Assembly (NCBI GenBank): GCA_026393675.1
Contig: JAPKZQ010000043.1
Coordinates: 1-64,000, forward strand
Length of the DNA: 64,000 nt
Origin: Acidobacteriota bacterium
Lineage (GTDB): Bacteria; Acidobacteriota; Vicinamibacteria; Vicinamibacterales; JAKQTR01
Reading direction: 5' to 3'
Shown: positions 1 through 64,000 of the stretch, in pieces
Numbering within the stretch: the first letter of the stretch is position 1
Layout of the letters: each line of letters opens with the position of its first letter
Translations under genes and position numbers: made by a program
The notes under the pieces: generated by a model
Told to the model about the DNA's origin: nothing
What the model saw: the letters and a program-made list of their open reading frames with translations, nothing else
Databases searched by the model: none

Positions 1-1
1 G

Positions 2-91
2 TCGCCCGCATCGCGCGCGGGCCACGCGGCCTACCAGCGGCTGGAGCACGCGATGGACGCCTATCTGACGGAGGTGCACCTTGCTGCGTAG
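2..91 (+). CDS. C-terminal fragment of an unidentified protein
   Basis: An open frame enters from the left edge and ends at a TAG at 89-91, giving about 29 residues that finish in a Glu/His/Leu-rich tail (end: TEVHLAA). The composition fits an amphipathic C-terminal helix and real coding sequence, but too little is present to assign a family. It converges on the minus-strand cyclic-nucleotide-binding gene that ends about 40 bases downstream. It could be a chance open frame. Confidence 0.4.
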   Translation, partial: SPASRAGHAAYQRLEHAMDAYLTEVHLAA

Positions 92-133
92 AAAACTTGA
101 CTCAAAAACTCAGATCCGAATCAATCAAGACTT

Positions 134-628
134 CTAGGCCGTCGAGCCCTGTCCGCCGGGGCTGAACGTCCGCAGCAGTTCCCGCATCCAGAGCGCCTGA
201 AACATCGTGAGGCGGTTCGCCATCAACTCAGAGACCCGGCCGAGCACGACACGTTCGATCTCAGGATCGCCCGCGAACACCTGCAGCAGCTCCGGCCGTG
301 CGAAGGCGATCACCTCCGAGGCCCGAGCCGCCCTCGCCGACAATGTGAAGCGGAACGGCTTGACCAGGGCGGACCAGCCGACGGTCTTGCCGGGCCCTGC
401 AGCCTCGACGGTGATGTCCTTGACGACGCCACCGAAACTGATGGGACAGCACAGATCAACCAGTCCGCTCGTGACGACGCTGGCATACTGCGCGCTGTCT
501 CCGAGCAGGAACAGGTACTCGCCGCTGCGCAGCGTCAAAACCCTGCCAATCGCGGCCAGGCGTTGGACCCTGCCGGCGCTCAGTCCATTGAACAGTTCGG
601 CCGCCCTGATCTGGTCATGCATGAGCAT
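134..628 (-). CDS. Cyclic nucleotide-binding (Crp-type sensor) domain protein without DNA-binding domain
   Basis: A 164-residue protein that is almost entirely one cNMP-binding beta-roll. The N-terminal LFNGLSAGRVQRLA segment matches the usual first helix of Crp/Fnr sensor domains. It is followed by RSGEYLFLLGDSAQYASVV, the glycine-rich turn of the roll, and a C-terminal helix (VSELMANRLTMF) in the position of the Crp dimer helix. The helix-turn-helix found in Crp and Fnr is absent, and the protein stops right after the C helix, so it probably acts through a partner rather than by binding DNA. It is the last gene of a minus-strand run containing a sensor kinase, an NtrC-type regulator and a small membrane protein, which suggests a signalling role. 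The ligand cannot be told from the sequence. Confidence 0.8.
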   Translation of the reverse strand: MLMHDQIRAAELFNGLSAGRVQRLAAIGRVLTLRSGEYLFLLGDSAQYASVVTSGLVDLCCPISFGGVVKDITVEAAGPGKTVGWSALVKPFRFTLSARAARASEVIAFARPELLQVFAGDPEIERVVLGRVSELMANRLTMFQALWMRELLRTFSPGGQGSTA

Positions 629-690
629 ATGTTCTTGGTGGACTGGCGATGAACCTGATGGCCCACAGCCGCGCGCGGAGCCATCTGAGA

Positions 691-1038
691 TCAGTGCATG
701 TGAACAGGTGTGGTCGGATGCCGATAGAGATTGTCGAGCGACGGGTGATGGACGAATTGAGCCACCAGGGTCTGTTCCAGCCGGACGTGGTGCTCGAGTC
801 GATTGACCAGCGCGTCATCAAACACGACCATCGTCGGCGGCTGGATGGCGTGCGGCGGCGCAAAGAATCCGGGCAAGGCGACCATCATCGCCGCGGCCTG
901 CTGGACTGCCTCGGCCTGGCGCGCTTTCGCCTGCAGTGCGCGTTTCTGCTCGGTGTCCTGATAGCCCATGGCGAGCATCAGGACCATTCCGCCGAAAAGG
1001 AATCCCATAGCGAGCACGAGAACGATTGTGGTGGACAT
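691..1038 (-). CDS. Small single-pass membrane protein, unknown function
   Basis: A 115-residue protein with one strongly hydrophobic N-terminal helix (about residues 3-26), followed by an Ala/Gln-rich, probably helical stretch (residues 30-50) and a His-rich C-terminal part (repeated HH pairs near residues 84 and 98, ending HMH). The N-terminus has little positive charge, so topology is uncertain. It lies between the NtrC-type regulator and the cNMP-binding protein on the same strand, with a 140-base gap upstream and a 62-base gap downstream. I recognise no family. The His-rich tail could bind metal, but that is a guess. Confidence 0.6.
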   Translation of the reverse strand: MSTTIVLVLAMGFLFGGMVLMLAMGYQDTEQKRALQAKARQAEAVQQAAAMMVALPGFFAPPHAIQPPTMVVFDDALVNRLEHHVRLEQTLVAQFVHHPSLDNLYRHPTTPVHMH

Positions 1039-1178
1039 GCCCCGTTCTCCTTCGCGGAAACCCCAAGCAAGTCTCGTGCCTGTCGGCGTATGCAGGGATT
1101 TGCGGCCGGGCGGGGAAACACGGCGCCGCAGAACTGACAGATCCGACAGGGTGGGCAGGACTGGACGTGACAGAACTG

Positions 1179-2591
1179 TCAGGGTTCCCGATTCGCGTGG
1201 CGGTCGGCAGGGCCGCCCGGAACAGGTGTGCTACCCCGGTGCCGCTCAAGAAGTCTGTAGAAGGTCCGTTCGGACATCCGCAGCGCGTGCGCCGCCTTCG
1301 CACGGTTTCCTGCCATCTTTTCCAGTACCCACTGGATGTGCCGGCGCTGGACCTCTCGAAGCGAGGGAATCTCGTCGCCGCTCACCTGTGGCGTCTGGTC
1401 ATCTCCGGTCGGCCGAATCCCGACGGGAAGGTCTTCGACGCGGATGACGTCGCCATCGCAGAGCACGACGCTCTGCTCAATGACATGGATGAGCTCCCGC
1501 ACGTTGCCCGGCCACGTGTGCCTCTGCAGGATCTCCATGGCAGCCTCGTCCACGCGTTTCGAACATGAGAACCGCCGGTTGAACCGTCCGATAAAGTGCT
1601 CGACCAGATCAGGAACATCCTCTGGCCGCGCGCGCAACGGCGGAATCGTCACGGTAAACGTCGCCAGCCTGTAGTAGAGATCCTCCCGGAAGTGACCGCG
1701 CGCCGTCGCCTGGGTGAGGTCACGATTGGTCGCGGCTACGACACGCACGTCGACGAGGGTCTCGCGGCTGCTGCCGAGCCGGCGGAACCGGCCGGTCTCG
1801 AGCACGCGCAGCAGCTTAGCCTGCGATTCGGGGCTGGTTTCGCCGACCTCGTCGAGGAAGATCGTTCCGCCGTTGGCGACCTCGAACAGCCCGTGCTTCA
1901 GGCGATGGGCCCCGGTGAAGGCGCCCTTCTCGTGTCCGAAGACCTCGCTCTGGAACAGTTCATCATGGAGCGCCGCGCAGTTGACCGCCACAAAGGGTGC
2001 GTCGCGCCGCCCGCTCTGCGTGTGGAGCAGCGTGGCCACCAGCTCCTTGCCCACGCCGGTTTCGCCCAGGATGAGCGTGATGGAGTCGGTCTTGGCGATT
2101 CGGGCGACCGTCTCGAGGAGTTTCTGGTTGGCGGCGCTCCCGCCGATGATGTCGACAGCCCTGTCGGGAGCCGCATAGCCGTCTTCGAGCACGCGCTGGC
2201 GTTTGAGCAGGCGCACGTGCTCGTGGGTCTTCTGGATTGCCATCTCCAGCTTGGCGATCGGGCACGGCTTCTCGAGGTAGTCGTGTGCCCCCATCTGGAT
2301 CGCCTTGACCGCCGTGTCGATCGTCCCGTGGCCGGTGAGCACGACAATGCCGGCGGGGACGTTGCGTGCGCGAAGGTCCCTGAGCACCTCGAGGCCGTCG
2401 ATGTCCGGGAGCCGCAGGTCGAGAAGGATGACATCCACGTCCGCGCTTGCGGCGGGGTCCATCGTGTCGCGGCCGGACGTGCGGGTGTCGACGCGGTAGC
2501 CCCGGCGGGCCAGCTCCCCCCCCATCGCGCGTCTGAAGGCGGCGTCGTCGTCGACCAGGAGCACACGAATATCGATAGTCGGGTGGGTCAT
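1179..2591 (-). CDS. NtrC-family sigma-54-dependent response regulator
   Basis: A 470-residue regulator with the standard three parts. The receiver domain (1-120) has acidic residues DDD near 14-16 and phospho-acceptor Asp58 in LLDLRLP. The AAA+ domain has Walker A GETGVGKE at 176-183 and an intact GAFTGA loop at 223-228, the motif that contacts sigma-54. The C-terminal Fis-type helix-turn-helix has AKAAHALRMSERTFYRLL. It should activate sigma-54 promoters when phosphorylated. The start is ATG at 2591, whose A is shared with the TAA of the upstream histidine kinase gene, so the two are translationally coupled and very likely cognate partners. The frame is open upstream of this start, but there it runs through the kinase gene. 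Confidence 0.95.
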   Translation of the reverse strand: MTHPTIDIRVLLVDDDAAFRRAMGGELARRGYRVDTRTSGRDTMDPAASADVDVILLDLRLPDIDGLEVLRDLRARNVPAGIVVLTGHGTIDTAVKAIQMGAHDYLEKPCPIAKLEMAIQKTHEHVRLLKRQRVLEDGYAAPDRAVDIIGGSAANQKLLETVARIAKTDSITLILGETGVGKELVATLLHTQSGRRDAPFVAVNCAALHDELFQSEVFGHEKGAFTGAHRLKHGLFEVANGGTIFLDEVGETSPESQAKLLRVLETGRFRRLGSSRETLVDVRVVAATNRDLTQATARGHFREDLYYRLATFTVTIPPLRARPEDVPDLVEHFIGRFNRRFSCSKRVDEAAMEILQRHTWPGNVRELIHVIEQSVVLCDGDVIRVEDLPVGIRPTGDDQTPQVSGDEIPSLREVQRRHIQWVLEKMAGNRAKAAHALRMSERTFYRLLERHRGSTPVPGGPADRHANREP

Positions 2592-4486
2592 TACGGTGCC
2601 TCGGCGATGGAGAAGGGAAACACGACTTCGATGCATGACCCGGCGCCAACGCGGCTCTCGACCAGGCGCACGTCGCCGTGGAAGCGCCGCATGAACGTGC
2701 GTGACAGGAACAGGCCGAGGCCCGTACCGCGCGGCTTCTTTGTCCGAAAGGGCTCGAACAGATGTCGTTGCACCTCGGGCGGGATTCCGCATCCGTTGTC
2801 GCGAATCTGCACGCGGACGTCGGTGTCGGTGACAAACCGCACGACGACCCTGCCGCCGGCATTCGCGCACGACTCAATCGCGTTGACGAGCAGATTGAGG
2901 ACGACGTGCTGCACGACCTCGGTATTGGCCGAGACGATGGGGATCGATGCCTCCCCCTCGGCCACGATCTCGACGCCGGCCTCGCGCGCCGTCGGTCGGG
3001 CGAGCGCGATCACGTCGTCAACCACCTGCCGGAGATCGATGGGTTCGGTTTCGGGCGGAATGCCGCGGGCAAACCTCAGGAACTGCTCCGTCATCGTCCG
3101 GCACCTGAGGACCTGTTCGCGAATGACGTACGCGCTGTCGCGAATCGACTCGATGGTTTCGGGCGCCACGCCACCCTCGCCCGCGTCCTGGAGCTGGTCG
3201 ATGATCGCCTCCGAGCAGGTGAGCGTCGTCGCCAGCGGCGTGTTCACTTCGTGCGACAGGCCCGACGCCAGGACGCCGAGCGAGGAGAGCCGCTCGATCT
3301 CGGCTAGGTGTTCTTCCTCGCGTACCCGCTCAGTGATGTCGCGCCACGCCTCGACCACCTGGCCGACCACGCCGCCATCGGTGTAGACGGGCGACGCGTA
3401 CACCTCGAAGACGCGTTCTCCGCCTTCGTCGGACGCTGGCAGGCGGTAGGTGGTCTGTTCGAGACGACCGGTCGTGAGGCAGCGAGCCGTCGGGCAGTCG
3501 GGGTCTTCCTGGCATGGCAACGCGTGGCCCATGACGTGGCGGCACGATTGGCCACGCAGCATTTCAGGATGCGCGCCGATCCACTTGGCGATGGGACGAT
3601 TGGCCGCGACGATCGTGAACTCCCGGTTGAGCACGATCAGACCGTCGTCGAGACTGTTAAGGACGCCCGCCATCTGCTGCTCGCGTTCGCTGATCTCGCG
3701 GATCAGTCGCGACGTGGCATCGGCCATCGCATTGAAGTCGGTCGCGAGCGCGGCAATGACATCATTTCCGGAGGTATCCGCCCGCTCGCCGAGCGCGCCG
3801 CCCGCGATCGCGCGTGCGGTCTGCCTGAATTTCGCCAGGCGCGAGAGTACGATCCTGCGGAGGTGCCATCCCGCTCCGCCCAGCATGAGGAACGTGACGA
3901 CGGCTGTTGCGCCGCCCAGCCATCTCAGGTCCCAGCGGAACCGCGCCTGGACCTGGGCCAGCGACACGTCGAGCACGAGCATGCCCCTCAGCTTGACGGC
4001 CGGGTCGTGACATCGGTGGCACTCGGGTCCATTCTCGATCGGCCTCACCGATCGAAGCAGGTCAACGCCACCTTCTTTCAGCAGCACCCACCGCTGCCGG
4101 CTCGCCGCCGTCTCCGCGTGGCACACGAGACAGGTGGGAGAGGTCGGGGGCGTCTGGCTGCCGACCTCGGCTGGCCGGCTCGAGAACTTGACGACGCCGT
4201 TGTGATCGACCACCATCGCGCGGATGATTTCGGGTTCACGCCCGACAGCCTGCAGGGTGCCGGCCATCAGCGTCGTGTCCCGCTCGACCATCGAGTGGCG
4301 CAGGGCGGCCTCGATGAGTCGGTTTTCGAGATCGGCCGCGACTCGGCGCGCGTCGACGGCGTGATCGTACTGCACCCTGGACAGCAGGTACAACCCGCTG
4401 GCCAGCGGGACAATCACGAGCAGGCCGATCCCAATCGCGATTCGCGCGGAGAGCCGCTCCACTTCGGGAAGGCGCAGCCGTCTCAT
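2591..4486 (-). CDS. Membrane sensor histidine kinase with periplasmic two-CXXCH (c-type heme) sensor domain
   Basis: A 631-residue kinase. Membrane helix 1 is at about 14-36. The periplasmic region has two c-type heme motifs, CLVCH (119-123) and CHRCH (156-160). Membrane helix 2 (about 190-208) is followed by HAMP, then a PAS domain containing an unusual Cys-rich stretch (SCRHVMGH, PCQEDPDC, ARC). The HisKA phospho-acceptor is near residue 412 in GLSHEVNTP, and the HATPase has DNGCGIP and GTGLGL. In known families, CXXCH pairs in periplasmic sensor domains bind heme c and sense redox state or gases, so a redox or gas signal is the likely input. The start is ATG at 4486; no strong ribosome site is visible there. 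It is coupled to the NtrC-type regulator downstream. Confidence 0.93.
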   Translation of the reverse strand: MRRLRLPEVERLSARIAIGIGLLVIVPLASGLYLLSRVQYDHAVDARRVAADLENRLIEAALRHSMVERDTTLMAGTLQAVGREPEIIRAMVVDHNGVVKFSSRPAEVGSQTPPTSPTCLVCHAETAASRQRWVLLKEGGVDLLRSVRPIENGPECHRCHDPAVKLRGMLVLDVSLAQVQARFRWDLRWLGGATAVVTFLMLGGAGWHLRRIVLSRLAKFRQTARAIAGGALGERADTSGNDVIAALATDFNAMADATSRLIREISEREQQMAGVLNSLDDGLIVLNREFTIVAANRPIAKWIGAHPEMLRGQSCRHVMGHALPCQEDPDCPTARCLTTGRLEQTTYRLPASDEGGERVFEVYASPVYTDGGVVGQVVEAWRDITERVREEEHLAEIERLSSLGVLASGLSHEVNTPLATTLTCSEAIIDQLQDAGEGGVAPETIESIRDSAYVIREQVLRCRTMTEQFLRFARGIPPETEPIDLRQVVDDVIALARPTAREAGVEIVAEGEASIPIVSANTEVVQHVVLNLLVNAIESCANAGGRVVVRFVTDTDVRVQIRDNGCGIPPEVQRHLFEPFRTKKPRGTGLGLFLSRTFMRRFHGDVRLVESRVGAGSCIEVVFPFSIAEAP

Positions 4487-4678
4487 ACCGGTCAGTAAAA
4501 GAGACAGTTCCGAATAACAGATGTGTTGGTGCCGAACCCTGTGCAGTCTAGCAGGTTTCTCCAGGCGGGCCGACCGGGTGGCTCCCCGCCACGTCGTTCG
4601 CCGCCGCATCGAGCCCTCGGGCATTCTCCTGTCCGTGCCCCTCTCGACCGACTCCTCCTGCGATAAACTTGGGTTTAG

Positions 4679-5479
4679 ATGTCGTATCGCAACACGCTCG
4701 AAGCGCGGCTGGCACGCAAGGTCACGCGCGCCATCACGGAATACGACCTCATCGGCGATGGCGACCGTGTGATAGTCGGCTTGTCGGGAGGCAAAGACAG
4801 TTGGGCGCTCATGCAGATTCTGGACGTGCTGCGCCAGCGCGCCCCGATCGCCTTCAGCCTGGTCGCGGTGACAGTTGATTCCGGCTACGCCGACTTCCAG
4901 TACGACGCGATCAGCCGCGCCTGCGCGGAACGGGGCTGGGAGCACCACGTCGAGCACACCAACATTGGCGAGACCATTGACGACCTGCTCGATCCGGCCG
5001 ATACGCCGTGTTCGCTGTGTGCGCGCTTTCGTCGGGGAGTGCTGTATCGACTGGCGGCGCGTTTCGGGGCCACCAAAATCGCACTCGGTCATCACAGTGA
5101 CGATTTCATCGAAACGGTTCTGCTGAATCTGCTGTTTGCGGGCGCCTTGAAGGCTATGCCCGCTCGCCTCGTCTCCGACAAGGGACAACACGTGGTCGTG
5201 CGACCGCTGGTGCTGGTGAGCGAGGATGACGCACGCGCGTATGCCAAACAGTCCGGGCTGCCGATCGTCGGCTGCTGCTGCCCCTCGTGCGGGGACCTGG
5301 GACTTCAACGTCAGCGCGTGAAACGGCTCATCTTCGAACTCGAGCGCGAACACCCGGGCGTTAAATCGTCGATGCTTCGGGCGCTGTCGAACGTCGTCTC
5401 GAGCCATCTGCTCGACAAGCGACTGAATCCTCCCGCCAGCCTGGCCGCCACGGTCGCGTCTCTGGACGTCGCGTCGTGA
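4679..5479 (+). CDS. ttcA: tRNA 2-thiocytidine(32) synthetase TtcA-type
   Basis: A 266-residue ATP-pyrophosphatase-fold enzyme of the TtcA/TtuA group, which thiolates tRNA in the cytoplasm. The PP-loop SGGKDS lies near residue 39, and two Cys pairs follow: CSLC near 112-115 and a CCCPSC cluster near 199. In TtcA such cysteines hold an iron-sulfur cluster and relay sulfur. The length is slightly below E. coli TtcA (about 311). It is the first gene of a plus-strand run and is divergent from the sensor kinase. The ATG at 4679 follows an AT-richer stretch (GATAAACTTG) that could hold a -10 element. TtuA-like activity on another tRNA position remains possible. Confidence 0.85.
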   Translation: MSYRNTLEARLARKVTRAITEYDLIGDGDRVIVGLSGGKDSWALMQILDVLRQRAPIAFSLVAVTVDSGYADFQYDAISRACAERGWEHHVEHTNIGETIDDLLDPADTPCSLCARFRRGVLYRLAARFGATKIALGHHSDDFIETVLLNLLFAGALKAMPARLVSDKGQHVVVRPLVLVSEDDARAYAKQSGLPIVGCCCPSCGDLGLQRQRVKRLIFELEREHPGVKSSMLRALSNVVSSHLLDKRLNPPASLAATVASLDVAS

Positions 5480-5514
5480 GAGCCGTTAACCGAAAGGGAA
5501 TCTGAGGGCCCGCC

Positions 5515-6318
5515 ATGCCGATTGACATCGCCAAAGCCCACGCATACGGAAACGATTTTCTGTATGTGAAGGTCGCTGGATGGGACAGTCGCGACTGGGC
5601 CTCGACGGCCCGGGAAATGTGCCAGCGCCAGACCGGACTAGGCGCCGACGGCCTGATCCTCTATCAGGCTGGATCGCCGAGGCCTCGGATGCGACTGCTG
5701 AACGCCGATGGAAGTCCGGCAGAGATCTCCGGGAACGGCGTTCGTGGCCTCGCGGCCCTCTTGTCCTGGCAGGCTGTGCAAGAGGGTCTGGATGCGCCGA
5801 AGGAATGGGTGATTGACACCGATGCCGGGGCCAAACGCCTGACGTTGCTTTCGTACGACGGCACGCGCTTTACATTCCGGGCGGCCATGGGCGAACCGAC
5901 GGACATCCAGCAGATGACGCTCGATGTCGGAGGGGAGCGCGTGGGCGTCGTGACGCTTCGCGTGGGAAATCCGCAGTGTGTGGTGCTCGAAGCGGTTCTG
6001 GATGACGAGCGGTACCGGCGTCTCGGTCCGCTGCTCGAGCGGCATCAGGCGTTCCCTCAGGGCACCAACGTCAGTTTTGCCAGGGTGGCCGGTCCCGATC
6101 GCGTCGACATCCTGATCTGGGAGCGGGGCGTGGGGCCGACGCTCGCCTCGGGAACCGGGGCGTGCGGGGCCGCCGTGGCCGCGATGACATACGGGGGCTG
6201 CACCAGGGAAGTCGACGTGGTCGCGCCTGGGGGCGTGCAGCGCGTGGCCTGGACCAGCGCAGGGATCGAGCTGACGGGTTGGGCCGCCGTTGTGTGGACA
6301 GGCCAATGGCTCGGGTAG
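5515..6318 (+). CDS. Diaminopimelate epimerase homologue with both catalytic cysteines replaced by serine
   Basis: A 267-residue two-lobed DapF-fold protein, normal in length. Family landmarks are clear: AYGNDF near the N-terminus, NADGSPAE at about 63-70, SGNGVRG and ERGVGPT. DapF uses two cysteines as acid/base, in CGNG and in ACGTGA. Here both are serine: Ser72 (codon TCC at 5728) and Ser212 (codon TCG at 6148). The usual His of NPH is Gln154. Equivalent Cys-to-Ser mutants of studied DapF enzymes lose normal racemisation, so this is unlikely to be an ordinary epimerase. It could act on a different substrate, as in PhzF-like or 3-hydroxyproline dehydratase relatives. It follows ttcA after 35 bases. 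Fold assignment is firm, function is not. Confidence 0.85.
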   Translation: MPIDIAKAHAYGNDFLYVKVAGWDSRDWASTAREMCQRQTGLGADGLILYQAGSPRPRMRLLNADGSPAEISGNGVRGLAALLSWQAVQEGLDAPKEWVIDTDAGAKRLTLLSYDGTRFTFRAAMGEPTDIQQMTLDVGGERVGVVTLRVGNPQCVVLEAVLDDERYRRLGPLLERHQAFPQGTNVSFARVAGPDRVDILIWERGVGPTLASGTGACGAAVAAMTYGGCTREVDVVAPGGVQRVAWTSAGIELTGWAAVVWTGQWLG

Positions 6319-6527
6319 GGAGGTCCGGGACGCGGCGTCGCAACACCACGGGTGCAGTTCCTTCGTACTGATTTGACTGCCGACATGGCAGAAGTTGACA
6401 CGGCCAACGCTGCGCGCCGTCCACGACTGTTCACCGCGGGTAGTTCACACGGCCCGATTTCCACGTGTTGGCGCGCATCAGGCGGCGAGCGGCGCGTTGT
6501 GATCAGTTCTTGCACTGTATTGGCGGC

Positions 6528-7199
6528 GTGCAACACCTGACGAACCGTGACCGTCCCCGCGAGAAACTTGAACGGCTCGGTGCTCCGGCCCTCGGCGACA
6601 ACGAACTGCTCGCGGTCATCCTGGGCTCAGGCACGAGCGACATGGACTCGCTGGCCATGGCCAACGCCATCCTCGAGACGGTTGGTGGAGTCCACGGACT
6701 TATCAAGGCCAGTCTCGACGACCTCTGCCGTGTGCAGGGCGTTGGCGCGGCGCGGGCAGCGCAGATGCTGGCATCGCTCGAGTTTGGCCGACGCACGCTG
6801 CTCAAGGCGCCACCTGTGAGGCCGCGTCTCGCAACGCCCAAAGACGTCGCCCTCCACCTCCTTCCCGAATTCGGTGCCCGCGCCGTCGAACAGTTTGGGA
6901 TTGTGCTGGTCGACGCCAGGCACCAGTTGCTGCGCACCCGCATCCTGTCGGTCGGAACGGTCGACCGCAGCGTCGTCCATCCCCGGGAAGTGTTTCGCGA
7001 GGCGGTGTCGGCCCGCGCAACCGGCATCGTTCTGTTCCATAATCATCCATCGGGGGATCCCGAGCCGAGCCCGGACGACGTGGCACTCACCAGAAGGATG
7101 GTGGAGGCGGGCGAGTTGATGGGCATCGAGGTGATCGACCACTTGATTCTGACGGAGACCCGATATCTGAGCTTCAGGGATCTCGGACGTCTCAGGTAG
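6528..7199 (+). CDS. radC: RadC/JAB-domain protein (UPF0758)
   Basis: A 223-residue protein with the usual RadC layout: an N-terminal helix-hairpin-helix region (RPREKLERLG and VQGVGAARAAQ) followed by a JAB/MPN metalloprotease-like domain with the zinc motif HNHPSGDPEPSPDD near residue 168. RadC's once-claimed DNA-repair role is not well supported, and the biochemical role is uncertain. I place the start at GTG 6528 because the family begins just before the RPREKL motif and the resulting length equals the family norm. An ATG at 6465 is in frame, but it would add 21 residues with no family match. A 209-base gap separates it from the dapF-like gene. Confidence 0.88.
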   Translation: MQHLTNRDRPREKLERLGAPALGDNELLAVILGSGTSDMDSLAMANAILETVGGVHGLIKASLDDLCRVQGVGAARAAQMLASLEFGRRTLLKAPPVRPRLATPKDVALHLLPEFGARAVEQFGIVLVDARHQLLRTRILSVGTVDRSVVHPREVFREAVSARATGIVLFHNHPSGDPEPSPDDVALTRRMVEAGELMGIEVIDHLILTETRYLSFRDLGRLR

Positions 7200-7218
7200 T
7201 CGGACCAAGACACTAAAC

Positions 7219-8430
7219 ATGGGCAACCTGCTGTATCTCGATTGTTCGTCTGGCGTGTCGGGCGACATGCTCCTCGGCGCGCTCATCGACATGGGCCTGC
7301 CGGTCGAGCGCCTCCAGGCGGCGCTGGCGGGCATTCTTCCGGCGGGCTGTTCACTGCAGGCCTCGCGCGTGCAACGCTCAGGTATCTCGGCCACGCAGTT
7401 CACCGTGGTTGAGCCGGTCGGCGCGGGCCATGACGCTCATCACGCGCATCGCCACCTCTCGCAGATCGTGGCGCTCATCGAGGGGACGCCACTCCCGGTG
7501 TCCGTCAGGAACAAGGCCATCGAGCTGTTCCGACGTCTCGGCACGATCGAGGCCGACATCCACGGCATTCCTGTTGAACAGGTGCACTTTCACGAGGTGG
7601 GCGCGCTCGATTCGATTGTCGACATCGTGGGCGCTGTGTGGGCGATCGAGCAGTTGGACGTATCGCAGGTGGTGTCGTCGCCGTTGAACGTGGGCGCGGG
7701 CACGGTCGAAACGTCGCATGGACGCTTGCCCGTGCCGGCACCAGCGACGCTGCGCCTGCTGGAGGGGACGCCGGTGTATTCGAGCGGAACGCCCATGGAA
7801 CTGGTGACCCCGACCGGGGCGCTGCTGGTGACAGGCCACGCCGCTTCGTTTGGCCCGATGCCGGCGATGACCGTCAGGCAGATGGGCTATGGCGCCGGAA
7901 GCCGCGAGATCAAGGGACACCCGAACGTACTCCGCGCGGTGATGGGGGAGACACAGGACACCGGGGCGCAGTCGACGGTTGCGGTCCTCGAGTGCAATAT
8001 CGACGACATGAACCCGCAGGTGTTTGGGTACCTGCTTGATCGGCTCTACGGGTTGGGCGCACTCGAAGTCTTCTATACGCCCATCCAGATGAAGAAGAGC
8101 AGGCCAGGCACGCTGGTCACGGTGATCACGCCCGTCCACGTGCGCGATGCGGCACTCGACGTGCTGTTCCAGGAGACGACCACGATTGGCGTGCGCCATC
8201 AGGAAATGCTCCGCGAATGCCTCAACCGGGAGTGGATCACCGTGTCGACGAAGTTCGGCGCGGTTCGGGTCAAGGTCGCGAAACGGGGTGCGCGCGTCAC
8301 CAACGCGGCGCCAGAGTTCGAGGATTGCGCGCGGCTGGCTGCTGAACAGAAGGTCCCCGCCAAGGACGTGCACGCCGCGGCGGTCAGCGCGTATCTGGAA
8401 TTGGAAAAGCCCGGGACGCGGGTGAAGTAG
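7219..8430 (+). CDS. larC: Nickel insertion protein LarC (nickel-pincer cofactor cyclometallase)
   Basis: A 403-residue LarC. The N-terminal signature is LYLDCSSGVSGDM, followed by a His-rich metal-binding loop (HDAHHAHRH, about residues 72-80), the HFHEVGALDSI block, and the C-terminal domain with CNIDDMNPQ and QMKKSRPG. LarC inserts nickel into the pyridinium bis-thiocarboxylate made by LarB and LarE, giving the cofactor of LarA-type racemases. Here both halves lie in one unbroken frame, unlike Lactiplantibacillus, where a ribosomal frameshift joins larC1 and larC2. No larA, larB or larE lies in the window. It sits between radC (gap 19 bases) and tatD (gap 5 bases), so it is probably co-transcribed with tatD. 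Confidence 0.93.
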   Translation: MGNLLYLDCSSGVSGDMLLGALIDMGLPVERLQAALAGILPAGCSLQASRVQRSGISATQFTVVEPVGAGHDAHHAHRHLSQIVALIEGTPLPVSVRNKAIELFRRLGTIEADIHGIPVEQVHFHEVGALDSIVDIVGAVWAIEQLDVSQVVSSPLNVGAGTVETSHGRLPVPAPATLRLLEGTPVYSSGTPMELVTPTGALLVTGHAASFGPMPAMTVRQMGYGAGSREIKGHPNVLRAVMGETQDTGAQSTVAVLECNIDDMNPQVFGYLLDRLYGLGALEVFYTPIQMKKSRPGTLVTVITPVHVRDAALDVLFQETTTIGVRHQEMLRECLNREWITVSTKFGAVRVKVAKRGARVTNAAPEFEDCARLAAEQKVPAKDVHAAAVSAYLELEKPGTRVK

Positions 8431-8435
8431 TACCG

Positions 8436-9215
8436 ATGGTCGACTCGCATTGTCACCTCGCCGACGAGGTCTTCATCGCGGATGTTGCCGACGTGGTGGC
8501 ACGCGCGAAGGCGGCGGGCCTGCTCGAAGCGCTCTGCGTCCTGGACGCATCCGATCCGGCTGAATTCACCAGAGCGCACGGGGTGTGCGAACAGTGGAGC
8601 CGGATCCGGCTGGCCGCCGGTGTGCACCCGCATCGAGCGGGGGCGTTCGCCGGGGAGCCTGTGCGCGCGGCCGACCTGGTACGATCGCGGCTGGATCAGG
8701 AGCCGCTGGTCCGCGCGATCGGCGAAATCGGCCTCGACTATCACTACACGTACGCGCCGCGCGATGTTCAAATCGCCGTGTTCTCGGCGCAGGTGGCGCT
8801 GGCGCGGGAACGCGATCTACCCGTGATCATCCACACACGCGAAGCCGACAGCGACACGATTCGCGTCATCGAGGAGATCGGCCAGGGTTGCGTGCGCGGC
8901 GTGTTTCACTGCTTCTCGGGCGATCGGGACCTGGCCCTGAAGGCGATCGCCATGGGTTTCCATGTGTCGTTCTCCGGCATCGTGACGTTTCAGAAGGCGG
9001 ATCGTGTGCGAGAGGCGGCAGAGGTGGTACCCCTGGATCGGCTGCTCGTCGAAACCGACAGTCCGTATCTCGCGCCGGTGCCACACCGGGGGAAACGAAA
9101 CGAGCCGGCTTGGGTCGTTCGGGTCGCCGAGGCCGTCGCCGCGATTCATAAGGTGAGTCCGGGAGAGCTCTCGGAAGCGGTCACCCGGAACTACCGAGAC
9201 CTCTTCCGCCCGTAG
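8436..9215 (+). CDS. tatD: TatD-family metal-dependent deoxyribonuclease
   Basis: A 259-residue amidohydrolase-fold nuclease. Metal ligands are visible in DSHCHL at the N-terminus (HxH), in GEIGLDYHY near residue 95, in IIHTREAD near 130, in GVFHCFSGD near 155 and in LLVETDSPYLAP near 205. These are all the blocks expected of TatD. The family has 3'-5' DNA exonuclease activity in E. coli. The gene follows larC by 5 bases, which suggests translational coupling. Confidence 0.95.
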   Translation: MVDSHCHLADEVFIADVADVVARAKAAGLLEALCVLDASDPAEFTRAHGVCEQWSRIRLAAGVHPHRAGAFAGEPVRAADLVRSRLDQEPLVRAIGEIGLDYHYTYAPRDVQIAVFSAQVALARERDLPVIIHTREADSDTIRVIEEIGQGCVRGVFHCFSGDRDLALKAIAMGFHVSFSGIVTFQKADRVREAAEVVPLDRLLVETDSPYLAPVPHRGKRNEPAWVVRVAEAVAAIHKVSPGELSEAVTRNYRDLFRP

Positions 9216-9287
9216 CCCCCGCGAACCGGCCGCGTGCGGGTTCCGCGCCCTGTCAGCGCGTTGACACTCATCGGTGATTGTGTTGTG

Positions 9288-10298
9288 ATGAGCGGACGCG
9301 CCAAAATCGTGAAGAACACCGCTCTCGACCTCACCCACATCTTCGAACCCATCCGTGAAGACCTCGAGCGGGTCGACGCGGAATTCGGCCGGCACGTCCA
9401 GTCGCAGGTCGAATTGATCCCCCGCATCGGCAAGTACATCCAGTCGAGCGGCGGGAAACGGGTCCGACCCGCGGTGCTGTTGATGGCGGCGCGGCTCTGC
9501 GGCTATCGGGGCGATCGCGCCGTGCTCTATGCCTCGGTGGTCGAGTTCGTCCATACGGCGACGCTCGTGCACGACGACATCATCGACGATTCGAACATGC
9601 GCCGGGGCCGCCTTGCCGTGCATTCGCAGTGGGGCAATGACGTCACGGTGCTGCTCGGCGACTACCTCTACATCAAGTCGATGGCCCTCGCGCTCACCCA
9701 CGACGAGCTTGATATCATCCGCCTCTTGTGTGACGTCACGCTGCGGATGATCGAGGGTGAGTTGTACCAGCTCACCAAGAACGGCGATCCCGATCTGACG
9801 GAAGAAGAGCACTTCGAGATCATTCGCCGGAAGACGGCCTATCTGTTCAGCGGGTGCGCCCGGATTGGCGGCATGTTGGCGAAAGCGTCGCCCGAACGAG
9901 TGGCGGCGCTTGGCGAATATGGATTCAAGATGGGCGTGGCGTTCCAGCTCGTCGACGATCTGCTCGATCTGACCGGCAGTGTCGAGCGGCTGGGGAAGCC
10001 AGTTGGAAGCGACCTGCGGGAAGGGAAAATCACGCTACCGGTCATCCACCTGCTGAAGAAGGCCGATGCCGCAACCGGCGACCTGGTCAGGGAGGTCGTG
10101 CGTGACCGCGAGTTGCCTCACGAGCGGTGGGAAGCGATCAGTCGCAAGCTGGTCGAGCACCACGCCATCGAGGACGCCTACGCCCGCGCGGTCACCTTTG
10201 TCGAGGAAGCGAAGCAGGCGCTTCAGGTGTTCCCGCCCAGCCCGGAACGGGAGGCCTTGATGGCTCTTCCGGACTACGTGCTGTCCAGGGACCGGTAG
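9288..10298 (+). CDS. Long-chain polyprenyl diphosphate synthase (trans-type)
   Basis: A 336-residue class I prenyl elongase of the IspB/HepT type. It condenses isopentenyl diphosphate onto allylic diphosphates to make the side chain of quinones or related lipids. The first Asp-rich motif is DDIID with SNMRRG after it (about residues 98-106), and the second is DDLLD near 223. GGKRVRP marks the IPP-binding region near residue 60. The ATG at 9288 is chosen because the earlier in-frame start at 9234 adds a run with no family match. A TTGACA at 9261-9266 with TGTGAT 17 bases later resembles a promoter, but it lies too close to the start to be certain. Product chain length cannot be read from the sequence. 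Confidence 0.92.
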   Translation: MSGRAKIVKNTALDLTHIFEPIREDLERVDAEFGRHVQSQVELIPRIGKYIQSSGGKRVRPAVLLMAARLCGYRGDRAVLYASVVEFVHTATLVHDDIIDDSNMRRGRLAVHSQWGNDVTVLLGDYLYIKSMALALTHDELDIIRLLCDVTLRMIEGELYQLTKNGDPDLTEEEHFEIIRRKTAYLFSGCARIGGMLAKASPERVAALGEYGFKMGVAFQLVDDLLDLTGSVERLGKPVGSDLREGKITLPVIHLLKKADAATGDLVREVVRDRELPHERWEAISRKLVEHHAIEDAYARAVTFVEEAKQALQVFPPSPEREALMALPDYVLSRDR

Positions 10299-10314
10299 AC
10301 GTTTCGCTCCATGA

Positions 10315-12375
<2,061 letters not shown>

Positions 12376-12382
12376 CCGGGAC

Positions 12383-13759
12383 ATGAAATCACGCATTCTC
12401 GTCATCGATGACGAAGCGGCCATCCGCGATTCGCTGCGGATGATCCTCGAGTACGAAGGCTATGAGTTCGTGGGTGCCGCGACCGGCGAGGAAGGCATCG
12501 GCGTGGTCGAACGAGAGGCCGTCGACCTGGTCTTCCTCGACATCAAAATGCCTGGTATGGACGGGCTGGAAGTGCTTGGGCGCCTGAAGAAGGTGGCCGA
12601 ATCGCTGCCTGTCGTGATGATCTCGGGCCATGCCACGGTGGCTACGGCGGTCGAGGCCACTAAGCTGGGCGCCTTCGACTTTATCGAGAAGCCGCTGACC
12701 ACCGAGCGCGTGCTGCTGACGATCAGGAACGCCTTGGGGTTCACGCGGCTTCGCGACGAGAACCGATCGCTGCAGCGCGTGATTGAAGTCCGCACGGAGA
12801 TGGTCGGGGCGAGCCCCATCCTGAACCAGGTACTGGAGTCGGTGCGCCGGGCGGCGCCAACCACAGCGACCGTGCTCATCCGGGGCGAGAGCGGTGCGGG
12901 CAAGGAGCTCGTGGCCCGCATGATTCACAGGAGCAGCCTGCGCAGCCGCGAGCGCTTCATCCAGGTGAACTGTGCCGCCATTCCGGACGACCTGATCGAA
13001 TCCGAATTGTTTGGACACGAGAAAGGGTCGTTTACCGGCGCGACCGAGAAGCAGATCGGCAAGTTCGAGCAGGCCGACCGGGGAACGATCTTCCTCGACG
13101 AAGTGGGCGACATGAGCCTGAAGACGCAGGCCAAGGTGCTGCGCGTGCTGCAGGAAGGCGAGGTCGAACGGCTGGGATCGTCGCGCACCATGAAGGTGGA
13201 CGTGCGGGTGATCGCCGCCACGAACAAGGACCTCGAGCAGGAGATCGAGAAAGGGACCTTCCGCGAGGACCTGTTCTTCCGGCTGAGCGTCATTCCCATC
13301 ACCGTGCCGCCGCTGCGTGAGCGGGGCGACGACATCGCGCTTCTGGTCAAACACTTCGCCGACGTGTTCACGAAAGAGAACAACTTCCGGCCGAAACGAT
13401 TTTCGCCGGACGCGATGGCGATGCTGCAGCACTACCGGTGGAAGGGCAATGTCAGGGAGCTGAAGAACACGATCGAGCGCGTCTTGATCATGACGCCTGG
13501 AGATGTGATCGGGGAGGACGACCTGCCGGAGACCGTCCGATCCGCGCCGCGGCAGGCGCCGCAGGAAGGCGGGCAGGAACGCGCAGGCACACTTCGCGAA
13601 TTCAAGGAGTCAGCCGAGCGGGCCTTTCTCCTGGAGAAGCTCCGGGAGAACAACTGGAACATCTCCCGGACCGCCGAAGTCATCGGCACACCAAGAAGTA
13701 ACCTATACAAGAAGCTGGAGCTGTACAATATCAAGCAGGAGCTCGACTCCGGAGTTTAA
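12383..13759 (+). CDS. NtrC-family sigma-54-dependent response regulator (NtrX-like)
   Basis: A 458-residue regulator with a receiver domain (phospho-acceptor Asp53 in FLDIKMPG), an AAA+ domain with Walker A GESGAGKE near 169 and a GSFTGA loop near 215 (a conservative form of GAFTGA), and a C-terminal Fis-like helix-turn-helix (ISRTAEVIGTPRSNLYKKL). The NRSLQRVIE linker and the ending YNIKQE resemble NtrX-type regulators. It starts 7 bases after ligA and has no adjacent kinase, so its partner is elsewhere. Its TAA is followed at once by hairpin element A, upstream of the RNase P RNA gene. Confidence 0.94.
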   Translation: MKSRILVIDDEAAIRDSLRMILEYEGYEFVGAATGEEGIGVVEREAVDLVFLDIKMPGMDGLEVLGRLKKVAESLPVVMISGHATVATAVEATKLGAFDFIEKPLTTERVLLTIRNALGFTRLRDENRSLQRVIEVRTEMVGASPILNQVLESVRRAAPTTATVLIRGESGAGKELVARMIHRSSLRSRERFIQVNCAAIPDDLIESELFGHEKGSFTGATEKQIGKFEQADRGTIFLDEVGDMSLKTQAKVLRVLQEGEVERLGSSRTMKVDVRVIAATNKDLEQEIEKGTFREDLFFRLSVIPITVPPLRERGDDIALLVKHFADVFTKENNFRPKRFSPDAMAMLQHYRWKGNVRELKNTIERVLIMTPGDVIGEDDLPETVRSAPRQAPQEGGQERAGTLREFKESAERAFLLEKLRENNWNISRTAEVIGTPRSNLYKKLELYNIKQELDSGV

Positions 13760-13761
13760 CT

Positions 13762-13830
13762 GGAGACGGTTACATCACCTGCGTAACGCGGTCTGATCTC
13801 GCCGCAAGAACGGGTGATGAAATCGGTTGT
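13762..13830 (+). repeat. Covarying hairpin element, copy A
   Basis: The first of three related 65-70 base elements. The outer stem pairs CATCACC (13773-13779) with GGTGATG (13813-13819) and continues outward with CGGTT against AATCG, broken by one A-A mismatch. Inside lies a conserved asymmetric loop, TGCGTA on the left and AGAACG on the right, and then a short GCGG/CCGC hairpin. It begins 2 bases after the stop of the NtrC-type regulator and ends about 8 bases before the RNase P RNA. It could terminate or separate the two transcripts, but the conserved internal loop argues for more than a terminator. Confidence 0.75.
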
Positions 13831-13837
13831 AGATTCC

Positions 13838-14338
13838 GCCGCAGTCAGCCAGACGACCGCTGTTTCCGGAGTGCTTGCGGCACGGGCGCCGTCGGCATTA
13901 CCGGGAAGGGAGGAAAGTCCGAACTCCGCAGGGCAGTGCGCCGGGTAACGCCCGGTCAGGGTGACCTGAAGGAAAGTGGCACAGAAAATATACCGCCCGA
14001 CTTCGCGCTCGGCGCTTCGTCGGGCAGGCCCGCAAGGCTTGCCCGCCGTAGCTCGCCGGCAGCCGCAAGACTCCGGCAAGCGGAGGAGGGTAAGGGTGAA
14101 AAGGTGCGGTAAGAGCGCACCGCGCCCGCGGCAACGTGGGTGGCAGGCAAAACCCCGCACGGAGCAAGACCAAATAGGGAGGCGCATCAGGGTGGCCCGC
14201 CCGATGCCTCCGGGTCGGTTGCTGGACCCCGTCAGCGATGGCGGGGCTAGAGGAATGGTCGTCACCCCGAGCGAGCGCGGGCCGTAAGGCTCGCGCGAGT
14301 CGAGGGGAACAGAATTCGGCTTACGGCTCGACTGCGGC
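13838..14338 (+). ncRNA. rnpB: RNase P RNA (bacterial type A)
   Basis: The catalytic RNA that cuts tRNA 5' leaders. Helix P1 is formed by GCCGCAGTC (13838-13846) and GACTGCGGC (14330-14338). The universally conserved core is readable: GAGGAAAGTCCGAACTCC near 13910, the CGGGTAACGCCCGG hairpin, GAAGGAAAGTGGCACAGAAA, GGTAAGGGTGAAAAGGTG near 14090, GTAAGAGCGCACCGC, and the 3' block AGAATTCGGCTTAC. At about 500 nt it is long for the family (roughly 350-420), mainly because the P12 arm (about 13995-14085) is enlarged. No bacterial type B features are seen. Hairpin elements A and B flank it closely on either side. Confidence 0.95.
13994..14087 (+). repeat. Enlarged P12 arm of rnpB containing nested hairpins
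   Basis: Between the conserved ACCGC and the GGGTAAGGGTGAAA block, where P12 normally holds a few tens of bases, there are about 95. Several nested inverted repeats are visible. CCCGAC pairs with GTCGGG around a 17-base loop. CGGGCAGGCC pairs with GGCTTGCCCG around CGCAA. GCCGG pairs with CCGGC. The composition (GCCCGCCGTAGCTCGCCGG) resembles dispersed GC-rich repeats of large acidobacterial genomes. Insertion of such a repeat into a tolerant arm is my inference. Confidence 0.55.
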
Positions 14339-14350
14339 ACTTACCGGGGA

Positions 14351-14411
14351 CGATTTCAAGACCTGCGTACGGCGGCCTGTTCTGAGGTCGCCAGAACGGG
14401 TCTTGAAATCG
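14351..14411 (+). repeat. Covarying hairpin element, copy B
   Basis: The second copy, with the strongest stem. GATTTCAAGACC (14352-14363) pairs perfectly with GGTCTTGAAATC (14399-14410), plus a further C-G pair outside. The loop strands TGCGTA and AGAACG match copies A and C, and the inner hairpin is GGCGGCCT/AGGTCGCC. It lies 12 bases after the RNase P RNA and 33 bases before the epimerase start, so it could be part of the leader of that gene. Confidence 0.78.
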
Positions 14412-14421
14412 GTTCCTTTCA

Positions 14422-14436
14422 CCTCATGAAGTGAGG
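14422..14436 (+). promoter_or_regulatory. Small hairpin that could cover the epimerase ribosome-binding site
   Basis: CCTCA (14422-14426) can pair with TGAGG (14432-14436) across a five-base loop. The right arm contains the GAGG of the likely ribosome-binding site for the ATG at 14444. A five-pair stem is weak and may be chance. It is noted because hairpin copy B lies just upstream. Confidence 0.3.
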
Positions 14437-14443
14437 GATCTGG

Positions 14444-15391
14444 ATGGCGGCATACTTGGTGACGGGAGGCGCGGGGTTCATCGGATCGCACATGGTCGAG
14501 GAATTGGTGCGCCGCGGCGAGCGCGTCCGCGTGGTCGACAGTCTCGTGACCGGCAAGCGACGTAATCTCGCCGCGGTCGAGTCGTCCATTGAGTTTATCC
14601 AGGGAGATCTTGCCGATGCGGCCGTCGCGCGGCAGGCCGTGGCGGGCATGGACTATGTCCTGCACCAGGCCGCGATTCCGTCGGTGCCGCGATCGGTCGC
14701 CGACCCAGTGACGTCGCACCGATCGATCGTCGAGGCCACGCTCAACATCCTGGTCGCCGCGCGTGATGCCGGCGTCAAGCGGGTCATCTACGCCGGGTCG
14801 TCGTCTGTATACGGGAACCAGCCCACACTGCCAAAGCACGAAGGCATGGTGTCGAAGCCGCTCTCGCCGTACGCGTTGCAGAAGATGGTCGGCGAGCAGT
14901 ACGGGCAGATCTTCACGACGCTGTACGGACTGGAAACCGTGTCGACGCGGTATTTCAACGTCTTCGGGCCGAGACAGGATCCCTCCTCGCCGTATTCGGG
15001 CGTCATCTCCGTCTTTGCCCGCGCCGTCGTGTCGGGTCGGCCGCCAACCATCCATGGAGATGGCGAACAGACCCGGGACTTCACCTTCGTGGCGAATGTT
15101 GTCGATGGCGTCCTCAAGGCATGCCATGCCCAGGGGGCAGCCGGCCAGGTCTTTAACGTCGCGACGGGCGGCCGCATTTCGCTGAACCAGTTGTTTGACG
15201 TTGTGCAGAAGCTGGCGGGAAGTCACATGACGCCGGTCTACGGTCCCGAACGGGTCGGCGACGTCAAACACTCGCAAGCCGACATCTCGCGCGCACGAGC
15301 CGTCCTGCACTACGAACCGATCGTCAGTCTCGAAGAGGGATTAGCGCAGACGATCGCCTGGTTCAAGACTGATCCCGAGGCCCTTAATTAG
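14444..15391 (+). CDS. NAD-dependent sugar-nucleotide epimerase/dehydratase (GalE/WbpP-like)
   Basis: A 315-residue extended short-chain dehydrogenase. The N-terminal NAD motif is TGGAGFIGSH. The catalytic Tyr-Lys pair is in SPYALQKMVGE near residues 144-148, with the partner Ser in AGSSSVYGN near 123. The C-terminal half has RYFNVFGPRQDPSSPY and RDFTFVANVV, typical of UDP-glucose and UDP-N-acetylglucosamine 4-epimerases and of WbpP-like proteins. It should supply an activated sugar for cell-surface polysaccharide. It stands alone, flanked by hairpin elements B and C. The exact substrate cannot be fixed from the sequence. Confidence 0.9.
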   Translation: MAAYLVTGGAGFIGSHMVEELVRRGERVRVVDSLVTGKRRNLAAVESSIEFIQGDLADAAVARQAVAGMDYVLHQAAIPSVPRSVADPVTSHRSIVEATLNILVAARDAGVKRVIYAGSSSVYGNQPTLPKHEGMVSKPLSPYALQKMVGEQYGQIFTTLYGLETVSTRYFNVFGPRQDPSSPYSGVISVFARAVVSGRPPTIHGDGEQTRDFTFVANVVDGVLKACHAQGAAGQVFNVATGGRISLNQLFDVVQKLAGSHMTPVYGPERVGDVKHSQADISRARAVLHYEPIVSLEEGLAQTIAWFKTDPEALN

Positions 15392-15394
15392 AGA

Positions 15395-15453
15395 CGGCTT
15401 CATAACCTGCGTACGGCGGCCCGATTTCGCCGCGAGAACGGGTTATGACGCCG
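15395..15453 (+). repeat. Covarying hairpin element, copy C
   Basis: The third copy begins 4 bases after the epimerase stop. CATAACC (15401-15407) pairs with GGTTATG (15441-15447), and beyond one mismatch CGGC (15395-15398) pairs with GCCG (15450-15453). The loop strands TGCGTA and AGAACG are kept, and the inner hairpin is CGGCG/CGCCG. Bases that differ from copies A and B in the stem are matched by changes on the other arm. Confidence 0.77.
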
Positions 15454-15484
15454 GTTCAAATCTCTCCCATATTTCCTGTGGTCA

Positions 15485-15532
15485 ACCGCCGGCGCCGCCA
15501 TACCGCCTACGAACAGCCCCCACTGAGCGGGC
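15485..15532. repeat. GC-rich direct repeat, copy 1
   Basis: About 48 bases starting ACCGCCGGCGCCGCCA and ending at the 3' end of the minus-strand secreted-protein gene. A second copy at 16917-16962 lies just upstream of the start of the same gene. The two agree at roughly 37 of 44 aligned positions, with small gaps in the right part. They bracket exactly one gene. Confidence 0.6.
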
Positions 15533-15540
15533 TATTTCTT
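15515..15540 (+). terminator. Possible intrinsic terminator after the epimerase gene
   Basis: AGCCC (15515-15519) and GGGCT (15529-15533) form a five-pair stem with a nine-base loop, followed by ATTTCTT. It overlaps the stop codon of the converging secreted-protein gene. The stem is short and the T run is imperfect, so the call is tentative. Confidence 0.35.
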
Positions 15541-16887
15541 GAGGAGGACGTATCCCTGCGGCGGCGGATCCAGAGTCGAGTTCCAGAGGAGTCCCGACGA
15601 GGGGTGGTAATAGAGCGGATGACTCCCTCCGGGGATTGAGTTGAGCGGGACATCGATCCGTTCTCCCGTCGGCGTGCGATACGGTTCGTAGCCCATGATG
15701 GACTCTTGGCGTTTCGCCGAGAGTTCGGCATCGACATTGTTCTTATATGCCGAGCTGCCCATGATCGTCGAGGAGTCGTAAGGATTGTTTCGGGGCAGAA
15801 TGCGTCCGGTGATAAGTTCGCTGGCCCGAAGAATCTTGAGATTCTCCTGGACGATTGCCGTCGCCGCAGCCTGACTTTCCCACCGGTCGGGCCGGGCGCT
15901 ACGGGTCGCTGTGGCGATGAACCAGCCATAAAGGCCAGTGACATGGCGTCCGTTCATGACCATCCCGGTCAGGACTCCGTGAACGCGGGAGCCGGCCGCG
16001 TCGACAAGCGTTGCCTCGAACTCCTCGGCCCGGGCTTTCCAGATTCTTCCCAACGCATCCTTGAAATCCGGAGCGTCGACGAAGGCCAGGCGGTTGTAGG
16101 TCTTGGCGACGCTCCAGCAGGGTTGCTGGCCGGGAGAACACGGTTTGGTGGCGGCCTCGAAGAGGCGGGGGACCGTCATGGGAGAAGGATCTCCGCCGAA
16201 ATCGGCATACGCCGACATCACCCCCGCGTCTCCGGTCGCATTCACGAAACTGACGGAGTTCGACGATTCCTCCAGGATCCGCCATCCCTTTGGGGCCATC
16301 GTCTCGAAATAGGTCCCGCTCAGCTTGACCAGGGCGACCCCCGGGACGCGCCGATAGCTTCCGGCAATCTCGCGCAGTCCATTTTGTTTTGCGGCAAACT
16401 CCGCCGCCGGGGCCCAGATGACCGTCAGGACATAATCAGGGGCCTGGGCGACCGCGGTCGCCAACCCGGAAATCGGCGTTCCGGAAACCACGCCCGACAC
16501 TCGGGCGGTCGCCCCGAGGCGGTCGGACAAGAGATCCGCGAATTCGATTCTTGCCGCGCTGGTCGGAGATGCCTTCAGAACCGTGAGATAGCTTGTTAGA
16601 AATGCCTGGAGGGTGAAACCCGGCTTTGGTTTGACCGGGTAGATCAGGACGCCTTCCCTGGCTTGGTCGTCCTTGAGAACGGCGATGACCCCCGTCGTAT
16701 AGCGGAGCCGCCATCCCGCGGGCCGTTTCAGACTGAAACCGACGACATCATCCGTGAATGCGGTTAAGGCCGGAATTGGGGGGCTTTCATGCTTGCCGCG
16801 CTCGATCGACCGTAATACGGGACTGAACAAGATCCCCAAGGCCAGGCAAACGCCGGTCCACAAGACAGTTCGACGAGCGAAGCGCAT
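15532..16887 (-). CDS. Predicted exported or membrane-anchored protein, unknown function
   Basis: A 451-residue protein with a positively charged N-terminus and one hydrophobic helix (about residues 7-24), consistent with a signal peptide or anchor. The next part (about 45-185) reads like a beta-rich PsbP/DcrB-like lipoprotein fold (DDVVGFSLKRPAGWRLRY is its opening). A similar module may follow at about 195-330 (YFETMAPKGWRILEE). The C-terminus is Pro/Ser/Tyr-rich and ends in a short repetitive stretch (YYHPSSGLLW, PPPQGYVLLKK). The start ATG at 16887 is the first before the signal-like helix. It is alone on the minus strand and bracketed by two similar GC-rich repeats, so it may be a separately acquired unit. 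I do not recognise a specific function. Confidence 0.75.
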   Translation of the reverse strand: MRFARRTVLWTGVCLALGILFSPVLRSIERGKHESPPIPALTAFTDDVVGFSLKRPAGWRLRYTTGVIAVLKDDQAREGVLIYPVKPKPGFTLQAFLTSYLTVLKASPTSAARIEFADLLSDRLGATARVSGVVSGTPISGLATAVAQAPDYVLTVIWAPAAEFAAKQNGLREIAGSYRRVPGVALVKLSGTYFETMAPKGWRILEESSNSVSFVNATGDAGVMSAYADFGGDPSPMTVPRLFEAATKPCSPGQQPCWSVAKTYNRLAFVDAPDFKDALGRIWKARAEEFEATLVDAAGSRVHGVLTGMVMNGRHVTGLYGWFIATATRSARPDRWESQAAATAIVQENLKILRASELITGRILPRNNPYDSSTIMGSSAYKNNVDAELSAKRQESIMGYEPYRTPTGERIDVPLNSIPGGSHPLYYHPSSGLLWNSTLDPPPQGYVLLKK

Positions 16888-17296
16888 GCGTCCTCTCAAT
16901 CTTCTCCTTATCGGACACCGCCGGCACCGCCACACCGCGTACGACCAACCCCACTCGGGCCCACGGTATCGCCTAGGCTCCGTGGGCGTCAACCGCCGTT
17001 GTCCGCCCGGATAGGGTGAGACGGTCGTGGGGGCGGATTCCGTCAACCATGGATGCCCGCGTCGATGGGCATGCCGCCTCGATGGACGCGCTCTGGGCCG
17101 ATGTCTGCGTATCACCTGTTCTTCCAGGTAGTTACAGTGGCGGCAGGTTGGCGCCGCCGTTGGCTCTCGTCTTGCCATCCATGCCTGCGGTCTGGCGTTT
17201 CATCTGGCGCTTCCGTGCCCGACCTCCACGGCAGCGCTGGGTGACGCCGGGCCGCCCGAGCGGCCTGATGCCGCCCGACTTCAAAGGAGCATGGAT
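16888..17296. other. Gene-free stretch between the secreted protein and the comEA-like operon
   Basis: About 400 bases with no convincing gene. It holds repeat copy 2 (16917-16962). It also has a clean hairpin: GCCCACGG (16959-16966) pairs with CCGTGGGC (16980-16987) across 13 bases, with no T run. An AAGGAG ribosome site lies at its right end. No recognised riboswitch core was found. Both divergent promoters are expected here but cannot be placed with confidence. Confidence 0.5.
16917..16962. repeat. GC-rich direct repeat, copy 2
   Basis: Begins ACCGCCGGCACCGCCA and matches copy 1 at 15485-15532, in the same orientation, with a one-base gap and a short deletion in the right part. It lies 30 bases upstream of the secreted-protein start and may overlap its promoter. 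Confidence 0.6.
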
Positions 17297-17641
17297 ATGC
17301 GAAACCCGTTCAACCGCCTGTGTGTGCTGTTGCTGGCTCTCTCTGTTGTCGTGCCGACGTGGACGGCGACAACCGACGCGCGTGACGCGCAGGACGCCAA
17401 GCCCTCCGGCGTGGCTCTCATCAATCTCAACACCGCCACGGTCGAACAACTCGATCGCCTGCCAGGCGTCGGGCCCAAGACCGCCGCGCTCATCATCGAG
17501 TACCGGCAGAAGAACGGCGGATTCAAGAAGGTCGAGGACCTGATGAACGTCCGCGGCATTGGTGAGAAGAGCTTTCTGAAGCTCAGACCGCATATCACCG
17601 TGACGCCGGTGAGAATCGACCGATCCGGCAGCGACAAGTGA
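17297..17641 (+). CDS. comEA: ComEA-like helix-hairpin-helix protein, exported
   Basis: A 114-residue protein with a signal peptide (about 1-26), a short spacer, and a ComEA-type tandem helix-hairpin-helix: LINLNTATVEQLDRLPGVGP followed by VRGIGEKSFLKLRPHI. ComEA proteins bind incoming double-stranded DNA in the periplasm during natural transformation, and similar small HhH proteins occur without that role. I choose the ATG at 17297 because AAGGAG (17284-17289) lies 7 bases before it; the ATG at 17291 is too close. Its stop overlaps the GTG start of a pseudopilin gene, so the two are coupled, which supports a link to pilus-dependent DNA uptake. Confidence 0.85.
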   Translation: MRNPFNRLCVLLLALSVVVPTWTATTDARDAQDAKPSGVALINLNTATVEQLDRLPGVGPKTAALIIEYRQKNGGFKKVEDLMNVRGIGEKSFLKLRPHITVTPVRIDRSGSDK

Positions 17642-18264
17642 CGCGGCGCGCGGCTGCCGGCGGGCTGGGCGCGGCGCGCGCCCGGGCACAGCAGCGCGGC
17701 ACCACGCTGGCCGAAGTGCTGATCGTGCTGGCAGGAATGATGGTTGTCGGCGCGATGGCTGCGCCCACGCTCGGGAGCCGAAGAGACGAACTGGCAACCG
17801 CTGGCGCAGCCCGTCATCTGGCCACGTTGCTTCAACACGGCCGCATGCAGGCCATCGGGCGCGCCACGCACGTGGCGTACCGGTTTCAGGTCGTGGGTGC
17901 GGGCATTCGATATGCCCTGTTTGCCGATGGCAATGGCAACGGCGTCCGCACGGTGGACATCGGCCATGGCGTGGACGCGCAGGTGTCAGCATGGGAATCC
18001 CTGTCAGACCACTTCGCCGGGGTGACCTTCTCGATTGCTCCCGGGGTGGTGGACATCGACAGCGGAAGCCCGATCGCCGGCGACCCTGTGCGGGTCGGTG
18101 GAAGCGAACTGTTGTCCTTCAGTCCCACTGGCACCGCCACCTCCGGAACGCTCTATCTGTCGGGGCGCACCGGGCAACAGTACGCGGTCAGGGTACTCGG
18201 AGCGACGGGACGCGTCCGAACCCTGCGCTTCGTTCGGGGGGGAAACCAATGGGCCTCACCATGA
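17638..18264 (+). CDS. GspH/FimT-type minor pseudopilin
   Basis: A 208-residue pseudopilin that starts with GTG overlapping the comEA stop (GTGA). After a basic leader the prepilin peptidase site reads RG|TTLAEVLIVLAGMMVV, with the conserved Glu5 and a hydrophobic N-terminal helix. The C-terminal domain (QHGRMQAIGRATHVAYRF, then LSFSPTGTATSGTLYL) matches the GspH/FimT globular domain. In natural transformation FimT binds DNA, and in type II secretion GspH is a minor pseudopilin. Coupling to a ComEA-like gene favours the former reading, but that is inference. Confidence 0.9.
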   Translation: MTRRAAAGGLGAARARAQQRGTTLAEVLIVLAGMMVVGAMAAPTLGSRRDELATAGAARHLATLLQHGRMQAIGRATHVAYRFQVVGAGIRYALFADGNGNGVRTVDIGHGVDAQVSAWESLSDHFAGVTFSIAPGVVDIDSGSPIAGDPVRVGGSELLSFSPTGTATSGTLYLSGRTGQQYAVRVLGATGRVRTLRFVRGGNQWASP

Positions 18265-18689
18265 ATCGGAGTACGGAGCGACGTCGCGCCGAGCGACGAC
18301 CTGCCGAGGCTGGGCTGAGCGCGTTGACACTGGCTCTTCGCACAGGGGCGACCGTGAAGGTCATCGACATGTCGGCCGACGGGGCGTTGGTCGAAACATC
18401 CGCTCGCCTCGAACCAGGAACGAACCTCGCGATCCGTGCATTCTCTACTCGGACGGGAGTGGTCCATCGGGCGACAGTCATCCACTGCCGGGTGTGGTCG
18501 CTGGACAGCCGTTCCGGCATTCGATTCCAGGCCGGCCTCCGGTTCGAGACGTGTAATAGCTACACGTCGAAACAGCCGCCGCGTGTGTATGGGAACGCGC
18601 TTCCCAATCATTCGAAGTATCAACCGGGGTTGTGGGCGGCGCGTGGCACATTCAACCGTGATTACCGTGTTGGCACGCAGGTTGGATAG
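18249..18689 (+). CDS. PilZ-domain protein (probable c-di-GMP binder)
   Basis: A 146-residue protein with the two PilZ signatures: an Arg-rich RRRAERR near residues 10-16 and DMSADGALVET near 43-53 (a D/NxSxxG match). Such domains bind cyclic di-GMP and control motility, pili or polysaccharide. The ATG at 18249 has a run of six G bases 7 bases before it and overlaps the pseudopilin gene by 16 bases; the in-frame ATG at 18261 would give an ATGA overlap instead. The C-terminal 45 residues are polar and match nothing I know. It is the third gene of the ComEA/pseudopilin operon. Confidence 0.85.
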   Translation: MGLTMNRSTERRRAERRPAEAGLSALTLALRTGATVKVIDMSADGALVETSARLEPGTNLAIRAFSTRTGVVHRATVIHCRVWSLDSRSGIRFQAGLRFETCNSYTSKQPPRVYGNALPNHSKYQPGLWAARGTFNRDYRVGTQVG

Positions 18690-18701
18690 GCATCACCCGA
18701 G

Positions 18702-20156
18702 ATGAGCAACAAGACCATGTGCGACTGTTCCACGCAGGGCGGGTGCGAGATGATCCCCCTCACGCCCAGGCAGTGTCTCCTCGAAGATGTCATCGGGACG
18801 CGCCGGGGACGAGGGAACGAGCAACGGCAGACCTGGTCGGTCGGCGGCGCCATCGAAACGATGATGTGCCGTCGGCTGTCGGCCAGATGGGTCCGGCTTC
18901 GGATGGGTCACAGTGCCAACTGGACCCGAGAAGAGTGGGCCGAAACACCGGGTATCCTGCGCGTTCCCGCCCCCGTCGGTCCGATGATCCCGACCTTTCA
19001 GCTGGAGGTGGCGCTGCACGATGGGCAGGTGCTCACCGAGAGCCAGCACCGTCTGCTCGACAGGGCCGTTGCGCTCTGCGCGATGGTCGCCGAGGTTGAA
19101 CACCGCGGACCCGGCTGCCGCCCCGTGCCGCCCTCCAACGCGCACGTCAGAGACGGTGCCGCGCCGCTGATTGGCAGCAGTGGGCCCATTCGAACCCTCC
19201 GAGAGCGGATCGAACGAGTCGCCGCGACCGACTTCACCGCGCTGATCGAAGGCGAGAGCGGCAGCGGCAAGGAACTGGTCGCACGTCAGATTCACGAGCT
19301 CAGCGCGAGACGACGAGGTCCATTTGTCGCCGTTAACTGTGCGGCCCTGGTCGATTCACTGCTCGAAGCGGAACTGTTTGGGATCGAGGATCGTACCGCG
19401 ACGGGAGTGCGTGGCCGGAAAGGGAAGTTCGAACATGCCGCCGGTGGAACGCTCTTTCTCGATGAAGTGGGGGACCTGTCGGCGCAGGCGCAGGCCAAAC
19501 TGCTGCGCGCCATCCAGGATTGCACCGTCGAGCGGGTAGGTGGTCACGACACCAGGCGAATTGATACGCGCCTTGTGGTGGCCACCAATCGGCATCTGCG
19601 CGACATGGCCGATCAGGGCCTGTTCCGGCACGATCTCTACTACAGGCTCAGCGGCGTCGAGCTGAACGTCCCGCCTCTGCGGTCTCGCCGGGAGGACATC
19701 ATCGAGTTGGCGGAGTATTTCCTCGAGCGATTCCGACCGAACCGCGAACTGCGACTCTCGACCGCCGCGACCGACGCGCTGGTGACCTACGACTGGCCAG
19801 GCAACGTCCGCGAACTCGAACGTCTGATTGAGGCCATTCTGACCATCGCGCGCGGTGAGTGCATCGAAGTCGACGATCTGCCCCTGGCAGTCCGGGGCCG
19901 CTACCAGGAGGTCCTCGAACCGTCGGTTCACGAGCAGGACTCGCTCAGAGCGTGGGCAGCGCGCTACGTCCGTCTGGTGCTTCAGCGATGCGCCTACAAC
20001 AAGCGCGACGCGTGCCAAGTCCTCGAGATCAGCTATCACACGCTCCAGACATACCTGGTGCAGTCTACAGAGTTACGAGACAAGGTGAGGACGCCCCCGG
20101 CTGGCGCGAGTCCCCCTCTCGGCGAGCGCGCGATGGAGCCGGCTGCCATGTTGTAA
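18702..20156 (+). CDS. Sigma-54-type AAA+ transcriptional regulator lacking the GAFTGA motif
   Basis: A 484-residue regulator. The N-terminal 150 residues have two Cys-rich spots (CDCSTQGGC) and a possible degenerate GAF-like part. The AAA+ domain has Walker A GESGSGKE near 183, Walker [12 protein letters not shown] and the RRED/arginine-finger region. The C-terminal Fis-like helix-turn-helix has [20 protein letters not shown]. Where other family members read GAFTGA, this one reads DRTATGVRG (about residues 228-236), so the sigma-54 contact loop is broken. Family members without GAFTGA, such as Rhodobacter NtrC and TyrR, work with sigma-70 polymerase. It starts 12 bases after the PilZ gene, and no receiver domain is present. 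Confidence 0.9.
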
Positions 20157-20420
20157 ACCCTAAGCCCACTTGTGTGGCGACCTCCGCGCGCCCGCCGCAC
20201 CGCCGACCAGCGATGCCAAGCGGACGACGCAGCAGCGCAACACAACTCGGGTCGAAGGGAGAGTCACGAGGTCGACGGGCGCGACAGGTGTCGCGCCACC
20301 CGGATGCCACCGGTCGAATTCAGCCGACGTGGCAGGTTCGCCCCAGGAGGGGCGATCGAGGTCGTGCATCGGCTCGTCAGGCTGCCGCCCGCGCGTCGGG
20401 TGAGCAGGCCAGAGGCGAGA
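20157..20420. other. 264-base gap before the secreted Cys-rich protein gene
   Basis: No convincing gene, hairpin terminator or promoter is seen here. A GAGGCGAGA ribosome site is at its right end. A frame open across the gap runs into the next gene, but it has no family signal and lacks a good start. Confidence 0.4.
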
Positions 20421-21266
20421 ATGGACATTCGACATGCAATTCCACTGGGCCTGGCAGGACTACTGTTGGTATCAAGCGCGGCGTTCGCGGCAGAGGCCGA
20501 CCCGTGTCGGCAGGGGCCTTCCCCCCAATCGGCGTCCCCGCAAGGCCGACACGCATGGCGTGCGACAACCCACCTGATCGACGACAGCACGGGGACGGCG
20601 ATGCGTCTGACCCGTCTGCCATCTGGTGCGCTTCAGGTCGACATCGACGGCGACAATCTGAACGTCAGAAAGACGCTTCACGCCAACGGGGATTTCGACC
20701 TTGCGCTGCGGGCAGACGACGACCTATTCGCTGTTGTTCGACGCGGCGAGCATGTGCGCGTGTCGCGGCGAAACCTTACGGTCGACCTTGGGACAGAGGC
20801 GCTCCGCGAAACTGACCTTGATCAACTTCAACAGGTGCTGGCTGGATCGACGGCCGTTCGGCGATTCCGGGCCATGAGGAGCATGCTGGCGCCGGCCACC
20901 CGGTGCACCGGACTGGGCGCCGCCGTCGACGTGATCGACATGCTGATTGGTGTGCTCAAGGGGGAACCACCCACTCCAAGCCCTGCGACGACAGCACCGA
21001 CGGTGTCGACCATGTCTGACGTGGACGACGAGGCTGAGATCGACAATTCCAACTGCTATCTGAATTGGGTGGCGGAAGTGGTTGCGGCGTGGAACGACTA
21101 CGAGGGGTGCATCTACAGCTTTGCGTGGTACAACCCGCTCAGGGAAGTATGCGCCTTCGCGTGGATCATCCGCGTTGAATCGGCCTGGTTCCGCCTGGTT
21201 GGCTGCTCCTCGATTCCCATCAAGGGAGGGTCGTGCGATGTGGAAGGCGAAGACCTTCTTCGTTAA
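20421..21266 (+). CDS. Secreted protein with Cys-containing C-terminal domain; possible peptide precursor
   Basis: A 281-residue protein with a clear signal peptide (1-23, ending AAFA|AEADP). The middle (about 45-155) looks beta-rich and charged. A Thr/Pro/Ser-rich linker (about 182-205) leads to a C-terminal domain of about 75 residues with five cysteines (212, 230, 244, 262, 272) and many aromatics. The layout of signal, soluble domain, linker and Cys-rich tail resembles the halocin C8 precursor in length and order, but I see no clear sequence match. The next gene encodes a two-helix membrane protein that overlaps it by 29 bases. Function is unknown; a toxin or peptide precursor is only one option. 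Confidence 0.75.
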   Translation: MDIRHAIPLGLAGLLLVSSAAFAAEADPCRQGPSPQSASPQGRHAWRATTHLIDDSTGTAMRLTRLPSGALQVDIDGDNLNVRKTLHANGDFDLALRADDDLFAVVRRGEHVRVSRRNLTVDLGTEALRETDLDQLQQVLAGSTAVRRFRAMRSMLAPATRCTGLGAAVDVIDMLIGVLKGEPPTPSPATTAPTVSTMSDVDDEAEIDNSNCYLNWVAEVVAAWNDYEGCIYSFAWYNPLREVCAFAWIIRVESAWFRLVGCSSIPIKGGSCDVEGEDLLR

Positions 21267-21423
21267 TGTGCTCGTCGGTCTGTTGCTGGCCGGTCCACTG
21301 GCGGCACTGGCCTTGGTGGCCCTGCCAGAGCAGTGGCGCGGACCGGCCGTGCCATGGGCGGTCTCGGCGCTGGCGGTCGCTGTGGTCGCTATCGTTCGGC
21401 AGCCCAAACGGCCGTCCGGTTGA
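21238..21423 (+). CDS. 61-residue membrane protein coupled to the secreted protein
   Basis: A short protein with two hydrophobic helices (about 9-28 and 36-54) and a basic C-terminus (RQPKRPSG). The ATG at 21238 has a GGGAGGG ribosome site about 8 bases upstream and lies inside the end of the upstream gene, in another frame, which implies coupled translation. No family is recognised. Size and position would suit an immunity, anchoring or transport helper for its neighbour, but this is speculation. Confidence 0.6.
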   Translation: MWKAKTFFVNVLVGLLLAGPLAALALVALPEQWRGPAVPWAVSALAVAVVAIVRQPKRPSG

Positions 21424-21437
21424 TCACGTGGCACAGG

Positions 21438-21464
21438 TGCGCGAGAGGGGCGATTCCGGCGGCC
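21438..21464 (+). repeat. 27-base repeat, copy 1, before nfeD
   Basis: TGCGCGAGAGGGGCGATTCC followed by GGCGGCC. A second copy at 23041-23067 differs at two of 27 positions and has the same orientation. The two copies bracket the nfeD-SPFH operon. Confidence 0.6.
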
Positions 21465-21634
21465 GGGGTGGCCCTTCTCCCTCCTTGTCGGCGGGTAACC
21501 CAGATTATGGCGCGACGATTTTTCCCTCGGTAACACTCTACGTGGCGCGATACGACTGGTAGACACCGCAGGCTCCCTGGCCCGATAATGGCACGGCCAC
21601 GGCCGTCGACACACGTGGCGAGGGGGCGTTTGTC

Positions 21635-22069
21635 ATGTTCTGGTGGCACTGGGCAGTGCTGGGATTGGTCCTGGCTGCCCTCGAGATTCTGACACCGGGC
21701 GGGTTCTACCTGTTGTTCTTCGGCTTGGGCGGCCTGGCGGTGTCGGTCTTGACCCTGCTGGGCATTGGGGGACCGCTCTGGCTGCAGGTCCTGCTCTTCT
21801 CGCTGTTCTCCATCATCAGCCTGGCGCTGTTCCGCAACCCGTTGTTGCGGATGATGCAGCGCAAGACCGGCGGACACGCACCCGTGAATACGCTGGTCGG
21901 CGAACTCGCGATCCCGGTGACGGCGATCGAACCTGGCGCGGTCGCCAAGGCCGAACTGCGCGGCACCACCTGGACCGCGCGCAACCGCGGCACACAGGTC
22001 ATTCCGGCGGGCTGCCGGTGCAAGGTGGTCCAGATCGATGGCCTGGTCATTACGATTAAACCGGAGTGA
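21635..22069 (+). CDS. nfeD: NfeD-family membrane protein (short form)
   Basis: A 144-residue protein with three to four hydrophobic helices in the first 80 residues (the family's LEILTPGGFYLLFFGLGG block is at about 17-34) and a C-terminal OB-fold (about 88-144) beginning GELAIPVTAIEPG. NfeD partners of SPFH/stomatin proteins form membrane microdomain complexes, and the OB-fold is thought to mediate the contact. The ATG at 21635 follows GAGGGGG. The SPFH gene starts 9 bases after its stop, which is the usual pair arrangement. Confidence 0.93.
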   Translation: MFWWHWAVLGLVLAALEILTPGGFYLLFFGLGGLAVSVLTLLGIGGPLWLQVLLFSLFSIISLALFRNPLLRMMQRKTGGHAPVNTLVGELAIPVTAIEPGAVAKAELRGTTWTARNRGTQVIPAGCRCKVVQIDGLVITIKPE

Positions 22070-22078
22070 GGTGACAGC

Positions 22079-22996
22079 ATGGGCACACTGATCGTCTTTG
22101 TCGCGCTGGCATTCCTCGTCATCATCGTCCTCATTAAGACGGCCGTGGTCGTGCCGCAGCAGACGGCCGTCGTGGTTGAACGCCTCGGCAAGTACGCGGG
22201 CACGCTGAATGCAGGCTTCCATGTCCTGGTGCCGTTCGTGGATGCGATCCGCTACCGGCACACGCTCAAAGAGCAGACCATCGAAATCCCTGCGCAGATC
22301 TGCATCACGCGCGACAATGTGCAGGTGCACGTCGACGGCGTGCTCTACCTGCAAGTGCTGAACCCCGAGCGCGCGTCATACGGAATCAGCAGCTATCTGT
22401 TCGCCATCATGCAGTTGGCCCAGACCACCTTGCGTAGCGAGATCGGCAAGATCGTCCTCGACAAGACCTTCGAAGAACGCACGAATATCAACACCGCCGT
22501 GGTCAGCGAGCTCGACAAGGCCACCGAGTCGTGGGGCATCAAGGTCCTGCGGTACGAGATCAAGAACATCACACCTCCCGTCGACGTGCTCGCCGCGATG
22601 GAGAAGCAGATGCGCGCCGAGCGAGAAAAGCGCGCCGTGGTCCTGACGTCGGAAGGTCAACGCGACGCCGCCATCAACAACGCCGAAGGCGAGAAGCAGC
22701 AGGTCATCAAGGCCTCCGAGGCTCGCAAACAGCAGCAGATCAACGAGGCAGCGGGTCAGGCGGAAGCGATCCTGGCGGTGGCGACCGCGACGGCCGAGGG
22801 CATCCGCCAGGTGGCCATTGCCATCGAGACGCCTGGCGGCAGCGATGCGGTCCGGTTGCGCGTGGCCGAACAATACGTCACGCAGCTCGGCCAGCTGGCC
22901 AAGGGCAGTACAAACCTCATTCTGCCGGCCAACGTCGCGGACGTGGGAGCCATGGTGTCGCTGGCGATGAACGTGCTCAATCAGCAGAAGAAATAG
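22079..22996 (+). CDS. SPFH/stomatin-family protein (paraslipin/QmcA-like)
   Basis: A 305-residue protein with an N-terminal membrane helix (about 4-24), an SPFH domain beginning VVPQQTAVVVERLGKY, and the RSEIGKIVLDKTFEER block. A long Ala/Glu/Gln-rich coiled coil (about 180-245) precedes a hydrophobic C-terminal segment. Such proteins oligomerise into rings on the inner membrane and affect protein quality control. The ribosome site GAGGTGACAGC precedes ATG 22079. It is in an operon with nfeD. Confidence 0.94.
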   Translation: MGTLIVFVALAFLVIIVLIKTAVVVPQQTAVVVERLGKYAGTLNAGFHVLVPFVDAIRYRHTLKEQTIEIPAQICITRDNVQVHVDGVLYLQVLNPERASYGISSYLFAIMQLAQTTLRSEIGKIVLDKTFEERTNINTAVVSELDKATESWGIKVLRYEIKNITPPVDVLAAMEKQMRAEREKRAVVLTSEGQRDAAINNAEGEKQQVIKASEARKQQQINEAAGQAEAILAVATATAEGIRQVAIAIETPGGSDAVRLRVAEQYVTQLGQLAKGSTNLILPANVADVGAMVSLAMNVLNQQKK

Positions 22997-23040
22997 GGGC
23001 TCAGGTCCCACAACCCGAAACGTGCTGCACCCGCAACGCG

Positions 23041-23067
23041 TGCGCGGGAGGGGCGATTCCGTCGGCC
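23041..23067 (+). repeat. 27-base repeat, copy 2, before gcvT
   Basis: Matches the copy at 21438-21464 at 25 of 27 positions (differences at bases 7 and 22). It lies in the 140-base space between the SPFH gene and gcvT. Confidence 0.6.
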
Positions 23068-23136
23068 AACGTGGCTTGACCAGGTCGACGCTCGCATAGT
23101 ACCGTGGATTCGTCTTCAGCCCCTCACGCGCATCCC

Positions 23137-24255
23137 ATGACCCAACCAGGTTCGATCCAGCTCAAACTCACTCCCCTGGATGCGCAGCATCGCGCCCTCG
23201 GCGCCCGGATGGTCCCCTTCGCCGGGTGGGACATGCCGGTCGAATATTCTGGACTCTCGAACGAACACCTTGCCGTCAGAACCAGAGCCGGCCTGTTCGA
23301 CGTCACCCACATGGGTCAGATCGAGATCGCTGGCAAGGACGCGCTCGCCGCCGTGCAATGGATCACCAGTAACGATGCGTCCCGACTCAAGACCGGTCAG
23401 GCCCACTACTCGGGACTGATGACGCCGGCGGGCACGTTCGTCGACGATGTGCTCGTCTACCGCTTCGCCGAAGAGCATTTCCTGCTGGTCGTCAACGCGT
23501 CGAATGTTGAGAAGGACTACGCGTGGATCCTCGAGCACATCCGGCAGTTTGGCGACGTCGCGGCCCTGGATAACAGTTCGCGCTACGCTTTGCTTGCGCT
23601 GCAGGGACCGATCGCCCGTCAAGTGATGCAGCGGCTGACGAACTTCGACCTGTCGGACATGAAGTACTACTGGTTCGCCCACGGGGAAGTCGCGGGCGTT
23701 CGAGCGACGCTGTCGAGAACTGGCTACACTGGTGAAGACGGCTACGAGGTCTTCGTGCCGCCCAAGCAGGCGCCAGCCGTCTGGAACGCGATTCTCGAGG
23801 CAGGCAAGGATGACGGCGTCATTCCCACGGGCCTGGGCGCCAGGGACACGCTCCGGCTCGAGGCGGCGATGCGGCTGTACGGCAATGACATCGATGCAGA
23901 GACGACGATTCTCGAGGCCGACCTCGAGTGGATCATCGGCTGGAAGAAGGACAACTTCATCGGCCGCGATGCCTTGCTGCGTCAGAAAGAATCCGGGGTG
24001 TCCCGGCGCCTGGTGGGCTTCGAGATGACGGACCGTGCGATCGCCAGGCATGGGTATCCGGTGATGATCGGCGGACAGAAAGCCGGCGTGGTGACCAGCG
24101 GGACGCAGACGCCATTCTTGAAGAAGGCGATCGGCATGGCCTACGTCCCGGCCAATCACACCGCCGAAGGCACGGAGTTCGACGTGGAGATCCGTGGGCG
24201 TCTGAACCGCGCTCGCGTGGTGCCGCTCCCGTTTTACAAGCGACCGAAAGGATGA
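23137..24255 (+). CDS. gcvT: Glycine cleavage system T protein (aminomethyltransferase)
   Basis: A 372-residue T protein. It transfers the methylene group from the aminomethyl-lipoyl H protein to tetrahydrofolate and releases ammonia. Landmarks are VPFAGWDMPVEY, the FDVTHMGQ block, RTGYTGEDGYEVF, and LGARDTLRLEAAM with its conserved RD. The start is taken at ATG 23137; a GTG at 23104 would add 11 residues before the family begins. Its stop overlaps the gcvH start region. I see no glycine riboswitch in the 107 bases upstream. Confidence 0.96.
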   Translation: MTQPGSIQLKLTPLDAQHRALGARMVPFAGWDMPVEYSGLSNEHLAVRTRAGLFDVTHMGQIEIAGKDALAAVQWITSNDASRLKTGQAHYSGLMTPAGTFVDDVLVYRFAEEHFLLVVNASNVEKDYAWILEHIRQFGDVAALDNSSRYALLALQGPIARQVMQRLTNFDLSDMKYYWFAHGEVAGVRATLSRTGYTGEDGYEVFVPPKQAPAVWNAILEAGKDDGVIPTGLGARDTLRLEAAMRLYGNDIDAETTILEADLEWIIGWKKDNFIGRDALLRQKESGVSRRLVGFEMTDRAIARHGYPVMIGGQKAGVVTSGTQTPFLKKAIGMAYVPANHTAEGTEFDVEIRGRLNRARVVPLPFYKRPKG

Positions 24256-24257
24256 GC

Positions 24258-24629
24258 ATGTATCCTGCCGACTGCAAGTACACGAAAGATCACGAATGGA
24301 TCAAGGTCGAAGGCGGCGTCGGCCGTGTCGGGATTACCGATTTCGCCCAGAAGCAACTGGGAGACGTCGTCTTTCTCGATCTGCCTCAGGTAGGCCGCGC
24401 ACTGAAGCAGGGTGACGCGTTCGGCACGGTCGAGTCGGTCAAGGCGGTGTCCGAGCTCTACAGCCCGGTCTCCGGCGAGGTTGTGGCCGTCAACACCGCG
24501 CTCGCGGAGAAGCCCGAAACGGTCAACAAGGATCCGCACGGCAGCTGGATGGTCGAAATCCGCCTGTCGGCGCCCGCCGAGATGAGCTCGCTGTTGGCTG
24601 TCGCCGACTATTCAGCGCTCGTGAAGTAG
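24258..24629 (+). CDS. gcvH: Glycine cleavage system H protein (lipoyl carrier)
   Basis: A 123-residue lipoyl-domain protein that carries the aminomethyl group between P, T and L proteins. The lipoylated lysine is in GTVESVKAVSEL near residue 59. The N-terminus YTKDHEWIKVEGGVGRVGIT matches the family opening. ATG 24258 is preferred because AAAGGA lies 5 bases before it; an ATG at 24252 overlaps the gcvT stop and adds two residues. It is tightly coupled to gcvT. Confidence 0.97.
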   Translation: MYPADCKYTKDHEWIKVEGGVGRVGITDFAQKQLGDVVFLDLPQVGRALKQGDAFGTVESVKAVSELYSPVSGEVVAVNTALAEKPETVNKDPHGSWMVEIRLSAPAEMSSLLAVADYSALVK

Positions 24630-24728
24630 GCTGCCGCCACCATTTCTCCTCGTGACGCCGTCCGCGCCGTGAGGCGAGGCGGAGTACGGCCGATCCCGCC
24701 TGGAGGCAATTCCTGTTTGAGGGTTACT

Positions 24729-27593
24729 ATGAGTCGTGAACTGACAGGCTCGTTTGAGTCCCGCCACCTTGGTCCGCGGCCGCACGAATGCGCCGCGATG
24801 CTCAAGACGATTGGCGTGTCGTCGCTCGATCGGTTGATGGACGAGGCGATTCCGCCCGCCATCAGGCTCGCCCGGCCGCTCGCGCTGCCGGAAGGGGAGA
24901 GTGAGTACCGTTTCCTCGGCAGGCTCAGGCGCGTCGCCGCGAAGAACAAGCCGTTCCGGTCCTATATCGGCCTCGGCTACTACGATTGCGTGACGCCGAC
25001 CGTGATTCTCCGGAACGTGCTTGAGAATCCGAGCTGGTACACGCCCTACACCCCCTATCAGGCCGAGATCGCCCAGGGGCGCCTGGAGGCGCTGCTCACG
25101 TTCCAGACGATGATCGAAGATCTCTCGGGCATGCCGATCGCGAACGCATCGCTGCTCGACGAACCCACGGCCGCCGCCGAAGCCATGACGATGCTCCGGC
25201 GAGTGCAGGGAGGGACGCGGTCGGCGTTTGTCGTGGCGAGCCATTGTTATCCTCAGACCATTGACGTGTTGCGGGGACGCGCCGAACCACTCGGGATCGA
25301 ACTGATCGTCGCGGATCTCGACAAGATCGAGTTCAACGAACGCGTGTCTGGCGTCCTGGTCCAGACGCCAGACGCGCAGGGCGCCCTGCACGATGTCCGT
25401 GCCCTGATCGAGCGCGCGCACGCCGCCAAGGTACAGGTCGCGGTGGCGACGGATCTGCTGGCCCTGGCGCTGGTGACACCTCCGGGAGAGTTGGGCGCCG
25501 ACGTCGTACTCGGAAGCGCCCAGCGTTTTGGTGTGCCGATGGGCAATGGCGGTCCGCATGCCGCCTTTTTCGCGACGCGAGAACAGCACGTGCGGCAGAC
25601 GCCCGGCCGGATCATCGGCGTGTCGGTCGACGTACACGGCAACCGGGCCTATCGGATGGCGCTGCAGACGCGCGAGCAGCACATCCGGCGCGAGAAGGCG
25701 ACGTCGAACATCTGCACCGCGCAGGCGCTGCTGGCCACCATGGCGGCCATGTACGGCGTGTATCACGGCCCCGAGGGCATCCGACAGATCGCGACGCGGG
25801 TGCACGCGATGGCCGTCGCCCTCGACACCGAACTCAAAGCCTTGGGTTGCGACCAGCGCAATGCCGCGTACTTTGACACGCTCGATGTCCGCGTCCCGGC
25901 CGGCAAGCGCGATGCGGTTCGTGCCGCTGCCCTCGACGCCGGGATCAACTTCCGATTCGCCGGCGGAGCAGACCAGATCGGGATTGCGCTCGACGAGACG
26001 GTTGACGAGTCGGATATCGACGATATTCGGAAGATCTTTGCGCGCGGCCTTGGCTCAGAGACACCTGGTGCGCCGATCGTGATCACAACAGGTTCGCCCG
26101 AATGGCCAGCCGCCCTTCGACGGACATCGCCCATCCTGCAACACGCGATCTTCCATATCCACCATTCCGAAACGGCCATGATGCGCTACTTGAAGAGCCT
26201 CGAGCGCAAGGACGTCGGGCTCGACACGTCGATGATCCCGCTGGGCTCGTGCACCATGAAGCTGAACTCGGCCACGGTCATGGAAGCGGTCACCTGGCCG
26301 GAGTTTGGTGGCGTGCATCCGTTCGCGCCGGCCGATCAAGCCGCCGGCTACGCGGAAGTGGTGGCCGGTCTCGAGGCAGCGCTGCGGGAAGTCACCGGAT
26401 TCGCGGCCGTCAGCCTTCAGCCTAATTCGGGCGCGCAGGGCGAATTTGCCGGCCTGATGGTCGTTCGCGCCTACCATCAGTCGCGTGGTCAGGAACGACG
26501 CACGGTGGTCCTGATCCCGTCGTCGGCCCACGGCACCAATCCCGCCAGCGCGGTGATGGCCGGCATGCAGGTCGTCGTGGTGGCCTGCGACAGCCGCGGC
26601 AACATCGACGTCGCCGATCTCAAGGCGAAGGCCGCGCAGCACAAGGACACGCTGGCGGCGTTGATGATCACGTATCCGTCAACGCATGGCGTGTTCGAAG
26701 ACGCGGTCAAGCAGATCTGCGCCATCGTCCATGAGCACGGTGGCCAGGTCTACATGGATGGCGCGAACCTGAATGCGCAGGTTGGCCTGACCAGTCCGGC
26801 GGTCATCGGCGCCGACGTGTGCCACCTGAATCTCCATAAGACGTTTGCCATCCCGCACGGCGGTGGGGGACCCGGTATGGGGCCGATCGCGGTCGCCGCG
26901 CATCTGGCGCCGTTCCTGCCCGGCCACGCGCTGGCGAAGGTCGGAGGCGCGAAGGGGATTCACGCCATCGCGGGCGCCCCGTGGGGCAGCGCCAGCATCC
27001 TGTTGATCTCCTACGCCTATGTCTCGCTGCTTGGCGGGTCGGGCATGACGCAGGCCACGAAGTACGCCATCCTCAACGCCAATTACATCAAGTCGAGGCT
27101 TGAGCGCGACTTCCCGGTGCTGTACGCCAACGCCAACGGCCGGGTCGCACACGAGATGATCTTCGACATGCGCGCGTTCAAAGCCGCGGGCATCGAAGAA
27201 GGCGATATCGCGAAACGGCTGATGGACTATGGCTTCCACGCGCCGACGGTGTCATTCCCGGTGGTGGGAACCCTGATGGTTGAGCCGACCGAAAGCGAGC
27301 CGAAGGAGGAACTCGATCGGTTCTGCGACGCGATGCTCGCCATCAGGCAGGAGATCCAGGACGTCGTCGACGGCAAGGCCGACCCGAAGGACAACGTGCT
27401 GAAGAACGCCCCCCACACGATGGGCGAGGCGACCAGGGACACGTGGACGCACCCGTATTCACGGGAGAAGGCGGTGTTCCCGCTGCCGTTCGTGCGCGCC
27501 AACAAGTTCTGGCCGAGTGTGGGGCGGATCGACAACCCTTATGGCGACCGCCATCTAGTGTGCGCGTGTCCGCCGCTCGAGGACTACACGTAG
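24729..27593 (+). CDS. gcvP: Glycine dehydrogenase (decarboxylating), single-chain P protein
   Basis: A 954-residue P protein that decarboxylates glycine with PLP. It is the fused form: the N-terminal half matches GcvPA and the C-terminal half GcvPB. PLP-lysine is in CHLNLHKTFAIPHGGGGPGMGP near residue 705. Start ATG 24729 has GAGGG upstream, and an earlier in-frame start at 24669 adds non-conserved residues. The stop region overlaps the converging racemase gene by 10 bases. The L protein (lipoamide dehydrogenase) is not in the window, which is normal because it is shared with other complexes. Confidence 0.97.
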   Translation: MSRELTGSFESRHLGPRPHECAAMLKTIGVSSLDRLMDEAIPPAIRLARPLALPEGESEYRFLGRLRRVAAKNKPFRSYIGLGYYDCVTPTVILRNVLENPSWYTPYTPYQAEIAQGRLEALLTFQTMIEDLSGMPIANASLLDEPTAAAEAMTMLRRVQGGTRSAFVVASHCYPQTIDVLRGRAEPLGIELIVADLDKIEFNERVSGVLVQTPDAQGALHDVRALIERAHAAKVQVAVATDLLALALVTPPGELGADVVLGSAQRFGVPMGNGGPHAAFFATREQHVRQTPGRIIGVSVDVHGNRAYRMALQTREQHIRREKATSNICTAQALLATMAAMYGVYHGPEGIRQIATRVHAMAVALDTELKALGCDQRNAAYFDTLDVRVPAGKRDAVRAAALDAGINFRFAGGADQIGIALDETVDESDIDDIRKIFARGLGSETPGAPIVITTGSPEWPAALRRTSPILQHAIFHIHHSETAMMRYLKSLERKDVGLDTSMIPLGSCTMKLNSATVMEAVTWPEFGGVHPFAPADQAAGYAEVVAGLEAALREVTGFAAVSLQPNSGAQGEFAGLMVVRAYHQSRGQERRTVVLIPSSAHGTNPASAVMAGMQVVVVACDSRGNIDVADLKAKAAQHKDTLAALMITYPSTHGVFEDAVKQICAIVHEHGGQVYMDGANLNAQVGLTSPAVIGADVCHLNLHKTFAIPHGGGGPGMGPIAVAAHLAPFLPGHALAKVGGAKGIHAIAGAPWGSASILLISYAYVSLLGGSGMTQATKYAILNANYIKSRLERDFPVLYANANGRVAHEMIFDMRAFKAAGIEEGDIAKRLMDYGFHAPTVSFPVVGTLMVEPTESEPKEELDRFCDAMLAIRQEIQDVVDGKADPKDNVLKNAPHTMGEATRDTWTHPYSREKAVFPLPFVRANKFWPSVGRIDNPYGDRHLVCACPPLEDYT

Positions 27594-28738
27594 GCGGGGC
27601 AGGCCGCCCGAACGACCAGTCGGGCAGTGGCGCGAACCGGTCCCGCGACGGTAGGCAGGCCCGTGACCTGTTGGACCTCAGCCGCGAACGCGGCGGATTC
27701 CAGCGACAAGAACAGAAACGTCGCACCGGCACGTCTGAGGCGCTGTGCCGCATCGCGCGCGTCGGGCAGGGCGGCGGCGTACATCCTCAGGTGATCCTGC
27801 TCGTGCGCAGGAGCCAGCTCCTCGATGGTCGCTGAGAACACTGCGTGCAGGGTGTCCGTGAAGTCGCTCGGGGCACCCAGCTTCGCGATCAGATCGATGG
27901 TCGCCTCGGGCCCGAGTCCGCCAGCGATGCCGATCGGTCCCGGGGCTCCAAGCAGATCGGACGCCAACACCGCCGTCGCATCGACGAGCGGCACTCGCCG
28001 GCCGCGCACGTCGAGGTGCGAACCTCTCAGCACTAACGGAATCTCGGTGCAACCGAGTATGAGGGCTTCGGCGCCTCGGTCTACCAGCCGTCGTGCAGCT
28101 TCTTCCATAAGTCGACGCGGAAGCCCATCGGTGTGGCCGGCCTTGATGCCGTTGCTGCCGTAGATGGCTTCCATGACCAGGCCGTCCTGCTCACCTCGTG
28201 CTGCCACGAGGGCGGTCACCGGCGCTTGGATTTCAGTGGAATTCGCGGCCGACACGATCGGCGGCGTGACGTCGCCGGAGGGCGTGCATCCGAATTCCAT
28301 TGAGTCAACACCGGATCTCCGGGCCTCGTCGTCGAGTGGCGTGAGAATTCGAAGACCCGCGTGGGCCAGGGCCTGCTGATAGAGGCCAGTTGAGATCGTG
28401 CCCGTTGTCGCGAGCAGACCCACAGCACGAATGCCCATCTGCGCCGCCCGGCCAGCCGCTTGTTCGATCATGTCCACGAATGGAATCGGCGGAGTCCAGG
28501 TTGCCGCGGCAACAGCCTCGCGCAGGAAGTGGTGGGCGGTGTTACAGGGAACGCCGAAATGGGAGGCGCCCATCGCGACCAGAACCCGGACAGACTCCTG
28601 AAGGTGAGAGAGGGGTGAGGGACCCTCTCCTCTGATGGCAGCGGTCCGGTCGGGGGTCTCGGGCGCGAAGACTGCAACCACCGGCACATGGCTGCGTCCG
28701 ACGATGCCGGGGATGTCGATCTGGTGGCGCACACTCAT
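27584..28738 (-). CDS. Asp/Glu/hydantoin racemase-family protein with apparent domain rearrangement
   Basis: A 384-residue racemase-superfamily protein. The two catalytic cysteines are present: Cys65 in GVPCNTAHH and Cys230 in LGCTEIP. Aspartate racemases normally begin with an IGIxGGMGPxAT strand. That motif is missing at this N-terminus but appears at residues 269-280 (IGIAGGLGPEAT), and a second block similar to the region before the first cysteine follows, with SLES in place of the cysteine motif (about 345-348). The protein looks circularly permuted, or like one domain fused to a decayed half of another. Start ATG 28738 is the last before the first conserved block. It lies 110 bases downstream of a class IV aminotransferase gene, which suggests D-amino-acid metabolism. 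Confidence 0.82.
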   Translation of the reverse strand: MSVRHQIDIPGIVGRSHVPVVAVFAPETPDRTAAIRGEGPSPLSHLQESVRVLVAMGASHFGVPCNTAHHFLREAVAAATWTPPIPFVDMIEQAAGRAAQMGIRAVGLLATTGTISTGLYQQALAHAGLRILTPLDDEARRSGVDSMEFGCTPSGDVTPPIVSAANSTEIQAPVTALVAARGEQDGLVMEAIYGSNGIKAGHTDGLPRRLMEEAARRLVDRGAEALILGCTEIPLVLRGSHLDVRGRRVPLVDATAVLASDLLGAPGPIGIAGGLGPEATIDLIAKLGAPSDFTDTLHAVFSATIEELAPAHEQDHLRMYAAALPDARDAAQRLRRAGATFLFLSLESAAFAAEVQQVTGLPTVAGPVRATARLVVRAACPAYV

Positions 28739-28848
28739 GTTCTCGTCAATGCTCCGCAAACCGACCGCCTCAGGCTAAGCCTGTCGATCCACTCAGGCAG
28801 GCTCGGCTCGGTCGAGCACGAACAAAGCGAAGCCGCGCCCGCCGGAAC

Positions 28849-29745
28849 CTAGACGGACCGTCGGTGGGCCAATTCGCGGGCTCGACGCCTGAATTCCACC
28901 AACAGCATGTGCGTGATCGGGCCCGGTTGGCCGTTGCCGATGACCCGATCGTCGACCCGCACGACGGGGATGATTTCGCGGGTCGTGACGCTCAGGAACG
29001 CCTCGTCGGCCGTGAACAGATCCTCATCGTGAAGCATCGTCTCGTGCCCCGGAATCCCGATGGCCTGGGCGAACTCGAGAATGAACTCCCGCGTGATGCC
29101 AGACAGAATCCCGGCCGTTAGCGGCGGCGTCATCAGTTCGCCGTGCCGGACAATGAAGATGTTCGACTGCGCGCACTCGGCGAGCTCACCTCGGTAGTTG
29201 CGCATGAGGCCCTCGAACGCGCCTCGTCGCATAGCCTCCTGCATCGCCATGGCGTTGTTCAGTAGATTGTTGGACTTGATAAGAGGACTCACGGTCCCGG
29301 GGTGGTTCCTCACGATGGGGACAAGCGCGATCGTCACGCCCTTCTCGTAGATCTCGGGAGGAGACGGAGCCAGCGGCCTCAGGATGATCACGGTCGTCGG
29401 CGCTGGGCTGGCAGCCGGGTCGTACGTCATGTCGCCGACCCCGCGCGTGAGAACGATCCGAATGTAGTAATCCGATCGGGTCGCGCCCGGAGCAGCCTCC
29501 AACGCTGAAATCGTGCTCCGGATGTTCGCTTCGAACTCAGCGTCGGTGGTCGCGACCTTCAGCGCGAGCATGCCGGCCGACGTGCGCAGACGCCGCAGGT
29601 GTCGGTCCAGCAGGAATGGCTCGCCGTCGTAGGTCCGGATCACTTCGTACACCCCTTCGCCAAACAGGAACCCGTGATCGAAGACCGAAATCAAGGCGTC
29701 CTGCTGACTGCAGATGCGCCCATTGACGTATGCGACGGCAACCAT
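28849..29745 (-). CDS. PLP class IV aminotransferase (branched-chain or D-amino acid type)
   Basis: A 298-residue fold-type IV aminotransferase. The opening VNGRICSQQDALISVFDHGFLFGEGVYE and the PLP lysine in LIKSNNLLNNAMA (near residue 151) are clear, with AECAQSNIFIV and TAGILSGITRE following. The family splits into branched-chain aminotransferase, D-alanine aminotransferase and aminodeoxychorismate lyase. These motifs alone do not decide between the first two. The racemase gene downstream on the same strand tips the balance slightly toward D-amino acids. Start ATG 29745; divergent from nnr with a 142-base shared upstream region. Confidence 0.88.
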   Translation of the reverse strand: MVAVAYVNGRICSQQDALISVFDHGFLFGEGVYEVIRTYDGEPFLLDRHLRRLRTSAGMLALKVATTDAEFEANIRSTISALEAAPGATRSDYYIRIVLTRGVGDMTYDPAASPAPTTVIILRPLAPSPPEIYEKGVTIALVPIVRNHPGTVSPLIKSNNLLNNAMAMQEAMRRGAFEGLMRNYRGELAECAQSNIFIVRHGELMTPPLTAGILSGITREFILEFAQAIGIPGHETMLHDEDLFTADEAFLSVTTREIIPVVRVDDRVIGNGQPGPITHMLLVEFRRRARELAHRRSV

Positions 29746-29887
29746 GCGGCTGTGCTCCGGTGATGGGTCTCTCGTCCGCGTGGATCGCGGCTCCCGCACC
29801 AATCCGCTACGGTACCTCTTGTGGTAGAGTGCGCGCAAGACACGATGTGACAGCGATCCAGCCGGCCCCAGGTGTTCGGAGTGAGTT

Positions 29888-31461
29888 ATGCGCGTACTGA
29901 ATGCTCGACAAATGCGTGAGGCCGATCGGCGCACGATCGAGGATCTGGGCATTCCGTCCATTGTCCTGATGGAAAACGCCGGCCGGCAGGTCATCGCCGC
30001 AATGGAAGCGGCGTTCGGCTCGCTCGCCGGCCGTCGCATGACCGTGATCTCAGGGCGCGGCAACAATGGCGGTGACGGATTCGTCGTGGCGCGAGGTCTC
30101 TGGCAACAGCAGTGCGACGTCGTTGTCTGCCTCGTTGGCGCGTCCGGCGAGGTGCGGGGCGATGCCCGGATCAACCTGGACATTCTTGGCAAGTTGGGCG
30201 TGCCGGTCATTGCCGTCGCGTCGAACGGGGAGTGGAAGCGACACAGCCAGTCCGTCCTCGACTGCGACGTCATCGTGGACGCGCTCTTCGGCACGGGCCT
30301 GAGCGCTCCCGTCACCGGTCTGTATGAGACCGTCATCGCTGATATCAATGCGGCAGGCGTGCCCGTGGTGTCGGTCGATCTGCCGAGTGGACTGTCCGCA
30401 GATCAGTGCGCCCCGATTGGTCCTGCAATCGCGGCCTCTCTGACGGTGACGCTCGGGGCGCCGAAACTGCCACTGGTGATGCCGCCCGCCGAGGCGCTGG
30501 TCGGCTCCCTCGTGGTGGCCGACATCGGCATTCCAAGAAACGTGCTGGGCGGAGTCAACGGTCCCAGCATCGAGTTCATGATTCCCGCCGAAGCGCGCAC
30601 GCTTGTGCCTGCCCGGGTTGCCGACGCGCACAAAGGCACCTTCGGCCACGTCTGCATAGTTGCCGGCTCGCGCGGCAAGACCGGTGCGGCCCACCTGGCC
30701 GGGATGGCGGCGCTCAGAAGCGGAGCAGGGCTTGCGACTGTCGCGACACCCGAGTCTTGTCTGCCCATAGTGGCGAGCATGGGCGCGGAGTACATGACGG
30801 TCGGGCTGGGCGAGACGGCCGATGGCTGCGTCGCCCATCGCGCATCGAAGGCCGTCCTTGGAGTCAGTTGCGATGTGGTGGCCGTCGGCCCGGGTCTTGG
30901 GACAGGACCCGAGCAGCGTGCGTTCGTCGCGGACATACTGGCGCATTCCAGCAAGCCGCTTGTCGTCGACGCGGACGCGCTCAATGTGCTGGCCGAGGAC
31001 GGGCGTCGTTTCCGGGCTCGCAAAGGCCAGGTTGTGGTCATCACGCCTCATCCGGGAGAGATGGCGCGGCTCATCGGCAGCACGGCGGGTGACGTCCAGA
31101 ACAGACGCATCGACGTCGCGAGTGCGTTCGCGCGGGATCGCGGTGTCATCGTGATCCTGAAAGGCTACCGGACAGTGGTGGCGGCTCCCGATGGCCGGGT
31201 ATTCATCAACTCCACTGGCAACCCCGGTATGGCGACCGGGGGCAGCGGCGACGTGTTGACTGGCGTTATCGCGGCCTGGTTGGCCCAGATAGCCGACCCC
31301 GTGGATGCGTGCCGCCTCGCGGTCTACCTGCATGGCGCGGCCGGCGACATGGCCGCCAGTGTCGAGGGCCAGGTGGCGATGGCGGCCGGCGACATCCTGA
31401 GGCATCTCGGCGAGGCGGAGCTGACGCTGATGGCTCCGGCAGAACCCTCTGCCGGTCTCAG

Positions 31462-31465
<4 letters not shown>
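29888..31465 (+). CDS. nnr: Bifunctional NAD(P)H-hydrate epimerase and ADP/ATP-dependent NAD(P)H-hydrate dehydratase
   Basis: A 525-residue fusion that repairs damaged NAD(P)H hydrates. The N-terminal YjeF_N epimerase domain (1-210) has the GRGNNGGDGFV motif near 57. The C-terminal ribokinase-like dehydratase domain (about 225-510) has KGTFGHVCIVAGSRGKTGAA, AVGPGLG, PHPGEMARL and the GTGGSGD-type motif (TGGSGDVLTG). Start ATG 29888 is preceded by GGAGTGAGTT. Its TGA overlaps the ATG of tsaE (ATGA), so the two are coupled, as in many bacteria. Confidence 0.95.
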
Positions 31466-33416
<1,951 letters not shown>

Positions 33417-33457
33417 TCATTCTCCCCAGACAGCCGCCACCCGCGGCGTCGATGTCA

Positions 33458-36373
33458 TCAGTTTTGCGCTCCGTGACACTTCTTGTACTTCTTGCCGCTG
33501 CCGCACGGACACGGGTCGTTGCGGCCGACCTTGGGTTCGTCGCGTCGCACGGTCGTGATCGGCGCGTCGTCTCCGCCGGTCCTGGCCGGCCTGGACGCCT
33601 CGCCCGCTCCAACGGCGGCGCTGGCGGGGGCCCGGCCAAAGAACCCGGCATCGCCGCTCGGGGCACTCAACGTCAGCGGAGCGGAGCGCCGGCTGGCAGG
33701 CCGTCGAACGTGTGAACCGGCATCTTCGGACGCGACCGGCTTCAGCCAGAACAGGTATTGCACCGTCTCGTCGTCGATCCGGGCCTTCATATCCTGGAAG
33801 AGCGCAAAGCTCTCCTTCTTGTACTCGACGAGAGGATCGCGCTGCCCGTAGCCGCGGAGGCCAATGCCTTCTTTCAAGTGATCCAGGCTGTACAGGTGAT
33901 CTTTCCACTGCCCGTCAACGATTTGCAGCATGATGTCGCGTTCGACGCGTTGGAGCAGTTCGTCCCCGACGTTTGCGACCTTCTCCTGATACCGTTTGCT
34001 GATCCGCGACCACAACTGGTCGCGCATTTCCCCGGCCGAACTCCCGGAGAAGTCGAGCGCAGCCGTCTCGGCACCATCCAGCGCAAACGTCCGCGTGGTT
34101 TCGCGCTTGAGCGCGTCGAGATCCCAGGTGTCTGGTTCCTGGGCCTCAACGCAGTACGTGTCGATGAGACCGTCCAACACGTCCTCGGCGAGACGCATCA
34201 GGTACGCCCGGCTGTCAATCACTTCACTTTCGTCGACGCGAATCCGTCCTTCGAGCAGTTCCCGGCGCAGCGCGTAGATATTTTCGCGCTGCTTATTCAT
34301 CACATCGTCGTACTCGAGCAGGTGTTTGCGGATGGAGAAGTTCTGACCTTCGACCTGCTTCTGGGCCCGCTCGATCGCCCGGGTGACCATCCCGTGCTCA
34401 ATCGGCACGCCTTCCTCCATTCCCAGGCGCTCCATCAACCCGGAAATGCGGTCGGACCCGAAGATGCGCATCAGGTCGTCTTCGAGCGACAGGTAGAATC
34501 GTGATGAGCCCGGATCGCCCTGGCGGCCGGCGCGCCCGCGAAGCTGATTGTCGATGCGCCGCGCCTCGTGGCGTTCGGTGCCGATGATGTGCAGACCTTC
34601 GTTGGCGACGACGGTCTCGTGTTCGGCGGCCGTCAGATCGCGGAGGTTTGTAAAGAGCCGCTCCCAGTCCGGCCGTTTGCACCGGTAGAACCCGTCGAGG
34701 TGATAGAAGTAGACGAACTCCTCGTCATCGATGAACTTCTCTTCCCCCTTCGGCAGTCGCTCGGCCAGATCATCGGCCAGGGCGCGCTGGCGAGCCATGA
34801 ACTCCGGGTTGCCGCCAAGCAGAATGTCCGTGCCGCGGCCGGCCATGTTGGTGGCAATCGTCACCGCTCCGAACCGCCCGGCCTGCGCGACAATCTCGGC
34901 TTCCTGGGCGTGGAATTTTGCGTTCAAGACGACGTGTTTGACGCCGCGACGGCGGAGCATGCCGGCGAGCTTCTCGGACTTCTCGATGGAGACCGTGCCG
35001 ACCAGTATGGGCTGTTTCTTCTCCTGCCGCTCGATGATGTCCGCCACGATGGCGTCGTACTTCTCAGTGGCCGTCCGATAGATGAGGTCCGGCAGTTCTT
35101 CGCGTCTCAGGACGCGATTAGGCGGCACAACGACGACTTCGAGGTTGTAGATCTTGGCGAATTCCTCGGCTTCGGTTTCCGCCGTGCCGGTCATGCCGGA
35201 GAGCTTGGCGTACTTCCGGAAGAAGTTCTGGAAGGTGATCGTCGCGAGCGTCTGATTCTCGCGTTCGATCTTCACCTTTTCCTTCGCCTCGACCGCCTGG
35301 TGCAACCCATCGCTCCATCGGCGTCCCGGCATCAGGCGACCGGTGAACTCGTCGACGATGAGCACTTCGCCGTCCTTCACCATGTAGTCGACGTCGAGCT
35401 TGAACAGCGAGTGGGCGCGCAGAGCCTGGTTGATGTGGTGGAGCAGCGGCATGTTGACCGGGTCATACAGCCCTCCCGGCTGGATGCGGTGCGCCAGCAG
35501 TTGCTCGCACTTGGCCATGCCGCTCTCGGTGAGCGTCACCGTCTTGTGCTTTTCGTCGACCAGGAAGTCGCCCGTCGCTTCGAGCGCCTCGCGCTCCTCG
35601 GCCTTCGCGTCGCCGTGCGTCACGGCGCCTGGTGCGAGTTTCGGGATCACCCGGTCGACTTCGTAATACAGGTCGGTCGACTGTTCCGCCGGCCCAGAAA
35701 TGATGAGCGGCGTCCGCGCCTCATCGATCAGGATGCTGTCCACCTCGTCGACGATGGCGAACCCGTGGCCCCGCTGGACGTAGTGGGCCAGGTCGAACTT
35801 CATGTTGTCGCGGAGGTAATCGAACCCGAACTCGTTATTGGTGCCGTACGTGATGTCGCAGGCGTAGGCGTGCTGGCGTTCCTGGTCGTTGAGTTCGTGC
35901 TGAATGACGCCGACGCTCATCCCGAGAAAGCGGTAGATCCGCCCCATCCACTCCGAGTCGCGCCGTGCGAGGTAGTCGTTGACCGTGACGACGTGGACGC
36001 CTTTGCCGGCCAGGGCATTGAGATAGGCGGCGAGCGTGGCCACCAGCGTCTTGCCTTCGCCCGTCTTCATCTCGGCAATCATGCCGCGATGCAGCACCAT
36101 GCCGCCGATGAGCTGAACGTCGAAATGCCGCATGTTCAACGTGCGTCGACCCGCCTCGCGGACGGCGGCGAACGCGTCCGGCAGCAAATCGTCGAGCGTT
36201 TCGCCGCGCGCCACCCGCTCCTTGAACAGGGTGGTCTGTCCCTGAAGTTCGTTGTCGCTGAGGGCGCGAACACGCTCTTCGCGCGCATTGATTTGGCTGA
36301 CAGACGGCGTCAACTGCTTGAGCGTTCGCTCGTTCTGGGTGCCGAAGATCTTGGCCAGAAGGGTATTAATCAT
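33458..36373 (-). CDS. secA: Preprotein translocase ATPase SecA
   Basis: A 971-residue SecA, the motor that pushes preproteins through SecYEG. Landmarks are [11 protein letters not shown], Walker [10 protein letters not shown] near 105, the [19 protein letters not shown] block, [14 protein letters not shown] and [19 protein letters not shown]. After a Pro/Ala-rich linker (about 875-945) it ends with the zinc-binding SEC-C motif, [14 protein letters not shown], which binds SecB and phospholipid. The start ATG 36373 ([11 protein letters not shown]) matches the family opening. It is upstream of guaB on the minus strand. Confidence 0.98.
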
Positions 36374-36472
36374 GTAGGGATCGCGCAAGACGGGGGGTAT
36401 CCGATGATTGTAGGTAACCGCGCGCGGATCCGTCAAGGAACCGGCGGCTGACCACAACAACGGGGAATCAGG

Positions 36473-37387
36473 TTAGCGCGGGGAAACGAGCAACTGCAGC
36501 GGGTTGATAGCCTGCCCGTTCGTCATGACTTCGTAGTGCAGGTGGGGGCCGGTCGTACGCCCGGTGGCGCCCACGTAGCCAACCACCTCGCCACGCCGCA
36601 CCGTTGCACCGACGCTCGCGGCAAACGCTGCCAGGTGGCCATAGCGCGTCTTGATGCCGAAGCCGTGGTCGATCACCAGCAGGTTGCCGTAGTTCCCGCT
36701 CCACGAGGCGCTCTCGACGACACCGTCGGCCGTCGCGACGATCGGCTTGCCGGGGTCCGTCGAAATGTCGAGGCCCTGGTGATACCCGGGGTCACCGGTG
36801 AGCGGGTCGGCCCGTTCGCCGTAGCCGGCGGAGAGCCAGCCGACCGTGGGCCAGATGGACGGTGTCGCAGCGGCCAGCGCCACGCGCCGATCCACATCGG
36901 TTCGCACCACGCGGAGCTGACTTTCAAGTCGGCCGAGCACGTTACGGAGCAGTCCGAAGGTGTCTTCCGGGGAGGACAGGGCCGAGGCCAGAAGCGATGA
37001 CGATGCAGCCGTCGTGCCGCCACCCATCGCGCGCGCCTTGATCATCGTCGGCAGCTTCTGCATCGCCCGCGCGACTTCAGGATCAAGCGCCGATCGTGTG
37101 CCCAGTTCGTCGATCACGCCCTGAAGTGACGTGAGCTGCGTCGTCAGTTCGCCGGTTGCCGTACGGTAGCTGGCGTTTTCCATCTCAAGGGCGACGGTGT
37201 TCGAGCGCAGGGCCGACAACTCGGCCACGGTGCTCCAGCGAATCCCCAAGCCAACCAACACCGGCAGGGCAAACAGAAAGCCGACCGTCCCGAGCGTCCA
37301 GCCAAGTCTCACGGAGAAACGGCGGCCCACACCCGAGACGCGGTCAACGACGACGACGGTGTAACGGTGGGACAGAAATCCTGGCAT
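36473..37387 (-). CDS. Membrane-anchored M23 (LytM/DipM-type) peptidoglycan peptidase
   Basis: A 304-residue protein with a cytoplasmic tail, one membrane helix (about 32-54), a coiled-coil segment (about 60-95), and a C-terminal M23 domain. Zinc-ligand motifs are HQGLDIST (HxxxD) near residue 219 and HLHYEV (HxH) near 282, so the domain should be active. It probably cuts peptide cross-links at division or elongation sites in the periplasm. Start ATG 37387 is favoured over an ATG 21 codons upstream because MPGFLSHRYTVVVV matches the usual opening of this family. It lies about 100 bases from the secA start. Confidence 0.9.
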   Translation of the reverse strand: MPGFLSHRYTVVVVDRVSGVGRRFSVRLGWTLGTVGFLFALPVLVGLGIRWSTVAELSALRSNTVALEMENASYRTATGELTTQLTSLQGVIDELGTRSALDPEVARAMQKLPTMIKARAMGGGTTAASSSLLASALSSPEDTFGLLRNVLGRLESQLRVVRTDVDRRVALAAATPSIWPTVGWLSAGYGERADPLTGDPGYHQGLDISTDPGKPIVATADGVVESASWSGNYGNLLVIDHGFGIKTRYGHLAAFAASVGATVRRGEVVGYVGATGRTTGPHLHYEVMTNGQAINPLQLLVSPR

Positions 37388-37554
37388 CAGCCTCGTCTCA
37401 GGCGGGCGATTTGACCATCGCCTCCGGGACAGGGTTACCGGTACCGGCACACGAAGTCCGGTCCGAAAGTACGAATACCGGACTCTACCACACGAAACCG
37501 GGCATGGAAAGGGCGGCGGGCGTTAGACGCGAACATAAAGCGAATCATACCCCG

Positions 37555-39072
37555 TCAGGATACCAGCCGATATTGCAACGCCTCCGCCAGGTGCTCCGAC
37601 CGGACATCGGCGTCGTCGGCGAGGTCGGCGATGGTCCGTGCGACGCGCAGGATACGGTCGTGGGCCCGGCCGCTGAGTGCGAGTCGGCGGATGGCCGCGT
37701 CCAACAACGCCCTTCCATCGGCATCGAGCTTCGCGTAACGCCGCAGCATCCGCCCTTTGAGCAACGCGTTGAGCCGAACGCCTGTTTCGCCACTTCGCGC
37801 GGCCTGGCGTTCGCGTGCCCGAAGCACGCGCTCGCGGATCAACGCCGATGACTCCTGTGGCCGCTCGTCGCCGAGTACATCAGGCGGAACCCATGGCACA
37901 TCCACACACAGATCGATTCGATCGAGGAGAGGACCCGAGATCCGTCCCGTATAGCACTCGCGCTGGAGTGGCGTGCAGCGACACACGCGCACGGGATGCC
38001 CTGCGTATCCGCACCTGCACGGGTTCATGGCGCCGATGAGCAACACGCGAGCGGGGAATTCAGCCGAACGCGCAGCCCGCGCGATACGGATGCGGCCTTC
38101 TTCGAGCGGCTGCCGCAGCACTTCGAGGGCGCGCCGATCGAACTCGGGCATTTCGTCGAGGAAGAGCACCCCGTTGTGCGCCAGGCTCAACTCCCCTGGA
38201 CGAGGCAGCTTCCCGCCGCCTACCAGTGCTACATCCGAGATCGTGTGATGGGGCGCGCGGAAGGGCCGTGCGGTGAGCAAACCCGACCCCGGCAACAGCA
38301 GGCCGGCCACCGAGTGGATCGACGTCGATTCGAGGGACTCTTCGTCAGAGAGCGGCGGGAGTATTCCGGGCAGCCGACGCGCGAGCATGGTCTTGCCGCT
38401 GCCGGGCGGACCGACGAGCAGCAGGCTGTGTTCGCCGGCAGCCGAGATCTCCAGCGCCCGCTTGGCGAGCGCTTGTCCGCGGACGTCGGCCAAATCGCCC
38501 CAGTCGTCGATGGCGGTGTCTGTCCGCGGCCGGGGTGCGGCAGCCGCCTCGGTGATCGGCTCGATGCCGTTGAGCACGTCGACGGCGGCCATCAGTGTCG
38601 CAACCGGCTGTGTCTGGACGCCACCGACCACCCGCGCTTCCGCGGCGTTGTTCGCCGGCACGAGCACCCGCGCGCATCCAGCCTTTCGAGCGGCGATCGC
38701 GACCGGCAACGTGCCACGCGCCGCCTGAATGGCCCCATCGAGCGAGAGTTCGCCGACGACGACGGTGTGATCGATCGTGCGCTCCAAGACGATGCCCGTG
38801 GCGGCCAGCACGCCGAGGGCGATCGGCAGGTCAAATGAGGACCCAATCTTCGGCACGTCGGCGGGACCCAGGTTGACCGTCACGCGCTGGTCGGGAAACG
38901 GGAAGCCGGAATTGCGAATCGCCGTGCGGACACGGTCGCGGCTTTCGCGGACGCTCGTATCCGGAAGACCGACCATCGTGAAGCCCGGGAGGCCGGACGA
39001 CACATCAACCTCTACCTGGACGATGGTGGCGTCGATGCCGACAACGGCGGCGCTGAGGAGCGTGGCGAGCAC
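37555..39072 (-). CDS. comM: YifB/ComM-type Mg-chelatase-like AAA+ ATPase
   Basis: A 505-residue protein with a Lon-protease-like N-terminal domain (about 20-145), a Mg-chelatase-type AAA+ domain with Walker A GPPGSGKTM near 221, and a C-terminal MCM-like lid. A zinc-finger-like cluster CRCGYAGHPVRVCRC is present near residue 360. ComM is a branch-migration helicase that helps integrate DNA during natural transformation. The start appears to be a GTG at 39072 (MLATLLSAA), with a poor ribosome site. Together with the ComEA-like operon it supports transformability. Confidence 0.95.
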   Translation of the reverse strand: MLATLLSAAVVGIDATIVQVEVDVSSGLPGFTMVGLPDTSVRESRDRVRTAIRNSGFPFPDQRVTVNLGPADVPKIGSSFDLPIALGVLAATGIVLERTIDHTVVVGELSLDGAIQAARGTLPVAIAARKAGCARVLVPANNAAEARVVGGVQTQPVATLMAAVDVLNGIEPITEAAAAPRPRTDTAIDDWGDLADVRGQALAKRALEISAAGEHSLLLVGPPGSGKTMLARRLPGILPPLSDEESLESTSIHSVAGLLLPGSGLLTARPFRAPHHTISDVALVGGGKLPRPGELSLAHNGVLFLDEMPEFDRRALEVLRQPLEEGRIRIARAARSAEFPARVLLIGAMNPCRCGYAGHPVRVCRCTPLQRECYTGRISGPLLDRIDLCVDVPWVPPDVLGDERPQESSALIRERVLRARERQAARSGETGVRLNALLKGRMLRRYAKLDADGRALLDAAIRRLALSGRAHDRILRVARTIADLADDADVRSEHLAEALQYRLVS

Positions 39073-39239
39073 GAGTGGGGAAGTGCAAACTCGAGGCCGC
39101 CGGCGCGGGCCACAAGACGGTGTGATTCTCTAACAATCAGGCGGAATCGCCAGACAAGCGCCTTGACCGGTCGCAAGATCTGCCACCGACACCAACCGTG
39201 GCCCTGGCAGTTTCTGCGACCTGCGAGGGGAGAGCGGGC

Positions 39240-40997
39240 TCAGGGACGATGGCCGCCCGAATGCTGGCGGCTTGTGGAGATCGTGAGTCGTTCGCCGGGC
39301 GTGATGCGGTCGCTCTTGAGGCCGTTCAACGAGCGGATGTTCGCGATTGTCGTGTGGAACTGCTGCGCGATCGAATAGAGCGAGTCGCCTTTCCGGACGT
39401 GGTAGGTGATCTTGACGCGATCCGCCGAATCTGAGACCGAGGGAGCCGCGCGGGCCGGAGCCGACCGGGCAGGTGTCGGTGCGGGCTCGGGCCGATCTGT
39501 TCTCGACGCCAACAGCGTGCTAAGGGCCAGCGGGATCACCAGTTTCTGGCCCGGCGTCACCGCGGTCTTCAAGCCCAGGTAGTTCGCCTCGGCAAGGTCG
39601 GTGCGGCGCACGTGCAGTTTGTTCGCGATGGTCGTCAACGACTCGCCGCGACGGACGGTGTGCCACTGGAGTGGCGCCAGTTCCTCAGGCGGCAACTCGC
39701 CCAGCCGCTGCTCGACCATCTGGGCCGTGCCCTTGGGAACGCGCAGGAGATAGGCCTCGCCTCGGACGGGCGTCGTCCAACGCCGCAGTTCAGGATTCAG
39801 CCGCTGAATGTCGTCCACCGATACCCCGGCCCACTCCGCGATCTTGCGGAGATCAGCCGGTCCCGGCAACGACACGGTCTCGTACTCGGGCGGCGCGACA
39901 GGCTCGAAGGTAAAACCGTACTGCGCCGGATTGCGGGCGATGACGATCGACGCCAGCACCATCGGCACGTACTCGCGGGTTTCCCGCGGCAGCGGCGACG
40001 CCTTGTCGGCCAGCGCCCAGAAATCGGGTTGCCCCTTCCGTTTCACGACGCGCTGAATGTACCCGGGACCGCCGTTGTACGACGCCAGCGCAAGGTGCCA
40101 GTCGCCATCGAACATCTCGCTCAGCAGCTTCAGATACCTCGCGGCGGCCAGCGTCGCTTTTTCGGGATTCGATCGCTCGTCGATGTACCAGTTCTGCGTG
40201 AGCCCCAGGGAGGTGGCCGTGCCCTTCATAAGCTGCCAGAAGCCCTTGGCCGACGCGCGCGACAGCGCGTCGGTTCTGAACGCGCTCTCGACAATCGGGA
40301 TGTAGGCGAGATCGAGTGGCAATCCCTGCGACCGGAACGTGTTCTGAATCATCGGGAGGTACGGCATGCCACGTTGCATCGACGTCTGGAACCAGTCGTG
40401 CAACCGCCCCTGGAACACCTCGATCCACGAGAGCACTTTGTCATTGAGCGGGATGGGGACGTCGTGGAGCGTGGTCTGCAGATCCGCCGCCACGACCTCG
40501 CGGATTTCCGGTTTCGGCGTGGGTGTGTCCGACGTCGGCTGGTCGAGCAACTGGTCGATGGATGCGGGGACGGTCGGTTTCTCGGCGAAGCCGTCACCTT
40601 CGGCCAGCGTCCGCATCTCAAACGCGCTAATCCGATCGACGAGCCGGTCGAATTGCTCTTGAAGACGGCGATTGGAGCGAGCTCCGGACGGGGACTCCAG
40701 CAGGAGATCGATGGCGGCGTTGAACTCGACTTTCGCCCGGCTGAGGTGGCCGAGTTTCAACTCCGCAGCGCCGGTGTCGAACCTGGCTTGCGATTGGGCG
40801 ATGAGCGTATCGATCGCGTCCGGTGGGGGAGTCGCACGCGGCGTCTCGGGAGTCGGCGAGAGTGCCGCCACGGTGGTCGGGGGTGCCGGCTGGGGCGTTG
40901 CCACTGGCGGACGACTCGCCATCGCGCCGCCGCAGGCCACAGCCAGCAGTCCCGCAAGCGCCGCGCAACCGCCCCGCAGCCAGAATCGTCGGTGCAT
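39240..40997 (-). CDS. mltD: Membrane-bound lytic transglycosylase with two LysM domains (MltD-type)
   Basis: A 585-residue lipoprotein. The lipobox is LLAVAC|GG near residue 24. A region rich in Pro and Thr is followed by a helical part, then the SLT catalytic domain (about 185-330) with the catalytic Glu in PIVESAFRTDALSRASAKG and the YNGGPGY block. Two LysM repeats near the C-terminus (about 434-480 and 530-580) bind peptidoglycan; the first begins HTVRRGESL and the second HVRKGDSLYSIAQQF. Start ATG 40997 is used; a GTG six bases upstream is in frame. It trims glycan strands in the periplasm. The gene is divergent from the lipoprotein gene at 41225. Confidence 0.95.
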   Translation of the reverse strand: MHRRFWLRGGCAALAGLLAVACGGAMASRPPVATPQPAPPTTVAALSPTPETPRATPPPDAIDTLIAQSQARFDTGAAELKLGHLSRAKVEFNAAIDLLLESPSGARSNRRLQEQFDRLVDRISAFEMRTLAEGDGFAEKPTVPASIDQLLDQPTSDTPTPKPEIREVVAADLQTTLHDVPIPLNDKVLSWIEVFQGRLHDWFQTSMQRGMPYLPMIQNTFRSQGLPLDLAYIPIVESAFRTDALSRASAKGFWQLMKGTATSLGLTQNWYIDERSNPEKATLAAARYLKLLSEMFDGDWHLALASYNGGPGYIQRVVKRKGQPDFWALADKASPLPRETREYVPMVLASIVIARNPAQYGFTFEPVAPPEYETVSLPGPADLRKIAEWAGVSVDDIQRLNPELRRWTTPVRGEAYLLRVPKGTAQMVEQRLGELPPEELAPLQWHTVRRGESLTTIANKLHVRRTDLAEANYLGLKTAVTPGQKLVIPLALSTLLASRTDRPEPAPTPARSAPARAAPSVSDSADRVKITYHVRKGDSLYSIAQQFHTTIANIRSLNGLKSDRITPGERLTISTSRQHSGGHRP

Positions 40998-41150
40998 CAA
41001 CACATCCGGAATCGTCGTGGAGCCCTCGCGATCGATGACCGCGGGCAGACGTTGGCCACGTTAGCACGCAGATTGCGAGGCGGTCAACGTAAGTTCAAGC
41101 GCGTCAACAATAGCAGCGACGAGCGCCTGCCGCCTCGGGAGCCTGACGGG

Positions 41151-41179
41151 TTGCCTGTACGGGTGGCGACAGGTATCAT
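41151..41179 (+). promoter_or_regulatory. Sigma-70-like promoter upstream of the 41225 lipoprotein gene
   Basis: TTGCCT (41151-41156) and TATCAT (41174-41179) are separated by 17 bases, matching the consensus at four and five of six positions. Transcription would start near 41186, about 40 bases before the ATG. Confidence 0.5.
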
Positions 41180-41224
41180 TCCTTGATCGAGCCCTGCATC
41201 TGCTTTTGAACTGGTGAACTGAAC

Positions 41225-42091
41225 ATGCGAAGACTGATCGTCCTGGCCGGCATGGTGTTTCTGGTCGCCGCCTGCGGCAGCAAGAAGGACACCGCCGCGC
41301 CCCTTGGCTCCGCGACATTGGCACTCAATCACACCAAGATTCCCCTTGGGAGCCCGGTTGAGCTGACCTATCGATTCGAACTCGCGCCCGGCACCCAGTT
41401 GGGCAAGGACTACTGGGTGATGGCCCACTTCCTCGACGCCAATGACGAGCTGATGTGGACCGACGATCACAAGCCACCCGTTCCGTCGACGCGGTGGAAA
41501 CCCGGCACGCCCATCGAGTACAAGCGCACGATGTTCGTCCCGCTCTACCCGTATATTGGCGAGGCGACCGTCACGATCGGTCTGTACATGCTTGGCACCA
41601 ACGAACGCGTCCCGCTGTCGGGCCAGTTGGTGGGACAGCGGTCCTACCGCGTGGCGAAAATCCAGCTCCAGCCCCAGACCGACAACATCTTCCTCGCCTT
41701 CCTCGATGGCTGGCACGGTCCCGAGGTGGCGCCGCAGAATCAGTTCATCGAATGGCAGTGGACCCGGAAGGAGGCGACGATTCGCTTCCGTAATCCGCGG
41801 CGCAACGCCACGTTCTACCTGCACTACGATGGCATGCCCAAGGTCTTTCCCACTCCCCAAACCGCAACGATCACGATCGGGGACACTGTCGTCGACACGT
41901 TCCAGGTGGACACGGCCGACGAACAGATCCGGCGGATTCAACTCAAGGCCGCGCAGTTCGGGAACGACGACATGGTCGTGGCGCGCATTTCGCTCGATAA
42001 GTCGTTCGTCCCGGCGATCGTCACGCCGGGGAGCCGCGACACTCGCGAACTCGGCATCCGGGTGTTCCACGCATTTATCGAGCCTCAATAA
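41225..42091 (+). CDS. Predicted lipoprotein, unknown function
   Basis: A 288-residue lipoprotein with signal and lipobox LVAAC|GS (Cys17). The mature part appears to be two beta-sandwich regions: one near 25-140, in which LDANDELMWTDDHKPP stands out, and one near 150-285 with YLHYDGMP and TFQVDTADEQIRR. I do not recognise a named family. A good promoter-like sequence lies upstream. It precedes the pilus cluster by 200 bases and could be outer-membrane associated, but there is a separate promoter candidate for the cluster. Confidence 0.8.
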   Translation: MRRLIVLAGMVFLVAACGSKKDTAAPLGSATLALNHTKIPLGSPVELTYRFELAPGTQLGKDYWVMAHFLDANDELMWTDDHKPPVPSTRWKPGTPIEYKRTMFVPLYPYIGEATVTIGLYMLGTNERVPLSGQLVGQRSYRVAKIQLQPQTDNIFLAFLDGWHGPEVAPQNQFIEWQWTRKEATIRFRNPRRNATFYLHYDGMPKVFPTPQTATITIGDTVVDTFQVDTADEQIRRIQLKAAQFGNDDMVVARISLDKSFVPAIVTPGSRDTRELGIRVFHAFIEPQ

Positions 42092-42232
42092 CGAACATGC
42101 CCGGCAGGTCTCCGGATTTCCGTGGCGGCCCCCTTCGGGATCGCAGCCGTCTTTTCGGCCTTCGACGATGTCTAAAGGACTGGTTGTCGACACGGGAGAT
42201 CGCTTGAAGAGGCGGGCTCCTGTACGACAACC

Positions 42233-42241
42233 TGCTATAAT
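42233..42241 (+). promoter_or_regulatory. Extended -10 promoter element for the pilus cluster
   Basis: TGCTATAAT at 42233-42241 is a perfect TATAAT (42236-42241) with an upstream TG, the extended -10 form that can work without a good -35. No matching -35 box is seen at 16-18 bases. It lies 50 bases before the pilC start at 42292. Confidence 0.5.
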
Positions 42242-42291
42242 CGCGCAACGCGTCTGGATCGCGCTAATTGTCTGACTCTCCATGGGTTGCG

Positions 42292-43515
42292 ATGGAATAT
42301 CGCTGCAGGCTGGGAACGCAAACGGGCGAAATCGTGGAGCAGTTCCACATGGCCGACGACGAGTCGGGCCTCCGGCACGATCTCGAACAGAAGGGCTTCT
42401 GCGTCATCGCGCTGCAGCCGAAAAGCGCGTTCGGGAGATTCTCGCTGCCCGTGGCGCTGGCGCGGCGCAAACGCATTCCGACGCGCGAGTTCCTCGTGTT
42501 CAACCAGGAGCTGGCCACGCTGCTGAAAGCCGGCATGCCCCTGGTCCAATCCCTCGATATTCTGCGCAGTCGTGTCGTGCACCCCACGTTCCGGTCAGTG
42601 CTCGATGCGGTGTACGAACGCGTCAGAGCCGGCAGTTCACTCTCGGACGCGTTTGCCGAACACGGCGACCTGTTTCCGGGCGCGTACACGGCGTCGCTGC
42701 TCGCCGGAGAGAAGAGCGGTAGCCTCGAGGGCGTGCTTCGCCGGTACGTGAGCTACATCAAGATGGTGGGAGTGGTGAAGCGCCGGATGGTCTCGGCTCT
42801 TGTGTATCCGGCCGTGCTCATCACGCTCGCGCTGGTCGTCGTCGGCATCATCGTGCTGAAAGTGGTGCCGGAGTTTTCGTCGTTCTACGCGAGTTTCGGC
42901 GCGGAGCTTCCGCTCGCCACCCGGGTGATCGTGAAGGGATCGGCACTGATTCGCGATCACGTCGTGCTGATCGCCGCCGTCGCGGCCGTGGCGATCGCCA
43001 GCGCGTGGAACTGGCTCGGACGCAAGGAGCAGCGGACCCGGTTCGACCGCGCCGTGCTCAAGTTGCCCTGGATCGGGTCGGTGGCGCAACGATTTGCGAC
43101 ATCTCAGCTGGCCAGGACGCTCGCCACACTGCTCGGAGGCGGCCTGCCGCTGGTGACTGCGATCGATATCGCCGCGCGTTCGGGCGGCAACCAACACTTG
43201 TCAGAACAGATGCGCGTGGTCGGCGCACGGGTCCGGGAAGGGGAGCCGTTTGCCGGCGCCCTGGCCTCACGGGGCGTCTTTCCCGAAGTGGCGATCAAGA
43301 TGGCCGAGGTGGGCGAGGCCACAGGTGCGCTGCAGGACATGCTCACGAGCCTGGCGGATTTCTACGACGAGGAAGTCGAGACCGAACTGGCGCGATTTGT
43401 CGCCTTGATTGAACCGGCCCTCCTCGTCATCATGGGGTTGGTGATTGCGAGCCTGCTGCTCGCGCTGTACATGCCGCTGTTCCAGCTGAGTTCCGTGGTC
43501 GGCACACGGTACTAG
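42292..43515 (+). CDS. pilC: Inner-membrane assembly platform protein PilC/GspF
   Basis: A 407-residue protein of the GspF/PilC family. It has two cytoplasmic four-helix GspF domains (about 70-195 and 270-395), and three membrane helices near 168-190, 220-240 and 375-400. The opening EYRCRLGTQTGEI is a short N-terminal domain. LLKAGMPLVQSL and LLGGGLPLVTAID mark the two repeats. ATG 42292 is the first sensible start; an upstream frame continues 8 codons. It is the first gene of a plus-strand run of about eleven cistrons and works with the ATPase PilB. Confidence 0.94.
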   Translation: MEYRCRLGTQTGEIVEQFHMADDESGLRHDLEQKGFCVIALQPKSAFGRFSLPVALARRKRIPTREFLVFNQELATLLKAGMPLVQSLDILRSRVVHPTFRSVLDAVYERVRAGSSLSDAFAEHGDLFPGAYTASLLAGEKSGSLEGVLRRYVSYIKMVGVVKRRMVSALVYPAVLITLALVVVGIIVLKVVPEFSSFYASFGAELPLATRVIVKGSALIRDHVVLIAAVAAVAIASAWNWLGRKEQRTRFDRAVLKLPWIGSVAQRFATSQLARTLATLLGGGLPLVTAIDIAARSGGNQHLSEQMRVVGARVREGEPFAGALASRGVFPEVAIKMAEVGEATGALQDMLTSLADFYDEEVETELARFVALIEPALLVIMGLVIASLLLALYMPLFQLSSVVGTRY

Positions 43516-43537
43516 CGGCGAGGGGAGTGTCCTGATC

Positions 43538-45199
43538 GTGAACGCGAACCGTTCAACCAACCCATCCACCCCGCCGAGCGAGCTGTTCGCCGATCGGACG
43601 TCGGACACGACTGGTGATCCTGCCGCCGAACTCGCGCACGCTCAACGTCTCGCGGAGCGGTACGGACTGGACTTCGTCGACCTCGAGCACTTCCGCATCG
43701 ACCACGATCTGTTCCGTTCGATCCCGGCCGATCTGATGTTGCGATACGGCTTTGTGCCCTATCGCCGCGACGGCCGCACGCTGGCCATCGTCGTCTCCGA
43801 CCCGAGTGACCTGGCCGTGCTCGACGAGCTTGAGGTCGTGCTGTCGACGCCCCTCCGCGTGATGGTCGGCACGCACTCCGCCATTGAATCGATTCTCCAG
43901 AAGAGCGAGAGTTCCCAGCGTGTCCTCGATGAAGCCACGGAAGGCTTCCAGATCCAGTTGCTGAAAGACGACGACACCAGCGACGAGAACCTCACGGTCG
44001 AGCGGCTGACGAGCGACATCAACCCGATGATTCGGCTCGTGGATTCCACCATCTTCACCGCCATCCAGCGCCGGGCCTCCGACATCCATATCGAGACACA
44101 GGACGATGCGGTCTGCGTGAAGTACAGGATTGACGGCGTGCTGCAGTCGGCGTTCCGGCCGATTGCCAAGCAGCACCACAGCGCCATCATCTCGCGCATC
44201 AAGGTCATGGCCGAACTCGACATCGCCGAGAAGCGCGTGCCGCAGGACGGACGGTTCCGGTTGCGCCTGCCGGGCAAGACCATCGACTTCCGCGTGTCGA
44301 TCATGCCCAGTGTCCATGGCGAGGATGCCGTCATCCGCATTCTCGACAAGGAGTCGATCAGCGAGCAGTTCAGCGAGCTTCGGCTCGACATTCTCGGGTT
44401 CCCCGAGGCCGAACTGCGACGCTTCCGCAAGTACATCGCGGAACCCTACGGCATGGTCCTCGTCACGGGGCCGACCGGCAGCGGGAAGACGACCACGCTC
44501 TATGCGGCGCTCTCCGAGATCAAATCTCCCGAAGACAAAATCATCACGATTGAGGATCCGGTCGAATACCAGTTGAAGGGCATCACGCAGATTCCGATCA
44601 ATGAGAAAAAGGGCCTGACCTTTGCGCGCGGCCTCAGGTCGATCCTGCGCCACGATCCCGACAAGATCATGGTCGGAGAAATCCGCGATCCGGAAACAGC
44701 ACAGATTGCGATTCAATCTGCTCTGACCGGCCACCTGGTGTTCACGACGGTTCACGCGAACAACGTGCTCGACGTGCTCGGTCGCTTCCTCAATATGGGG
44801 GTCGAACCGTACCAGTTCGTGTCGGCCCTCAACTGCGTGCTGGCCCAGCGGTTGGTGCGATGCATCTGCGCGCATTGCAAGCGGCCGGCGACGATCTCGC
44901 GCGCCATGCTCGAGGAGTCTGGACTGGACCCGGTGGGCATGCAGTCGCACGTCTTCTACGAAGGCGCCGGCTGTATCGAGTGCGGCGGGACCGGATACAA
45001 AGGGCGCACGGCCATCTGCGAACTCCTTGATCTGTCGGACCGGATTCGGGAGATGATTCTCGAACGCAAGCCCACGTCCGAGATCAAGAAACAAGCCCGA
45101 GACGAGGGGATGCGCTTTCTGCGGGAGAGCGCCGTCGAGACCGTGATGCGGGGGCTCACGACACTGCGCGAGATTAACAAGGTGACGTTCGTCGAATGA
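43538..45199 (+). CDS. pilB: Pilus/secretion assembly ATPase PilB/GspE
   Basis: A 553-residue hexameric ATPase. The N-terminal domain (about 1-140) is of the GspE_N type. The C-terminal core has Walker A GPTGSGKTTTLYAAL near 311, the Asp box IEDPVEYQ, Walker B DKIMVGEIRDPETA and the His box TTVHANN. A zinc-binding tetracysteine is present: CICAHC near 442 and CIECGG near 479. It powers pseudopilin extension. The start is GTG 43538, and its TGA overlaps the ATG of pilM. Confidence 0.95.
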   Translation: MNANRSTNPSTPPSELFADRTSDTTGDPAAELAHAQRLAERYGLDFVDLEHFRIDHDLFRSIPADLMLRYGFVPYRRDGRTLAIVVSDPSDLAVLDELEVVLSTPLRVMVGTHSAIESILQKSESSQRVLDEATEGFQIQLLKDDDTSDENLTVERLTSDINPMIRLVDSTIFTAIQRRASDIHIETQDDAVCVKYRIDGVLQSAFRPIAKQHHSAIISRIKVMAELDIAEKRVPQDGRFRLRLPGKTIDFRVSIMPSVHGEDAVIRILDKESISEQFSELRLDILGFPEAELRRFRKYIAEPYGMVLVTGPTGSGKTTTLYAALSEIKSPEDKIITIEDPVEYQLKGITQIPINEKKGLTFARGLRSILRHDPDKIMVGEIRDPETAQIAIQSALTGHLVFTTVHANNVLDVLGRFLNMGVEPYQFVSALNCVLAQRLVRCICAHCKRPATISRAMLEESGLDPVGMQSHVFYEGAGCIECGGTGYKGRTAICELLDLSDRIREMILERKPTSEIKKQARDEGMRFLRESAVETVMRGLTTLREINKVTFVE

Positions 45200-46161
45200 G
45201 ACTGCCACGCATGCTGCGCACGCCACCTCCAGCGGTGGCCGTCGACATCACGCCGCGCCATGTGGCGGCCGTCGAGGTGTCTGGCAGCACCGCAGCCGGG
45301 TTCCGCGTCACCCGGTACGGGGTCGAACCGTTGGCCGCCGGCGCCGTGGTTCCGTCTCTGAACGCGTCGAACGTCGCACGGCCCGCAGACCTCACAGAGG
45401 CCCTGCGGCGCGTCTGGGACCAATTGGGGCACCGTCCGAAGCGGGTGGCGCTGATCATTCCCGATGGTGTCGCCAAGGTGTCGTTCGTCCGATTCCAGCA
45501 GGTCCCCGCTCGAACGTCCGATTTGGACGAGTTGATCAGGTTCCAGATCAAGAAAGCGGCACCGTTCCGGATCGAAGAGTCGCAGATCTCGTACAGCAAA
45601 GGCCTGGAGACGGCCGACGGCCAGGAATTCGTCGTCGTGCAGGCTCGGCGCGACCTGATCGGCGAGTATGAGGCGGCCTGCCAGGCGTCCGGCGCGACGG
45701 CGGGCATGGTGGACCTGGCGACCTTCAATGTCGCCAATGCGGTGATCGCCGGCGATCCGGCGCTGAGGGGGGACTGGCTGCTCGTGCACGTGACCCCGGG
45801 TGGCGCGGCCCTCGCGATTCACCGCGGCCGCGATATCGCCTTCTTCCGTCACCGTGGCGGCGAGGGCGATGGCAACCTTGGCGATCTCGTGCACCAGACG
45901 GCCATGTTCTACCAGGATCGCCTCGGCGGCGCGGGATTCACCCGGGTGCTGGTGGCCGGCGGCACACAGGCCGACGGCCCGCAGACAGCACGCAAGACCA
46001 TTGAGACCCGCCTGGACAGGTCGGTCGAAGAGGTCGATCCAATGAAGGCCGTGAGTTTTGCGGATCGCACGTCGCTGCCGCCCGATCTGGCCGATGCCCT
46101 GACGGCCTCAATCGGTCTGGCGATTGCGCAGCGAACCGCCGACACGGACAGGGATTTCTAG
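45196..46161 (+). CDS. pilM: Actin-like pilus assembly protein PilM
   Basis: A 321-residue protein of the PilM/GspL-N group, with the ATPase-actin fold. VAVDITPRHVAAVEV begins the first phosphate loop, and LVAGGTQADG near residues 253-262 is the adenosine loop. It sits at the cytoplasmic face and binds the N-terminus of PilN. The start overlaps pilB (ATGA). The gene order pilM-N-O-P-Q follows at once. Confidence 0.92.
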   Translation: MRLPRMLRTPPPAVAVDITPRHVAAVEVSGSTAAGFRVTRYGVEPLAAGAVVPSLNASNVARPADLTEALRRVWDQLGHRPKRVALIIPDGVAKVSFVRFQQVPARTSDLDELIRFQIKKAAPFRIEESQISYSKGLETADGQEFVVVQARRDLIGEYEAACQASGATAGMVDLATFNVANAVIAGDPALRGDWLLVHVTPGGAALAIHRGRDIAFFRHRGGEGDGNLGDLVHQTAMFYQDRLGGAGFTRVLVAGGTQADGPQTARKTIETRLDRSVEEVDPMKAVSFADRTSLPPDLADALTASIGLAIAQRTADTDRDF

Positions 46162-46163
46162 AG

Positions 46164-46754
46164 ATGCTCAGACACAACCTGTCCACGCGGCCTTTCTATA
46201 ATGAGCGCGCGGTCCACGTCGTGCTGGCAGTGGTGTCGCTCGTGGCCGTTGGGGCCACCGCGTTCAACGCGTGGCAGTTCTCCGTCCTCTCGGGCCGGAC
46301 TGGTCAGTTGGAGTCGGGGCTCCAGACCACCGAACGGAAGGCCGACGACTTGCGTACCCGTGCCGCCAGGCTTCGGACTTCCATCAATCCAAAGGAACTC
46401 GACTCGACGATCGCGGCTGCCGATGAGGCCAACATCCTGATCGATCGGCGCGTATTCTCGTGGACGGAGCTTTTCAACCAGTTTGAGACGACGCTGCCCG
46501 AATCGGTCCGTATCACCTCGGTGCGTCCCCGGATCGATCGTGGCGCAGGCATGACTGTGTCGGTCGTGGTGGTGGCGAAGAACGCGGAAGGCATTGATAC
46601 CTTCATCGAGAAACTGGAGAAGACGGCGGCCTTTACCGGATTGCTCTCACGCGAGGAGTTCGTCCGGGAGGATGGCACGCTGCAGGCCTCGCTCGAAGGA
46701 CAGTACACGCCCGGCCTGTCGCGGGCGGCCCGGCCGAAGGCGGTGCGGCGATGA
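46164..46754 (+). CDS. pilN: Pilus assembly protein PilN
   Basis: A 196-residue bitopic protein. The opening MLRHNLSTRPFYNERAVHV resembles the PilM-binding N-terminal segment of PilN. One membrane helix (about 19-39) is followed by a coiled coil (about 45-85) and a periplasmic ferredoxin-like domain. It starts 2 bases after pilM and its TGA overlaps pilO (ATGA). PilN pairs with PilO to link PilM to the secretin. Confidence 0.88.
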   Translation: MLRHNLSTRPFYNERAVHVVLAVVSLVAVGATAFNAWQFSVLSGRTGQLESGLQTTERKADDLRTRAARLRTSINPKELDSTIAAADEANILIDRRVFSWTELFNQFETTLPESVRITSVRPRIDRGAGMTVSVVVVAKNAEGIDTFIEKLEKTAAFTGLLSREEFVREDGTLQASLEGQYTPGLSRAARPKAVRR

Positions 46755-47350
46755 CGGGCGGACTCCTGGGGCGCGTCGTGCGCGAGAAGCGGGCCGTCGT
46801 GCTGATCCTGGCGGTCGCGTTGCTGGCCAACCTCGCGATCGCGGCGCTGGTCGTGTATCCGATGTCGGCTTCGGTCCAAACCGGCGAGCAGCAGGCAGAG
46901 ATCGCCGCGCAGGCCCTGCGCGCCGCGCAACGAGAATTCGCCACCGCCAACGCCACGATGACGGGCAGGACCCGCGCGACCGACGACTTGAGGCGCTTCT
47001 ACACGAAGCTCCTACCCGCAGATCTCGCCGGCGCCCGGCGGGCGACGTACCTCAAACTGACGCAACTGGCACGCGATGCGGAACTCAAGGCGCAGCGGCG
47101 CCTGGAAGAGGTCCACGAGCCGCGGCAGGACGAGGTGGACGCCGGAATCACGCTGGCGAGACTGGCCATCTCGATGGTGCTCAAGGGCGAGTATGAGAGT
47201 GTTCGCCAATTCCTCAGAGACATCGAAGCGGCCAGCGAATTCATCGTCATCGACAACGTGGCGTTGGCGGAAGGCGCCGAGCCTGGCTCGGCGCTGGTCC
47301 TGACGGTGGAATTGTCGACCTACTACCGGATGGCGAGCCATGGGAATTAG
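46751..47350 (+). CDS. pilO: Pilus assembly protein PilO (GspM-like)
   Basis: A 199-residue bitopic protein with a membrane helix (about 14-36), a coiled coil (about 42-90) and a periplasmic ferredoxin-like domain (about 105-195) that includes LKGEYESVRQFLRDIE, a typical PilO stretch. It overlaps pilN by 4 bases and pilP by 11 bases, which argues for a single operon. Identification rests on position and architecture more than on motifs. Confidence 0.85.
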   Translation: MTGGLLGRVVREKRAVVLILAVALLANLAIAALVVYPMSASVQTGEQQAEIAAQALRAAQREFATANATMTGRTRATDDLRRFYTKLLPADLAGARRATYLKLTQLARDAELKAQRRLEEVHEPRQDEVDAGITLARLAISMVLKGEYESVRQFLRDIEAASEFIVIDNVALAEGAEPGSALVLTVELSTYYRMASHGN

Positions 47351-47909
47351 TCGAAATCGGCTCGTCACGCTGGCCGTCGTGATCGCGATCCTGGCGGTGA
47401 CGATCTGGTGGCAGTCCGCCGGCGATCCGGCGCCTGTCGCGCCGTCAGGGACGATGGCGCCGTCGGGTGGTCAACAGAGTGCATCGCCTCGTCCTGGCGT
47501 GGCGAAGGCGGTTCCTGTTGTCGCCCTGACGCGCTTGAGCCGAGAGGCACCAGAGCCAAGCGATACGGGTCGCGATCCGTTCCGATTCTCCGCGAACGGG
47601 CCCGGTTCAGGACGCGCGGGTGCGGGAACTGCGTTGCCGGTGACATCGGCCCCGCGGCCAGTCGCCAGCTCGGTCGAGTCGGCCGGTCCGCCACCACCGC
47701 CGCCGATACCGCTGAAGTTCATCGGGGTGGTCTCGAGGGGCGCAGGCACGAAGATCGCGATGCTCACCGACGGCCGTGGGGTCTATTACGGGACCGAAGG
47801 ATCTGTCATCGAAGGGCAGTATCGCATCGTCCGAATCGGCCAGGATTCGATCGACATGACGTACCTGGACGGCCGCGGCCGCAGGACGATTCCGCTGTCC
47901 GGAAGCTAG
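47340..47909 (+). CDS. pilP: PilP/GspC-like periplasmic linker protein
   Basis: A 189-residue protein with one N-terminal helix (about 8-24), a long Pro/Ser/Gly-rich linker (about 28-120), and a small beta domain (about 122-189) opening IPLKFIGVVSRGAG. That domain resembles the homology region of GspC and the beta domain of PilP, which dock the inner-membrane complex onto the secretin. It is in the pilP slot, between pilO and pilQ. Confidence 0.82.
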   Translation: MGISRNRLVTLAVVIAILAVTIWWQSAGDPAPVAPSGTMAPSGGQQSASPRPGVAKAVPVVALTRLSREAPEPSDTGRDPFRFSANGPGSGRAGAGTALPVTSAPRPVASSVESAGPPPPPPIPLKFIGVVSRGAGTKIAMLTDGRGVYYGTEGSVIEGQYRIVRIGQDSIDMTYLDGRGRRTIPLSGS

Positions 47910-47947
47910 AAGTTGGCTGTCAAGCGCGGCTGTCACGGAGCGTGGGA

Positions 47948-50479
47948 ATGTTGAGCATGCAGAGACTGCACACTACACGGTGGACGTCGACCTCGGTCCG
48001 CGGGATGGTCCTCGTCTGCGTGGTCGGCGCGCTTGTGACGGCGTGTTCGACAGGCGGCGTCTTCCAGCGTGGCGGCCAGGCGGCCATGCGTGGCGACTGG
48101 GACATGGCAGTGTCCTACTACAGCGCCGCCCTGCAGGCCCAGCCGAACCGCGTCGAGTACCGGATGGCGCTGGAGCGGGCGCAGATTGCCGCCGCGCAGA
48201 TCCACTTCGACAAGGCACGTGATATGGAGCGGCGGGATCAGCTCGACGTCGCCCTGATGGAATACCGCAAGGTGGTCGAATACCACCCGGGCAATCAGGA
48301 GGCTCGCGGGAAGATCGCCGGGATCGAGCAGACCATCCGGGATCGCGTCGAGGCGGCGCGGCCGCGTCCCGCCATCGAGGCGATGCGGGAAAAGGCGCGG
48401 AAGGCTCCGGCCGAACCGATGCTGAATCCGAAGTCGCGCGATCCGATTGACTTTACCTTCCGCGGTCAGTTGCGAGACCTCCTGATCGGGATGGGCGCGG
48501 TGGCGGGCATCACCGTCAATTTCGACCGCGACTTCCAGGAAAGGCTCTACAGCGTCGACCTGAAGAACATCTCGTTCGAACAAGCGCTGCAGCAGGTGAC
48601 TGCCGCCAATCAACTGTTCTACAAGGTGCTCGGCGAAAGCAGCATCATCATCGTCCCGGACACCGCGCAGAAGCGGCCAGCCTACGAGGAACTGGCGGTC
48701 CAGCCCTTCTACCTGTCGCACGCCGATCCGACCGATCTGATGACGCTCATCAACACGATCGTGCGAGTGTATCCGCCGACCATGCAGACCATTCAGCCGG
48801 TGCTCTCCGCAAGTAAGGCCAGCAACGTGCTCCTGGTGCGGGCGACGGTCCCGATGCTGCAGATTATCGGAAAGATCATCGAGGCCAACGACAAGCCGCG
48901 TGCGGAAGTGGTCATCGACGTGGAGATTCTCGAGGTCAATCGGAGCCGGGCGAAGCAGTATGGATTCGAGTTGAGCCAGTACCAGCTCGGCCTGACGTTG
49001 TCTCCGGAATCCGCGCCGGCCGCCGGGACCACGAGCGGAACCACGACGACGAGCACGCCGGGGCCGTTCAATCTCAGCACAGTGTCCAAAGGCGTGAGCA
49101 CCAACGATTTCTACGCTGCGGTGCCCACCGGCCTCATCAAGTTCCTCGAGTCCGACACCAACACCAAGGTCATTGCCAAGCCTCAGTTGCGGGGAACAGA
49201 AGGCGAAACGCTGATCCTGAACCTCGGCGAGGAAGTCCCGGTACCGAGCACCACGTTCACTCCAATGCTGTCGGGGGGGACGGCGTACAGCCCGATGACG
49301 TCGTTCGCGCTCAAGTCGATCGGCGTCAACATGGAGTTGAAGCCGCGGGTGACGTACGAAGGCGACGTCATCATCGAACTCAAACTCGAGGTGAGCGCCC
49401 AGGGCGCGGACAGGAACGTCGCGGGGCAGAACCTGCCATCGTTCACGTCGCGAAAAGTGGGCACGAAACTGCGCCTGCGCGACGGCGAATCTAACCTGCT
49501 GGCTGGACTGCTGCGCGAGGACGAGCGCACGTCGCTCAAGGGATTGCCCGGGACGCTGCACATCCCCATCTTGTCCAGGTTGTTTGCCTCAAACGACAAC
49601 ACGGTGGCGCAGACCGACATCGTGATGCTGCTGACGCCGCATATCGTGCGGACGCATGAACTGACGCAGGAGAACTTCATGCCGATCTACATCGGCTCGC
49701 AGCAGAATCTGGGTCTGAGCGGACCACCGCCCACGCTCGGACAGACAACCGAGCCTGAGATCGTGCCTCAGGCCGCCGCACCGCCGACGCCTCAAGCAGG
49801 CCTCCTCGCGCCAGGAACCGTGGTGCCCGGGCCGCCCGGATCGCCCATCAAGGCCGTGATTCCGGCCGGTAGTTCTCCGATTCCCGGAACCGTTGGCGTG
49901 CCTGCACAGCCAGCCGCCGCGCCGCCGGCGGTACCCCCCGCACAGCCACCACAGGGCGTCGCACCACCCGCGCAACAGGCGGCCGCGCCTCCTGCACAAC
50001 CACCGCCGCAAGTAGCGCCCGCGGCTGCTGCGCCATCAGCGCCGCCGCCCGCCAAGGCGGAAGCGCAGACGCAAGTGCTGGTGGGAGCACCAACAACGCC
50101 CATGATGGTGGCAGGTGGGCCGTACACGGTGCCCCTCGCGATCTCCGGGGCCTCGAGACTGAGCACCGTGACCTTGTCGGTCACCTTCAACCCACGCGTC
50201 TTGCGCGTGCGGCTCCCGCAAGAGGGCGACTTCATGCGGAAGGGCGGAGCGAAGGTGACCTTTGCGCACAAGATTGACGAGACGGCCGGGCGGATTGATC
50301 TGACGTTGACCCGCGCAAACGACACTGTGGGGGCATCCGGCGATGGTGTGGTCGTGGGTATCATCTTCGACGCGATTGGCGCTGGCACATCGACGCTGAC
50401 CGTGGCCGGCGTGGCGACCGCACCTGGCGGTACCACGGTTCCCCTCCAATTCGTGCCAGCGACGGTGACGGTGCGGTAG
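47948..50479 (+). CDS. pilQ: Secretin PilQ/GspD with N-terminal TPR region and C-terminal cohesin-like domain
   Basis: An 843-residue outer-membrane secretin. A lipobox LVTAC|STGG (Cys23) anchors it. TPR-like repeats occupy about 35-120 (GGQAAMRGDWDMAVSYY). An N0/STN domain (about 165-240), N1-type domain and the secretin gate (about 405-575, with EVPVPSTTFTP and LPGTLHIPILSRLFAS) follow. A Pro/Ala-rich linker (about 595-705) leads to a final beta domain (about 706-843) resembling a cohesin (YTVPLAISGASRLSTVTLSV, then IIFDAIGAGTSTLTVAGV). ATG 47948 has GGAG 7 bases upstream. The cohesin-like end is unusual for a secretin. Confidence 0.93.
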   Translation: MLSMQRLHTTRWTSTSVRGMVLVCVVGALVTACSTGGVFQRGGQAAMRGDWDMAVSYYSAALQAQPNRVEYRMALERAQIAAAQIHFDKARDMERRDQLDVALMEYRKVVEYHPGNQEARGKIAGIEQTIRDRVEAARPRPAIEAMREKARKAPAEPMLNPKSRDPIDFTFRGQLRDLLIGMGAVAGITVNFDRDFQERLYSVDLKNISFEQALQQVTAANQLFYKVLGESSIIIVPDTAQKRPAYEELAVQPFYLSHADPTDLMTLINTIVRVYPPTMQTIQPVLSASKASNVLLVRATVPMLQIIGKIIEANDKPRAEVVIDVEILEVNRSRAKQYGFELSQYQLGLTLSPESAPAAGTTSGTTTTSTPGPFNLSTVSKGVSTNDFYAAVPTGLIKFLESDTNTKVIAKPQLRGTEGETLILNLGEEVPVPSTTFTPMLSGGTAYSPMTSFALKSIGVNMELKPRVTYEGDVIIELKLEVSAQGADRNVAGQNLPSFTSRKVGTKLRLRDGESNLLAGLLREDERTSLKGLPGTLHIPILSRLFASNDNTVAQTDIVMLLTPHIVRTHELTQENFMPIYIGSQQNLGLSGPPPTLGQTTEPEIVPQAAAPPTPQAGLLAPGTVVPGPPGSPIKAVIPAGSSPIPGTVGVPAQPAAAPPAVPPAQPPQGVAPPAQQAAAPPAQPPPQVAPAAAAPSAPPPAKAEAQTQVLVGAPTTPMMVAGGPYTVPLAISGASRLSTVTLSVTFNPRVLRVRLPQEGDFMRKGGAKVTFAHKIDETAGRIDLTLTRANDTVGASGDGVVVGIIFDAIGAGTSTLTVAGVATAPGGTTVPLQFVPATVTVR

Positions 50480-50496
50480 GCCCGGCGGGATCGGCG

Positions 50497-51000
50497 ATGA
50501 CGATGAGAGTAGCGGCTGCGAATCGGCGGACGAGGGGCGCTGGAGGATTCACCTTCATTGAACTCCTCGTCGTCACGACGATTCTGCTGATCCTGTCGGC
50601 GGCGGCGATGCCGCTCGCGCGGGTCACGATTCAGCGACAGAAGGAAATCGAGTTGCACCGGGCCCTGCGCGAAATCCGGACGGCGATCGACAAGTACAAG
50701 GACGCCGTCGATCAGGGTGTGATCGGCGGAATCGAGGTGAAAGCCGGCAGCGAGGGGTACCCCGCTGATCTCGACACGCTTGTTGAGGGCGTGACGCCCC
50801 TCAACGACATGACCGGCCGGAAACTGAAGTTCTTGAGGCGCGTTCCGTTCGACCCGATGACTCGCAGCGATGGATGGGGCATGCGCTCGTACCAGGACAG
50901 CCCTAAGTCGAGTTCGTGGGGCCGGCAGAATGTATTCGACGTGTACACGAAGAGCGAGGGCGTCGCGCTCGACGGGACCAAGTATCGTGATTGGGACTGA
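50497..51000 (+). CDS. Type II secretion/type IV pilus pseudopilin, GspG-like 1
   Basis: A 167-residue pseudopilin. The prepilin peptidase site is GAGG|FTFIELLVVTTILLIL with Glu5, so it should be processed and assembled. The C-terminal part has the GspG-like layout with a helix (QRQKEIELHRALREIRTAID) and a late block KFLRRVPFDPMTRSDGWG. Two ATGs (50497, 50503) are possible. It follows pilQ by 17 bases. The next pseudopilin starts within its last 14 bases. Confidence 0.9.
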   Translation: MTMRVAAANRRTRGAGGFTFIELLVVTTILLILSAAAMPLARVTIQRQKEIELHRALREIRTAIDKYKDAVDQGVIGGIEVKAGSEGYPADLDTLVEGVTPLNDMTGRKLKFLRRVPFDPMTRSDGWGMRSYQDSPKSSSWGRQNVFDVYTKSEGVALDGTKYRDWD

Positions 51001-51424
51001 CCGTCGCCGCATCGGCTCGTCGCGGGCTCGCGCCGCATCCTGGCCCGCCGGGTTCACGATCATCGAACTGCTCGTTGTGGTGTCGATCATCGTGATCCTG
51101 GCCGGCCTCGCGATGGCGCAGTACCGCAACAGCGTGACCCGGGCTGAGGAGGCTGTGCTCAATACGGATTTGTTCCGAATGCGCGATGCGCTCGACCAGT
51201 ACTACGCCGACAAACAGCAGTACGCGCCAACGCTCGACGCGCTGGTCACCGAGGGGTACCTTCGACAGATTCCGAAAGACCCGTTTACCGGATCCGTCGA
51301 CACGTGGCAGACGGTTCAGGCCGAGCCGGACCCGAGCAATCCGTCGGCCGAACCAGGAATCTATAACGTCAAGAGCGGCTCGGACCGGAGCGCGCTTGAC
51401 GGCACCCGATATGCGGAATGGTGA
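50987..51424 (+). CDS. Type II secretion/type IV pilus pseudopilin, GspG-like 2
   Basis: A 145-residue pseudopilin with processing site PAG|FTIIELLVVVSIIVIL and Glu5. The body is the short GspG form: RMRDALDQYYADKQQYAPTL and IPKDPFTGSVDTW, with a late YNVKSGSDRSALDGTRY that echoes the C-terminus of the first pseudopilin. The start is a GTG at 50987 because an ATG is lacking near the leader. It overlaps the previous gene by 14 bases. Confidence 0.85.
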   Translation: MIGTDRRRIGSSRARAASWPAGFTIIELLVVVSIIVILAGLAMAQYRNSVTRAEEAVLNTDLFRMRDALDQYYADKQQYAPTLDALVTEGYLRQIPKDPFTGSVDTWQTVQAEPDPSNPSAEPGIYNVKSGSDRSALDGTRYAEW

Positions 51425-51567
51425 TGGACCGAAGTCCTTCGATTCATAAGTTCGTTGGCGAACTTATTCACTCAGGACTTCGTGCTGAGCGAGCAGTGTT
51501 CAACGGATCGCTTCGTAAGAATAGGCGACCGTCGTCGCGAGTCGAAGCACTCAGGGAGCAGGCCGGT

Positions 51568-52527
51568 ATGACACGACAGAATCCGACAACGGCACGGCGC
51601 CACAGCCGATGGCTGCAGGCATGCGGACTCGCGTTGGGGCTGCTGCTGACGGCGTCCTGCAGCAAGGCGTCGCTGATGGCGCCCAGCAGTAGCACGCTGA
51701 CGCTCCTGGTGAGCCGCACGACGGTCGGCCTCAGCGCCTCGGTGACTGTCACCGCCCTGGTGAATGAGTCGAGCGGTACGCCGGTCCACGATGGCACCGT
51801 CGTCGCCTTCTTCTCAACCCTCGGGACGATCAGTCCTGCGCAGGCGACCACGACGAATGGCCAGGCCACCGTGCAACTGCTGACGGGCACGCAATCTGGC
51901 GTCGCGGAGATCACCGCGACATCCGGTGGCGCCAAACTCGCGTCGACCGTCAAGGTCGGCGTGGGCGCCGCGGCCGTGGCCCGTGTCGACCTGATGGCCA
52001 GTCCCACGTCATTGCCTTCGATCGGCGGCACCACGTTGTTGACCGCCACCGTGAGTGACGGCGACGGCAATCGTCTCTCCGGGATCCCGGTCACCTTCTA
52101 CACCGACAACGGGAACCTCGACCAGAGCGGTGTGAGCACGAATAGTAATGGACAAGTCCAGGGCCAACTGACGACGACGGTGAGAGCCAGCGTCACCGCA
52201 TCAGTCGCCGGGGGCACCAGCGGGTCGGTGAGATCCGATCCGGTGATCATCACCGTGAGGACCCAACCGACGGCGTCGTTTGGCACCGTCACGGTCTCGG
52301 GGTTCCAGGCCACCTTCGTGTATTCCGCGTTTCCGGGAGCGGGTGGCGCGGCGGTCACCTCCGTGAGCATCACGTTCGGGGATGGCACGTCACAGGGATC
52401 ACTTTCACCGGGCAACCAATCCGTGGTGCATGTGTACCCCAGGATTGACAACTTCTCCGCACTCCTGACCGTTACCGACGCCGCCGGGGAGACCATGACC
52501 GCCTCGACGACCGTCGTGGTGAAATGA
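51568..52527 (+). CDS. Lipoprotein with bacterial Ig-like (Big_1) and PKD-like domains
   Basis: A 319-residue lipoprotein with lipobox LLLTASC|SK (Cys about 28). Two Ig-like beta domains (about 38-125 and 130-230) are of the invasin/Big_1 type, with repeated DGTVVAFFSTLGTISPAQ and DGDGNRLSGIPVTFY blocks. A C-terminal PKD-like domain (about 235-319) has SITFGDGTSQGSLSPG. Such domains are found in adhesins and exported surface proteins. The ATG at 51568 begins the signal peptide; an open frame upstream to 51418 lacks one. It sits inside the pseudopilin run and overlaps the last pseudopilin by 4 bases, so it is probably part of the same machine or a cargo. Confidence 0.85.
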   Translation: MTRQNPTTARRHSRWLQACGLALGLLLTASCSKASLMAPSSSTLTLLVSRTTVGLSASVTVTALVNESSGTPVHDGTVVAFFSTLGTISPAQATTTNGQATVQLLTGTQSGVAEITATSGGAKLASTVKVGVGAAAVARVDLMASPTSLPSIGGTTLLTATVSDGDGNRLSGIPVTFYTDNGNLDQSGVSTNSNGQVQGQLTTTVRASVTASVAGGTSGSVRSDPVIITVRTQPTASFGTVTVSGFQATFVYSAFPGAGGAAVTSVSITFGDGTSQGSLSPGNQSVVHVYPRIDNFSALLTVTDAAGETMTASTTVVVK

Positions 52528-53297
52528 TGCCGGGCGCGCACGCGCGACTCACTGGCCAGAGCGGCTACGCGATGGCGGTGCTCCTGGTGACACTTGCCGT
52601 GATGGGCGTTGTGATCGGTGTGGCGATGCCCATCTGGCGAACAGTCATCCAGCGGGAGAAGGAAGAGGAACTGATCTTCCGCGGCCGGCAGTACACCAGG
52701 GCGATCGGCCTCTTCCAGCGCCGCTTCGCCAATACCTACCCGCCGTCGTTTGACATGCTGGTCGAACAGAAATTCCTGCGCAAGAAGTTCAAGGACCCGA
52801 TGACCGAGGACGGCGAGTTCCAGGTTCTGTACCAGGGATCGGCGCTCGCGTTGCCTGGTGGTCGCGGCAGTCAGTCGGGCACGACCGGTCTGCAGACGGG
52901 CAGCGGGGCCAGCGCGTTCGGCGCGGGGTCCCAGGGCGCCGTCATCGGTGTCGCCAGCAGCCGGCAGGGTGAACTGCCCTCCATGATGAGCATCACGGGC
53001 GGACGAGGCGGCACGGGACCCCAAGTCGGCGTCATCGGTGTCGCCAGCAAGAGCACCGACAAGTCGATCAGGATCCTGGATGGCCGCTCGCGGTACAGCG
53101 AGTGGCAGTTCATCTGGCAGCCCACCGCAGCGCCGGGACGTGGCGGCGGTGCGAACCAACCCGGAGGTCGTGGCGGCAGGGGAGAACAGGGTGGTTTCGG
53201 CATGCCGGGTTCCGGCGCAGGGCCAGGTCGTGGACAGGGAGGCGGCCGCCAACCAGGTAGCGGCCGTCAGGGTCCTGGGATTCCACCGTCCGCCTGA
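52524..53297 (+). CDS. Atypical pseudopilin with Gly-rich C-terminal tail
   Basis: A 257-residue protein. A pseudopilin-like N-terminus is present (QSG|YAMAVLLVTLAVMGVVIGVA), but the Glu at position 5 of the mature form is Val, as in GspK-type minor pseudopilins that cap the tip. The middle has REKEEELIFRGRQYTRAIGL and KKFKDPMTEDGEF, typical of GspG-like relatives. From about residue 190 the sequence becomes Gly/Arg/Gln-rich low complexity (GRGGGANQPGGRGGRG). It starts within the stop of the Ig-like lipoprotein (ATGA). Last gene of the cluster. Confidence 0.82.
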   Translation: MMPGAHARLTGQSGYAMAVLLVTLAVMGVVIGVAMPIWRTVIQREKEEELIFRGRQYTRAIGLFQRRFANTYPPSFDMLVEQKFLRKKFKDPMTEDGEFQVLYQGSALALPGGRGSQSGTTGLQTGSGASAFGAGSQGAVIGVASSRQGELPSMMSITGGRGGTGPQVGVIGVASKSTDKSIRILDGRSRYSEWQFIWQPTAAPGRGGGANQPGGRGGRGEQGGFGMPGSGAGPGRGQGGGRQPGSGRQGPGIPPSA

Positions 53298-53302
53298 AAC
53301 AT

Positions 53303-53320
53303 TGGGTCAGACCCATTTTC
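53303..53320. terminator. Bidirectional terminator between convergent genes
   Basis: TGGGT (53303-53307) and ACCCA (53311-53315) form a stem with a three-base loop, followed by TTTTC on the plus strand. On the minus strand the same hairpin is followed by an AT-rich stretch. It lies between the end of the pseudopilin gene and the converging serine-hydrolase gene. The GGGTCAGACCC core also resembles dispersed repeats. Confidence 0.55.
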
Positions 53321-54409
53321 TCAAAGGAGAGCGTCGATGACAGCGTCGTGTACTGCGCGCCGGACCTGTTGGATGGGTTCGGCCGCGCCCGCCCGCGGAT
53401 GCACTCGGTTGGTGAGCAGCACGACGTAGAGGCCGACTCTCGGATCGATCCAGAGCGATGTGCCTGTGAATCCCGTGTGTCCAAACGCATCGGGCGACAT
53501 CCGGCCTCCGCACGAAGAGGTCGGGCGCATGGTGTCCCAGCCAAGTGCGCGTGAACTTTCCGGAACCGCAGAGGGCGTCACAAACGTCCGCATCGTTGCC
53601 TGACGAGCCAGTTGGCGAGTTCCGTTTTCATCGCCCCTCAGCGACGCCATCACCGCACGAGCAAATTGCCCGAGCGCGCCAGCCGTGCCAAAGAGGCCCG
53701 CATGGCCCGCCACCCCGCCAAGCGCCCAGGCATTGTCATCGGCGACGTCGCCAACCAGCAGACGGCCCCGCCGCGAATCGACCCGCGTCGGGGCGATCCG
53801 TTCGAGCCAGTCGGCCGGCGGCCGATACGTCAGCGCCGTCGCCCCGGAGTCGCCGAGGACGTCATGGAGGATGCGCGTCAGCTGTTGGTCCAGCGTGGCG
53901 CCGCCCGCTGCTTCGAGGGCGCATCCCAGCAGGATGAAATCGAGATCGCTGTAGAGCGAGGCGGTTCGCGGCTCGTACTCCAGCGTGCACCGATCGAGAG
54001 CCGCGACAAACTCCGTCCGGCTGGTGCACGTCTCGAATAGTGGCATCCACGCCGGCAGACCAGCGCAATGCTCGAGCAGATCCCGGATGGTCGTCGCTTG
54101 TCGATCGGCGTTCTGCCATCCGGCCACCCACGACCGGACAGGGGAGTCGAGTTGCACGACGCCGCGGTCGACCAGGCGCATGGCGATTGTCACCGTGGCA
54201 ACGACTTTCGTGAGCGACGCAAGGTCGAAGACCGTTTCGATGGTCGTGGAGCGAGCCAGCGCCTCGTAGGTGAGCGTGCCAAACGCCTCGGTCCACAGCA
54301 CTTCGTCAGCCGTGCCGACCTCGATTGAGGCGGCAGGGAACACTCTTGCGGTAATCGCGTTCCCGATCACGCGACGGATCGGCTCGATCTCTCTGATGGC
54401 TGGACTCAA
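53321..54409 (-). CDS. Beta-lactamase-family serine hydrolase (possible AmiE-type muropeptide amidase)
   Basis: A 362-residue beta-lactamase-fold hydrolase. The catalytic Ser-x-x-Lys is in DLASLTKVVATV near residue 66, and the second element is a Tyr in SLYSDLDFILLG near 156. No signal peptide is evident. It is 5 bases downstream of murQ on the same strand. In Bacillus subtilis a similar serine hydrolase, AmiE, is encoded with murQ and removes peptides from MurNAc, so a like role is plausible. Family alone would also allow an esterase or D,D-peptidase. Confidence 0.85.
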   Translation of the reverse strand: MSPAIREIEPIRRVIGNAITARVFPAASIEVGTADEVLWTEAFGTLTYEALARSTTIETVFDLASLTKVVATVTIAMRLVDRGVVQLDSPVRSWVAGWQNADRQATTIRDLLEHCAGLPAWMPLFETCTSRTEFVAALDRCTLEYEPRTASLYSDLDFILLGCALEAAGGATLDQQLTRILHDVLGDSGATALTYRPPADWLERIAPTRVDSRRGRLLVGDVADDNAWALGGVAGHAGLFGTAGALGQFARAVMASLRGDENGTRQLARQATMRTFVTPSAVPESSRALGWDTMRPTSSCGGRMSPDAFGHTGFTGTSLWIDPRVGLYVVLLTNRVHPRAGAAEPIQQVRRAVHDAVIDALL

Positions 54410-54414
54410 GGACG

Positions 54415-55380
54415 TCAGGTGGATTCGGTGGTCGAGCCGTGAGCGTCCAGCAGACCCCGGAGGCGATTCTCGATATTCTCATCGAGCGCGTCGCGCATCA
54501 ACCCCTTGGCCTTGCGCAGTCGCGACAACGACCTGGCATACGGCAGCCCGGTTTTCTGCATGACGATGGCCGCCTTGGCGTTCCAGTGGGCACGCTTGAG
54601 AATCTTCTCGGCGCCAGCCTGATCAAGGCCCGTCACGATGCCGACGATGCGCATGGCCCGATCCTTCAGCTTCTCCGATGTCGACTGCACATCGACCATC
54701 AGGTTGCCGTACGTCTTGCCGATGCGCACCATGGCGGCGGTCGACAGCATGTTCAGCACGAGCTTGGTCGCGCTGGCGGCCTTCAATCGGGTCGATCCGG
54801 CGATGACCTCGGGACCCACGCCAAGCGCAATGGTGATGTCGACGAACGTCTGCAGCTCGGAGGCCGGATCGCAGGTGACGAAGATGATCCGCGCACCGGC
54901 CCGGCGCGCCGACGCGAGACCGCCGCGCACGAACGGCGTCATCCCGGAGGCCGAGACGCCCACAAAGGCGTCGCGCCGGCTCGGGCGCATTCTCGCCACC
55001 GTGCGGGCACCCTCTTCGTACTGATCGTCGGCGCCTTCGCGGGGCCGGAAGAAGGCCGACTTGCCGCCGGCCATCACGGCCTGCACCATGTCTGGTGAGG
55101 TACCAAACGTCGGGGGCATTTCCGCGGCTTCGAGGACTCCGAGGCGGCCACTCGTGCCCGCACCAACAAACACGAGGCGTCCCCCTTTGCGGAGCGCCTG
55201 AGTGATAATGTCGACAGCCAGCGCAATACGCTCACGCTCGCGCGCAACGGCCGCCAGCATCTTGCGGTCCTCACCGAGCATCACGTCGATGATTTCGGCG
55301 GGCTCAAGCTTGTCGATGGCCAGGCTGGCTGGATTGATGGCCTCGGTTGGCAACTGCTGCCACTTAGACGGAAGCGGCAT
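54415..55380 (-). CDS. murQ: N-acetylmuramic acid 6-phosphate etherase
   Basis: A 321-residue sugar-isomerase-fold enzyme of cell-wall recycling that splits MurNAc 6-phosphate into GlcNAc 6-phosphate and lactate. The phosphate-binding block is VFVGAGTSGRLGVLEAAEMPPTF near 66-86, followed by EGARTVARM, GVSASGMTPFV and KLVLNMLSTAAMVRIGK. Start ATG 55380 is the one directly before the conserved LPTEAINPASLAID. The complementary ATG of the Xer gene shares the same CATG. Confidence 0.96.
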   Translation of the reverse strand: MPLPSKWQQLPTEAINPASLAIDKLEPAEIIDVMLGEDRKMLAAVARERERIALAVDIITQALRKGGRLVFVGAGTSGRLGVLEAAEMPPTFGTSPDMVQAVMAGGKSAFFRPREGADDQYEEGARTVARMRPSRRDAFVGVSASGMTPFVRGGLASARRAGARIIFVTCDPASELQTFVDITIALGVGPEVIAGSTRLKAASATKLVLNMLSTAAMVRIGKTYGNLMVDVQSTSEKLKDRAMRIVGIVTGLDQAGAEKILKRAHWNAKAAIVMQKTGLPYARSLSRLRKAKGLMRDALDENIENRLRGLLDAHGSTTEST

Positions 55381-56362
55381 GAAACACCCCGTGACGCACA
55401 AACGGCAACGGCCGATACTAGCGCCCACAGGTACGGGTGTCAAACCGCGTGGTCGGCCTGATGGCGAGCACGGCGGCTCTGCGCGGGCCTTTGACGAGTA
55501 TCTCGACTTCCTCCGCGTGGAACGGCGTCTGGCGGACAATACGGTTGAGAACTATGCCCGCGATCTCGCGAGGCTCGGCGCGTTTGCCGCCGCCAACGGT
55601 GGAGACTTTCGCGCGCTGACCCGGCAGGATCTCGAGCGGTTCGTTCGCAACCTGGTGTCTGACGAACTCGCCCCGCGGTCGGCCGCGCGTCTGGTCGCCA
55701 CCGTACGGGGATTCTATCGATATCTGGTACGCGAAGGACGTCTCGAGGCCAGTCCGGCCGACGAACTTCGCGCTGCGCGCCCTTGGCCATCATTGCCGAC
55801 GTGCCTGAGCCCAGACGAAGTTGATCGTCTGCTGGCGCTGCCCGATCCGTCGAAGCCAGCAGGTCTTCGGGACAAGGCCCTGATTGAAGTGCTGTACGCG
55901 ACCGGCCTGCGGGTCTCCGAACTGGTGGGTCTGCGAGCCGCCGATATCCACCTGTCGGCGGGCTACCTGACGTGCACCGGCAAGGGAGACAAGCAACGAG
56001 TCGTGCCGATTGGCGACGAGGCCGTCCGGTGGGTGAGGCGCTACCAGCAGGAAGGGCGGCCCAGACTGATACGCCAACGGTCGACGTCCCGCCTGTTCGT
56101 CAACACGCATGGCGGCCCGCTCAGCCGCGTGGGATTCTGGAAGATTCTCAAGGCCTACGCGCGACAGGCCGATCTGCGCCAGAACGTGAGCCCGCACGTG
56201 CTCAGGCATTCGTTCGCCACCCATCTGCTGGAACGCGGCGCTGACCTGCGCGCCATCCAGATGATGCTGGGCCATGCGGACCTGTCGACCACGCAGATCT
56301 ACACACACGTACTCGAATCCCGATTGCGAACGATCTACGACCAGTTTCATCCCCGCCGGTGA
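55379..56362 (+). CDS. Tyrosine site-specific recombinase XerC/XerD
   Basis: A 327-residue recombinase, slightly longer than XerC/D (about 300) because of a 40-residue N-terminal extension. The SAM-like core-binding domain starts near 44 (EYLDFLRVERRLADNTVENY). The catalytic set is complete: Arg in ATGLRVSELVGL, Lys in GKGDKQRVVP, HxxR in HVLRHSFATH, His in LGHADLSTTQIYTH and the Tyr in that same block. It should resolve chromosome dimers at dif. The only good starts are ATG 55379 and GTG 55391. Its first codon overlaps that of murQ on the other strand. Its stop overlaps the next gene's GTG. Confidence 0.93.
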   Translation: MKHPVTHKRQRPILAPTGTGVKPRGRPDGEHGGSARAFDEYLDFLRVERRLADNTVENYARDLARLGAFAAANGGDFRALTRQDLERFVRNLVSDELAPRSAARLVATVRGFYRYLVREGRLEASPADELRAARPWPSLPTCLSPDEVDRLLALPDPSKPAGLRDKALIEVLYATGLRVSELVGLRAADIHLSAGYLTCTGKGDKQRVVPIGDEAVRWVRRYQQEGRPRLIRQRSTSRLFVNTHGGPLSRVGFWKILKAYARQADLRQNVSPHVLRHSFATHLLERGADLRAIQMMLGHADLSTTQIYTHVLESRLRTIYDQFHPRR

Positions 56363-58101
56363 AGGCGAGAAGGACACCCGCAGTGAAGCGCATATTGATT
56401 GTCATCCTGGTGGCTCTTGGCGGGTGGGCCGCCTGGTCGCTGGTCACGCTTCCGCCGGCGGCTATCGCGTTGCCTGTCGTCGCGACGACCCGTCCGGTCG
56501 TGACCGGCGCGTACCACATCCACTCGCGGGCGTCTGACGGCACGGGAACGGTGGAGGAGATTGCCGCGGCGGCGGGGCGCGCCGGATTGAACTTCCTGAT
56601 CCTGACCGACCACGGCGATGCGTTTCGCACGCCAGCGCCGCCCCGGTACTACGGGCGCGTCCTGTGCATCGACGCGACGGAAATCAGCACGACCGATGGC
56701 CACTACGCCGCGATTGGGCTTGGCAAGCCTCCGTACCGGCTGGCTGGCGAAGCACGCGACGTCATAGAGGATGTGGCGAGACTCGGTGGGTTTGGTGTGG
56801 CCGCGCACCCGGACTCGGGCAGAGACTCGCTCAAGTGGAACGAGTGGGACGCGCCGTTTGACGGCATCGAATGGCTGAACGGCGACTCGCAGTGGCGCGA
56901 CATGTCGGCGTGGCAGTTCTTTCCGATCCTCGTGCAGTATGGCGTCCGACCGGCAGAGACGCTGGTATCGCGATTCACCCGCCCGCAGACGGTGCTCGAT
57001 CGCTGGGACCGCCTCACCGCCCGACGGCCCGTCGTGGCGCTCGCCGCCAGCGACGCGCACGCCAGGCTTGGACTGCGAGGTAAGGGCGATCCAGATGAGG
57101 ACTCGCTCTACCTGAAGCTTCCGTCCTACGAGGCGGTATTCCGGGCCTTCTGCCTGAGTGTGGACGTGGACGCGGCGCCAACCGGCGACGCGGCAAACGA
57201 CGCGCAATCGATCGTGTATGCCCTCAGGAACGGACGCGTATCCACCACGATGTCGGCTCTGGCGACACCTGCCAGTTTCACGTTTGCCGCCTGGTCGGGA
57301 TTGGCGGCGACGCGGCAGGGAGGTGCGCTGCCGCTGGAACACGGCGTCATGCTGAGGGCGTCGGCCAACATCCCGCCAGGTGGCTCGCTGGTGCTGCTGA
57401 AAAACGGAAAGGTCGTGCAGGAAGAACAGAGCCAGACGATCCGCTTTGCGACCGACCAGCCTGGCATCTTCAGGGTCGAGGCGCGACTGCCCGGCGCATC
57501 AGGCACCCACGCGATGCCCTGGATCCTGAGCAACCCGATCTACGTCGGTGTCAGACCGCAGGAGCCAGTCGACAGTCCGGCGCCACTGACCGATGCCACG
57601 CCGTTTCCGGCATGGGCCGACTGGCAGATCGAACACGATCTGTCATCCACGGGAACGGCCACGGCGGTGGCGACCGGGGCGGCGCCGCCACAGCGCCGGT
57701 TCCAATTCCGTCTGGCCGACGGGGGAGCGACCAGTCCCTTTGTCGCCATGGTCACGTCCGTCGTCGACGTGTTGCACGATGCCGACCGGTTGCGCTTCAG
57801 CATCCGCGCGAGCCGCCCTCTGCGGGTGTCCGTTCAGGTTCGCCTCAAAGGCCGGGCCGTTGATCGACGCTGGGCGCGATCGGTGTATGCGGAGCCGGCG
57901 GCGCGCATCGTCACGGTCTCGCTGGCTGATATGCGCGTGGCTGGAACAGGCGAGCGGGCACCGCTCGACCGCAGCCAGATCGACTCGTTGCTGTTCGTCA
58001 TCGACACGGTCAACAGCAGACCCGGCGACGAAGGCACGATCTGGATTGAGGCGCTCGGCACGGAGCGCGGGGATCAGGTCCGCACGGTGAGCAGCAAGTA
58101 G
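56359..58101 (+). CDS. Membrane-anchored PHP-domain phosphoesterase-like protein
   Basis: A 580-residue protein with one N-terminal membrane helix (about 10-32), a PHP (polymerase and histidinol phosphatase) domain and C-terminal beta-sandwich modules. Metal ligands can be read: HIHSRASDG near 53, TDHGD near 82, AHPDSGRD near 147 and SDAHAR near 228. The domain therefore looks active and is probably outside the cytoplasm. The C-terminal parts (about 330-580) appear to be two beta domains of a carbohydrate-binding or Ig type. It begins with GTG in an overlap with the Xer gene (GTGA). Its last 28 bases overlap the converging Lpt gene. Substrate unknown. Confidence 0.8.
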   Translation: MKARRTPAVKRILIVILVALGGWAAWSLVTLPPAAIALPVVATTRPVVTGAYHIHSRASDGTGTVEEIAAAAGRAGLNFLILTDHGDAFRTPAPPRYYGRVLCIDATEISTTDGHYAAIGLGKPPYRLAGEARDVIEDVARLGGFGVAAHPDSGRDSLKWNEWDAPFDGIEWLNGDSQWRDMSAWQFFPILVQYGVRPAETLVSRFTRPQTVLDRWDRLTARRPVVALAASDAHARLGLRGKGDPDEDSLYLKLPSYEAVFRAFCLSVDVDAAPTGDAANDAQSIVYALRNGRVSTTMSALATPASFTFAAWSGLAATRQGGALPLEHGVMLRASANIPPGGSLVLLKNGKVVQEEQSQTIRFATDQPGIFRVEARLPGASGTHAMPWILSNPIYVGVRPQEPVDSPAPLTDATPFPAWADWQIEHDLSSTGTATAVATGAAPPQRRFQFRLADGGATSPFVAMVTSVVDVLHDADRLRFSIRASRPLRVSVQVRLKGRAVDRRWARSVYAEPAARIVTVSLADMRVAGTGERAPLDRSQIDSLLFVIDTVNSRPGDEGTIWIEALGTERGDQVRTVSSK

Positions 58102-60443
58102 ATGGCGACTGCGGCGAACAGGATATTGGCGGACCATGCCGCCAGCATCGGCATGATCAAACCGCCGGTTCCGAGCGCCCCGAACACGCTGTCGGCGATG
58201 CGGTAGACGACCGCGAGGGCGATACCCAACCCGATGCCGTACATCGCGCCACGTCGGCCGGTTGTCACGGCAAACGGCACCGCGATGAGCATCATGATCA
58301 GCGTGACCCACGGGAACGACACCTTGCGATGCAGGGCCACCTCGTCCTTCACGACATTGAAGCCGACGGTCCGCATCTCGGCGATGTAGCGCTTGAGTTG
58401 ACCGTACGTCATCCGGTCCGCGTCCACTGGCTCGGTGACGAAGAACTGGGGCGGTTCCATCTGGAAGCTGGCGGAGGGTACCGGCCTGAAACTGCGTTCC
58501 TCGACGCGGCGATCGAACTCGCGCGTCCAGCCGTCCTTGCCATCCCAGGCCACCAGGTCCTCGCGTCCCGTGGCGTGCCCACTGAAGGACGCCGTCCGGA
58601 AGAAGGAACGGCTCTGTATCCTCCAGGCCTTGCCAGCGAAGCGAAACACTGACAGGACATCGAGCTCGTTCCGCTGCGCATCGAAGAAGACGTAGTTGTA
58701 GATGTCGCCGTTCTTGGCCACCAGCCACTTGCGATTGCCTATGTCGAAGGTGAGTGGCGACCCGCCCCGAATCACGTGCAGCAGCGCGTCCGCGCGTTTG
58801 TTCGACGGGGCGAGAACCCGTTCCTCGAGCAGGAACAGCGCCCCGCCCGCCAGCAGCGCGAACAACGCCAGCGGAACCGTCGTGCGGTACAGGCTGATCC
58901 CGCACGCCCGCATCACGACAAGTTCACTGCTGCGTGTGAGCAGGCCAATGGTCACGAGCCCGCCGATCAGCACGGCCAGTGGGATGCAGAAGTACACGAA
59001 CTGGGGCGTGGCCCAGTAGAGGTACTCGATCAACGTCTGGACCGTGGCCTGGCCCTTGAACAGTTTTTCTGAGAGCTCAATGAAGGTCGACACGTAGAAG
59101 ATCGCCACCAACCCGGAAAACGTGACCGCAAACACGCCAAGGTACGTGCGACCCAGGTACGCATCCAGGATCGTCGCGCCGCGCGGAGTCCATCCCCGCG
59201 CCGACCGTTTGGCCCGCGGCACCCATCCTCCGGAGTCGTCAGCCTCGGGTCGTCGGCCAGAAAGCACAGCCAGCCACCGGAACGAACCGAGCCGACCAGC
59301 CAGCCGCGTCAGCTTCCCGACGATGGATCTCCAGCGGCGCAAGGTCGCGCCCCGCGCCAGCAGGAGCGCGATCCCCGCGCCTCCCAGGACGATATTCGGC
59401 ACCCACGGCGCCAGCCAGGCCGCCATCAGCTTGCCCTTCACGGCAGACTGCGCCGTCGTCAACAAGAGGTAGTAGACGAAGATGACCGCAATCCCGAGAA
59501 CGAATCCAGCCAGCTTGCCATCGCGCCTGGTGGTGAGGCCGAGAGCCACGCCCATCATCGCGAACACAAGGCACGCCACTGGTATCGAGAACTTCTGCTG
59601 GATGGCCATGACCTCAGCATGGGTCGAAATCCCCCGGCGAGCCAGTTCCTCGACCTGTTGCCGCAGTTCGGTGATGGTCATTTCCTGGGCACCTTTTTGG
59701 GGACCGTTACGCGGAAAGACCGTTTCCGGATCAAGAGTCAGGTGCAACTGCTGAAATCGGGAGATATCGTATTCCTCTGGTGCGCCGGCTTTGCCGGTGT
59801 GCGTACTGCCGTCCTCCAAGTAGAGCTCGACCATGCGTTTCTCGCGGTCGACGAAGAGCCGGCCACGCGAAGCAATGTAGACCACTGGGTTGGCGGCTAC
59901 CGTGGTGTCGGCGAGGAACACGTCCCGCCAGCCGGAACCGTCCTTGGGGATGTCGCGGACGTAGAGGACGCGATTCGGGAAATCCTCAAAGAAGACACGG
60001 GGCTTGACCTCACTTTCGGTGCGCTGCGCCACGATCCGGAAGGTAATCTCCCTCGACGCCTGGTTCGCGTCCGGCAGCGCTTTGATGATGACCCAGGAGG
60101 TCACAGCCCAGCCAGCAAGGGCCAGGATGATGACCGGGCGCGCGACCCGGAAGATGCTCACGCCGCACGCCTGCACAGCCACCCATTCGCGGTCGGCGGA
60201 GAAGCGCCCGAGGCCGACCAGCACGCCGACCAGCAGCGCCATCGGGATCGTTACCGAGAGCGCCTGTGGAAGCAGCGTCACCATCAACCGCACGATCGTG
60301 CCGGCCGCGACGCCCTTGGCGATGAGCGGCTCGGCCAGCTTGACCAGGAACGGCATGATCAGGATGAAGGTGAAGACGAGCAGCGAAATCAGAAACGGGC
60401 TGACGATGCTGCGGATGATGTAGCGGTCGATGAGTCGCGGCAT
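58074..60443 (-). CDS. Fused LptF-LptG lipopolysaccharide export permease
   Basis: A 789-residue protein that carries both halves of the LptB2FG permease in one chain. Residues 1-385 match LptF/YjgP (MPRLIDRYIIRSIVSPFLIS) and 440-789 match LptG/YjgQ (ILDAYLGRTYLGVFAVTFSGL). Each half has about six membrane helices around a periplasmic beta-jellyroll. A charged linker (about 380-435) joins them. LptF and LptG are separate proteins in E. coli. The ATPase LptB is not in the window. The gene overlaps the PHP gene's end by 28 bases. Confidence 0.93.
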   Translation of the reverse strand: MPRLIDRYIIRSIVSPFLISLLVFTFILIMPFLVKLAEPLIAKGVAAGTIVRLMVTLLPQALSVTIPMALLVGVLVGLGRFSADREWVAVQACGVSIFRVARPVIILALAGWAVTSWVIIKALPDANQASREITFRIVAQRTESEVKPRVFFEDFPNRVLYVRDIPKDGSGWRDVFLADTTVAANPVVYIASRGRLFVDREKRMVELYLEDGSTHTGKAGAPEEYDISRFQQLHLTLDPETVFPRNGPQKGAQEMTITELRQQVEELARRGISTHAEVMAIQQKFSIPVACLVFAMMGVALGLTTRRDGKLAGFVLGIAVIFVYYLLLTTAQSAVKGKLMAAWLAPWVPNIVLGGAGIALLLARGATLRRWRSIVGKLTRLAGRLGSFRWLAVLSGRRPEADDSGGWVPRAKRSARGWTPRGATILDAYLGRTYLGVFAVTFSGLVAIFYVSTFIELSEKLFKGQATVQTLIEYLYWATPQFVYFCIPLAVLIGGLVTIGLLTRSSELVVMRACGISLYRTTVPLALFALLAGGALFLLEERVLAPSNKRADALLHVIRGGSPLTFDIGNRKWLVAKNGDIYNYVFFDAQRNELDVLSVFRFAGKAWRIQSRSFFRTASFSGHATGREDLVAWDGKDGWTREFDRRVEERSFRPVPSASFQMEPPQFFVTEPVDADRMTYGQLKRYIAEMRTVGFNVVKDEVALHRKVSFPWVTLIMMLIAVPFAVTTGRRGAMYGIGLGIALAVVYRIADSVFGALGTGGLIMPMLAAWSANILFAAVAIYLLLTVRT

Positions 60444-60746
60444 GAATGTGTTAGAAGAACGATACCACAGGCTGGACCAGCGGCGGTTCAGCGGGGTGGT
60501 TTAGGTGGTTCAACAGAAAGAGGGCGTGATTTCATCAACAGAGCATCAACAGGCCTGTTTGTCTAGTCATTTCCGCAACGTCCGATAATGTATGTTATGT
60601 TAACTAGGCGACGTGGTAATCCGGGTTCGGCTCGACACGCACTCCCCAACAATCCCAGTCGCTATTGGTCGCTCCCTTTCAATCCGGCCTCGCGCCACTG
60701 GTGGGATTCGTCACTCCGGCGAACGCCGGAATCCAGGCGGCAACGA
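60444..60746. other. 303-base gap between the Lpt permease and parB genes
   Basis: No gene is seen. It holds two small AT-rich patches (near 60590-60605) and a REP-like hairpin at 60711-60737. Divergent promoter sequences are not evident on the permease side. Nothing resembling a ParB binding palindrome was found. Confidence 0.45.
60711..60737. repeat. REP-like palindromic unit downstream of parB
   Basis: GTCACTCCGGCGAACGCCGG followed by AATCCAG. TCCGGCG pairs with CGCCGGA around two bases (a five-pair stem with loop GAAC in practice). This pattern (CTCCGGCGAACGCCGGAATCC) is common as a dispersed intergenic repeat in many high-GC bacteria. It lies 10 bases after the parB stop and might also act as a terminator. 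Confidence 0.6.
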
Positions 60747-61574
60747 CTACTTGGTGTTTCGCAGTTCGTCGAGAATGCGTTCGAGCGCGCTAATGATCTC
60801 TGAACGTTCAACCGCATGCTTCGAAAACGTCATCCTCAGTTTGAACGCCTTGGTGGGCGCCTTGTAGTTGAAGGTAAACGCCCTGGGACGACCGCGCTTC
60901 GGTTTGGCGACCGCCTCGCGGGCTCGCTGACGCGTGGGTGCGGCGCCGTCGCGGGTAATCCGCTCGACAAGCGCCATCATTTTTCTCGGGTCTGACTCTC
61001 TAACTATCTGTAATAACAATGACTTAGACGTAATGTCTGCCAGCCGACACAGCGTCTTGACCTCTTCTGGCATCTTGTTGATGGCTAGCGTCTCGGTAAT
61101 GGCCGTCCGAGACTTCCCCAGCCTCCTCGCAAGGTCCTCGTGCGTCAATCCCTGTTTGTCGGCGACCGCGTGCAGAGCCTCCGCCTCCTCAAACGGCGTC
61201 AGATCCTTCCGTTGGAGGTTCTCGACGAGCGCCAGTTCGATGACCTCGTCCTCGTCTACGTCTCGGATGACGACGGGCAACTCGGCGAGGCCAACCTGCA
61301 CCGCCGCCTGATAGCGTCGCTCGCCGGCGATGATTTGATATCGCCCGCCCCTGGCCCGGACAATCAGCGGCTCCAGAATCCCCTTCTCGGCAATCGACGC
61401 CATCAACTCCGAGAGATCGCCCATGGTCTGCCGCGGCTGGTCAGGATTGGGATCAATCTGGTCGATGGCAACGAGGCGGCCGATCGGCGTTCCCGCGGGC
61501 GCCGACAACGTCTCGACGTAGTGTTCGTCGTGGCGCATCCGAATGGTCTCGGGCAGACCCGATCGCTTAGACAC
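60747..61574 (-). CDS. parB: Chromosome-partitioning protein ParB/Spo0J
   Basis: A 275-residue ParB. The CTP-binding N-terminal domain has PNPDQPRQTM and GERRYQAAVQVG. The helix-turn-helix region includes LTHEDLARRLGKSRTAI. A C-terminal domain follows. A Lys/Arg-rich stretch (KPKRGRPRAFTFNYKAPTK) near 225-243 precedes the short C-terminal segment. The start is GTG 61574, with GAGGAGG upstream, and it overlaps the end of parA by 8 bases. No parS site was recognised nearby. Confidence 0.94.
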   Translation of the reverse strand: MSKRSGLPETIRMRHDEHYVETLSAPAGTPIGRLVAIDQIDPNPDQPRQTMGDLSELMASIAEKGILEPLIVRARGGRYQIIAGERRYQAAVQVGLAELPVVIRDVDEDEVIELALVENLQRKDLTPFEEAEALHAVADKQGLTHEDLARRLGKSRTAITETLAINKMPEEVKTLCRLADITSKSLLLQIVRESDPRKMMALVERITRDGAAPTRQRAREAVAKPKRGRPRAFTFNYKAPTKAFKLRMTFSKHAVERSEIISALERILDELRNTK

Positions 61575-62322
61575 GGTCAATGACCTCCTCACACAGCCGG
61601 TAGTATTCGGTCGCCCCGGACGAATCCGGCGCGAAGCTGAAGATAGGCTCCTTGTAGGCCGGGCTCTCCTCGAGTCGGACGCTCTTGCTGATCACCGTCG
61701 CAAACACCTTCTCTCCAAACACCTGGTTGATCTGCTTCCGGATGTCCCGGGCCAGCGCCGTGCGCTTATCGTGCATCGTGATCAACACGCCGAGCAACCG
61801 CAAGTCTGGGTTCGCGCGGCTCCGCACCTTCTCGACAGTCTCGAGCAGGTCGTCGGTGCCTTCGAGAGCGAAGTAGGACGATTGAATAGGCACCAGCAGG
61901 TGTGTCGAGGCAACCAACGCGTTGACCGTCAGCAGCCCGAGCGTCGGCGGACAGTCGATGACGATGGCGTCGTAATCGGTCCGGATGGGCTCGATCCTGT
62001 CCTTCAGCCGGAAATGGGCGTCAAGTTCGCCGACCAGTTTGGCTTCGAGTTTGGCTAAGGCAATCCGGGCGGGTGCCACCGAGAGATTGGGGACGGTTGA
62101 GGCTTGGATGATCGACGCCAGCGGACACCCATTGTCGGCCATCACGTCGTACAGACTGAGCTCGGTGTGGCGCACGTCGAGATACGACATGCTGCTGTTG
62201 GCCTGCGGGTCCATGTCCACCAGCAGCGTTCGCTTGCCGCGGAGCGCGAGCGCCGCCGCCAGATTGATGGCAGTCGTCGTTTTTCCGACTCCGCCTTTCT
62301 GGTTGGCGATCGATACAATCAT
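61567..62322 (-). CDS. parA: Chromosome-partitioning ATPase ParA/Soj
   Basis: A 251-residue deviant-Walker ATPase. The deviant Walker A is KGGVGKTTTAIN near residues 9-20, with DMDPQANSS near 37 and the VIDCPPTLGLLT block near 122. It pairs with ParB for chromosome segregation. The parAB order on the minus strand and an 8-base overlap show an operon. Confidence 0.97.
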   Translation of the reverse strand: MIVSIANQKGGVGKTTTAINLAAALALRGKRTLLVDMDPQANSSMSYLDVRHTELSLYDVMADNGCPLASIIQASTVPNLSVAPARIALAKLEAKLVGELDAHFRLKDRIEPIRTDYDAIVIDCPPTLGLLTVNALVASTHLLVPIQSSYFALEGTDDLLETVEKVRSRANPDLRLLGVLITMHDKRTALARDIRKQINQVFGEKVFATVISKSVRLEESPAYKEPIFSFAPDSSGATEYYRLCEEVIDRV

Positions 62323-62415
62323 GTGGACTGGCCAGTCGAAAACGGCTTCATTCTAGGCGGGCCACGGAAAGGGTGTCAAGCAATGTACGAATTGGGCCTG
62401 CTTTCGGCGCGTACA

Positions 62416-62901
62416 CTACATCTTGTACTTGCCGAGTTCCTCTGGATCCAGACTCTCGAGCCAGCGCTGGAGCCGGTTCGAGTCGGTCTTGTCTGGCGAA
62501 AAGTCGATGGCCTTGGCGTGGTCGATGACGTACTCCTCGACATAGATCGGTGCCTGTGTCCGGAGGGCTAGCGCGATGGCATCGCTCGGCCTGGCATCGA
62601 TGGCGACGACCTCCCCTCCGCACTGCACGTAGATCAACGCGTAGAAGGTATTGTCCTTGAGGTCGGAGACGACAATCCGCTGCACGGCGGCATTCAGGTC
62701 CTTCAGCACGTTGCGCAGCAGGTCGTGGGTCATCGGCCTGGGCGTCGCGATGTTCTCGATTTGCAGAGCGATCGCATTGGCCTCGAACACGCCAACCCAG
62801 ATGGGCAAAACCCGCTCTCCGTCCCGGTCTCGCAGGATGATGATAGGCATGCTGGTGATGGGGTCGACCATCAGTCCTTTGATCACCATTTCAATCTGCA
62901 T
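62416..62901 (-). CDS. Bifunctional nuclease-family (BFN/DUF151) protein
   Basis: A 161-residue protein of the bifunctional nuclease family. The opening QIEMVIKGLMVDPITSMPIIIL, LPIWVGVFEANAIA and the late DARPSDAIALALRTQAPIYV are characteristic. Family members have been described with DNase and RNase activity, but the role in bacteria is poorly known. Start ATG 62901 has AGGAG 7 bases upstream; a longer frame upstream adds 13 codons without family match. Confidence 0.92.
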   Translation of the reverse strand: MQIEMVIKGLMVDPITSMPIIILRDRDGERVLPIWVGVFEANAIALQIENIATPRPMTHDLLRNVLKDLNAAVQRIVVSDLKDNTFYALIYVQCGGEVVAIDARPSDAIALALRTQAPIYVEEYVIDHAKAIDFSPDKTDSNRLQRWLESLDPEELGKYKM

Positions 62902-62973
62902 GGAGTCTCCTGCGGCCACGCCGCTGACCACGTATCTCACGCTGACACAACGTAGGCTTCAGATTCTGCCCTG

Positions 62974-64000
62974 TCAAGATGTCTTTGACACCGCGCGGCC
63001 CCACAGGCTGTGCGGGCCAGCGCGCTCAATCAGCACCGACATCGTGGAACCCAACTGCTCCGGCGTCCCCGGGAGGTTCACCACGGTATTCCCCGTGGTT
63101 CGCCCGGATACCTCGGTGTCGCGCCGCCGGCTGACACTGTCGATGAGCACCTCGAAGATCCGGCCAACCTGGCTGTCGTGGATCGACTGCTGTATCCCCT
63201 TCTGCAGGCTTTGCAGTTCGCGAAGGCGCCGCGACTTGACGTCATCGGGCACATCGTCCTGCAGACGTTTCGCGGCCAACGTGCCCGGGCGTTCGGAGTA
63301 GCTGAAGGAGAACATGGAGTGGAATCGCACGCGTTCCACGAGCGAGAGCGTGTCGGCGTGGTCCGACTCAGTCTCGCCGGGAAACCCGACAATCATATCT
63401 GTCGAAAGCTGAATCCCTGGCGCCTTCGAACGGAGCTGGTCAACCAAGGTGAGGTAGTCGTCGCGGGTGTGCCGCCTGCGCATCGCCGTCAGCACGCGAG
63501 TGGAACCCGATTGCGCCGGCAGGTGCAGGTGCTTGCAGACCTTTGGAAGCGTCGCGATCGCATCGACGAGCCGGAGCGTCACGTGCCGCGGGTGCGGGCT
63601 GGCAAACCGGATTCGTTCCACGCCGGTCACGTCGCTGACGGCGGCCAACAGGCCCGCGAAGTCACAGGCCGGGTCGTCTGGTGCTTGATAGTGGTTCACG
63701 ATCTGGCCTAATAACTGGACCTCTTTTCGGCCACTCGCGGCGGCTTGCGCCACCTCGGCGAGGATGTCCGCTTTCGGCCTCATTCGCTCGTGTCCGCGGG
63801 TGTACGGCACCACACAGAACGCGCAAAAATCGTTGCACCCTTCAATGGCCGTCACATAGGCCTTCACCGCGTCTGACCGACGCGCGATCCCCAGCGGAAA
63901 CGACACGTCGTCGTACGGATTGATATCGATCTGCCGGTGCGAGGTCGCGATCGCCTGGTCCACCAGGATTGGAAGGCGCTTCTCGGCTTGCGTGCCGACG
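62974..64000 (-). CDS. miaB: tRNA methylthiotransferase MiaB, 3' part (N-terminus beyond the window)
   Basis: About 341 residues from the right edge to the stop at 62974. The radical SAM cluster motif is GCNDFCAFCVVPYTRG. ASPHPRH and IVGFPGETESDHADTL follow, and a TRAM domain is at the C-terminus. MiaB adds the 2-methylthio group to i6A37 of tRNA. The N-terminal UPF0004 domain, with three more Cys, lies mostly outside the window. Where many MiaB proteins read GQNVNSY this one reads GQIVNHY, still a family form. RimO or MtaB would be alternatives, but the motif spacing favours MiaB. Confidence 0.9.
   Translation of the reverse strand, partial: VGTQAEKRLPILVDQAIATSHRQIDINPYDDVSFPLGIARRSDAVKAYVTAIEGCNDFCAFCVVPYTRGHERMRPKADILAEVAQAAASGRKEVQLLGQIVNHYQAPDDPACDFAGLLAAVSDVTGVERIRFASPHPRHVTLRLVDAIATLPKVCKHLHLPAQSGSTRVLTAMRRRHTRDDYLTLVDQLRSKAPGIQLSTDMIVGFPGETESDHADTLSLVERVRFHSMFSFSYSERPGTLAAKRLQDDVPDDVKSRRLRELQSLQKGIQQSIHDSQVGRIFEVLIDSVSRRRDTEVSGRTTGNTVVNLPGTPEQLGSTMSVLIERAGPHSLWGRAVSKTS

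Follow-up and report, generated by a model that had tools for sequence, protein, structure and literature searches.

Three hairpin-forming segments that share one plan lie around rnpB and an epimerase gene in a 64-kb stretch of acidobacterial DNA (the window, meaning the whole 64,000 nucleotides analyzed). An earlier note on this locus had taken their paired stem changes and unchanged internal loop as the signature of a selected structure, and had suggested a functional RNA or a mobile RNA-like repeat. The locus thus raises the question of whether the hairpins are working RNAs or copies of a mobile DNA. Our results indicated that they are very probably copies of a REP/MITE-like mobile DNA palindrome, non-autonomous and about 71 nt long, which would fold as a single-stranded DNA hairpin.

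Three Copies at the rnpB Locus

The three copies were found on the same plan, as described in the earlier note, and each was longer than the limits given there by a few bases (Table 1). Chance was ruled out: the core CCTGCGTA-N-AGAACGGG occurred three times in the 64-kb window against 0.00 expected from shuffles, which lacked the core, and the RNA folding z-scores of copies 1, 2, and 3 relative to shuffled sequence were -3.5, -6.5, and -4.6. The earlier note gave the arm pairs (CATCACC/GGTGATG, CAAGACC/GGTCTTG, and CATAACC/GGTTATG) and the outer extensions correctly. Between these blocks, copies 1 and 3 carried one mismatch each (A-A and T-C, respectively), and copy 1 also carried a G-T. The common plus orientation noted earlier held inside the window but not genome-wide, where both strands occur.

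Table 1. Positions in the window of the three copies, their parts, and the neighboring genes.
Feature	Position	Strand	Remark
Copy 1, palindromic element	13759..13829	+	Covariance model 86.6 bits; between sigma-54 response-regulator stop codon and rnpB
Copy 1 outer stem, 5' arm (CGGTTACATCACC)	13767..13779	+	
Copy 1 conserved core, 5' side, TGCGTA	13780..13785	+	
Copy 1 inner hairpin (GCGGT/GCCGC)	13788..13805	+	Variable
Copy 1 conserved core, 3' side, AGAACG	13807..13812	+	
Copy 1 outer stem, 3' arm (GGTGATGAAATCG)	13813..13825	+	
Copy 2	14343..14415	+	85.4 bits; upstream of epimerase gene
Copy 2, 5' arm (CGATTTCAAGACC)	14351..14363	+	
Copy 2, 3' arm (GGTCTTGAAATCG)	14399..14411	+	
Copy 3	15387..15457	+	89.8 bits
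Copy 3, 5' arm (CGGCTTCATAACC)	15395..15407	+	
Copy 3, 3' arm (GGTTATGACGCCG)	15441..15453	+	
rnpB (RNase P RNA, class A)	13841..14339	+	Rfam, 259 bits; bracketed by copies 1 and 2; neighbor, not element
Sigma-54-dependent response regulator gene	12383..13759	+	Neighbor; TAA ends at copy 1 base 1
NAD-dependent epimerase/dehydratase gene	14444..15391	+	Neighbor

Copy 1, whose first base is the last base of the response-regulator stop codon, ended 11 nt before rnpB, copy 2 started 4 nt past the end of the RNase P RNA, and copy 3 overlapped the TAG stop codon of the epimerase gene (15389-15391). No T-run or terminator-like site was found in 13700-15560 or at any of the three copies, which bore out the view that they form a structured repeat rather than a plain terminator.

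A mere 11 nt (window 13830-13840) separated copy 1 from the start of rnpB, and a search for a sigma-70-like promoter was negative; transcription of rnpB may therefore begin upstream and run through the hairpin of copy 1. Where hairpins lie beside rnpB and the genes, transcript ends may be affected incidentally.

Copy Number and Distribution

A covariance model was built from ten copies, with E-values that were rough because of a short calibration. The model found 25 confident copies of the repeat in the window's own genome (G000, 3.25 Mb), on both strands. Within the same Vicinamibacterales family, 24 copies were found in a same-genus genome (G001, 100% complete), and 2, 43, and 15 copies were found in three sister-genus genomes; all are draft assemblies with partial contigs. 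A search of this kind, which the earlier note had proposed as a check, revealed many intergenic copies in relatives. Another 55 genomes of the order gave no copies with the covariance model. In a phylum sample of 396 genomes, in a run that scored fewer candidates per genome, copies occurred in the two same-genus genomes only. When 85,000 species were scanned with a pattern, eleven matches fell in two Vicinamibacterales MAGs (Prado007 and LacPavin), and three fell outside Vicinamibacterales. Of these three, L256 and L258 had no 5' arm and were rejected as chance, and the third was a Clostridiales repeat. Strict patterns gave no match in viral contigs, where loose-pattern matches were taken as chance, and the plasmid search gave no credible match. 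As far as searched, the element is confined to one Vicinamibacterales family. For the grouping of copies by genome on a tree, the count had no usable null; mean identities within genomes were slightly above those between genomes.

Rfam returned nothing for the element at the gathering and relaxed thresholds, and in the window RNase P alone passed. Acido-1 and Acido-Lenti-1, which had been put forward as candidate models, were absent even from the relaxed list (E up to 10). No description of the element was found in the open-licence literature.

The Clostridiales repeat, a larger unit with several hairpins, was observed about 26 times in the Clostridiales Family XIII bacterium Gx481_bin34 (G423; L260, L327-L334, L337-L364). 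It holds GGGTTCAATACCTGC...GCGAACGGGTATTGAACCCG, and its core, arms, and plan are similar to those of the element; no match to it was found in 59 relatives. It is a real family of its own and is at most possibly homologous to the element, since the pattern that found it itself selects for the similarity.

Anatomy of the Element

The figures for anatomy and flanks were taken from an alignment of 110 copies. From 5' to 3', the element consists of a flank (CTGGRGAC), the outer stem of 13-15 bp, the 5' side of the core (TGCG-T-R), a length-variable inner hairpin (GCGGCC/GGCCGC), the 3' side of the core (N-AGAAC-G), and a flank (GGTTC). The apical part is about 35 nt long and has its own hairpin. 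The 5' flank consensus was T.ACTGGRGAC in G000 and G001 and AGGACC in G003, and the 3' flank was GGTTC or GCCTC. In L030, L034, and L074, a second palindrome lay within the inner hairpin, and the non-coding interior can be longer. One nested pair was found, in which one copy was inserted into another (C15:65377).

The internal loop TGCGTA/AGAACG, reported as identical in the window's three copies, was indeed so there, but across the 110 copies only TGCG and AGAAC were conserved, and the base after TGCGT varied (G in 54 versus A in 32 of 95). The proposed resemblance of GUA/GAA to a loop-E (bulged-G) module consequently failed, as the A of GTA is the minority base. With DNA energy parameters, CGT paired with ACG and TG was left as a bulge; the 6x6 internal loop (TGCGTR/NAGAAC) may thus be a TG bulge and a short helix.

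A short palindrome, TTCGCNNGCGGCTNCGGCG, recurred in L034, L074, L078, and L341, three times in the inner hairpin of the element or beside a half element. It may be a further small mobile palindrome, one with a target preference.

Covariation and the G·U versus A·C Test

The compensatory stem changes that had been noted in three copies were genuine. Double-changed cells numbered 180 against 51 +/- 8 in shuffles, and none of 500 shuffles attained the covariation score; slid controls reached at most 47. These values come from an alignment fitted to the covariance model, which leans towards covariation. At two stem positions, TA, AT, GC, and CG all occurred in quantity.

In an RNA helix maintained by selection, G·U is tolerated but A·C is not, whereas a DNA palindrome drifting after insertion should contain both equally. 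Among the non-Watson-Crick cells of the outer stem, G·U was counted 43 times and A·C 48 times (p = 0.68). In tRNA stems of the same DNA, used as a control, G·U was counted 19 times and A·C 0 times, in calls from ARAGORN, which prefers standard pairs and so tilts this control towards G-U. The G-U/A-C balance is a property of the copies as inserted and, taken alone, is compatible with an RNA intermediate in mobilization. Pairing was perfect in 22 of the 110 copies, and most had one or two unpaired positions, which fits recent copies that decay. Template switching, a replication error in which one arm is copied onto the other, is known to create compensatory changes (PMC8794818). The matched stem changes are real, yet they probably point to a hairpin-shaped mobile DNA rather than a working RNA.

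Presence, Absence, and Decay at Orthologous Sites

Four copies of the window's own genome (L029, L037, L023, and L022) were missing at the collinear sites of the same-genus genome G001, where the flanks aligned on both sides and the upstream stop codon lay at the identical place in both genomes. For copy 3 of the window, the collinear place in G001 had no element. At the rnpB locus of G001, both flanking copies were present, and copy 2 was orthologous. In contrast, the rnpB loci of the sister-genus genomes G002 and G003 had short spacers and neither copy 1 nor copy 2, suggesting most simply that these copies entered the lineage of the window's genus. Around the sites the relatives were about 80-93% identical, so the insertion boundaries are approximate. 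The collinear sites had no uniform empty-site sequence. Over the 110 copies, flank-to-flank identity was not significant, and only single suggestive cases of target duplication were seen.

Orthologous copies mostly lost pairs: before tRNA-Glu the inner stem was broken and A·C pairs were present, and by tRNA-Arg an arm was truncated. One orthologous pair (L101/L050) showed a compensated change from A-T to G-C. Structural selection in place, tested on the orthologous copies (six comparable pairs at most), was rejected because pairs were mostly lost.

Gene Context and In-Frame Copies

Gene context was assigned with a simple codon-usage gene caller, whose calls are approximate. Most copies were extragenic. 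In clean spacers with both neighbors called (79 copies), 29 copies were sense to both neighbors, 19 antisense to both, 18 convergent, and 13 divergent, indicating a weak strand bias relative to genes. A stop codon lay in exact register with the 5' end of the element in 21 copies. Among copies after a sense gene, the stop was at element base 3-5 in 11 (usually TAG) and at base 1 in 10 (usually TAA). This register may arise partly because the element itself offers a TAG.

In-frame copies were found in three genes: mfd of G003, right after the UvrB-interaction domain; an Eco57I-type restriction methylase gene of G003, whose homologues in G001 and G004 are without the segment; and a YegS-like lipid kinase gene of G001. 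The mfd insertion recalls the preference for DNA-repair genes that has been reported for REPs.

The mfd linker after the UvrB-interaction domain carried palindromic insertions in two genomes, the element in G003 (L091 290-365) and another family in G000 (L030 560-1027); in the latter gene, a remnant of the element (GACGCAGGTCCCGAGAACC) may persist. A second, unrelated palindromic repeat was observed in the window at 51432-51494 (to about 51560), reading AAGTCCTTCG...CAGGACTT, then ...GAGTCGAAGCACT. A related copy of it lay in frame in the own-genome mfd (L030 560-691), and others were seen in L303, L311, L309, and L014.

Search for a Mobilizing Enzyme

Nine Y1_Tnp genes were found in the family, in four of five genomes, and none had a confident copy of the element within the fetched flanks. 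G001, with its 24 copies, contained no Y1 gene, and the two Y1 genes of the window's own genome were flanked by palindromes other than the element. A link to a RAYT was dropped, as no Y1 gene lay near any confident copy. No parent insertion sequence was seen among the right-half matches listed in three genomes, in a partial search.

The own-genome Y1 transposase genes (L011, about 2100-2460; L012, about 1920-2060) were bordered by CCGGGCTCCAGCCCGG-type and CCGGGTCTTCAGACCCGGC-type repeats. These genes and their bordering palindromes are probably true REP/RAYT pairs.

Discussion

The element was compared with known palindromic repeats. TnpA-REP requires a REP hairpin with a bulge and a GTAG (PMC8266576), and Di Nocera et al. 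report that GTAG REPs likewise stand in register with stop codons and offer a TAG, and that intragenic copies occur in repair genes (PMC3733652). The element shares with REP/BIME sequences mobilized by TnpA-REP (E. coli; PMC8266576, PMC3733652) a short imperfect palindrome, a conserved bulge, and a high and variable copy number; like them, it is mostly extragenic, abuts and supplies TAG stop codons, and is present in repair genes. Unlike them, it is 71 nt long (REP, 20-50), has tens of copies, and carries the apical part of about 35 nt with its own hairpin. Unlike GTAG REPs, it has no unpaired GTAG or near variant at the hairpin foot and no cognate flanked Y1/RAYT gene. It resembles CGTC REPs (PMC3733652) in being without a known dedicated transposase, in its intragenic copies, and in presenting, on the complementary strand, CGTC and then TCCA at the hairpin end in most G000 copies. 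It differs from them in its 13-15 bp stem and composite apical part (CGTC REPs have an 8-9 bp stem and a 4-5 nt loop), in the many G003 copies without CGTC, and in having its tag and CCA at the same end. We filed it outside GTAG and CGTC REPs because it differs from the former in its tag and RAYT and from the latter in stem and loop sizes.

Rickettsia palindromic elements (RPEs; PMC10969869, PMC2229807) are similar in lying in frame in unrelated protein genes and in spacers and in having no known mobilizer, but they are about 150 bp against 71, the element is mostly extragenic, the host phylum is unrelated, and the likeness drawn here is one of description. With the MITEs Correia/NEMIS, ERIC, and RUP (PMC2229807), the element shares a small non-coding repeat, inverted-repeat ends, nesting, and empty sites in relatives; unlike in those MITEs, no target duplication was seen, and the arms covary between copies rather than being the fixed ends of a parent IS. 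We placed it as a new variant among bacterial mobile palindromes, working like REPs and RPEs.

Could the hairpins nevertheless act as RNA? In a structured non-coding RNA or 3'-UTR element, the plus-strand hairpin would be processed or serve as a protein-binding site, and its pairing would be maintained by selection at the RNA level. Strong covariation, the conserved asymmetric core, low RNA folding energies, and the position of several copies, which directly follow stop codons or adjoin tRNA or rnpB genes, would all fit. However, G-U showed no excess over A-C, 19 copies were antisense to both neighbors and 13 lay in divergent spacers, so that strand relative to genes is nearly mixed, copies occur in frame within genes, orthologous copies lose pairs, the repeat is restricted to one bacterial family, no Rfam gathering score was obtained, and the loop-E base is not conserved. 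We consider this explanation improbable; of the two options originally raised, the mobile repeat fits and RNA function is not supported. A transcription terminator or mRNA-stabilizing hairpin, spread by selection on gene ends, would account for the many copies right after stop codons, but the three copies have no T-run or terminator-like site, the core is conserved far beyond the needs of termination, and divergent and intragenic copies exist, which makes this reading highly improbable.

Two narrower forms of the mobile palindrome were also weighed. The element might be a REP proper, moved by a Y1 transposase (RAYT) of the host family that has since been lost or has diverged beyond PF01797. 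The stop-codon register, the intragenic copies in a repair gene, the bulged hairpin, and the lack of target duplication all match REPs, and four of the five genomes have Y1 genes; on the other side stand the absent GTAG tag, the different palindromes around the own-genome Y1 genes, the nine Y1 genes without a nearby confident element, and the 24 copies of G001 in a genome with no Y1 gene. This form is possible, somewhat short of an even chance. The other form, a classical MITE, takes the arms as terminal inverted repeats recognized as duplex by a DDE transposase, and assumes an undetected parent insertion sequence as the source of that enzyme. The arms GGTTTCATAACC, inverted at the two ends, the nested insertion, and the non-coding interior, longer in L030, L034, and L074, agree with it. 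Yet the arms match even where copies differ, and duplex recognition of each end needs no such match; moreover, there was no target duplication signal, and the right-half matches of the partial search showed no transposase flanked by a pair of half elements. We regard the MITE form as unlikely.

The mobile-palindrome reading itself builds on direct observations, namely multiple copies in variable number, presence and absence at collinear sites, nesting, in-frame copies, covariation without G-U excess, and no detected target duplication. Against it were counted the lack of an enzyme gene, of a clean target duplication, and of a uniform empty site. In the proposed mechanism, the hairpin would form in single-stranded DNA, with the 13-15 bp outer stem, the bulged core, and the variable inner hairpin. 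The core and stem of the folded single strand would be recognized by an enzyme acting in trans; by analogy with TnpA-REP, which recognizes the bulged REP hairpin, the invariant bulged core may play the role of the REP bulge. The enzyme would then insert the element, which would be tolerated mainly beside stop codons and in spacers. The arms would stay complementary either because the ability to fold is a prerequisite for moving or because one arm is rewritten from the other by template switching; once inserted, the copies would drift. A bolder version, in which the element is a new single-strand-DNA hairpin transposon with a non-Y1 enzyme, arms rewritten from each other at each move, and a core that perhaps crossed to Clostridiales, is speculative and rather doubtful. 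If every move rewrites the arms, with template switching as one possible route, compensatory changes would pile up without any RNA function.

Collectively, these results suggested that paired stem changes flanking an invariant loop, which textbooks treat as the mark of a functional RNA, here very probably come from a mobile DNA palindrome. The two origins can be separated by a simple check that combines G·U versus A·C counts with presence or absence at orthologous sites. The element is apparently a previously undescribed mobile palindrome from a little-studied phylum.
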